Below, one piece after another: positions 1-33,566 of a DNA stretch of 33,566 bases. Numbering within the stretch: position 1 is the stretch's first letter; every line of letters starts with the position of its first letter. Below the pieces are notes generated by a model, which did not search any database, was not told where the DNA came from, and saw only the letters and a program-made list of their open reading frames with translations. This DNA is from Candidatus Methanoperedens sp. (GTDB lineage Archaea; Halobacteriota; Methanosarcinia; Methanosarcinales; Methanoperedenaceae). The stretch is taken from positions 1 through 33,566 of the forward strand of contig VEPN01000035.1 of assembly GCA_012026835.1 (NCBI GenBank), written 5' to 3'. The position numbers and the translations under genes are program-made.

Positions 1-5
1 GCAAA

Positions 6-18
6 GTATTTATATATG
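6..18 (-). promoter_or_regulatory. TATA-like box at window edge
   Basis: The AT stretch reads CATATATAAATAC on the minus strand, a good archaeal TATA-box match. It lies just downstream of the truncated radical SAM gene and would drive a leftward gene outside the window. It also resembles a TATA box on the plus strand, so the direction is uncertain. Confidence 0.3.
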
Positions 19-74
19 TCGATAGAATTTTTGTGAAAATCAGGTCATAGCTAACAAAAAGATAGCTTTTTAAG

Positions 75-1091
75 TCAAATAGCTAATTGGATTTCTTCTC
101 CTTTATTCATTACATCAAGTGCATCCTGGAACCCGCTCTCAATGCCAATGAAAAGCTCGCGTATGCCAGCTTTACGTGCAAGGGCCAGTAAATCGTCATC
201 AATGCGCACAATATGCTCCATCCTGGCATTGACACTTGTAAGCCTGATAGCCATGTTTTTCTGAATCAGGATTTCGCACATCTCTCTCACCCTCCTGACG
301 TTCAGGAAGAAATCACTGTCGCGTATCATGAATGTATCGATATTGTAGGTCTTTGCCAGATATTCAAGCTGGGAAACCACGGTTTCAGGCCGCAGGCCTG
401 ACCAGTGCTTTTTGCAAAAAAGTGGTTCTGAGCAGAAATCACATCCTGAGGCACATCCCTGGCTCGCGTAATAATCGAGGCAGCGGCTTCCGAACTTATA
501 TCCTTTTACGTGGCGCTCAACATCGACCATATCATACGGAAGAGGGGGAAAAACGTTGACATCCTCAAATTTCCTGTCAGGGTTGCTTATGATGCGGCCA
601 CCATCTTTATAGGATACGCCTGGCACATCGTTGAGCGGATTGTTATTTTTAATCTTTTCCACAACTTCCCTGAAAGTCAGCTCTCCCTGTCCCCTGATAA
701 CAATATCAATATGAGGATTTGTAAGCGTTTGTATGGGTTCGGTTGACGGATGATACCCTCCCCAGATGACAGGAAGATAAGGATTGCTTTCTTTAACTGC
801 TGATGAGACATCGATCCCATCCTTTATCTGGTAACAGGTCATGCTGCTTACCCCGAGGCAGAGCGCATCTGCGCACATTCCAAGGATGTTCTCTTTATAA
901 TCGTTATCGACCACCGCATTAATGACCTTAACATTAAAATCGTCCCTGGCCATTCTTGCAATGGCAAGAAGGGATAGGGGAACATTGACAAGAGGGACCT
1001 GCAGGGATGTGGTTTGCTTATTTCGGATTGCTACAGGATGTTCTACGGGCATGGGATTAAATAAAATTATGGTTCTTTTATTTGCCCTCAT
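75..1091 (-). CDS. B12-binding/radical SAM protein, C-terminally truncated
   Basis: Residues about 1-150 resemble the Rossmann-like cobalamin-binding domain of B12-dependent radical SAM enzymes, including the GGYHPS and RGQGE stretches. The radical SAM core starts with the cluster motif CASGCDFC (Cys213, Cys217, Cys220), which would hold a [4Fe-4S] cluster and S-adenosylmethionine. The GIESGFQDALDVMNKG segment is typical of the middle of the barrel. The family normally continues for another 100 residues or more; here the reading frame leaves the family pattern after MNKG and stops at residue 338. This looks like a truncation or a frameshift at the 3' end. Such enzymes carry out methylations or rearrangements; the substrate cannot be told. 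The gene is divergent from the lipoprotein gene at 1236. The family is sure; whether the product still works is doubtful. Confidence 0.85.
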   Translation of the reverse strand: MRANKRTIILFNPMPVEHPVAIRNKQTTSLQVPLVNVPLSLLAIARMARDDFNVKVINAVVDNDYKENILGMCADALCLGVSSMTCYQIKDGIDVSSAVKESNPYLPVIWGGYHPSTEPIQTLTNPHIDIVIRGQGELTFREVVEKIKNNNPLNDVPGVSYKDGGRIISNPDRKFEDVNVFPPLPYDMVDVERHVKGYKFGSRCLDYYASQGCASGCDFCSEPLFCKKHWSGLRPETVVSQLEYLAKTYNIDTFMIRDSDFFLNVRRVREMCEILIQKNMAIRLTSVNARMEHIVRIDDDLLALARKAGIRELFIGIESGFQDALDVMNKGEEIQLAI

Positions 1092-1235
1092 TATGATTTA
1101 TTCACCTGTGTACCTATTTCTTCGTTACAGGAGTCATCAATTGGCTTTTTAATTTAAGAATATATCTATTCCTCAGAACGAGTAATAAAACCATAAGTTT
1201 ATTATGCCGTAAGCAATCTCAGGTAATGTGGTATT

Positions 1236-1799
1236 ATGGTAAGATCCAAATCCATCATATTAATCACTGCTATTGGAATGATATTCTTCTTTTCAGGCTG
1301 CGTAAACTCTCCTGATAAAACTATTTCTGAAAATCCCAAGCCGACATTCACTGATAGGGTCGACCAGACTCCGGCGTATCAGACATCTGCTACCCAGACT
1401 CCTATGGTCACTACTGATGTCCCCCCATTCCAGATCCAGGTAACAGAGGCGAAAACCCTTGAAGACTGCATAATACAAACCGGACAAAAGCAATCATGCT
1501 TTATTATCAACCTTGAAGTAAAAAACAATATTGAAAAAAGTATTGATTTTAAAATCCTTAAAGATGCGGTTATTACCAAAAGCGGAAAAGAAGTGGGCGA
1601 TAGGTATGATTCCCAGGTCGGGTTAAGTAATTTATGCGTGCGCCCTCTGGGATTGGAATTCAAGCTTGATGCAGTATCATCCCACACTATCGGCATGTGT
1701 TACCCCCCGACCAGTAAAAGTGAAAGTCCTGCTTTTAAAGTTACTGTATCTGTCAATGGAGAACGAAAAGAATATTCCTTTGATGTAAGCAACATCTAA
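1236..1799 (+). CDS. Secreted lipoprotein, unknown function
   Basis: The 187-residue product begins with a basic and hydrophobic signal sequence ending in a lipobox, FSGC, with the lipidated cysteine at about residue 22. A Ser/Thr/Pro-rich linker of about 35 residues follows, then a beta-rich domain (about 65-187) of the kind seen in DUF4352-like extracellular proteins. The mature domain has four further cysteines that could form disulphides. It should be anchored to the outer face of the cytoplasmic membrane. The domain assignment is inferred from pattern only. The gene is 27 nt upstream of the dehydratase gene, so co-transcription is possible, but there is no functional link. Confidence 0.7.
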
Positions 1800-1825
1800 G
1801 TATTTTAAGACCTAATAGACAACAG

Positions 1826-3082
1826 ATGCCTACAATAAGTGAAGAGATCCTGGGCAGGGCCTCGGGAAAACCAGCGAAAGCAGGAGATTTTGTAATAGCT
1901 GATATTGATTATGCCATGGCACACGACGGGACAAGCGTTCTTGCCGTAAAAGCATTCAGGGAAATGGGCGCAAAAAAGGTGTGGAACCCATCAAGAATCA
2001 TTATCGCCTTTGACCATATCGTACCTGCCAATAATGAAACTGCCGCAAAACTCCAGCAAAACATCAGGCAATGGGTTAAAGAACAGGGCATCTCGAATTT
2101 CTTCGATATCGGAGAAGGCATATGCCACCAGGTATTTCCAGAGCACGGGTTTGCCCTGCCAGGAAAACTTATCATAGGGGCTGATTCGCATTCATGCACA
2201 TACGGCGCATTCGGTGCATTTGCAACAGGTGTCGGCGCAACAGATATGGCCGAGATATTTGCCACAGGAAAGCTGTGGTTGCGGGTGCCGCAATCCATGA
2301 GGATAACAGTAGAAGGGACAGCGGGGAAGGGCGTATCTGCAAAGGACTTAACACTTTATATCATTAAGAATGTTGGTGCAGACGGCGCCAATTATAGAGC
2401 GATAGAATATTACGGAACGGCTATAAGTGATTTATCGATTTCAGAGCGCATGACACTGTGCAATATGTCTATTGAAATGGGAGCAAAAACAGGTATCGTG
2501 CCTGCCGATGAAAAAACCGCAGGATACTTAAAAGGAAAAGCTGCTGAGAAATACACTCCTGTATATGCAGATAACGATGCAGAATATTCAGAGGAATATG
2601 GTTTTGATGCAGGCGACCTTGAGCCGCAGGTGGCAAAACCACATGAGGTGGATAATGTATCCCCGGTAACTGAAGTCGCGGGAACGCCTCTTGACCAGGT
2701 CTTTATAGGCTCGTGCACCAACGGGCGGTATGAAGATTTAGAAGTTGTTGCAAGGATATTGAAGGGACAGAAAGTCAGGACGCGTACAATTGTTCTTCCA
2801 GCTTCCCGTTCAGTACTTATAAAGGCAACAGAGGCTGGTATTATTGCGACGCTCCTGAAAGCGGGCGTCATAATCGCGCCGCCGGGCTGCGGGCCATGCC
2901 TTGGGGCACACATGGGAGTAATATGTGAGGGGGAGACGTGCCTTTCCACGTCAAACCGAAATTTCAAGGGAAGGATGGGAACAGGCGGCCTTATTTACCT
3001 GTCATCGCCAGAGACCGCGGCAGCAAGCGCTCTGGAAGGGAAGATCACTGACCCAAGGGAAATAATAACCCAAAGGAAATAA
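1826..3082 (+). CDS. 3-isopropylmalate dehydratase / homoaconitase-type large subunit
   Basis: This is a full-length (418 aa) large subunit of the aconitase superfamily. The [4Fe-4S] ligands are visible: Cys297 in GSCTNGR and Cys355/Cys358 in PPGCGPC. Other family signatures are [20 protein letters not shown] and NRNFKGRMG. In archaea this family includes LeuC (isopropylmalate or citramalate isomerisation, leucine and isoleucine synthesis) and HacA (homoaconitate hydration on the route to coenzyme B). Sequence alone does not decide between them, so no symbol is given. The small subunit (LeuD/HacB) needed for activity is not in the window. The last codons lie inside a 17-bp tandem repeat that also supplies the stop codon. 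Confidence 0.93.
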
Positions 3083-3102
3083 TAACCCAAAGGGAGATAA
3101 TA
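3051..3102 (+). repeat. 17-bp tandem repeat at the end of the dehydratase gene
   Basis: The unit GGAAATAATAACCCAAA occurs perfectly at 3058-3074 and 3075-3091, with partial copies on both sides (ACCCAAG before, GGAGATAATA after). The second copy contains the TAA stop, so slippage here would alter the C-terminus of the dehydratase by a few residues. Confidence 0.8.
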
Positions 3103-3110
3103 TAGATTTT

Positions 3111-3470
3111 ATGGCTTGGTTCCAAGTGGATATTTTCGAAAAGTGCGTTGAGGTTGATCTGCACGGTTATTCTCACATGACTGCAATACTTGTAGCTCGC
3201 AAAAAAATAAAAGAGGCATACGAGCATGGGTTCAGACAGATAAAATTCATACACGGCGGAGCAAGTATCAGGAGCAAAGAGGATGGGGGAAGCATCAAAT
3301 TCGCCCTGCGTTCCATGTTAAAAAATAGCGAACTATCAAGATGGGTTATGGAAAGGGATTCAAAGAACCACAAAATAAGGGACGGTTCGATAATTTTTGC
3401 GCTCCGGGTCAATGATGCGCCGATTGATAAGGAATGGAAAGAGATTCCCATGAGCGAATATTGGGAATAA
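3111..3470 (+). CDS. Smr-domain protein
   Basis: The 119-residue product carries the Smr (small MutS-related) hallmarks: an LDLHG-like motif (EVDLHGYS, residues about 14-21), a helix rich in A/K/E, and a downstream KFIHGG motif where the family has the HGKG turn. Smr domains are nucleic-acid nickases or RNA endonucleases in bacteria and eukaryotes. The partner domain (MutS2, PPR) is absent, so this is the stand-alone form found in archaea. The gene follows the dehydratase by 28 nt on the same strand. The turn lacks the usual Lys-Gly after the second His-Gly, so catalysis is uncertain. Confidence 0.75.
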   Translation: MAWFQVDIFEKCVEVDLHGYSHMTAILVARKKIKEAYEHGFRQIKFIHGGASIRSKEDGGSIKFALRSMLKNSELSRWVMERDSKNHKIRDGSIIFALRVNDAPIDKEWKEIPMSEYWE

Positions 3471-3484
3471 CTTTCTTTTCGAAG

Positions 3485-3494
3485 TTTTTATATA
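3485..3494 (+). promoter_or_regulatory. TATA box upstream of the small membrane protein gene
   Basis: TTTTTATATA lies 26-35 nt before the ATG at 3520. This suits an archaeal promoter with a very short or absent leader. Confidence 0.5.
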
Positions 3495-3519
3495 CTATGT
3501 ATATAATATAGATGTTATT

Positions 3520-3819
3520 ATGGAAGATAAACAGCTAAAAATGGCCGGTTTAGCCGTAATCATTACCGGGCTGGTTTTATTACTTTTTACATTTTACCTG
3601 TCCTACAGCTACCTGAATTCCCCATATCCCCAGGCTTTGCCCCCCAAGAACTCACCACCGAGTGCTTCAGGGCAGCCTGACATAAACGCAGCTCTTTCCC
3701 AGGCCCTTTCCCCGTTCTTTGATGCCATGATACCTCTTGCTTATTCCTCTGGATATCTGTTCTTAATGGGATTGATAGGCTTCTGGACACTGGGACGCGG
3801 AATACAAATGGTGAAATAG
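3520..3819 (+). CDS. Small two-helix membrane protein, unknown
   Basis: The 99-residue protein has a hydrophobic helix at about 9-31, an extracytoplasmic Pro/Ser-rich loop of about 35 residues and a second helix at about 70-92. No family was recognised. The termini are predicted to face the cytoplasm. It has its own TATA box and converges on the acidic protein gene at 3827-4192, leaving only 7 nt between the two stop codons. Confidence 0.65.
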   Translation: MEDKQLKMAGLAVIITGLVLLLFTFYLSYSYLNSPYPQALPPKNSPPSASGQPDINAALSQALSPFFDAMIPLAYSSGYLFLMGLIGFWTLGRGIQMVK

Positions 3820-3826
3820 AAACTGT

Positions 3827-4192
3827 TCACTCTTCATCATCCTCTTCTTCTTTTCCTGCTTCAAAAAACAACTCGCCGTAAAGTAATTTCTCAATTACCT
3901 GGGACACATAAAGACGCTTCTGGTATTTCTGCAAATCTTCGCTCATATGAAGTTCGGAATCAATCTGGACGCGCAGCAATATAAGCCTGAACTTTTCAGG
4001 ATCCTCGATTTTAAGAGACATAATGGTCTCTATAAAATAAGGCAATTTATCCGGCCCATCTACGGCTTCGGCAATAATAAGCAGGTTCTCAGGGATTTTA
4101 TCGATATCTAATTCCATGTGGCCTGTCAGAAGTTTTAAGGTATCTGATGAATATTTTTTATTATTAATATTAATGTAGTTCATACTTACCAC
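3827..4192 (-). CDS. Hypothetical acidic protein
   Basis: The 121-residue soluble protein is predicted to be mainly helical and ends in a run of Glu and Asp. No known motif is recognised. A start at the in-frame Met4 is equally possible. It is divergent from trmI, with 46 nt between starts, and convergent with the membrane protein gene. Coding potential is supported by a good uninterrupted frame and plausible amino-acid composition rather than by homology. Confidence 0.6.
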   Translation of the reverse strand: MVSMNYININNKKYSSDTLKLLTGHMELDIDKIPENLLIIAEAVDGPDKLPYFIETIMSLKIEDPEKFRLILLRVQIDSELHMSEDLQKYQKRLYVSQVIEKLLYGELFFEAGKEEEDDEE

Positions 4193-4238
4193 ACATATTC
4201 TTATCTATCAAGTCCTATATTAGCCAGACGGAGAGATA

Positions 4239-4982
4239 ATGGATAGACCTCTAATCTTAAAGACTTTTCATAAAGGTAAAATCAAAGAGTACTTTGTAAT
4301 GCCTAAAGGGGATCTGCACACCGACCTCGGGATCATCAGGCTTGATGAGCTAAAGGCAAAATTACCCGGTGATATGATAAGTTCCCATCTTGGGTTTGAT
4401 TTCGTTATCCAGAAGCCAAAACCTCCTGACTTCTTCAGGCATGCAAAACGAAGCGGTGCACCTATGATGCCAAAAGATATTGGCCAGATAATTTCAAGCA
4501 CAGGTCTTTCCCATTCTGACAGTGTACTTGATGCAGGCACAGGGTCGGGTATCCTGGCTATCTATCTGGGAAGCATCGCCAGAAAAGTTGTATCTTACGA
4601 GATCAGGGATGAATTCATCGATATTGCGCGGCAGAACATAGCTCTCACAGGCCTTTCCAATATAGAACTGCGTTCCGGGGACATGGTTACAGAGATACAG
4701 ACGCTGGATGAGAAATTTGATGTTATTACCCTTGATACCATAGATGCGGCAAGGATTGTCCCCCATGTTCCTGGGGTAATTTATCCTGGAGGTTATCTTG
4801 CAGTATATTCACCTTTTTTTGAACAGACAAAAGAAGTAAGAAACGCTATAGAAAATACAAACTTTACTGAAGTAAAGACAATTGAAACCATTGAACGTGA
4901 GATCTCTTTTTCAGATCGCGGAACAAGGCCTTCGACATCAAGGGTGGGCCATACAGGGTTTATTACGATAGCCAGGTATTAA
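4239..4982 (+). CDS. trmI: tRNA (adenine-N1)-methyltransferase TrmI
   Basis: This 247-residue class I SAM-dependent methyltransferase has the archaeal/bacterial TrmI layout: an N-terminal beta domain (about 1-60), the MPKDIGQII helix before the catalytic domain, and motif I VLDAGTGSG at about 96-104 for SAM binding, followed by the acidic residue of motif II (YEIRDEF) and the catalytic-site strand DVITLD. Archaeal TrmI makes m1A at tRNA positions 57 and 58. The start is supported by a GGAG element 6-9 nt upstream. It works as a tetramer in the cytoplasm and needs no partner. Confidence 0.9.
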   Translation: MDRPLILKTFHKGKIKEYFVMPKGDLHTDLGIIRLDELKAKLPGDMISSHLGFDFVIQKPKPPDFFRHAKRSGAPMMPKDIGQIISSTGLSHSDSVLDAGTGSGILAIYLGSIARKVVSYEIRDEFIDIARQNIALTGLSNIELRSGDMVTEIQTLDEKFDVITLDTIDAARIVPHVPGVIYPGGYLAVYSPFFEQTKEVRNAIENTNFTEVKTIETIEREISFSDRGTRPSTSRVGHTGFITIARY

Positions 4983-5014
4983 ATAAATTACATCATCCTA
5001 AAAACCTCAAAATG

Positions 5015-5024
5015 TATTTATAAA
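5015..5024 (+). promoter_or_regulatory. TATA box upstream of leader peptide / KaiC-like gene
   Basis: TATTTATAAA is a strong archaeal TATA match. Transcription would start near 5045-5050, giving a leader of about 60 nt before the short ORF at 5112. That leader contains a dyad, CGATGAT (5086-5092) with ATCATCG (5103-5109), which would fold directly before the ATG. Confidence 0.5.
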
Positions 5025-5111
5025 CTATTAAATACAAAAAAGAATCCTGATAAATCTTAAAAACTGAAAAAAATCTGGAAATCATCGATGATTATTTAAT
5101 TCATCATCGTA

Positions 5112-5195
5112 ATGATTATTGTTATGCTGTTGTTTATTCCTTTCATACTAAGTTATGTATTAAAAAATGAGAATAACGAGGTGAGTGTACGATAG
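5112..5195 (+). CDS. Putative 27-residue hydrophobic leader peptide
   Basis: ATG at 5112 opens a 27-codon frame with one hydrophobic helix (MIIVMLLFIPFILSYVL) and a charged tail, ending at TAG 5193-5195. Its end overlaps the apparent translation start of the KaiC-like ATPase. The last codons contain a strong ribosome-binding sequence, GAGGTGA, at 5179-5185. A short membrane peptide coupled to the downstream gene would explain the position. It could also be a chance ORF in the leader. Confidence 0.4.
   Translation: MIIVMLLFIPFILSYVLKNENNEVSVR
5179..5194 (+). promoter_or_regulatory. Strong Shine-Dalgarno with no ATG/GTG/TTG behind it
   Basis: GAGGTGA (5179-5185) is a long match to the archaeal anti-SD. 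Seven or eight nt downstream the only codons in the KaiC-like frame are ACG (5189) and ATA (5192). The nearest standard start in that frame is TTG at 5213, 28 nt after the SD, which would cut into the conserved N-terminus. Confidence 0.55.
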
Positions 5196-5881
5196 AGACA
5201 GGAATCCAAAAATTGGATGAATTGCTTGGGGGGGGAATAAAAAAAGGATCAAACATAATTCTAATCGGTCCCCCTATGAGTGGAAAAGAATTTATTTTAA
5301 ACCAGATAATGTACCACGGGGCGGCAAAAAATGAAAGTGCAGTGATAAGTGTAATCACTAATGAACCCGGAACCCGTATGCTGGAAAGGTTCAAAGAGAA
5401 TAAATTAGACCTGCCGCAATCGAGGATAGGGATAGTCGATTGTATCACAAATCTGATTGGAAGCAGGATAGATGAAGATGAAAACATTAAAATTGCCAAC
5501 AGCCCTGTGGATTTAACAGGAATCGGTGTTAAGATCAGCCAGTTTTATGAGAAGTTCTTTACAGTAAAGAAAATTCATAAAATACAACTTGACATCAATT
5601 CAATCTCTACACTATTAATGTATTCAAATATCAAAACGGTTTTCAGGTTCATTCAGGTCTATACGGGACGTATCAAAGAAGCAGGAGGTCTTGGGGTATT
5701 CGTTTTGGAGAGTGGCATACACGAAATGCAGGCGATTGTAGCGCTAACCCAGTTGTTCGATGGTATTATTGAGGTTAAATCAGAAGATGATAGAAATTTT
5801 ATCAGGGTAATAGGTTTATCACCAAAACCCACACAATGGCTTGAGTATGAAATCGACGGGGCAAGGATAAAAATAATATGA
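5192..5881 (+). CDS. KaiC/RAD55-like RecA-superfamily ATPase with degenerate P-loop
   Basis: The N-terminus ETGIQKLDELLGGGIKKG is the standard opening of archaeal KaiC/RAD55-type ATPases. The P-loop reads GPPMSGKE, so Glu replaces the Ser/Thr that normally binds Mg2+ after the lysine. Later strands (FVLESG, LFDGIIEV) fit the RecA fold; the total is about 229 residues, a single-domain member. Related proteins act in signalling or DNA-repair regulation. The start is placed at ATA 5192 because the conserved N-terminus begins there and a strong ribosome-binding sequence sits 7 nt before. TTG 5213 is the first standard alternative. The loss of the Mg2+ ligand suggests weak or no ATP hydrolysis, i.e. 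a regulatory pseudo-ATPase. Confidence 0.7.
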   Translation: METGIQKLDELLGGGIKKGSNIILIGPPMSGKEFILNQIMYHGAAKNESAVISVITNEPGTRMLERFKENKLDLPQSRIGIVDCITNLIGSRIDEDENIKIANSPVDLTGIGVKISQFYEKFFTVKKIHKIQLDINSISTLLMYSNIKTVFRFIQVYTGRIKEAGGLGVFVLESGIHEMQAIVALTQLFDGIIEVKSEDDRNFIRVIGLSPKPTQWLEYEIDGARIKII

Positions 5882-5962
5882 ATAAAATAAGTCCTAATGA
5901 AGAATAAAAAACCAATCTAAACAACGCCGTGTATTTTTTGGGGGCTATGAAATTCTCGATGT

Positions 5963-5970
5963 ATTTATAT
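5963..5970 (+). promoter_or_regulatory. TATA box upstream of secreted Ig-like protein
   Basis: ATTTATAT lies 34-41 nt before the ATG at 6004, consistent with a short leader transcript. Confidence 0.45.
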
Positions 5971-6003
5971 CTTTGGCGATTATATTGGTGTCTGTGAAAT
6001 TAA

Positions 6004-6846
6004 ATGAAATTTATTAGTTTATTCCTGTTGATATGTTTGTCACTTCCTGCCGCCAGCGCATCGATTATTGATTCATGGTCTCCCCAGGTTGTGGATTATG
6101 TGTATGTAAACAATACTATAAATGAGACAATAGAGTATTCGATCACCACATCAAAACCCATGGCCGTAAATACATGGAAAGTGGATGGGACTCCGGTAGC
6201 AGGAACAACCGGCTCTGATATATACTCCTATGTCCACAGGTGGGACAACCAGGACATCGGTTCCCATACAATAACGTATAATGGAAATGATAATGGATCT
6301 GCTGTGGGTTTCAGATGGTATGTAAATGTATATGAGATAGGTGGATACAGGGGCGGAAACCTCTTTGATGTGATAGATGATACCCTGGAGAACCACATCA
6401 CAGACATCAAAATCCAGATGTTTAAATACAGGGTAGAAAAAGAAAAGGACTATGAAGGTCTGGCATTGCAAAAAGTGAACGGTCTGCGCGAGGAGATTAT
6501 CCGGAGAAAGATAACGCAAGAATCCATATTAAAAGAGTTCAAAGCAGGCGAGATCACCCAGGAAGAATATGTATCAGCCCTGAAACTGATTAAGAGGGAC
6601 GAGAAGTATAACCTCAAACAGGCAAGGGAGCTGGCAAAAATATCAAAAGACGAGCTCAAGGATGAAAGGTCAAGCGAAGATTTCGAAAAGATATCAGAGA
6701 TGGCAGAGGTGGGAAATGATAAGGAAGATTTCAAGGATGAAGATAAAGAACCGGGAATAAAGTCCTATGATAAAAGTACAGGGAAAAACAAGAGGCATGA
6801 AAAAGAAGATGAAGATAAAGACAATAAAAATGATAGCGATGATTGA
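6004..6846 (+). CDS. Secreted protein with Ig-like domain and charged helical tail
   Basis: The 280-residue protein has a Sec signal peptide (about 1-19, cleavage after ASA). A beta-sandwich domain follows (about 20-110) whose pattern (SITTSKPMAVNTWKVDG, then a GSHTITYNG strand) matches PKD/Ig-like surface modules of Methanosarcinales. Next comes a helical stretch (130-215) including a SHOCT-like 'KAGEITQEEYVSALKLI' motif. The tail from 215 is extremely rich in Lys, Asp and Glu and likely disordered. No membrane anchor is seen, so the protein is secreted or bound by partners. It is 26 nt upstream of the first membrane-anchored regulator and may be its ligand or part of the same operon; this is inference. 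Confidence 0.7.
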   Translation: MKFISLFLLICLSLPAASASIIDSWSPQVVDYVYVNNTINETIEYSITTSKPMAVNTWKVDGTPVAGTTGSDIYSYVHRWDNQDIGSHTITYNGNDNGSAVGFRWYVNVYEIGGYRGGNLFDVIDDTLENHITDIKIQMFKYRVEKEKDYEGLALQKVNGLREEIIRRKITQESILKEFKAGEITQEEYVSALKLIKRDEKYNLKQARELAKISKDELKDERSSEDFEKISEMAEVGNDKEDFKDEDKEPGIKSYDKSTGKNKRHEKEDEDKDNKNDSDD

Positions 6847-6872
6847 GATGTAAATTTTGTTGAGTACTATAT

Positions 6873-7829
6873 ATGAAACGGTTAATACTTTTTTTTATTT
6901 TTTTTGCGGTGTGGGTATCTGTTGCAGGAGCGCAATCAATCATTACGATCGAAGTTTATGATAATGGGAATGCTTTCTGGATAATGGAAAAAAGGCTTCC
7001 TCTTACGAACCAGACAGAAATTGATTACTGGGACGAGTTCATAAGAAAAGGTCAGGATGCTAACAGTTCAGCACAGGATATTTCAGAATTTAGACAGAGA
7101 ATTGACTGGTTTCTTGGTTCTGCAGAAAAATCAGCAAAAAGACCGATGAAAGCTGAGAAGTTTAATATTTCCTATGATATGGTGAAAACACCGTCAGACA
7201 CGTATGGTATTATACGGTATAGTTTTAAGTGGAATAATTTTTCGCGCCATGACTCGCAAAAGATGTTCATAGGTGACTCTTTTTTAGACGGGATGGTGTT
7301 ATCTTCGGATAATGTGCTTGTCATCAAAATCCCGGATGGTTATGAGGTCACGGCCACATCTCCGGGTTTTGATAAACGCGATGGGAATCGTTTAATATGG
7401 GATGGGACGCTGTACCGCAGTTTTGGAAAAGGAGAACCCGCTCTTGTACTTTCACATGCAGGCACAGGTTATTTTTCATGGTTTGCTATAGCGATTGTAA
7501 TGGTCGGCTTGTTATCAGGCGCCTCGTTCCTGATATGGAAAAGAAGCTATAAACGTGATTTAACGGCCAGGGATAATGCTGATGCACCGCCAGTTGCGGC
7601 TAATACAGATTTGGTGGCCCCACAGGCAAAAGAGGATATGGAAGATGAAGAAATGATAGAACAGTTCCTGATAAAACACGGAGGGGAGGCATATCAATCC
7701 AGAATAGTAAAGGAAAGCAGGTTCTCAAAGTCCAAAATAAGTCTCGTTCTTGCCAAGATGAAAGATGAAGGGCGCATATTGAAGATCAAAAAGGGGAAAG
7801 AAAACCTTATACGGCTTGCCAACAAATAA
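6873..7829 (+). CDS. Membrane-anchored winged-helix regulator, copy 1
   Basis: The 318-residue protein has a signal sequence (1-20), an extracytoplasmic beta-rich domain (about 21-195), one transmembrane helix (about 201-222), a basic stop-transfer KRSYKRD, a linker, and a cytoplasmic winged helix (about 250-318) with recognition-helix region SKSKISLVLAKMKDEG and wing KIKKGKENLIRL. This matches archaeal one-component membrane regulators, probably the DUF7345/DUF7343-type architecture. They would sense an extracellular signal and bind DNA directly. The neighbour at 7946 is a close paralogue, so the pair arose by tandem duplication. Confidence 0.8.
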   Translation: MKRLILFFIFFAVWVSVAGAQSIITIEVYDNGNAFWIMEKRLPLTNQTEIDYWDEFIRKGQDANSSAQDISEFRQRIDWFLGSAEKSAKRPMKAEKFNISYDMVKTPSDTYGIIRYSFKWNNFSRHDSQKMFIGDSFLDGMVLSSDNVLVIKIPDGYEVTATSPGFDKRDGNRLIWDGTLYRSFGKGEPALVLSHAGTGYFSWFAIAIVMVGLLSGASFLIWKRSYKRDLTARDNADAPPVAANTDLVAPQAKEDMEDEEMIEQFLIKHGGEAYQSRIVKESRFSKSKISLVLAKMKDEGRILKIKKGKENLIRLANK

Positions 7830-7945
7830 AATTTCTTTAGGTTATCGGCGTTTACACCCGGATATCAAACTATATTAACTTACTATTAATGTCAACAATC
7901 AATCAGTAAATTTTAATACTAATGTGGTGGAGTTGCTATATAAAA

Positions 7946-8953
7946 ATGAGAAAATCAATAATTCTGTTTATTCTTTTATTATTATGGGCAAACGCAGCAG
8001 CAGCCCAGTCTATTATCACAATTGAGATTAACGGGAATGGCAACGCCCTGTGGACGATGGAGAAGCGGCTGCCTTTTACCAAACCCCAAATAAACGAATG
8101 GGAGGCAGCCATAAAATCTGGACAGAACATATCCCAGTACAATGTTATTTCAGAATTTAACGACACGATCAACTTGTTCATTGTCTCATCTCAAAATTTC
8201 TCGAACCGCTCTATGGAAGTTGAAGAATTCAATAGCTCCAATATATCCTATGATACATCAAAAACCCTGGATGGAGGCTTTGGGATTGTCCGCTACAGTT
8301 TCTGGTGGAAAAACTTTTCAGTTATAAACTCCTCAAATATTTACATAGGGGACGCTTTTTTAGATGAAATGGTAATTTCTTCTGCCACTGCACTTATTAT
8401 CAAAATGCCAAATGGCTACGAAGTCCAGAATGCGACTCCGGAATTTGATAAGCGGGATGGGAACCGCTTGATATGGGAGCCATCATACCAAAACTTCAGC
8501 AAAGGAGAACCCTATCTTGTACTCTCACCTGTTGATAGCATAAACATAACAGCTGTAGAAGCCCCTGAAGATGAGCCTTCGCCCTGGCCGGCTATTATTA
8601 TAATCATTGCAATAATTATTTTAATATCGATCGTTTTTGTGATAATATGGAGAAGAAAGCGATCGGCTAATGTGGAAAACGAAACAGGTCAATTAACTGA
8701 AAACGAAGCACCTTTACCAGCACCAGCTGATCTAAATGAAGAATTTTTGGGTTATGAAGATATGATAGAGAAATTCCTAATAAAATCCGGCGGGCAGGCT
8801 TTCCAATCAGATATCGTTAAGGAGAGCGGACTCTCAAAATCCAAAATAAGCATCGTTCTTGCACAGATGAAGGAAGAAGGAAGGGTTCTCAAGGTAAGAA
8901 AAGGCAAGGAGAATATAATAAGACTGGTAAAAAAAATCGAACCGCAGAATTAA
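7946..8953 (+). CDS. Membrane-anchored winged-helix regulator, copy 2
   Basis: This paralogue of the preceding gene has the same order: signal sequence (about 1-20 of MRKSIILF...), extracellular domain, transmembrane helix (about 214-235), a basic WRRKRS stop-transfer and a C-terminal winged helix (about 270-335). The regions FDKRDGNRLIW and SKSKIS.VLA.MK.EGR are nearly identical between copies; the middle of the sensor domain has diverged, suggesting different signals. The start is put at 7946 because it aligns with copy 1. An in-frame ATG at 7922 would add eight residues that do not fit a signal peptide. A separate promoter is likely, as 116 nt separate the genes. Confidence 0.8.
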   Translation: MRKSIILFILLLLWANAAAAQSIITIEINGNGNALWTMEKRLPFTKPQINEWEAAIKSGQNISQYNVISEFNDTINLFIVSSQNFSNRSMEVEEFNSSNISYDTSKTLDGGFGIVRYSFWWKNFSVINSSNIYIGDAFLDEMVISSATALIIKMPNGYEVQNATPEFDKRDGNRLIWEPSYQNFSKGEPYLVLSPVDSINITAVEAPEDEPSPWPAIIIIIAIIILISIVFVIIWRRKRSANVENETGQLTENEAPLPAPADLNEEFLGYEDMIEKFLIKSGGQAFQSDIVKESGLSKSKISIVLAQMKEEGRVLKVRKGKENIIRLVKKIEPQN

Positions 8954-8956
8954 ATC

Positions 8957-10372
8957 TTAAAAATCAAACAAAGAACTCTGTGATTTTACATCCTTAGCGG
9001 GCTTTTCCTCGGGTTTTTCTTCTATTTCATTTTCAGCCTTTTGAAGCTTCTTAGCTCCGAATCCTCCGAATAATTCTATTTCATGCTCTGTCTCTTTTTC
9101 GACAAGAGATTGCGCCCTTTCGTATATCTTTTCTACTTTTTTCGTGACTGATTTTGATTGGATAAGAAATGCGATTTCCTCGGGAGTAAGGCCGAGCAAA
9201 GCTGCAACATGTGGGGCATATTCATCGTTATTTAAAATTAACCTGAAAAACGGGAACAATTGTGAACGGGTGTAACTCATAGACACATGACAATGGGTCC
9301 CTATTTTCATGGCTGTAGAATCCCTTATCTGCCTTATGCCTTTTGTCTGCCCGAGTTTTCTCCACAGGGAAGGCGGCTGGAACTTTACAAAACCTGTGGA
9401 GCGATTGGTGCGTGCCACAACAATGCCTGCGGTCATCATTACGCCTGCATACCTCCACATATTATAATTCTGCCTTCTCCTTACCCGTCCCAGAAAAATG
9501 GACGCCCTTGAAAGATGATGATACCCTGCCGCAAGATTGGCCGGGTTTGTATATTCAAGCGGCAGGTTTTCATCCACCCACTGGATAAAATCCTCCGGAT
9601 TCTCATCAAGATTAAAAGTAGCCTTGTGGGCCTCAATAATATTTGTGCCCTTAAAGATCTTTACCAGTACCTTGAAGATGTTCTCCTTTGTATCCCTTTC
9701 ACCTGTGATGATATCCTCTGGCCCAATCTTTATTCTCCCCTGGGCAACGGCCTGAAGATCATTTATAGCGCTTCTCAAATCACCATTGGCACTCTCTGCT
9801 ATCTTCTCCAGCACGTCCAGCCCGCAGGTTATATTCTCAGCCTCTGCAATTCTTTTAAGAACAGGGATCATTGAACGTGAGGCCACGGAATTGAACTGGA
9901 TTGGTTTGCAGGCACTTCGAAGTCCTGCCGACATATCATAAAGCTCATTGGCAATCAGAATTATCGGCTGGCGTGTCTTTTTTATCAGCTCAGTGATAGC
10001 CCTTTCTCCCCCCCTGTCCGCATTTCCATGTATATTATCTGCTTCATCCATTATCACAAGCCTTTTCACATTGCTACCTTCAAGACTGCCCAACCTTGAA
10101 GCAGAGCCAGCCACTTTTTCGATTATATCCGCCGTGCGCTGGTCACTTGCATTCAGTTCGATGATCTCCCACCCCATTTCGTATGCCAGGGCATGGGCAG
10201 CAGTGGTCTTGCCAATGCCCGCCTTTCCGTATAACACAACTGCCCTGTCCTGAGGGATACCTTTTCTCCAGGATTCTGCCCATGACCTGAGTTCCCCAAC
10301 TGCCTTATTATGGCCGACCACCTGTGAAAGTATCTGAGGGCGGTATTTCTCCGCCCAGTCAAGGGATGTCAT
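8957..10372 (-). CDS. rfcL: Replication factor C large subunit
   Basis: The 471-residue AAA+ clamp-loader subunit starts with the RFC box WAEKYRP. Walker A is GKAGIGKT (49-56) and Walker B is LVIMDEAD (105-112). The C-terminal collar domain follows, then a Lys/Glu-rich tail ending in a PIP box, QSSLFDF, as the last seven residues, which docks on PCNA. RfcL with several RfcS subunits loads the sliding clamp onto primer-template DNA. rfcS is not in this window. The gene is divergent from the MFS gene, with 57 nt between starts, and its 3' end is 3 nt from the end of the convergent regulator gene. Confidence 0.97.
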   Translation of the reverse strand: MTSLDWAEKYRPQILSQVVGHNKAVGELRSWAESWRKGIPQDRAVVLYGKAGIGKTTAAHALAYEMGWEIIELNASDQRTADIIEKVAGSASRLGSLEGSNVKRLVIMDEADNIHGNADRGGERAITELIKKTRQPIILIANELYDMSAGLRSACKPIQFNSVASRSMIPVLKRIAEAENITCGLDVLEKIAESANGDLRSAINDLQAVAQGRIKIGPEDIITGERDTKENIFKVLVKIFKGTNIIEAHKATFNLDENPEDFIQWVDENLPLEYTNPANLAAGYHHLSRASIFLGRVRRRQNYNMWRYAGVMMTAGIVVARTNRSTGFVKFQPPSLWRKLGQTKGIRQIRDSTAMKIGTHCHVSMSYTRSQLFPFFRLILNNDEYAPHVAALLGLTPEEIAFLIQSKSVTKKVEKIYERAQSLVEKETEHEIELFGGFGAKKLQKAENEIEEKPEEKPAKDVKSQSSLFDF

Positions 10373-10398
10373 GATTTATACAAACTATATTGCAAATG

Positions 10399-10408
10399 TT
10401 AAATACAT
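10399..10408 (+). promoter_or_regulatory. TATA box for MFS transporter
   Basis: TTAAATACAT sits 22-31 nt before the ATG at 10430 in the divergent rfcL/MFS intergenic region, predicting a leaderless or near-leaderless transcript. Confidence 0.45.
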
Positions 10409-10429
10409 ATCTTTTCATTAGAATCCCAA

Positions 10430-11515
10430 ATGAAATTAAACGCTATCCAGCTTTTTATAAATTCATCTATAATGATGGCAAATCTTTTTATTCCAGTACT
10501 TGCCAGCAGCCTTGGCGCATCAGGGACACAGATTGGTTTAATCGGTGCCGCCTATGGAGCCTCCCTCTTTATTTCAACTTACATATTCAGCAGGGCGGCT
10601 GAAGCGTTTTCTCCTAAAAAACTTCTATATGCAGGTTTTTTAAGCGCAGCCATAACTTTTCTCCTCCAGATATTTGCTACCGATCCCTTAAGCCTGGGAA
10701 TCATACGCGCTCTTGCAGGATTTAGTGTGGGTATATACCCGGCGGCACTTTTGCTTTATGTTTATAACTTAAAAAGAAGCATCGGGAAATTCAGTTCTTT
10801 TATGCCTATGGGATGGGCTATCGGGAACCTGCTGGCAGGATTGATCGCTATTTACTGGACCGTCAGAGAGGTTTTTATTTTTTCATCCTTCTTTTTTGCA
10901 GTGGCTTTTTCAATTACGCTAAGTCTTCCCCCCACCGAAGTTCGTACAAGAAAGAGCGGGAATTATCTTTCATCAGATATCCTGAGAAAAAACTGGAACA
11001 TCTACTTTGGGTTTTTCCTTCGCCAGATCGGGGCTAATAACGTCTGGATAATATTTCCCCTGTATCTTGTAAGCCTTGGTGCAAATGAATTGGAGGTTGG
11101 GATACTTTATGCTATTAATCCTGTCCTGCAATTTTTTATCATGAGGCGGCTTGACAGTTACAATACCACGTCCCTCATTCATGCAGGGGATATATTTTCA
11201 GCAGCAGCATTCATAGCTCTTATACCACTGACCACATATTACCAGGCAATTCCCGGATTGATCCTGATAGCGTTTTCCTATTCCAGCCTTTATGTGGGCT
11301 CTACGCGCATGCTTATTGATACAAACGAAGAAAAAGGCGCAGCCGCAGGGTTGCTTAATTCGTCGATCGCATTTGCATCAATAATCGGTTCCCTCATAGG
11401 CGGCATCATTCTTGAGCATTATGGTTTCAGGGAAGTTATGGCATCCGGGGCGCTTTTTGCTATACTGAGTTACGTTGTTATACGTTTTAGCGGCAAACCT
11501 CAAAAAAGTTCCTGA
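10430..11515 (+). CDS. Major facilitator superfamily transporter
   Basis: The 361-residue integral membrane protein has about eleven or twelve hydrophobic helices in two halves. The first half has the [20 protein letters not shown] segment and a charged loop after helix 2 ([11 protein letters not shown]) in place of the usual MFS loop motif. The second half begins near [23 protein letters not shown]. The length is slightly short for the family (about 380-420). The substrate is not evident; sugar, peptide or drug export are all possible. The last 29 nt overlap the end of the convergent guaAA gene. Confidence 0.85.
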
Positions 11516-12044
11516 GAAGGTCGTTCCCTCTCCGGGTATGCGAGACTTCAGGATGCCACTGGACACCATAAAGAGGTTTTATTTTATGTTTCATGGCTTC
11601 GATCTCGCATATCCTGGAACGTGCCAGTCTTATGAAATCGGGAGGTAGAACGCTTACCTCATCAGCATGCGATGCCCATACGTTCGTCTTCGGGCCCAAC
11701 CCTTTTAAGATGTCGTCTTCTTCAAGAATCTCTATTTCGACGGCTGCATAACCGCCTGTTGCTCCGGTTCGCACCCTGCCGCCGTAAGTTTTTGCCATTA
11801 CCTGGTGGCCGAGGCAGATGCCAAGGATAGGCAGGTCGAGTTCTTTCACGTAAGCGCTGCAATTGCCTGCACGCTCAAGGGCCGGCCCGCCGCTCAATAT
11901 GAGGCCATCGGGCTCTTGGGATAATACATCTTCCAGGGAAGATGTATTTTTCATGAGCACCGCTTCCTGGTCAAGGTCGCGAACTGCGCGGTGAATCAGG
12001 TGGCAGGTCTGGCCATAGTTGTTGATTACGATGATTTTTAGCAT
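11487..12044 (-). CDS. guaAA: GMP synthase glutaminase subunit A
   Basis: This 185-residue class I glutamine amidotransferase has nucleophile Cys77 in GICLGHQ and the His164/Glu166 pair in [10 protein letters not shown]. It hydrolyses glutamine and passes ammonia to the ATP-pyrophosphatase subunit (GuaAB) to convert XMP to GMP. In archaea the two activities are on separate proteins; the GuaAB gene is not in this window. It is the last gene of the serA - membrane protein - guaAA operon, directly adjacent (0 nt) to the small membrane protein gene. The 3' end overlaps the convergent MFS gene by 29 nt. Confidence 0.95.
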
Positions 12045-12230
12045 TTATTTATCCGGGATCTCAGCAAGCTTTATTCCGGCTACACCCATCAAGATCACAT
12101 ATACAAGAAGGGCAATAGTATAACCATATCCAGAGGATGCAGGTATTACAAGTTTTGATGCAGCTATTAAAATAATAAAAATCACCAGTGAGATAATAGC
12201 GGTGGATATCTCAAGTTGCGTTTTCTTCAT
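12045..12230 (-). CDS. Small two-helix membrane protein in serA operon
   Basis: The 61-residue protein has two hydrophobic helices (about 8-28 and 36-55) joined by a short SSGYGY loop. No family was recognised. The ATG overlaps the serA stop by 4 nt (ATGA), showing translational coupling, and the next gene begins immediately after its stop. The tight placement supports a real gene. A link to serine or GMP synthesis is not implied by the sequence. Confidence 0.75.
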   Translation of the reverse strand: MKKTQLEISTAIISLVIFIILIAASKLVIPASSGYGYTIALLVYVILMGVAGIKLAEIPDK

Positions 12231-13807
12231 AGAACCACGCGTTTTGCATCGATTATGCCGTCTACAGATTTAATTTCATCCAGTACCTCATCGCCCACAT
12301 CGCTGTCGATGTTAAGCACCATGATGGCTTCGCTGCCGATATTAAGCCTGCCAACCTGCATCCCTGCAATATTGATGTTGTTCCTTCCAAGTATCATACA
12401 GCAGGGGCCTATAATATTGGGGTGGTCCTCATGTTTTGCAACAACCATATACCTTGAAGGCAGAACATCGATTCGATAGTTATCAATTTGTACGATCCTG
12501 GGTTCCTTTCCTACGATAGTACCGCTGACAAGCTTCTCTTCGTTTTTCTTGCTTAATTTTACGGTAACCTGGCTTGAATAACCCTCGATTGTCTTTGATT
12601 TGCTTTCGACCACCTTTATCTTTCGCTCTTTTGCAATGCCGGGCGCATTTACGTAATTCACGCCAGCGCCAAGCACAGGTTCAAGCAGCCCTTTTAATAC
12701 TGCAAGGGTTAACGGCGCTACGTTTTGCTCTGATATCTCTCCGCAGTATGATATCTCGACCTTTTCATAATTGGTCCCTATAAGCTGCATACAGAGCTTG
12801 CCCATTTTCTCAGCAAGGGGAAAATAAGGCTCAAGGATTTGCATTGCCTCAGCTTTTATATAAGGCATGTTAATGGCATTTTTCACAGGAAAGCCCTTCA
12901 GGGCGTTCACTACCTGCTCGGCAACCGTAACTGCGACATTGACCTGTGCTTCTTCGGTCGATGCTCCAAGGTGTGGTGTTACGATAACGCGGTCAAGTTC
13001 AAGGAGGGGGCTGTCAAAAGGCGGCTCTTTTATGAAAACATCTATTGCAGCGGCGCTAACTATGCCTTCCCTGACCGCATTTGCAAGAGCTTCCTCATTG
13101 ATGATACCCCCTCTTGCGCAGTTTATGACACGCGAGCCTCTTCTCATTACAGCGAATTCCTTTGTATTTATAAGGTCTTTAGTCTCTTTAGTGAGCGGCG
13201 TATGTACTGTTATATAATCCGCCCTTTTTACTATGTCAATAACCGTGGTCAGTTCCACGCCCAGGTCGCCTGCTCTCTCAGGCGAGATAAAAGGGTCGTA
13301 TGCAAGCACTTTCATTTCCATTCCCTGCGCGCGTTTTGCAACCTCGGCCCCAATCCTGCCAAGTCCTATAATCCCGATAATCTTATCCCTGACCTCAACA
13401 CCCATGAATTTCTTCCTGTCCCATTTCTTGCTCTTGAGCGAGGCATTTGCCTGCGGGATATTCCGTGACATTGCCATCATCATTGCAATCGTGTGCTCGG
13501 CCGCTGAAATTGTATTGCCCTCAGGGGCATTTACAACTATAATACCCTTATCTGTCGCGGTATTTACATCAATATTGTCAACGCCCACACCCGCGCGGCC
13601 TATGATCTTGAGTTTCTTGCCTGCATTGATGACATCTTTTGTTACCTGCGTTTCGCTGCGGACGATAAGCGCCTCGTAATTACCTATCCTTTTTATGAGT
13701 TCGGATGGTTCAAGACCCGTTGCTATGTCCACATCAAATTCATTTTTCAGTATCTCAACCCCTTTATCAGATATCGGGTCACTTACAAGTACTTTCACGT
13801 TTATCAC
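12227..13807 (-). CDS. serA: D-3-phosphoglycerate dehydrogenase
   Basis: The 526-residue enzyme oxidises 3-phosphoglycerate to phosphohydroxypyruvate, the first step of serine synthesis. The NAD-binding motif is GLGRIG (148-153). The catalytic residues are Arg232 (CARGG), Glu261 (KEPP) and His279 (TPHLGAS). An intervening allosteric-substrate domain (about 315-450) precedes a C-terminal ACT domain (about 453-526), which in the family mediates serine feedback. Length and domain order are those of the long SerA form. It is the first gene of a three-gene operon. The 73 nt upstream contain no obvious TATA box. Confidence 0.96.
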   Translation of the reverse strand: MINVKVLVSDPISDKGVEILKNEFDVDIATGLEPSELIKRIGNYEALIVRSETQVTKDVINAGKKLKIIGRAGVGVDNIDVNTATDKGIIVVNAPEGNTISAAEHTIAMMMAMSRNIPQANASLKSKKWDRKKFMGVEVRDKIIGIIGLGRIGAEVAKRAQGMEMKVLAYDPFISPERAGDLGVELTTVIDIVKRADYITVHTPLTKETKDLINTKEFAVMRRGSRVINCARGGIINEEALANAVREGIVSAAAIDVFIKEPPFDSPLLELDRVIVTPHLGASTEEAQVNVAVTVAEQVVNALKGFPVKNAINMPYIKAEAMQILEPYFPLAEKMGKLCMQLIGTNYEKVEISYCGEISEQNVAPLTLAVLKGLLEPVLGAGVNYVNAPGIAKERKIKVVESKSKTIEGYSSQVTVKLSKKNEEKLVSGTIVGKEPRIVQIDNYRIDVLPSRYMVVAKHEDHPNIIGPCCMILGRNNINIAGMQVGRLNIGSEAIMVLNIDSDVGDEVLDEIKSVDGIIDAKRVVL

Positions 13808-13880
13808 CAGACAAGTCCGTCTAATAGGATTACTAGCATTTCAGCCTTTCGTTTCACCCGCCGGCTTTTATCCCCGCAAT

Positions 13881-14249
13881 CTAAGCCAGGAATCCCTTTA
13901 CCTTTTGTGCTGTATTTTTCATTTCCAGAAGCATCATACCCATCTGGATATCCTTGCCTGTCAACGCAATCAGAAGAACCTCTCCGGCCTGGAGGGTTAC
14001 GACCCTGTAGTTTTCGGATTCAAATATTAACATATTAATATTCTCTTCAGAAAGTTCTTCCATGGTCTTGCTTGCACTCTTGAAGGCGGCAGCACCGTAC
14101 GCTGCGAAAGTCTCTTTGTGGATATTGTTTGAAGATGTACTGGACATGATGAGCCCGTCACGTGTTACTATAGCCGAAGACATGATATTTCCGGCAGATT
14201 TCTCCAACTCCTGGAGTGTAAGCAAATATAATTCAGCTTTTGTTGTCAT
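13881..14249 (-). CDS. Roadblock/LC7-domain protein
   Basis: The 122-residue single-domain protein has the Roadblock/LC7 pattern: helix 1, strand SSAIVTRDGLIMSS, helix with FAAYGAAAFKSASKTMEEL, then strands MLIFESENYRVVTLQAGEVLLIALTG. In prokaryotes these dimers often partner with small GTPases or membrane receptors. The start lies inside the end of the upstream 7-helix membrane protein gene (17-nt overlap), so the two are translationally coupled and probably act together at the membrane. Confidence 0.88.
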   Translation of the reverse strand: MTTKAELYLLTLQELEKSAGNIMSSAIVTRDGLIMSSTSSNNIHKETFAAYGAAAFKSASKTMEELSEENINMLIFESENYRVVTLQAGEVLLIALTGKDIQMGMMLLEMKNTAQKVKGFLA

Positions 14250-14955
14250 ATGTTCCGTGTAATTGTTTTGATAATTTTCGAAGCATCCTTGTCAGGATAT
14301 ACATGGAGATAATTGCAAACAGGCCGAATAATGTCTCAATTATTTCACGGATAGAATAGGATACTGTAAAGCCCTGCGTTTCAATCAGCCCGAGGAATTT
14401 CCATGTCAGGGCCAGGTAAGCCGAGAACTGGAAAAACATGAACACTTTCACAAAATCACCCGTGGTGCGCGTCCCAAGCATATATGCCGTATAAATGGTT
14501 ACCAGGCTCCCGATTATCCATGTAATATTCTCTATGGCTCCCATCGCGCTTTTTAGATTTCCGGGATCAGAAATATATAGGTATGACCAGATGACAGGGA
14601 AGATAAGCGCAAGAGCATATGGTATATAAATAATTACTCCGGTAATTCTCCTTCCATGACACAGGATCAAGAATATAAAAAATAATGCAGTAGTCATGAA
14701 TATTGCAGACCATATGCCAAAAATATATCTTATCGATCCTATCAGCGGCTCTTTACTAAGATGCCCCAATTCACGTATCCCGAAAAAAAAGAAAGCAAGG
14801 AACAGGAAAGTCCACGGAGCATCGCCGATATTCCAGATGCGCCTGTTCCTGAAAGCTATGATTACAAGAATAAGTGATATCCACCACATGACATTCGAAA
14901 GGATGACATGCAATCCTATGCTCTCTTCAAGACCGTATGAAGATAAATCAATCAT
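14233..14955 (-). CDS. Seven-helix membrane protein coupled to Roadblock protein
   Basis: The 240-residue integral membrane protein has seven hydrophobic stretches (about 15-35, 47-60, 72-98, 103-127, 142-162, 168-188 and 205-227) and a basic C-terminal tail. The topology suggests a sensor- or rhodopsin-like 7TM fold, but no retinal lysine or other motif could be identified with confidence. Its 3' end overlaps the Roadblock gene, forming a two-gene operon. A signalling role (membrane receptor with LC7 adaptor) is an inference from this pairing. Confidence 0.75.
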   Translation of the reverse strand: MIDLSSYGLEESIGLHVILSNVMWWISLILVIIAFRNRRIWNIGDAPWTFLFLAFFFFGIRELGHLSKEPLIGSIRYIFGIWSAIFMTTALFFIFLILCHGRRITGVIIYIPYALALIFPVIWSYLYISDPGNLKSAMGAIENITWIIGSLVTIYTAYMLGTRTTGDFVKVFMFFQFSAYLALTWKFLGLIETQGFTVSYSIREIIETLFGLFAIISMYILTRMLRKLSKQLHGTYDNKS

Positions 14956-15043
14956 AATTAATATTATTATCTCCTACTATATAGTATTTATTAAATCCGA
15001 GTAAAATATAATATATATAACATTTAAATAGATAATATTGATT

Positions 15044-16216
15044 TTATTTTACCGCCACTATCTTCACGATATCCCCATTCTTCAACTCGTATTTCTCTCC
15101 CAGCCTCATCCTGGTACGCGCATCCACAGCATAAAGAAATCCTTTGCCTATATCGGTGTGGATATGAAAAGCCAGGTCCTTAGGTGTACTTCCTTTTTTC
15201 AGCAGGAAGGCGTCAGGAAGGATGTTCCCTTTTTTATCTGTGAATTTGTTCTCATCCTCTACAGGGTAAACAACTATCAGGCCAAGCAGGCTGAATACTG
15301 TTTCATTGATGCATTTCTGGATTCCCGTGCCCCGGTATTTCTTAGCAAGGAGACGTATTTTCATGAGTGCTTCTTTCTGGGTTTGTGAGAGGCCCGGAGA
15401 TTCATGGAAATCTTCATCTCCTGGTACATATTTGATCGCACCGCTTTTATCCGCGAGGCGCAGGGCCACCTCTGCTGCCGCACTTACAGGCAAGGCCCCG
15501 GCTTTCAGGAGCCGTTCAATATTCTCTTCCGGAGCAGCATCTATTTTATTTGCAGCTATGATGAGGGGTTTGCTCTCAGACCTGAGCATATCCGAAAGTT
15601 CTAAGATCTCCCCATCAGTCCACATGTGAGGTTTGTCACGGGAAAGTTTCAATCTCCCAAGCACGGTTTTAACATGGGATTCCGTAATCCCCGCGCCTTC
15701 AAGCTGGGATGCTATTGTCTCTTCAAGTTTCAATCCCTCTGCCTGGACTTTTCGCGACAGTCTCTCCCAATTACGTTTCAGGATCCCGAAGATCCACATG
15801 GTTATTTCGTGTTTAAGGAATTCTATATCCTGGAGAGGGTCGTGGGAGCCGACAGGAACCACATTTCCCTCAATATCAGTGCCGCCTGATGCGTCTATTA
15901 CATGGATTATCGCCTTTGCCTGCCTCAGGTTGTCAAGGAAGGCATTACCCAGTCCCCGCCCTTTGTGTGCATCTGGCACAAGCCCGGCGACATCGATCAT
16001 TTCTATCGGCACAAAGCGTACGCCATCCCTGCAGTTCCCGCAGTCCAGTTTTAATTCCCTGCATGGGCATGTTGTCCTGACGTAAGCAACACCGTGATTG
16101 GCGTCGATTGTCGTGAAGGGATAATTTGCGATCTCAACATTTGCCAGGGTCGCTGCCTTGAAAAACGTTGATTTCCCGGAGTTGGGTTTTCCTGCAAGTG
16201 CTATTGAAATGGCCAT
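15044..16216 (-). CDS. Obg/YchF-type GTPase with TGS domain
   Basis: The 390-residue P-loop NTPase has G1 GKPNSGKS (9-16), G3 DVAGLV, G4-like NKID and a C-terminal TGS domain (about 310-388). The Cys-rich insertion TCPCRELKLDCGNC follows the switch I region, as in the archaeal/eukaryotic Ygr210-type branch. Family members bind ribosomes or 50S particles. The exact nucleotide preference (GTP or ATP) is not settled by sequence. It is transcribed alone, divergent from the dmrX-like gene by 223 nt. Confidence 0.92.
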   Translation of the reverse strand: MAISIALAGKPNSGKSTFFKAATLANVEIANYPFTTIDANHGVAYVRTTCPCRELKLDCGNCRDGVRFVPIEMIDVAGLVPDAHKGRGLGNAFLDNLRQAKAIIHVIDASGGTDIEGNVVPVGSHDPLQDIEFLKHEITMWIFGILKRNWERLSRKVQAEGLKLEETIASQLEGAGITESHVKTVLGRLKLSRDKPHMWTDGEILELSDMLRSESKPLIIAANKIDAAPEENIERLLKAGALPVSAAAEVALRLADKSGAIKYVPGDEDFHESPGLSQTQKEALMKIRLLAKKYRGTGIQKCINETVFSLLGLIVVYPVEDENKFTDKKGNILPDAFLLKKGSTPKDLAFHIHTDIGKGFLYAVDARTRMRLGEKYELKNGDIVKIVAVK

Positions 16217-16400
16217 GCCATTAATACATTTCCTGTGGACTTAATCCTTATCTTTATGATATAGGCATCTTTATATTCTCTTACTTTAACTATTTGTTAG
16301 CACTTCTCCAACCGTCCCGGAAATGATTATTCAGCAACATGCCATCAGGAAATATTGATTACGATAAAATATATCAAGATGGGATAATAGAAGTTTAGAG

Positions 16401-16410
16401 TATAAATAAA
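16401..16410 (+). promoter_or_regulatory. TATA box for dmrX-like gene
   Basis: TATAAATAAA lies 30-39 nt before the ATG at 16440, and an AGGT ribosome-binding element (around 16428-16432) precedes the start. The rest of the 16217-16439 intergenic region shows nothing else recognisable. Confidence 0.55.
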
Positions 16411-16439
16411 GCAATAAAAAATCTTCTCAGGTAATCACT

Positions 16440-17159
16440 ATGAAACTTGCATGGGGTATCACAGGCGCGGGGCATTTCCTGCGCGAAAGTTTTGATGTTT
16501 TTAGAAAGCTCAGGGCAGACGGTCTGAAAGTCACGACTTTCGTATCGCGGGCAGGTGAGGAAGTCATCAGGATGTATGGCCTGCGGGAAACCCTTGCCGA
16601 TATTTCAGGCGGTAAATACCTTGAAGAGCTGTTTTTTGAAAGCGGGCATGGAGCAAGCGTTCCCAAGACCGGCAGGTTCTTATTGCATAAATACGATGCC
16701 CTGGTAGTCTCACCAGCCACATCCAACACCACAGCAAAGATCGCTTACGGGATAGCGGATACGATCGTAACAAATGCGGTGGCGCAGGCCGTAAAGGGAG
16801 ATGTGCCGGTTTTTATCGTTCCAGTGGATATTTCAGGGTATGTCGAATCAAAAATGCCGGTTTTTATTGACCGTGAAATATGCATGAAATGCGAGCTATG
16901 CCCGCCTCTTGAAGACTGCCCTGTAAATGCAATTACCGACCAGATAGACCTGTTAAAGTGCAGTGGATGCGGGCTTTGTGTTAAATTATGCAGTTATGGT
17001 GCCATAAGAGGCGGGATGGCGAAACTTAAAGTAAGGGATATAGATGCCAGGAATGTAAAAATATTACGTAAACTTGAAGGAATAACCGTACTTGAGAATC
17101 CATCAAATATCCCGGATACGGTTGAAAAGCTAAAATCCATGCAAAAGTTGAAGTACTAA
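16440..17159 (+). CDS. DmrX-like flavo-ferredoxin protein (dihydromethanopterin reductase type)
   Basis: The 239-residue protein joins an N-terminal flavoprotein (HFCD-like) domain (about 1-140, with SPATSNTTAKIAYGIAD as FMN-site segment) to a two-cluster ferredoxin. The cysteines are C148, C151, C154, C160 and C174, C177, C180, C184. This matches archaeal DmrX, which reduces dihydromethanopterin to tetrahydromethanopterin with electrons from a ferredoxin-like donor. It supports a methanopterin-using archaeon. The related archaeoflavoprotein AfpA lacks the ferredoxin part and is less likely. The following LSm gene starts 28 nt downstream. Confidence 0.85.
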   Translation: MKLAWGITGAGHFLRESFDVFRKLRADGLKVTTFVSRAGEEVIRMYGLRETLADISGGKYLEELFFESGHGASVPKTGRFLLHKYDALVVSPATSNTTAKIAYGIADTIVTNAVAQAVKGDVPVFIVPVDISGYVESKMPVFIDREICMKCELCPPLEDCPVNAITDQIDLLKCSGCGLCVKLCSYGAIRGGMAKLKVRDIDARNVKILRKLEGITVLENPSNIPDTVEKLKSMQKLKY

Positions 17160-17187
17160 ATGAAATAAAATGAAGGGAGGTCATATA

Positions 17188-17412
17188 ATGTTTCCCAATA
17201 AAAAAGTTCAAACATTGATAGGTACACGTGTACAGGTTGAGATGAAAGGTGACAAACATACTCTTGAGGGAAAGCTTGAGAGTGCGGATGATAATTTGAA
17301 TCTACACCTTGTTGATACTTACGAAATTGCTGATGGTGTAAAGGCGCGCTCTCTCGGTTCGGTAGTATTAAGAGGAAATAATATCATCTTGCTATGTCCT
17401 ATAGGGGAGTAG
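17188..17412 (+). CDS. LSm (Sm-like archaeal) protein
   Basis: The 74-residue protein has the Sm1 segment (GTRVQVEMKGDKHTLEGKL, then the DDNLNLHL strand with the family Asp/Asn) and Sm2 (SLGSVVLRGNNIILL). These form heptameric RNA-binding rings. The start is fixed by the GGGAGGT element at about 17174-17180, 7 nt before ATG 17188; an upstream in-frame ATG at 17170 lies before that element and is rejected. The stop is 1 nt before the start of the winged-helix gene, so the two are one operon. Confidence 0.92.
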   Translation: MFPNKKVQTLIGTRVQVEMKGDKHTLEGKLESADDNLNLHLVDTYEIADGVKARSLGSVVLRGNNIILLCPIGE

Positions 17413-17413
17413 A

Positions 17414-17755
17414 ATGGAAATTGAAGATAAAGTCCTGAGATTGATAAAATCCAGAAAGAAGGGGATTTTACAGAATGAGCTCTGGAAGAAAGCAGAGATA
17501 GACCGCCGCAAATGTTCCCGGATAATTGATAAATTGGAAAAAGAGGGAAAAATAATCAGGGAACCGGAAACGGATAACGGTACAAGGACTTTTCGCATCA
17601 GGTTTTTAGAGAAGAAAGAAGAAAAAATAAGGGATTTCAAGCTGTTGTTAGTTGATGATTTGATCGAGCCCTGCGCCGGCTGTGCGCTTGAATGTATACC
17701 TGAACACTGCATGCCCCTTACGGAATGGGTTCTTTGCCTTGTTGATGAAGAGTAA
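17414..17755 (+). CDS. Winged-helix regulator with C-terminal Cys cluster
   Basis: The 113-residue protein has a winged helix (about 1-62, MarR/Lrp-like) with recognition helix RRKCSRIIDKLEKEGKI and a basic wing. Near the C-terminus is a compact cysteine motif: C87-x2-C90-x3-C94-x4-C99, plus C108. Such spacing can bind an Fe-S cluster or zinc, so the protein may be a redox or metal sensor. It is coupled to the LSm gene (1-nt gap). The last 38 nt overlap the end of the convergent DUF1284 gene, itself cysteine-rich. Confidence 0.8.
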   Translation: MEIEDKVLRLIKSRKKGILQNELWKKAEIDRRKCSRIIDKLEKEGKIIREPETDNGTRTFRIRFLEKKEEKIRDFKLLLVDDLIEPCAGCALECIPEHCMPLTEWVLCLVDEE

Positions 17756-18116
17756 TGGGAAAACAGACTTTCTGATACCCGCAATCCAAGCAGAATTGCT
17801 TTTTCCACTCTTCCATTATTAAGGGCAATTTATCTGAAATAATTTTCCAATCAATTATCATACCAGGATTGAATTTCAGCAATCTTAGGGCATCTTTATC
17901 CTGAAGCATTATCTTTTCGTCTGTATATTCATTACTTGAGCATTTGTTGTTCTTCAGGTAAGGACACCTGGTGCACACATCATCAGGTCCTTTTACTATC
18001 ACTATATTCTCTCTCTGAACGACTGAATAAATATTTTTAATGAACTCTTCAGAATAACCTTCACCTCTGAAGAAATTGAGGCAAATAAGGTGATGACCCC
18101 TGAGTCTTGCTTTCAT
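17718..18116 (-). CDS. DUF1284 cysteine-rich protein
   Basis: The 132-residue protein opens with LRGHHLICLNFFRGEGYSEEF, the characteristic start of DUF1284. Two Cys groups follow: C48-x2-C51-x7-C59 and C109-x2-C112-x5-C118, suggesting an Fe-S cluster. The function of the family is not known. It converges on the Cys-rich winged-helix gene, overlapping it by 38 nt on opposite strands. A promoter must lie in 18117-18294. Confidence 0.88.
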   Translation of the reverse strand: MKARLRGHHLICLNFFRGEGYSEEFIKNIYSVVQRENIVIVKGPDDVCTRCPYLKNNKCSSNEYTDEKIMLQDKDALRLLKFNPGMIIDWKIISDKLPLIMEEWKKQFCLDCGYQKVCFPITLHQQGKEPIP

Positions 18117-18265
18117 TGATCAATCCTTCTTTCCAAAAAATCTCTCATGATATCACTTTTGTAGATGATTCATAGAATGATATAAAATTATCCTTTAACT
18201 TCTATTCCAGAAATAACTTTCTCATTATTTTCCGCACCAATTTATTGTGAGAGGAACTTAGATTA

Positions 18266-18275
18266 CATTTATTAT
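18266..18275 (+). promoter_or_regulatory. TATA box upstream of VOC-SRPBCC fusion gene
   Basis: CATTTATTAT is 20-29 nt before the ATG at 18295, consistent with a leaderless transcript at the left edge of the same-strand array. Confidence 0.4.
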
Positions 18276-18294
18276 CATAAATGACGTTTGTAAT

Positions 18295-19125
18295 ATGGGG
18301 AAAACATCAATGAAGATTAAACTGAGTAGTGTATTTGTAGACGACCAGGATAGAGCCATTAAATTTTATTCTGAAGTTCTGGGTTTTGTTAAGAAAAGTG
18401 ACATTCCTGTGGGGAAATTCAAGTGGCTGACAGTTGTCTCACCAGAAGAGCCGTACGGTACCGAGTTGGTTCTTGAGCTTGACGACAATCCGATAGCCAA
18501 AGCGTTCAAAAAAGCTCTTTTTGAGAAGAAGATACCTTTAACCGCATTTGTTGTTGAGGGTATTCAAAGAGAATATGAAGGAATGAAGAAGCTGGGTGTG
18601 AAGTTTACACAGGAGCCAACAGAAACGGAACTGACAACACAGGCCATATTTGATGATACCTGCAGTAACCTTATCCAGACCTATCAGACTGAAAATATGA
18701 ACAGAGGACTCATCGCCAGAGCATCAATTACTATCAATGCCCCTATTGATAAAGTGTGGGATGCGCTTGTAGAGCCTTACATGATAAAACAGTATATGTT
18801 TGGAACTAATGCAGTCTCGAACTGGCAGGAAGGTAGCCCTATTGTCTGGAAAGGGGAATGGCAGGGAAAAAAGTACGAGGACAAGGGCTTGATCCTCAAG
18901 CTGGAGCCCGGACACATGATCCAGTACAGCCATTTCAGCCCCCTTTCAGGCCAACCGGACCTGCCTGAAAATTATCACATCGTGACTATTGAGCTATCAG
19001 ACAAAGGAGGACAGACAATTGTTTCTCTCCAGCAGGACAACAACGCAACCGAAGAAGCTCGTGAGCACTCTGAAAATAATTGGAAAATGATGCTTGAGGG
19101 CTTGAAGATGTTATTGGAGAAATAA
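18295..19125 (+). CDS. VOC (glyoxalase-fold) - SRPBCC fusion protein
   Basis: The 276-residue protein contains two complete domains. Residues about 6-130 form a VOC/glyoxalase-bleomycin-resistance unit, with SSVFVDDQDRAIKFYSEVLGF at the start and DDTCSNLIQTYQ at the end. Residues about 138-276 form an SRPBCC/AHSA1 (START-like) unit, starting ARASITINAPIDKVWDAL. The two are normally separate neighbouring genes; here they are in one frame with a short linker, TENMNRGL. The VOC metal-ligand positions look incomplete, so it may bind rather than turn over a ligand. It is the first gene of the 18.3-24.5 kb array; the SnoaL-like gene starts 3 nt after its stop. Confidence 0.85.
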   Translation: MGKTSMKIKLSSVFVDDQDRAIKFYSEVLGFVKKSDIPVGKFKWLTVVSPEEPYGTELVLELDDNPIAKAFKKALFEKKIPLTAFVVEGIQREYEGMKKLGVKFTQEPTETELTTQAIFDDTCSNLIQTYQTENMNRGLIARASITINAPIDKVWDALVEPYMIKQYMFGTNAVSNWQEGSPIVWKGEWQGKKYEDKGLILKLEPGHMIQYSHFSPLSGQPDLPENYHIVTIELSDKGGQTIVSLQQDNNATEEAREHSENNWKMMLEGLKMLLEK

Positions 19126-19128
19126 TTT

Positions 19129-19542
19129 ATGACCGACGCAGTCAAGAAACTTTTTGCGGAATACGAGAAAGCATTCAATGCACTTGAGGTTGAGAAGCAG
19201 GTGTCATTCTTTGCGGAACATTTCATTTCAGCGGGTCCGAGGGGCAGTATCGCGCAGGGAAGAGATGAGTTCGCTAAAATGGCGAGTAAAGCCGCAGAAT
19301 TCTACAGGAGCGTGGGACAGACATCCGCAAAAATTCTTTCCATGGAGGAAACCGAAATCACCAGAGAATATTCCATGGTCAAAGTCCACTGGGGGGCGAC
19401 GTTTGCGAAGACAGGAAACAAACTGATTGAATTTGATGTTACAGATTTTATCCAAAAAACCGGCCTGGAGCCAAAAATCATTATGTTCATAGCTCACCAG
19501 GATGAGGAGAGAGCTATGAAAGAGCTCGGTCTCTTAGGTTGA
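19129..19542 (+). CDS. SnoaL/NTF2-like protein
   Basis: The 137-residue protein has the NTF2-like cone fold pattern: two N-terminal helices (FAEYEKAFNALEVEKQVSFFAEHFIS), the GSIAQGRDEF turn and the long beta strands MVKVHWGATF and EFDVTDFIQK. Family members (DUF4440, SnoaL-like) bind small hydrophobic ligands or act as isomerases. No catalytic residue set could be assigned. It is almost contiguous with the upstream fusion gene and clearly co-transcribed. Confidence 0.78.
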   Translation: MTDAVKKLFAEYEKAFNALEVEKQVSFFAEHFISAGPRGSIAQGRDEFAKMASKAAEFYRSVGQTSAKILSMEETEITREYSMVKVHWGATFAKTGNKLIEFDVTDFIQKTGLEPKIIMFIAHQDEERAMKELGLLG

Positions 19543-19554
19543 ATCTGTGAGACT

Positions 19555-19616
19555 GCGAAAAATCCTTATATCATCGAACATATAATTATCTTATTGGGGG
19601 AAATCTGATGAAAATG
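19555..19616 (+). repeat. Promoter-containing direct repeat, copy A
   Basis: This 62-bp segment is about 88 percent identical by eye to 23109-23171. It contains a TATA-like CTTATATC (19564-19571), the CATCGAACA stretch, a G-rich ribosome-binding segment, and ends with the first codons ATGAAAATG of the hybrid gene at 19608. Confidence 0.85.
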
Positions 19617-20276
19617 AATCCAGTAGTGCATTTTGAAATGCCGTATGAAAACCGCGAACGCCTCGTAAAGTTTTACGCGAAGGCTTTTGGCTGGCAGATG
19701 CAGAAGCTTGGTTACAAACAAGTTGACGTGCTTGGCTATTCGCTTGGTGGCGGCGTGGCATTCCGCTTCGCAGTACAACATTCGACGATGGTCCGCCGCT
19801 TGGCGCTGATTTCGACGGGCTATGCTCAGGATGGCTTTTATCCCGAAATGCTGCCCATGCAGGCGCAGGTGGGGGCGGGGATGGCGGAGTCCATGAAAGA
19901 CACACTCATGTATCAGTCCTACAAGGCGATCGCACCGCATCCGGAGGAGTTCCCGAAGCTGCTCGATCGGATGGGAGAGTGGATGCGCATGCCCTACGAC
20001 TGGTCAGAGGATGTAAAGAAGCTGACCATGCCTGTGATGCTCATCTATGGCGACAGCGACATGTTCCGTCCCGAACACATCATCAAGTTCTATCAGCTCC
20101 TCGGCGGCGGTTTAAAGGATGCCGGCTGGATGCGCGAACATATGTCACAGAACCGGCTGGCGATACTTCCCAACCTCACGCACTACGAAATCGGCTCCGC
20201 GCCCGAGCTGGTGCGGACCGTCCTGCCATTCTTGGATAGCAGGCACCAAAGTCGAAATAAGGGGGAACAACCATGA
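19608..20276 (+). pseudogene. Hybrid: VOC N-terminus joined to alpha/beta-hydrolase C-terminal part
   Basis: The 222-codon frame is open, but its product is a hybrid. Residues 1-35 (MKMNPVVHFEMP..., FYAKAFGWQMQKLG) are the first two elements of a VOC-domain protein. From about residue 36 it is an alpha/beta-hydrolase: nucleophile elbow GYSLGGG, the acid strand YGDSDMFRPEH and the His region LPNLTHYE. The hydrolase lacks its first 80-90 residues, including the strands that carry the oxyanion-hole residue. The joint lies near 19708-19720, at a LG-Y segment common to both families. Base composition becomes markedly GC-rich after the joint, with bacterial-like codons. A working enzyme is unlikely. 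Its stop overlaps the next start (ATGA). Confidence 0.8.
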
Positions 20277-20944
20277 GAAAACTTGTTGTAACCACATTCG
20301 TAACGCTTGACGGGGTCATGCAGGCGCCCGGGGGACCGGAGGAAGATCCGACCGGCGGTTTTACCTATGGAGGTTGGACTGTCCCATACTTTGACGAAGA
20401 CGAATATCTGGGTAAGGTCATGGGAAAGCAAATGGCGGGCGAATATGATATGCTTTTGGGAAGAATTACCTATGACATCTTTGCCGGCTATTGGCCAACG
20501 CATACGGAGGGATGGCCTCAAGTTAACAAGATTACGAAATATGTTGTTTCAAAAACTTTGGAAAAACGAACTTGGGAAAACACTGTTGTTATAAAGGATG
20601 ATAACGAATTAAAAAAGTTGAAAAACTCGGAAGGACCGGATTTGCAAGTGTACGGCAGCGGCAATCTCATCCAGACTTTATTGAAATACGATTTGGTTGA
20701 CGAACTTTGGCTGAAAATTTTTCCGATTATCTTAGGCACAGGCAAGCGCTTGTTTGCAGAGGGTACTATTCCAGCCGCATTTCAGCTCATTGATTCAAAA
20801 GCAACACCCACCGGTGTGATTGTGGCTTCTTACCGGCGTGCCGGAGAAGTAAAAACAGGATCGTTTGGGCCTGATAATCCAAGTGAAGCGGAAATTGAAA
20901 GACGTAAACGACTTGCCCATGAGGGTAAGCGCAGGAAAACCTGA
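20273..20944 (+). CDS. RibD C-terminal/DHFR-like reductase family protein
   Basis: The 223-residue protein belongs to the bacterial-type RibD_C/dihydrofolate-reductase-like family: N-terminal KLVVTTFVTLDGVMQAPGG, MLLGRITYDIFAGYWP, LQVYGSGNLIQTLL (NADPH-binding turn) and LWLKIFPIILGTGKRLF. Such proteins are NAD(P)H-dependent reductases of unknown substrate, often found beside AHSA1, VOC and DoxX genes. A basic 25-residue tail (EIERRKRLAHEGKRRKT) extends past the domain. The start overlaps the stop of the hybrid gene by 4 nt. Confidence 0.9.
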   Translation: MRKLVVTTFVTLDGVMQAPGGPEEDPTGGFTYGGWTVPYFDEDEYLGKVMGKQMAGEYDMLLGRITYDIFAGYWPTHTEGWPQVNKITKYVVSKTLEKRTWENTVVIKDDNELKKLKNSEGPDLQVYGSGNLIQTLLKYDLVDELWLKIFPIILGTGKRLFAEGTIPAAFQLIDSKATPTGVIVASYRRAGEVKTGSFGPDNPSEAEIERRKRLAHEGKRRKT

Positions 20945-20957
20945 CAGGAGTAAAATT

Positions 20958-21881
20958 ATGGCAACCATCACACAAAAAATCACTCCCTTCTTATGGTTTG
21001 ACCGCCAGGCCGAAGAAGCGGCGAAATTTTACACATCCGTTTTCAAAAATTCCATGGTCGGCAGGATAACCCGTGCCAGCAAAGCAGGTTTTGAAGATCA
21101 CGGGCTGCCTGAGGGCACGGTAATGACCATTGAGTTCAAGATTGAGGGACAAAGATTCATTGCATTAAACGGCGGTCCTGTATTCAAATTCAATCCATCT
21201 ATATCATTTCTTGTCGCCTGTAATACGAAGGAGGAAGTCGATGGATTATGGGAAAAACTGTCGCAAGGAGGCAGCGCACTTATGGAACTTGGCGAATATC
21301 CTTTCAGTGAAAAATATGGATGGGCGCAGGACAGGTATGGTCTTTCCTGGCAGGTGATGTACATTGGCATTCATGAGATGAAGCAGAAAATCACCCCGAC
21401 GCTTATGTTTGTTGGCGAGCAATGCGGGAAAGCAGAAGCAGCAATCAATTTTTACACATCGGTCTTCAACAATGCGGAAGTTGGCGACATCTTCCACTAC
21501 GGCAAAGGCGAGGAACCCGACAAAGAAGGATCAATAAAGCATGCCGACTTCACGCTTGAGAATCAGGGATTTGCGGCCATGGATAGCGCTCGTAAACACG
21601 ATTTTAACTTCAACGAGGCTATTTCGCTTATGGTTGAATGCGTGAACCAGGAAGAAATCGATTACTACTGGGAGAAACTCACAACGGATGGAGGACAGGA
21701 AAGTGTATGCGGCTGGCTCAAGGATAAGTTCGGTGTTTCATGGCAGGTCGCTCCCGCTATCCTCCTTGAGATGCTGCGAGACCGCGATAAAGAGAAGGTG
21801 GAACGCGTTACCAATGCTTTCCTGAAAATGAAAAAGTTTGACATTGGGGAATTAAAGAAAGCGTATGGGGGAAATAAATAA
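20958..21881 (+). CDS. Two-domain PhnB-like VOC protein
   Basis: The 307-residue protein is a tandem of two PhnB-like VOC modules, each opening with KITPFLWF/KITPTLMF and FYTSVF and closing with GLSWQV / GVSWQV (breaks at about residue 140). The C-terminus ends in the family helix RVTNAFLKMKKFDIGELKKAY. The start at 20958 is set by CAGGAG 8-13 nt before; a longer frame back to 20865 overlaps the previous gene and is rejected. PhnB-like proteins resemble demethylubiquinone methyltransferase-like VOC folds; their reaction is not known. It is intact, unlike the related locus at 23710. Confidence 0.88.
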   Translation: MATITQKITPFLWFDRQAEEAAKFYTSVFKNSMVGRITRASKAGFEDHGLPEGTVMTIEFKIEGQRFIALNGGPVFKFNPSISFLVACNTKEEVDGLWEKLSQGGSALMELGEYPFSEKYGWAQDRYGLSWQVMYIGIHEMKQKITPTLMFVGEQCGKAEAAINFYTSVFNNAEVGDIFHYGKGEEPDKEGSIKHADFTLENQGFAAMDSARKHDFNFNEAISLMVECVNQEEIDYYWEKLTTDGGQESVCGWLKDKFGVSWQVAPAILLEMLRDRDKEKVERVTNAFLKMKKFDIGELKKAYGGNK

Positions 21882-21920
21882 AAAAAAATCAAAATCTTTA
21901 AAAGTTAATGAGAAAACATT

Positions 21921-22301
21921 ATGACAAAACTAAACATCTACCTAAATTTTGCGGGCAATATGGAAGAAGCGTTTAACTTTTATAAATCCGTTTTTGGCGG
22001 AGAGTTTACGTCTGTTTTCCGATTCAAGGATATGCCGATGGAAGGCGTAAATATCCCGAAAGAGGATGAAAACAAAATCATGCACATCAGCTTGCCAGTG
22101 GGTAAAGACAACGTGTTAATGGCGACTGATTCTCTTGAATCGCTCGGAATGAAACTAACGCAAGGCAACAATGTTTACGTTTCCGTCCATCCGGAAAGCA
22201 AAGAAGAGGCGGACAGGTTATTATTGAATGGCTGCCGGGAGGATTTTTTCTTCAACAGCGCGGAGAGATCGAATTTATGGGCTTTAAAATCCAGAGCTTA
22301 G
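21921..22301 (+). pseudogene. VOC protein gene truncated by hybrid joint
   Basis: The frame opens as a typical small VOC protein (KLNIYLNFAGNMEEAFNFYKSVFGGEF, IMHISLPVGKDNVLMATD, VYVSVHPESKEEADRL). After about residue 96 the family sequence is replaced: the expected ending (about 40 residues with a final WMVNY-type strand) is missing, and the remaining residues NGCREDFFFNSAERS do not fit. The same DNA in another frame continues as a different protein (next entry). The VOC part therefore lost its last strands and is probably non-functional. Confidence 0.75.
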
Positions 22302-22489
22302 AAATTATCGGTATTCAGGGTAATGTCGTAACACACTGGACGAAAGGATCGAAGTATACAGCCACATTCAGTGAGAATGGCAATACCCTTTCAGGTGGCT
22401 GGCGGCCGGAAGAAGAGGCAAGGAAAACTCCGGAAAACACATACAACGTGACGATGAACCGAGTAAATCAAAACAACACCAGAATATAG
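22211..22489 (+). pseudogene. C-terminal remnant of a DUF1579-like protein
   Basis: In frame from about 22211, the DNA encodes GGQVIIEWLPGGFFLQQRG..., MGFKIQSLEIIG... and FSENGNTLSGGWRPEEEARK, ending at TAG 22487-22489. The pattern resembles the middle and end of DUF1579-like proteins (PGGFFL.QR, SLEIIG, SENGNTLSG.W). The N-terminal part is absent and the middle seems shortened after EIIG. It overlaps the truncated VOC frame and has no credible start of its own except ATG 22277, so it is read as a relic joined to the VOC gene. Confidence 0.6.
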
Positions 22490-22589
22490 CAGAATCATTT
22501 CCAGAAGATGGGGCTAAAATTGTGACACTGGACAGCTGTATGATGCTCAACGACGGCTATTCCCGATTAGATTGTGAAAGGGGACACTC

Positions 22590-23066
22590 ATGACAGATGC
22601 GCACTCAGCTTCCAGCACGCGAAACTCGAGATTCATTAAGGCTTCTCAGGAGGTTCTCTATCGAGCGTTTACCGATCCCGCAGCCCTGGCTGTCTGGCTT
22701 GCACCGGGAGAGATGACCGGCCAGGTCCATAGTTTCGACCTCAAAGTGGGTGGAGGGTATCAAATGTCGCTATACTATCCCTCATCCGAAAAAGCATTCC
22801 GCGGCAAGACTTCAGACAGGGAGGACAGATTTACTGCACGGTTCATGGAACTTACGCCACCCAGAAGAATCGTTCAAGCGATAAACTTCGATTCGGCCGA
22901 TCCGGCCTTCTCAGGAGAGATGATAATGGAGGTCACATTTGAGGCTGAAGGCGGTGGAACAAGGGTGACAATCTTGTTCAAGAACATCCCGTCGGGAATT
23001 CGACCAGAGGACAATGAGGCTGGCACACGGTCAACACTTGAGAAGCTGGCTCGCTATGTCGAGTAG
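22590..23066 (+). CDS. SRPBCC/AHSA1-family protein
   Basis: The 158-residue protein is a complete SRPBCC (Activator of Hsp90 ATPase 1-like) domain: start RFIKASQEVLYRAFTDPAALAVWLAPGEMTG, middle FDLKVGGGYQMSLYY, RFMELTPPRRIVQAI, and a shortened C-terminal helix NEAGTRSTLEKLARYVE. The hydrophobic pocket of the fold binds lipid-like or aromatic ligands. Composition is GC-rich relative to the core genes, which suggests transfer. A gap of 100 nt to the preceding relic holds no recognised gene. Confidence 0.88.
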   Translation: MTDAHSASSTRNSRFIKASQEVLYRAFTDPAALAVWLAPGEMTGQVHSFDLKVGGGYQMSLYYPSSEKAFRGKTSDREDRFTARFMELTPPRRIVQAINFDSADPAFSGEMIMEVTFEAEGGGTRVTILFKNIPSGIRPEDNEAGTRSTLEKLARYVE

Positions 23067-23108
23067 GGAACAAATCGATCTGATTGGGATCGAAAGCCAA
23101 AATGGAAG

Positions 23109-23171
23109 GCGAAAATCCTTATATCATCGAACACATAATTATCTTATTAGTGGGAGAGTCTGATGAAAATG
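23109..23171 (+). repeat. Promoter-containing direct repeat, copy B
   Basis: Second copy of the 19555-19616 segment. It again carries the TATA-like CTTATATC and the ATGAAAATG start codons, but here these open only a nine-codon frame, MKMLPTKGE, ending at TAG 23192. The SRPBCC gene then starts at 23195. Confidence 0.85.
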
Positions 23172-23194
23172 TTACCTACCAAGGGGGAATAGAT

Positions 23195-23713
23195 ATGGCT
23201 GAAAAAATAGCAGGAAGAAACATCGCAAAGAACACTGAGGAGTTTGTCATCACGCGGATTTTTGATGCGCCACGCGGGCTTGTGTGGAAGGCATGGACAT
23301 ATCCCGAACGCGTGAAGCGCTGGTGGGGACCGAAAGGCTTCACTGCGCCTGTTATCAAGATTGATTTACGTGTAGGAGGAAAGTATCTATACTGCATGCG
23401 GTCGCCTGAGGGTCAGGATTTCTGGTCTGGAGGGATTTTCCAGGAAATTGTCCCTCAAGAGCGGATCATTGCCACCGACTACTTCTCGGATAAAGATGGA
23501 AATAGAGTTTCACCCACACAATATGGGCTGAGCGAAGACTTCCCGCCAGAATCCAGGGTGACGATCACGTTCACTGAAGAAGTGGACGGGACGAAGCTCA
23601 CATTAGCTTACCCGCTTCCTGAATCTGCTGCTGCCCGTGATGCAATATTAAAGAGCGGCATGGAACAGGGCTGGAATGAGTCGTTCGATAAGCTGGCCGA
23701 AAGTCTGAAGTGA
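23195..23713 (+). CDS. SRPBCC/AHSA1-family protein
   Basis: The 172-residue product has the full domain: [88 protein letters not shown] and a C-terminal helix ending [13 protein letters not shown]. The start is placed at 23195 (MAEKIAGRN); a longer frame from 23084 runs through the repeat and encodes non-family residues. A G-rich segment about 5-9 nt before the ATG is a weak ribosome-binding site. Its stop overlaps GTG 23710 of the next locus. Confidence 0.88.
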
Positions 23714-24180
23714 TAAAGGAGGAATATGCAAAAATTATCCCGCACTTATGGTTTGATGACAAAGCCGAAGAGGCTGTGAATTTCTATGTGTCGATTTTTA
23801 AAAATTCTAAGATTGGAAACATTACCCGCTACGGAGAAGAAGGGGCAAAGGCCGCCGGCCAGAGGGGACGGTAATGACCGTAACCTTCCAGCTCGGAGGT
23901 CAGGAATTCATGGCGTTAAACGGTGGCCCGGTATTCAAATTCACTGAGGCTATATCATTCGTCGTGAACTGCGGGACACAGGAAGAGGTAGATGAGCTGT
24001 GGGGAAAGCTGTCCGAGGGCGGCCAGAAAGGACCGTGCGGCTGGCTGAAAGATAAATACGGTACTGTCATGGCAGATTGTCCCGACTGTTCTGGGCGAGA
24101 TGATGCAAGACAGGGATGTTGAGAAGTCGGAAAGAGTTATGGAAGCATTGCTTAAAATGAAGAAAATTGACATAGAAACT
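23710..24180 (+). pseudogene. Frameshifted PhnB-like VOC gene
   Basis: A PhnB-like VOC gene can be read only by switching frame three times. First, ATG 23725 with its AAAGGAGG site is one base out of frame with the [20 protein letters not shown] segment. Second, near 23860 the frame breaks in AAGQRG and resumes as [23 protein letters not shown]. Third, near 24070 an extra base sends KDKYGTV into MADCPDC; the correct frame resumes with [35 protein letters not shown]. Otherwise the domain is almost complete and closely parallels the second half of the intact gene at 20958. It then runs into an SRPBCC fragment. Confidence 0.8.
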
Positions 24181-24528
24181 TTAAGATTTGAGAAATTTGA
24201 ACCGAGAAACGGCGGGTCATGGCGATATATACATAAAGACAAAGACGGCAATGAATACGCGTTTCATGAAGTGAATCATGAGGTCACAGCCCCTGAGAGG
24301 ATTATCAGCACATTTGAATTTGAAGGGCTTCCTGAAAAAGGGCATGTCATTCTCGAAACGGCGAGATTTGAAAGCTTATCTGATAACAGGACAAAGCTAA
24401 TGTCTCAATCTGTCTTCCAGTCCGTTGCAGACCGTGATGGCATGCTCCAGTCTGGCATGAAAAGGGGTGTCAACGATTCATATGATCGTCTCGACGAGCT
24501 TTTGGCGAAAGGATTAATAAAAGGATAA
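24181..24528 (+). pseudogene. C-terminal SRPBCC fragment fused to the VOC relic
   Basis: From about 24181 the frame continues as the second half of an SRPBCC protein: [71 protein letters not shown] and the final helix [13 protein letters not shown]. The first 45-50 residues of the usual domain are absent. The continuous frame 24100-24528 could be translated from ATG 24100, giving a 142-residue hybrid of the VOC tail helix and the SRPBCC half. A folded product is doubtful. Confidence 0.75.
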
Positions 24529-24537
24529 AATAAAAAT

Positions 24538-24924
24538 ATGAGTACAAAACAATTGACAATTTGGTTCAGTACCATATCCATCATTCTTGTGTTCTGGGGG
24601 ATAGTATTTGCTTTCTTTGGTCTTGATATTCTTCCAATAATAAACAGGGATATTTTGTTGCAGTGGGAAAGTGCACTTTACGGCGCAATTATGATGGGCT
24701 GGGGAGTAACACTTTTGATGGTCGGACGGATTGCTTTTAGCAGAAATGATACGGAGCTGTTGAAGGCTCTGCTATATGGGATAGTCCTGTGGCTCATCGT
24801 TGAAGGATTGTTTTCGGCCTACCTTGGGGTATGGTTCAATGTGGGTGTAGATATTGGTGTATTAATATTGTTCAGTTTCCCTATCATCAAAGTTCTTCGC
24901 TCTCATAAAGAAAAAAACCTGTGA
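24538..24924 (+). CDS. Four-helix membrane protein, unknown
   Basis: The 128-residue protein has four hydrophobic helices (about 8-30, 46-66, 78-97 and 101-120) with short loops and a basic tail. It follows the SRPBCC fragment by 9 nt on the same strand and looks like the last gene of the array. It is the right size for DoxX-like proteins, which often lie beside AHSA1 and RibD_C genes, but the DoxX motif was not seen. No function can be assigned. Confidence 0.65.
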   Translation: MSTKQLTIWFSTISIILVFWGIVFAFFGLDILPIINRDILLQWESALYGAIMMGWGVTLLMVGRIAFSRNDTELLKALLYGIVLWLIVEGLFSAYLGVWFNVGVDIGVLILFSFPIIKVLRSHKEKNL

Positions 24925-24988
24925 TTAATCTAACAAACACTATACATAGTTACTAAAATGGCAGAAATTCATGTGAAAAAAACAATGT

Positions 24989-25672
24989 CTACTTCCCCAT
25001 TAATGCCAGCTTTTGCCCGCTCTGATATGCCTGCTCCTTAATTGACTTATATTGTTTTATCATATTATCCACTACGGGTTGCGGGATGTTGAAGTTTGAT
25101 GCATATTCTGATAATCTTCCCTTATCTGCATTTACCTGGCCTGGAAACATCAAGCCCCCAACTGCCAGTTCAGAAATAACTATCCCGCCGTTCCCGCACG
25201 TAAATGCTGCAATCTTCAGGAACTCCAATGTCCCGGCAGTCATTTTAATATCCGAGTTTCCGCAGGTTGCAATTATAACACTGTTCCTCTTACCAGGGAT
25301 ACGGCACTTTCTTTCCTGGAGATTTCCTCCAGGTGGAAAAATCACCTGGGATACAAGCCTATCAAACAGATTTTTGAACTGGCCGGGAACGTGCTGGATA
25401 TATACCGGAGATGCAAGTACAATCCCCTGCGCTTCTGCTATTTTGTCAATTATCCGGGTGAGATCGTCATCTGAATCTTCTTTTGTTATTCTGCAAACAC
25501 CATTATTCTGCCTGCATTCCATACACCCGGTACAAAATGCAAGATTCAGATCGCCGATATTTATTTTTTCAACCGCTGCTCCACTGGAAACCGCTCCTTT
25601 TAATACCATGTCCACAAGAAGGTCAGTGCTGCTGCCTTTTCTGGGACTGCCTACAAGTCCTAATATTTTCAT
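24989..25672 (-). CDS. Iron-sulfur flavoprotein (Isf-like, NAD(P)H:FMN reductase fold)
   Basis: The 227-residue protein has the flavodoxin-like start KILGLVGSPRKGSSTDLLV (FMN phosphate loop) and the compact cluster motif C47-x2-C50-x2-C53-x6-C60 that defines iron-sulfur flavoproteins of methanogens. The SPVYIQHVPGQFKNLFDRL segment is the FMN-site region. Isf proteins transfer electrons from ferredoxin and reduce O2 or H2O2. The gene is divergent from a PadR regulator, with a 17-bp palindrome just upstream of its start, so control by that regulator is likely. Confidence 0.88.
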   Translation of the reverse strand: MKILGLVGSPRKGSSTDLLVDMVLKGAVSSGAAVEKINIGDLNLAFCTGCMECRQNNGVCRITKEDSDDDLTRIIDKIAEAQGIVLASPVYIQHVPGQFKNLFDRLVSQVIFPPGGNLQERKCRIPGKRNSVIIATCGNSDIKMTAGTLEFLKIAAFTCGNGGIVISELAVGGLMFPGQVNADKGRLSEYASNFNIPQPVVDNMIKQYKSIKEQAYQSGQKLALMGK

Positions 25673-25688
25673 ATTATCCTCTCTGGGT

Positions 25689-25705
25689 TGATCCTGTCAG
25701 GATCA
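25689..25705. promoter_or_regulatory. Perfect palindrome in the Isf/PadR intergenic region
   Basis: TGATCCTG-T-CAGGATCA is a perfect 8-bp-arm dyad, 17-33 nt upstream of the Isf start. A TATA-like stretch for Isf (around 25727-25738) would put transcription start inside the palindrome, a typical position for a repressor site. The adjacent PadR gene is the obvious candidate repressor. Confidence 0.6.
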
Positions 25706-25762
25706 GATGTATCGTATACCCAATAATAATATTTAAGTATATCGGACATCCAACATTGACCT

Positions 25763-26119
25763 GTGACAGATGATAATTGCCAGGAAGAATTACGTCCCCC
25801 CGAATGCTGTGATATGAGGGGGATGCTTTCTTTTTTAATAATGTGGTTTCTTTCAAAAAGACCCATGTATGGTGAGGAGATAGCACAGGAACTTGAAAAG
25901 ATGAAAGGAAGTAAACCTACTCCTGGCACGATATATCCTGCATTAAAACATCTGCAAAATAATGGTCTTATAACCTCACGCAAAGACGGGAGGAATATTA
26001 TCTATTCCCTTACGGAAAAAGGTACAACAACGTCAAAGAAGGCATTTGAATATTTTTGTATCATGTTTGAGCCGGTTTTCAGGGATTGCATAAAAGCGAA
26101 AAATCTTAAAAAGAACTGA
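25763..26119 (+). CDS. PadR-family transcriptional regulator
   Basis: The 118-residue protein has the PadR winged helix: LSFLIMWFLSKRPMYGEEIAQEL, GTIYPALKHLQNNGLI and the wing RKDGRNIIYSLTEKG, followed by one C-terminal helix for dimerisation. The N-terminus has three cysteines (CQEELRPPECC) that might sense redox state. It is divergent from the Isf gene and probably represses it in response to an effector or redox state. Start at 25763 as the only ATG that covers the full N-terminus. Confidence 0.9.
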   Translation: MTDDNCQEELRPPECCDMRGMLSFLIMWFLSKRPMYGEEIAQELEKMKGSKPTPGTIYPALKHLQNNGLITSRKDGRNIIYSLTEKGTTTSKKAFEYFCIMFEPVFRDCIKAKNLKKN

Positions 26120-26172
26120 GTTGAAACCAGGCTAAAAGTCGTAATGCTAGAATTGGGGCACGGATAAAACCG

Positions 26173-26362
26173 CTATGGTTTTAATCCTGCTTCCTGAGCG
26201 ACTTTTAACGTCTCTTCAAAATCATTTTTGGAAACATGGAATTTAGGTTCTATAACGAATACTTTTCCATCCGGCTTTAGGATAGACTTGATTTCCCTGA
26301 AAAATCCCGTTTGATCCGAAACCTCATGAACCATGTAAAAAGCAAGTACAATAAAGATAAAT
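26173..26362 (-). pseudogene. Remnant of a class I methyltransferase gene
   Basis: On the minus strand the DNA encodes FIVLAFYMVHEVSDQTGFF..., SILKPDGKVFVIEPKFHV and SKNDFEETLKVAQEAGLKP before a TAG stop. This is the C-terminal third of a SAM-dependent methyltransferase (post-motif I strand, motif III-like LKPDGKVFVIEP). The N-terminal two thirds, with the SAM-binding loop, are missing, and the end is about ten residues short. No start codon is present. The break near 26345-26362 coincides with the left end of the cassette-like unit described for 26403-26934. Confidence 0.75.
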
Positions 26363-26402
26363 ATTATGCGTCATTGCTAAAAAGATAATGGAGGTTTGAT
26401 TG

Positions 26403-26828
26403 ATGGATACAAACGTCTTGGTAGCTATGATTACTGTCTCTGGAAGTATTTTGGCTGCTTCACTAACCTATTATTTTACAAAACGTTTGCAGACGAAAAC
26501 TGAATGGCAAAATGAAAAAATGAATCATTATAAAGTTCTTTTATCTGCTATGTCTGATGTAGCCGTAGACGGTAAAGATAAAAAAGAAGCTAATGAACGT
26601 TTTTCATTGGCTTCAAATACAATATGCCTTGTTGCTCCACAATATGTGGTAACTGCATTAATGAAATTTCATGATGAAATAAAGTATTCTAATCCAAACA
26701 AATCAGTGGAAAGGCATGATGTTTTACTCAAAGAACTCTTATTAGCAATTAGAAAAGATATCGGTTTATCGAAGTCTGATAATAAAGATACCTTCGTCTT
26801 TCATTTAATAGGTTCAGCACCAAAATGA
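26403..26828 (+). CDS. Single-pass membrane protein, unknown
   Basis: The 141-residue protein has an N-terminal transmembrane helix (about 5-25) followed by a helical cytoplasmic domain ending in FHLIGSAPK. A good ribosome-binding site (GGAGGT, 7 nt before ATG 26403) sets the start; an alternative TTG just before it is unlikely. No family is recognised with certainty. A short single-gene unit with its own ribosome-binding site followed by a folded attC-like sequence (26846-26934) resembles an integron cassette; this is inference. Confidence 0.65.
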   Translation: MDTNVLVAMITVSGSILAASLTYYFTKRLQTKTEWQNEKMNHYKVLLSAMSDVAVDGKDKKEANERFSLASNTICLVAPQYVVTALMKFHDEIKYSNPNKSVERHDVLLKELLLAIRKDIGLSKSDNKDTFVFHLIGSAPK

Positions 26829-26845
26829 AAAATATGGCAACGGGC

Positions 26846-26934
26846 GCCTAATAGTGGACATACGACTACACTTCGCTCCACCTCCCCAAATTTTCAGCCA
26901 AGTCTCATACATCGCATGTCTACGGATGTTATGT
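26846..26934 (+). other. attC-like recombination site candidate
   Basis: GCCTAAT (26846-26852) fits the attC R'' consensus RYYYAAC except in the last base, and GTTATGT (26928-26934) fits R' GTTRRRY except in one base. Between them GTGGACATACG (26854-26864) pairs with CGCATGTCTAC (26913-26923) in 9 of 11 positions. ATTATGC at 26363-26369 could be the matching left cassette boundary. No integron integrase is visible, so this is a candidate only. Confidence 0.35.
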
Positions 26935-27011
26935 GGATATTCACCTCTTTTTGCTTTCGACAAAAATAGTTGCACTTTGTCCCTTGTACATTGAAATCCA
27001 CACCTATATTC

Positions 27012-27251
27012 TCATTCCATCAATCTAATGAACTCTTCTCTTGTAAATCCGGATTGCTTAATAATCGACATTAAAGTTCCCTTTGGTATGGGATCTCTTT
27101 TTGGGATGATTACGAGATACTTTTCTCCATGACTCCCTGTTCTTACTAAAGCAATATGACTGCCTTTACCCTTAATGGGTGCATAATCAAAACCAGCTTT
27201 AAGGAGACGTTTAATAATCTTATTTGATGGAACAGAAGGAAGTTTGCTCAC
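27012..27251 (-). CDS. hicA: HicA-type toxin
   Basis: The 79-residue protein has the HicA double-stranded-RNA-binding-like fold: SNKIIKRLLKAGFDYAPIKGKGSHIALVR with the conserved His in GSH, and the PIPKGTLMSIIKQSGFTREEF end. HicA cleaves mRNA and is held inactive by HicB. The start is GTG at 27251, overlapping the hicB stop by 4 nt (GTGA), giving the antitoxin-first order. Lies on the left part of the mobile region. Confidence 0.9.
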   Translation of the reverse strand: MSKLPSVPSNKIIKRLLKAGFDYAPIKGKGSHIALVRTGSHGEKYLVIIPKRDPIPKGTLMSIIKQSGFTREEFIRLME

Positions 27252-27493
27252 ACTGCCACGCCAATAGTCGAAGTAAATTTATTTGGGGAATATAAGGATG
27301 CTGCAAAATCATTCAAAATTCCCAGCGCTTTGGCATTCTCAAGATATAATTCAACAGCTTCTTTTAGATTTTCAAGAGCTTCTTCGGGTGTGTCACCCGC
27401 ACTGGCAACTTCAAGTTCAGGGCATTTTGAAACATAAATATCATCTTCCTGCCAGATTATAGCTGTAACATTTAATTTTTCCATACTTTTCAT
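27248..27493 (-). CDS. hicB: HicB-type antitoxin
   Basis: The 81-residue protein matches HicB: the strand NVTAIIWQEDDIYVSKCPELEVASAGDTPEEALENLKEA is the partial RNase H-like fold that binds HicA. There is no obvious DNA-binding helix or Arc-type domain after it, so it is the short form. A start at Met4 (27484) is possible. It is coupled to hicA by a 4-nt overlap. Confidence 0.88.
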   Translation of the reverse strand: MKSMEKLNVTAIIWQEDDIYVSKCPELEVASAGDTPEEALENLKEAVELYLENAKALGILNDFAASLYSPNKFTSTIGVAV

Positions 27494-27632
27494 ACTTATT
27501 GAAGGGTACTTCTTGTTATTAACTTTTTGGTTGAACTCTTTCCCATTTTTAAATGCTTAACAGGCGCCTGAAAAGAAAACAAAACCTCTGGGAAACCGAT
27601 AGAAATGCTAAACCCTGAGCATCCACATGATG

Positions 27633-27652
27633 CCCCCGACCTCGGTCGGGGG
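27633..27652. other. Strong GC-rich inverted repeat upstream of integrase
   Basis: CCCCCGACC-TC-GGTCGGGGG is a perfect 9-bp dyad with a 2-nt centre in an otherwise AT-rich interval (27494-27714). It is 63 nt upstream of the recombinase gene. No run of T follows, so it is not a classic terminator. It could be a recombinase binding site or an RNA structure. Confidence 0.6.
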
Positions 27653-27690
27653 TAGTCACAAACCCCGGATTATAGACTATTGCAGTTACA

Positions 27691-27698
27691 CTTATAAC
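27691..27698 (+). promoter_or_regulatory. TATA-like box for integrase gene
   Basis: CTTATAAC lies 17-24 nt before ATG 27715 and 26-33 nt before ATG 27724. The spacing favours the second ATG as the start of a leaderless message. Confidence 0.4.
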
Positions 27699-27714
27699 CT
27701 TTTATGACAATACG

Positions 27715-28815
27715 ATGTTTGCCATGACTAACTTTGATGAATATCTAAATGAAAAACGATTGAATGGGGTAAAAGAAAACAGCTTGAATACAATTCGTTT
27801 TGTTCTTGAATCAATGGATAAGGTGAAATCACTTGACAAATGCAGCGAGAACGATTTAAAAAAGATAATTGGCAATCTCAAAGTCACTGAAAAGACAGCG
27901 AGTTTATATAAAGTGTATCTCAAGAATTATTTTAGATGGAAGGATGAACCGGATAAGGTCGCGTGGGTAAAATGTAAGAAGATAAAAACACACATCAAAG
28001 AAGATGACCTATTAACCAATGATGAAATAAAAAATATGCTGGCATCTTGTCAAAGTCCAAGAGAACAGGCTTTAATCTCTGTTTTATCTGAGAGTGCTTG
28101 TAGAATCTCCGAATGCCTCAACTTGAATATTGCAGACTTATCTAAAACCGATTACGGTTTTAAAATGAGAATCAGAGACGGTAAAACCGGAAGCCGTGAT
28201 ATAGCTTTAATAAATTCAGTTCCCCATATCATGCAGTGGTTAAACATTCATCCTTTACGAAGTAATGAAGATGCACCGTTATTTATCAATCTTGGAACGC
28301 GGGCACACCATGAACGCATGATAGGAACGGCAGCAAGGAAGCAAATAAGAGAGATCGCAAAGAGAGCAGGAATAAAGCGAAATGTGCATCCTCATCTATT
28401 CAGGCATTCGACATTGACACAGCTTGCAGGCGATGGAATGCAAGAGAGTATCTTAAGGAAGCTTGCAGGATGGGCGGGTAGTTCTGATATGCCAGAGGTC
28501 TATATCCATGTTGGAAATAAGGATGTTGAACAGGCACAATTAGCCAGGCAGGGGAAGGCGTCAATACAGCAGCGTATGTCCCAGAGTCCCTTAACAAAAG
28601 AATGTCCAAACTGTCATAAGGATATGCCAATAGAGGCGCAGTATTGCACCAATTGCAGCAAACATCAGGAATTAACCCCGATTGTTAAGAGATTGCTTGA
28701 GGAACATGAGCAGACCATAGCAGAAATGGAGACCATGAAGGCATTATTTAGCGAAGATACACTTAAAGCGATGATTGAAGCAAGGGTAAACGAAATATTA
28801 TTGAAATCAAAATAA
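27715..28815 (+). CDS. Tyrosine recombinase/integrase with C-terminal zinc ribbon
   Basis: The protein (366 residues from 27715, or 363 from ATG 27724) has an N-terminal SAM-like core-binding domain (about 5-85) and a catalytic domain with the full set: Arg130 (ACR-ISE), Lys157 (DGKTG), His227-x2-Arg230 (HLFRHS), Trp253 in GWAG at the H/W position, and nucleophile Tyr263 (EVYIHV). After the catalytic domain is a zinc ribbon, C297-x2-C300 and C311-x2-C314, and then a helical tail. This is the XerC/D-like archaeal type. It marks the surrounding AT-rich region as a mobile or formerly mobile element. No tRNA target or clear att repeats were found near it. Confidence 0.92.
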   Translation: MFAMTNFDEYLNEKRLNGVKENSLNTIRFVLESMDKVKSLDKCSENDLKKIIGNLKVTEKTASLYKVYLKNYFRWKDEPDKVAWVKCKKIKTHIKEDDLLTNDEIKNMLASCQSPREQALISVLSESACRISECLNLNIADLSKTDYGFKMRIRDGKTGSRDIALINSVPHIMQWLNIHPLRSNEDAPLFINLGTRAHHERMIGTAARKQIREIAKRAGIKRNVHPHLFRHSTLTQLAGDGMQESILRKLAGWAGSSDMPEVYIHVGNKDVEQAQLARQGKASIQQRMSQSPLTKECPNCHKDMPIEAQYCTNCSKHQELTPIVKRLLEEHEQTIAEMETMKALFSEDTLKAMIEARVNEILLKSK

Positions 28816-28865
28816 GTCAAAATAGGGTATATTTTATCCCACTTTAATGAAATATTATCCTATCT

Positions 28866-29099
28866 ATGAAGAATAAAAGGAAATATTGTCCTATTTGTGG
28901 CAGAAAAGGATTGAGAAAAGACGGAATGCTAAGATTTATGCAACTTTATGAGTGCAAATACTGCGAATCTAAAACCGTTTATCCTAAAATCAGAAAGAAA
29001 AGCATCCCACATGCAACACCTTTATTCCTGAAATTAATTTTTCAGAGTTATTTAAATGCAATGAATCTTCAAAATAATCGATACGAAAAAATTTACTAA
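28866..29099 (+). CDS. Zinc-ribbon protein
   Basis: The 77-residue protein begins with a zinc ribbon (YCPICGRKG, then ECKYCESK) like those in transposase-associated or IS1-type N-terminal regions, and continues in a basic and then hydrophobic stretch. It is downstream of the recombinase by 50 nt on the same strand and may be a helper or regulator. No enzymatic motif was seen. Confidence 0.6.
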   Translation: MKNKRKYCPICGRKGLRKDGMLRFMQLYECKYCESKTVYPKIRKKSIPHATPLFLKLIFQSYLNAMNLQNNRYEKIY

Positions 29100-29116
29100 C
29101 CCTTTGTTCGTTTTCT

Positions 29117-29264
29117 TGTGATACATGTGATACAATATCACAATTAACCTCTCCATAATGAAAATGATGTATCACAATAATGCAACATATATATTATATC
29201 CTTTATTGTGATATTGTATCACAATAATGATTAATTTATATATGTATGACAATAATATCATACA
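29117..29264. repeat. Iteron-like cluster of TTGTGATA palindromes
   Basis: Related sites are packed into about 150 bp. TGTGATACA is repeated in tandem at 29117-29125 and 29126-29134, the second forming TGTGATA-CAA-TATCACA (29126-29142). TGTATCACAATAATG occurs at 29168-29182 and again at 29215-29229. An 11-bp-arm palindrome, TTATTGTGATA-TTG-TATCACAATAA, spans 29203-29227. A variant, TGTATGA...TCATACA, spans 29243-29264. The cluster lies between convergent genes, where a promoter operator is unlikely, so an element replication origin or partition site is suggested. Confidence 0.75.
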
Positions 29265-29274
29265 ACATATTATT

Positions 29275-29580
29275 TTAAGTTATCGGTTTGTCCCCCTTTT
29301 TCACCTCATCACTTTCCATTTTATCTTTTTGATTTTGAAGAGCAAAGACGTATGCCATCTTAATTATTCTTCTGAGCAGCATGCTGTTATTGTTATAATC
29401 TGTATCCGGATCAACTTCCGTTAAGTGCTTCCGGATAAAGTCTATATAATTCCACTCATCTTCACCGTATCTGAAAGACTCCATATAGGGTGTGTTATTA
29501 TCGGAGGCTTTTCGTGTCCTTCCCCTTCGTTCAATCCTCTTATTACTTGACCAATGAGAAGCCCCATAATCATTTGTCAT
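29275..29580 (-). CDS. Hypothetical protein of element operon
   Basis: The 101-residue protein is hydrophilic, with a basic Arg-rich N-terminal part (KRIERRGRTRK) and a helical middle (SMLLRRIIKMAYVFAL). No family is recognised. It may bind DNA. Its start overlaps the upstream frame by 11 nt (ATGACAAATGA), making it the last gene of a three-gene operon. Confidence 0.55.
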   Translation of the reverse strand: MTNDYGASHWSSNKRIERRGRTRKASDNNTPYMESFRYGEDEWNYIDFIRKHLTEVDPDTDYNNNSMLLRRIIKMAYVFALQNQKDKMESDEVKKGDKPIT

Positions 29581-29683
29581 ATCTATCCCCTCTTTCTTTA
29601 GCTATCCTCTGAGCCTCAGTTTCAATATATTTCAGTATTTCAGAAAGAGAAGGTTTTTTATCCAGAAACTCCTTAATACTCAT
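29570..29683 (-). CDS. Small hypothetical protein (37 aa) in element operon
   Basis: MSIKEFLDKKPSLSEILKYI... starts at 29683, overlapping the stop of the VapB-like gene by 11 nt (ATGAGTATTAA), and ends overlapping the next start by 11 nt. A longer frame back to 29782 would run through the antitoxin gene and is rejected. Function is unknown; the product is a charged helix. Confidence 0.45.
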   Translation of the reverse strand: MSIKEFLDKKPSLSEILKYIETEAQRIAKERGDRYDK

Positions 29684-29879
29684 GGCTGGCACAATCCTTG
29701 AGATTTTGTTGGCTTGCGTCAGTTTGAAGCTTGTCGGTTTCATGGGCTGGCGCAATACCTTTATTTCTATCGACCTCATCACAAAGACGAGTTATAACAT
29801 CGCTGAATGATGAATTCTCATCTTTCATAGCTTTGAGCCGTTCATAAACAACATTTCTTATTTGCAGCATTTTGCTCAT
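29673..29879 (-). CDS. VapB-like antitoxin, orphan
   Basis: The 68-residue protein opens with QIRNVVYERLKAMKDENSSFSDVITRLCDEV, the pattern of archaeal VapB antitoxins (UPF0330/DUF217): a short strand, a helix, and the ESFSDV-type turn. The C-terminal half is polar and unlike a typical antitoxin tail. No PIN-domain toxin is adjacent; the downstream frames overlap by 11 nt but do not resemble PIN. It may be the DNA-binding regulator of this operon. Confidence 0.7.
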   Translation of the reverse strand: MSKMLQIRNVVYERLKAMKDENSSFSDVITRLCDEVDRNKGIAPAHETDKLQTDASQQNLKDCASHEY

Positions 29880-29894
29880 TTTTTCTTCTCCATT

Positions 29895-29906
29895 GTTTAT
29901 GTAAAC
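29895..29906. promoter_or_regulatory. Possible operator between divergent genes
   Basis: GTTTA-TG-TAAAC is a short dyad in the 53-bp gap between the VapB-like gene and the divergent gene at 29933. The location fits autoregulation by the VapB-like protein, but the arms are only 5 bp long. Confidence 0.3.
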
Positions 29907-29932
29907 GATTTAAGTATCATGAGTATAATAAG

Positions 29933-30469
29933 ATGGATGAACTTGGCATGATATTTTTAAAAAAAGTAGATAAAGTAAGACCTGATATCGATACTGAGAT
30001 ACGCAAGCTTATTAAAATGGAATTACGCTTATATTTTTCATTTTTACGAGAAATCCCTTTCAGTCGCAGTTCTGAAATAGGATTATTAGTAGGATATTAT
30101 CAGAGTTTTTTAAATAATATCTTTGATAAACCTCATACTTTGAAAGAAATTAAAGCAATCATCCAATATGATGGAAATGAAAAAGCGTTCAGGAAAGAAA
30201 TAAAAATATTATTTGATGAAACAATACCACCAAGAAAAAGATATGAACGGGGAAGATGGTATCGATTAAAGGACACGAATAGATTGGAAAGGGAAGCAAA
30301 TGAGATAAGGCAAAGATATGAAGCTGAAGCAAGAGGTAAATTTAAATTAAAATTTGGATTCGAGACCGAGAGTATAGAAAAAATAATAAAACAGTTAATT
30401 GAAAATGGCGAAGTTAAAGTACCTACTGAAGAAGAGTTCAAAGCACAGTTTGTTAAAATTTTTACCTAA
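29933..30469 (+). CDS. Hypothetical helical protein
   Basis: The 178-residue protein is predicted to be mostly helical and basic, with many Arg/Lys/Glu residues (EANEIRQRYEAEARGKFKLKF) and no recognised motif. It is AT-rich and divergent from the three-gene operon. Two hairpins follow its stop codon. Possibly a DNA-binding or replication accessory protein of the element; this is a guess. Confidence 0.6.
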   Translation: MDELGMIFLKKVDKVRPDIDTEIRKLIKMELRLYFSFLREIPFSRSSEIGLLVGYYQSFLNNIFDKPHTLKEIKAIIQYDGNEKAFRKEIKILFDETIPPRKRYERGRWYRLKDTNRLEREANEIRQRYEAEARGKFKLKFGFETESIEKIIKQLIENGEVKVPTEEEFKAQFVKIFT

Positions 30470-30493
30470 TGAGGCACATAAAAAAAGCCTCAT
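30469..30493 (+). terminator. Hairpin directly after the stop codon
   Basis: ATGAGGC (30469-30475) and GCCTCAT (30487-30493) form a 7-bp stem with an 11-nt A-rich loop. The position suits a transcript-end or mRNA-stabilising structure. No T run follows. Confidence 0.45.
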
Positions 30494-30520
30494 AAATGCG
30501 ATATGGGGCGTTATCTCGAA

Positions 30521-30546
30521 TTGGTCAATGGTCTCCTATTGGCCAA
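30521..30546. other. Imperfect inverted repeat
   Basis: TTGGTCAATGG (30521-30531) and CCTATTGGCCAA (30535-30546) pair with one mismatch and one bulge. It lies in the 211-bp gap after the 178-residue protein gene, which otherwise holds nothing recognisable. Confidence 0.45.
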
Positions 30547-30680
30547 GGTGAAGCGGGAAAATTGAATATATCAAAAATTATATGCACTTTCACCCAAGAC
30601 AGACTTTTTTTATTTTTTTTAATGATTAGGTGCAAATAACATCAAAAAGTATTAATAGTGCCATTCCTTAATGACGATGC

Positions 30681-31016
30681 ATGACTTATGAAGACGATTT
30701 TAAGAAGAATCTTACAGAATTAAAGATGGGGGCAGAGTTAACAACTTATACGAACAAAAAAAGTGAGATATCTAAAATAACAACTAAAGAGATAGTAATA
30801 TATATTCAGAAGTCTAAGAAAAAAAGAAACATAGAAATCGCTGACATTGAAAAAGCCTATATCAATTTACGTGAAGGTAATAACATTGAAAGTATAAAAG
30901 AATCCATTGAAAGTATTATTGGAGATAAAAAATGGATTTATTCTTACGTTTGGGCTATTCTAAGCAATTTCAAGGATATTGAAACAAAAGGCAAACAACT
31001 ATCTTATAAATATTAA
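30681..31016 (+). CDS. Hypothetical protein
   Basis: The 111-residue basic protein has a Lys-rich strand-turn region (IQKSKKKRNIEIADIEKAYINL) and a helical C-terminus. No family is recognised. The AT-rich codons match its neighbours in the mobile region. It is the last gene before the long non-coding interval preceding lysA. Confidence 0.5.
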   Translation: MTYEDDFKKNLTELKMGAELTTYTNKKSEISKITTKEIVIYIQKSKKKRNIEIADIEKAYINLREGNNIESIKESIESIIGDKKWIYSYVWAILSNFKDIETKGKQLSYKY

Positions 31017-31341
31017 CTACCCTCAGATATATACGTAATAAAATAATAATCCTGACCTCAGTTTCAGGTTGTTTTTAGTTCAATCTTATTAAAAGTGTTG
31101 CACATAAATATAATTAACAACATAAATTCAAGTTCAATTTATGTTGGTAAATAAAAAATTAGATGATAAAACTGGATAAGGGTAACTTCAATTATCCATA
31201 ACCCCGGACTTAAGGCCGTGGCCTGTAGATAGCGTTTTTGGCATGATGCACATCCTGCGTTCCAATGTATTTACTGACAACATTCCATCCATTTCCCAAA
31301 GACCCATGGAAACAGCCTTGCGTTCATCATAATATTCACTC
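31017..31341. other. Non-coding interval at right end of island
   Basis: No credible gene is seen in these 325 nt. It holds a weak hairpin CCTGA/TCAGG (31051-31068) followed by a T-rich run, a perfect 11-bp stem with a 7-nt loop (31118-31146), and the dyad AGGCC-GT-GGCCT (31213-31224). AACCCCGGA (from 31200) is shared with 27661 near the integrase, too short to be called an att site. Confidence 0.5.
31118..31146. other. Perfect 11-bp stem-loop
   Basis: CAACATAAATT (31118-31128) and AATTTATGTTG (31136-31146) are exact reverse complements with the loop CAAGTTC. The low GC content makes an RNA terminator weak; a DNA recognition site is as likely. Confidence 0.6.
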
Positions 31342-32622
31342 TCACATCAGTCTTTCAGGTATTTTTTGTTTCCCTATCAGATCCCCGATATCCTCGCGTC
31401 CCCTTATGATATCAGCGATTCCATCTTTCACCAGTACCTCTGCGCACCTGGGTCTCCCGTTATACTGGCTGCTCATGCTGAATCCGTATGCTCCGGCATC
31501 AAGCAGGGCGATTATATCCCCTTTTTCCACGCGCGGAAGCATCCTGTCTTTTGCGAATACATCCCCGGTTTCACATATCGGCCCGGCTATGGTATAGGTC
31601 TCTTCAGGTTCTGAACCAGCTTTATTTGCCACGACCGCGTAATGGTAGGAATCATACATTGTGGGACGGACGAGAAGATTGAAACCAGCATCTACCCCAA
31701 CGAAATTCTTTGCAGCTTTCTTGACCGTGTTTACGCGGGTGAGAAGGATAGTGGTATCGCCCACAATATAACGTCCCGGCTCAAGGATGAGTTTCGGTGA
31801 GATGCCGAGGGCTTTTGTCCTCTCCTTAAAAACAGGAAGTATCGCATCCGCATGGTCGCGCGGGGTCGGGGCAGTTTCCTCCTTTTTGTAAGGTATGCCA
31901 AGGCCTGAACCCATATCCACGAACTTAAGCTTTATTCCGAGTTCTGTTATTTTTCCGACAAGGTCCATCATTTTATGCGTTGCTTCGGTAAATGGCGATG
32001 TATCAAGTATCTGCGAACCTATATGGCAGTGGATGCCGCAAGGCGAAATCCCTGAAAGGCCTGATGCTTCGCGATAGGCGCTTACGACCTCATCGGCAGG
32101 TATCCCGAACTTGGAAGTCTTAAGCCCTGTAGATATCTTGGGATGCGTCCTGGGGGATACATCTGGATTAACGCGGAACGCGATTTCAATGGTTTTTCCT
32201 GAAATTTGAGCTATTTCGGATAATGTATGCATTTCATCGCGGGAGTCAACCGATACTCTAACTCCGGTCTCAACCGCTTTTTGAAGTTCAAAATCCGTCT
32301 TTGAATTCCCGTTAAAGAGGATCTTTTCACGTGGTATTCCTGCAAGAAGAGCCATATAGAGTTCGCCGTAGCTGAATACATCCGCACCCGCGCCCTGCCT
32401 TGCAAGCATCCGCAGGATAGCAAGGCTCCCGTTTGCCTTGGCCGCATAGTAGATATCGGCATCAGGAAAAGCCTTCCTGTAAGCTGAGAAGTTGTCAATG
32501 ATGCGCGATTCATTGGTGACATAAAGCGGTGTGCCGTACTTTTCTGCAAGCTCGATCGTATCCATCCCGCTGATAACAAGGTGATTATCCCTTATTTCAA
32601 GGTGATTCTTAAGAGTGAACAT
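31342..32622 (-). CDS. lysA: Diaminopimelate decarboxylase
   Basis: The 426-residue PLP enzyme of the fold-III alanine racemase-like class decarboxylates meso-diaminopimelate to lysine. Lys62 in YYAAKAN binds PLP. HIGSQ (200-204) and EPGR (281-284) hold the cofactor phosphate and substrate, and CETGD (350-354) is the active-site motif contributed across the dimer. Length is typical. A perfect dyad (32645-32660) lies just upstream of its start, next to a TATA-like stretch, suggesting regulation. No other lysine gene is adjacent in the window. Confidence 0.96.
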   Translation of the reverse strand: MFTLKNHLEIRDNHLVISGMDTIELAEKYGTPLYVTNESRIIDNFSAYRKAFPDADIYYAAKANGSLAILRMLARQGAGADVFSYGELYMALLAGIPREKILFNGNSKTDFELQKAVETGVRVSVDSRDEMHTLSEIAQISGKTIEIAFRVNPDVSPRTHPKISTGLKTSKFGIPADEVVSAYREASGLSGISPCGIHCHIGSQILDTSPFTEATHKMMDLVGKITELGIKLKFVDMGSGLGIPYKKEETAPTPRDHADAILPVFKERTKALGISPKLILEPGRYIVGDTTILLTRVNTVKKAAKNFVGVDAGFNLLVRPTMYDSYHYAVVANKAGSEPEETYTIAGPICETGDVFAKDRMLPRVEKGDIIALLDAGAYGFSMSSQYNGRPRCAEVLVKDGIADIIRGREDIGDLIGKQKIPERLM

Positions 32623-32644
32623 AACGTTTTGATATATAATAAAT

Positions 32645-32660
32645 TAACCAAAATTGGTTA
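32645..32660. promoter_or_regulatory. Palindromic operator candidate upstream of lysA
   Basis: TAACCAA-AA-TTGGTTA is a perfect 7-bp-arm dyad, 23-38 nt upstream of the lysA ATG. It borders the AT-rich TATTATATATC on the minus strand, which may be the TATA box. A regulator bound here would block or recruit the transcription machinery. Confidence 0.5.
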
Positions 32661-32681
32661 CACCCCCAAACTTCTTTTTAT

Positions 32682-32885
32682 TTACTCTACTTTTTCGCCA
32701 AAAGCGAACTTTCTCATCACTTTATTCACTTTTATCTTGATTTTGTCGCCTACTTTTGTTTGCGGTACAAAGATGACAAATCCTTCAACTCTGGCAATAC
32801 CATCACCTTTTTTTGCGATGTCATCTATCGATACTTCATAAGTCTCCCCAACTGCAACGGGAGCACTTTTTTCACTGTTTTCCAT
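32682..32885 (-). CDS. TRAM-domain protein
   Basis: The 67-residue product is a single TRAM domain: VGETYEVSIDDIAKKGDGIARVEGFVIFVPQTKVGDKIKIKVNKV, with the conserved GDGIA and VPQ.KVGD.I.I.. segments. Stand-alone TRAM proteins are abundant RNA-binding proteins in methanogens and some act as RNA chaperones at low temperature. ATG 32885 is preferred over the GTG codon directly before it. It is upstream of lysA on the same strand with 59 nt between. Confidence 0.92.
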   Translation of the reverse strand: MENSEKSAPVAVGETYEVSIDDIAKKGDGIARVEGFVIFVPQTKVGDKIKIKVNKVMRKFAFGEKVE

Positions 32886-33076
32886 CACTATTACACATCC
32901 TTGCTGTTTGATTACAGACTAACATGATATACATAGGCGGTAAATATAACAATTTATTACCGTATATGCTTTACCTGGCAGCCTTAAATCTCTGTATGTT
33001 TTACATCTTTACTGTATATAAAACTGTTGATTTTTTGCTGTAGTGTATGCTGCCATGTATGCTGCCCAGCCCGAAA

Positions 33077-33085
33077 GTTTATATC
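33077..33085 (+). promoter_or_regulatory. TATA box upstream of last gene
   Basis: GTTTATATC lies 23-31 nt before ATG 33108, as expected for a leaderless archaeal message. Just upstream, TGTATGCTGCC is repeated twice in tandem (about 33042-33065). Confidence 0.5.
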
Positions 33086-33107
33086 ACGATAAATTAACAT
33101 ATCTTTA

Positions 33108-33407
33108 ATGGTAACCTCCAGTGTAAGGAAACGGCTTGAAGCCATAGAGCGTGATATCATACCTGCAATGTTCGTGGGTGTCCTTTCCAAGGATGATAAA
33201 TGGTTGAAAAATACGCTTGAAAATACCCTCCCCTCTCTTGAAGCGCGCGCCCTCCGGCTGGCGCAGGAATGTAAGAAGAACGGGGAATGCGGTGAAGGTG
33301 AGGCACTGTGTGATGAGGCGCGGATCAGGGCGGTATTTCAGGAAACGCGTGTCAAACTTGAAAAAGAGCACCTGACAAGGGAATCAAGGACGAGGTTTCA
33401 GCATTGA
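33108..33407 (+). CDS. Small conserved-looking protein
   Basis: The 99-residue protein is helical and charged, with three cysteines (AQECKKNGECGEGEALC) in its middle and a basic C-terminus. No family is recognised. A clear TATA box and a clean frame support a real gene. From 33408 to the end of the window nothing else is seen apart from a TATA-like tract near 33545-33560. Confidence 0.6.
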   Translation: MVTSSVRKRLEAIERDIIPAMFVGVLSKDDKWLKNTLENTLPSLEARALRLAQECKKNGECGEGEALCDEARIRAVFQETRVKLEKEHLTRESRTRFQH

Positions 33408-33566
33408 ATTGGAGATGGTTATAAGTCGTGGTGGTAGTTTGGTAAGGATGCAATATCTTTCTTTAATCCCTAATTTGACAGAAACACAAATTTTATAATG
33501 ATAAAATAGACCTACCATAACTGTTTACCAAATAAGCTATGTATTATATAAATCTATAAATACGTA

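Follow-up and report, generated by a model that had tools for sequence, protein, structure and literature searches.

A cluster of short repeats in the window, i.e. the whole 33,566-nucleotide stretch of Candidatus Methanoperedens DNA analyzed here, may well be a cis-acting replication or maintenance site (an origin or a set of incompatibility iterons) of a small plasmid-like integrative element. This reading is favored because the clusters found in related elements lie 3′ of a replication gene and because the origin of the plasmid pRN1 occupies the same place.

A Cluster of Mixed-orientation Repeats between Convergent Genes

The following sites, none of which has an assigned strand, were delimited in the intergenic DNA.

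29116 to 29252: repeat cluster with half-sites in both orientations, a candidate for an origin/iteron site or for a cis-acting site that binds protein in some other role
29203 to 29227: best palindrome, TTATTGTGATA-TTG-TATCACAATAA, with perfect 11-bp arms and a 3-bp center
29116 to 29143: second site, a direct repeat (9-bp spacing) plus an inverted copy, TTGTGATACATGTGATACAATATCACAA

The cluster spans 137 bases and holds seven half-sites of the form TTGTGATAC in both orientations, at 29116+, 29125+, 29135−, 29169−, 29206+, 29216−, and 29244−, where a copy was counted if it carried at most one mismatch and the complement was included. Five of the seven are exact 8-mers (TTGTGATA or its complement TATCACAA). 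Within the second site, a further palindrome with one mismatch, ATGTGATA-CAA-TATCACAA, is present at 29125–29143; the two cluster palindromes match each other in inverted orientation (pair I2), and two half-sites, at 29169 and 29244, stand alone. The original prediction had described five to six palindrome copies or half-copies in 150 bp of AT-rich DNA between convergent genes, the best copy having perfect 11-bp arms. The best copy was recovered as described, and the surroundings also agree, the cluster DNA being 24% GC and flanked by convergent genes at 28866–29099 (+) and 29275–29580 (−). The repeats themselves are real and exceed those of shuffled DNA, but they are better described as one half-site occurring in both orientations over 29116–29252.

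In none of 5000 dinucleotide shuffles of 29100–29275 was any 8-mer present five times, the maximum being 4 (in 20 shuffles), and counting of the 9-mer at one mismatch gave 7 copies in the cluster, whereas the highest count among 150 shuffles was 5. Across the 33.6-kb window, this was the sole mixed-orientation 8-mer cluster. The full palindrome (up to two mismatches) was not clustered elsewhere in the 3.32-Mb genome, and comparison of the cluster DNA with 30 other genomes of the genus returned the window itself and a weak 36-bp match in one genome (G015) but no convincing relative. An Rfam search gave no hit.

The predicted single-stranded DNA fold of the cluster is far stronger than those of shuffled sequences (z of −5.4), which is consistent with either a protein-bound array of palindromes or a stem-loop origin. 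Because the 8-mer recurs without an adjoining hairpin partner (29170 and 29116), the arrangement would fit protein binding. Only 22 bp separate the stop codon of the minus-strand gene at 29275–29580 (P101) from the near edge of the cluster, and the structured site thus lies directly 3′ of the operon to which this gene belongs.

The Cluster Lies within an Integrated Element

Comparison of junctions with empty sites in congeners placed the cluster inside an integrated element with the following ends.

27661 to 31208 (both att cores included), no strand: integrated mobile element
27661 to 27669, no strand: attL core AACCCCGGA; AGTCACA stands before it here and in the empty sites
31111 to 31153, no strand: palindrome near the right end, in common with the related element L075 (1021–1057)
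31200 to 31208, no strand: attR core AACCCCGGA; the 3′ end of a tnpA of the IS200 type (31200–31322) follows
Joined element ends: predicted attP junction, ..CCATAACCCCGGATTATAG..

On the basis of these junctions, the element has a core-to-core length of 3,539 bp (27661–31199). An empty allele of exactly this locus was not found, so that its ends were placed by means of target copies elsewhere. The left junction falls between AGTCACAAACCCCGGA and TTATAGACTATTGCAGTTAC, and the same start point was observed in L038, L039/L075, and L040. The right junction (..GTAACTTCAATTATCCATAACCCCGGACTTAAGG) abuts a 120-bp chromosomal repeat, which in congener empty sites runs on uninterrupted from CAGTCACAAACCCCGGACTTAAG. 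This target repeat consists of the 3′-terminal part of a tnpA gene of the IS200 type (PF01797, 1.6e-28 for the copy tested) and was matched in 24 of 31 genomes. The element is 33.7% GC as compared with 43.5–44.2% for its flanks. The element has an apparently intact PF00589 integrase gene, an att core directly repeated at its two ends, and a corresponding empty site, so that the mobile island originally proposed can now be defined as an integrated element by its att cores and the congener empty sites.

An arm-like word is common to both element ends (left TTGCAGTTACACTTATA, right TTGAAGTTACCCTTATCC in complement), and similar words occur in L075. The right-end palindrome is likewise kept in these two elements, the contents of which otherwise differ. 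The target of the integrase family is the multi-copy 3′ end of IS200-type tnpA (window 31200–31322; L076–L087 and L092–L094), and its position on a multi-copy insertion sequence offers the element many landing sites.

Several features lie outside the element. A HicA toxin gene (PF07927) paired with a HicB-like gene (27012–27493, −) is found just beyond the left end. A stretch of 178 bp at 26174–26351 is 100% identical to C58:6886–7063 of the same genome, reflecting a recent duplication or a shared mobile fragment. The last 99 bp of the window (33468–33566) are identical to C75 1–99 and C85 11936–12034, which suggests that the contig of the window ends in a repeat.

Genes of the Element

The element carries the following genes.

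27715 to 28815, plus strand: tyrosine recombinase with a C-terminal zinc ribbon, apparently intact (PF00589, 6e-20)
28866 to 29099, plus strand: ORF directed toward the cluster, with a weak zinc-ribbon match (below cut-off, to an IS1-like N-terminal zinc finger)
29275 to 29580, minus strand: P101, a 101-amino acid orphan protein in the place of the ∼100–120-amino acid protein that precedes the replication gene in relatives
29570 to 29683, minus strand: MID microprotein of 37 amino acids, counted from a conserved ATG (MSIKEFLDKKPSLSEILKYIETEAQRIAKERGDRYDK); its reading frame overlaps the stop codon of the VapB gene
29673 to 29879, minus strand: VapB-family protein, first gene of the operon (PF02697, 2.3e-10), with no recognizable toxin partner
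29933 to 30469, plus strand: 178-amino acid orphan protein, divergent from the operon, with no relatives in the genus and no family
30681 to 31016, plus strand: 111-amino acid orphan protein with no match to a replication family

The integrase, which bears out the recombinase reported earlier at 0.3 kb from the cluster, retains conserved CRISE, HxFRH, and Y motifs and has homologues of 70–77% identity in Candidatus Methanoperedens congeners. The minus-strand operon is ordered VapB-like, MID, P101, and its genes overlap at stop and start codons. The PF02697 match of the VapB-like protein is confined to residues 4–41, and a PIN-domain (VapC) toxin was not found among the neighbors of its gene. 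Assignment as a VapBC toxin-antitoxin operon was rejected for want of this toxin. The earlier description of an orphan antitoxin-like operon is upheld as regards a VapB-family first gene lacking a toxin; DNA binding by the small proteins is probable.

None of the element proteins matched a replication family. A homologue of the Rep of L039 was not found in the window, nor a PF23343 Rep in the whole genome, nor a ParA/SegA ATPase among the element ORFs. Searches of viral contigs with the integrase and Rep proteins gave nothing close. Full-length relatives of P101 were absent from the PDB, viral contigs, and 238 genomes of the class; the most that was obtained was a short N-terminal match (NDYGASHWSS), from another contig of Methanoperedens, and a weak one of 31% in G028. 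AlphaFold models of P101 and the 178-amino acid protein gave mean pLDDT values of 58 and 47, respectively, too poor for a fold search. Two helices are predicted with low confidence in the P101 model, and a ribbon-helix-helix fold for this protein is a guess from those two helices.

Related Elements in Methanoperedens Are Marked by MID

The MID microprotein (consensus MSIKEFLxKKPSLSEILxFVExEAQRIAxERK) was detected in 9 of 186 genomes of the order, that of the window included, and all nine are Methanoperedens; the match in L044 is weaker. This ∼40-amino acid protein (MSIKEFLDKKPSLSEILKYIETEAQRIAKERG...) is encoded at 29570–29683 (−) in the window and at L039, L044, and L057–L064, and was found in no other genus among the 186 genomes. 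MID is a hallmark of a Methanoperedens family of related integrated elements. Within the stretches fetched around each MID locus, a recombinase related to that of the window was present near MID in seven of the eight other genomes (L057, L058, L060, L061, L063, L064, and, in G022, L039/L075). L062 has a more distant tyrosine recombinase (judged by eye), and none was seen in the 9.4 kb of L059, a second locus in G022.

Several of these relatives carry a replication gene, which encodes an HUH Rep, a PrimPol, or an MCM. L058 encodes an HUH Rep (PF23343, 2e-10), as does L061 with a match below the curated cut-off (PF23343, 1.4e-5). L039/L075 encodes a Rep with an HUH motif that is similar to a protein of the haloarchaeal plasmid pSCM201 (1e-7). 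The replication gene is a PrimPol in L062 and an MCM in L063. L075 has the same att core as the window element, in addition to the right-end palindrome noted above. The complete order in L039/L075 is repressor-type gene, MID, ∼100-amino acid protein, replication gene, and repeat cluster, which the window element matches, minus the replication gene, with VapB-like, MID, P101, and cluster.

Repeat clusters were observed in three relatives. Immediately 3′ of its Rep gene, L075 contains seven copies of CAACGGACA, most of them spaced 11 bp apart (0 of 150 shuffles). Five copies of GTGTTTTAG at 10–11-bp spacing lie 3′ of PrimPol in L062 and five of TTATGTAAC lie 3′ of MCM in L063 (1 of 150 shuffles in each case, a significance that is overstated because these two stretches were picked after scanning). 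The repeat sequences differ among L075, L062, L063, and the window element, a look that is expected of replicon-specific iterons. No cluster above chance was found in the regions tested of L057, L058, L059, L060, and L064, and none was present near L038 and L040, the closest integrase relatives. In pSCM201, the Rep-like gene is not followed on its 3′ side by a comparable cluster of repeats. The repeats in L064 (AAGCGAAAT), which lie inside an ORF, were left out of the iteron count, and those of L058 were not above chance by 9-mer count.

Two other repeat arrangements were seen in the relatives. The element with the MCM gene, L063, has two arrays of GC-richer TTCTGTCCT repeats in mixed orientation (11644–11834 and 14711–14881), and five 24-bp direct tandem repeats (GGGGTAACAGTTAGACCTGA...) lie beside the integrase gene in L045 (5398–5510).

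Comparison with Known Replicons

The minimal replicon of pRN1 from Sulfolobus consists of a repressor-rep operon and a stem-loop of ∼100 nucleotides just 3′ of it that is needed for replication (PMC4234260). The window element resembles pRN1 in being small, in having an operon led by a small repressor-type gene (the PF02697 protein, as assigned by sequence) with a structured palindromic site just 3′ of it, and in having integrated relatives. The likeness is positional rather than one of sequence, the pRN1 site being one large stem-loop and the window site a set of repeated 8-mers. The structured site of pRN1 is essential (PMC4234260), and pRN1 encodes the PrimPol-helicase Orf904, which the window element lacks; among its relatives, a PrimPol is found in L062 only.

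As in iteron-type plasmid origins (PMC4980987), copies of a single short motif are grouped in AT-rich DNA, here in a number beyond chance. However, classical iterons are direct repeats that adjoin the gene for their cognate initiator (PMC4980987), whereas the window repeats are of mixed orientation and no recognized initiator gene adjoins them. The methanosarcinal plasmid pC2A/pWM321 of Methanosarcina encodes an HUH RepA, and its non-coding region contains repeats of both direct and inverted type (PMC9569500); HUH Reps are encoded by related Methanoperedens elements but not by that of the window, and the repeats are likened by description. HMp plasmids come from the same host genus and have a predicted origin with repeats in AT-rich DNA, but they are 155–192 kb in size with Orc1/Cdc6 beside the origin (PMC9674854), in contrast to an integrated element of 3.5 kb without Orc1/Cdc6.

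Function of the Cluster

The main rival to a replication or maintenance site is an operator, in which an element repressor (the VapB-like protein or P101) would bind the cluster and control a promoter within it, e.g. an antisense promoter at the TATA-like octamer TTTATATA at 29235 that reads into the P101-MID-VapB operon. Repeated palindromic half-sites, a VapB-family gene in the same element, and the proximity of the octamer to the best palindrome would all suit such a role. It is nevertheless a doubtful one: both flanking genes face the cluster with their 3′ ends, and hence no sense gene begins there; the operon promoter region (29880–29935) holds just two weak matches to the motif (two mismatches); and TATA-like words are expected in DNA of 24% GC. 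A genome-wide operator was rejected, as the palindrome is not clustered elsewhere in the genome. Loading of P101 or the VapB-like protein on the array as on a centromere, with segregation of the excised element, is quite unlikely. Clustered sites do adjoin genes for small, probably DNA-binding proteins, but a centromere would need a ParA/SegA-type ATPase, which is missing from the element genes, and the ribbon-helix-helix fold of P101 is a low-confidence guess.

Two further readings fit poorly. Strong hairpins between convergent genes could suggest terminators or RNA hairpins for those genes, yet no T-run follows any stem, a search gave no terminator-like site, and the same 8-mer at every site, unpaired half-sites included, would be needless for hairpins alone; this reading is very unlikely, and the terminator was rejected for the missing T-run. 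That the cluster serves the integrase of the element, as a set of accessory or recombination sites, is most improbable. The short distance to the integrase gene (0.3 kb) and the mutual inversion of the two palindromes would fit, but the att cores at 27661 and 31200 lie 1.5–2 kb from the cluster, and the element ends carry different arm-like words and lack the cluster motif. Integrase arm sites were rejected on these grounds, i.e. the wrong place and the different words at the ends.

The replication or maintenance reading is supported by repeats that exceed chance and that genome and genus searches found in this element alone. Against it stand the lack of an initiator in the element and of a PF23343 Rep in the genome, the absence of full-length relatives and the poor model for P101, and the five related elements with no significant cluster, together with L038 and L040. 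The layout of an origin or partition site proposed originally thus gains from the mobile element, from a microprotein that often precedes replication genes in relatives, from iteron-like clusters in three of them, and from the position of the pRN1 site, but it loses from the want of a recognizable initiator here.

As a replication or maintenance site, the cluster could operate as follows. The tyrosine recombinase of a small plasmid-like element would insert that element into the chromosome, and on excision a circle would form. A protein would bind the 8–9-bp half-sites, TTGTGATA(C), set as palindromes and direct repeats, and in the excised circle the bound cluster may mark and help to open the flanking AT-rich DNA or may count copies. 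The element, in which P101 appears to stand in the place of the ∼100-amino acid protein preceding Rep in relatives, would have lost, or never had, a Rep of its own. The likeliest reason why no initiator is recognizable would be that Rep has been deleted from the element or that the element is a satellite derivative. Alternatively, and this is unlikely, the VapB-MID-P101 operon and the TTGTGATA array would form a complete minimal maintenance module without a recognizable Rep, with P101 or the protein of a helper element binding the array and recruiting host replication proteins.

Significance

Methanoperedens archaea consume methane and are hosts to Borgs and large plasmids. Small integrative elements whose replication modules are swappable appear to be almost undescribed in these organisms; no account of them was found in the open-access papers searched, which is weak evidence of novelty. 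The rarest aspect is the element family, with its interchangeable replication modules and common microprotein, and not the cluster. A maintenance module without a recognizable Rep, if real, would make the 3.5-kb element either a satellite in archaea or a replicon that uses a new type of initiator. We know of no small vectors for Methanoperedens. Should the clusters be origins, such vectors could naturally be developed from them, and the conserved ∼40-amino acid MID would be a handle for finding further elements of this kind.
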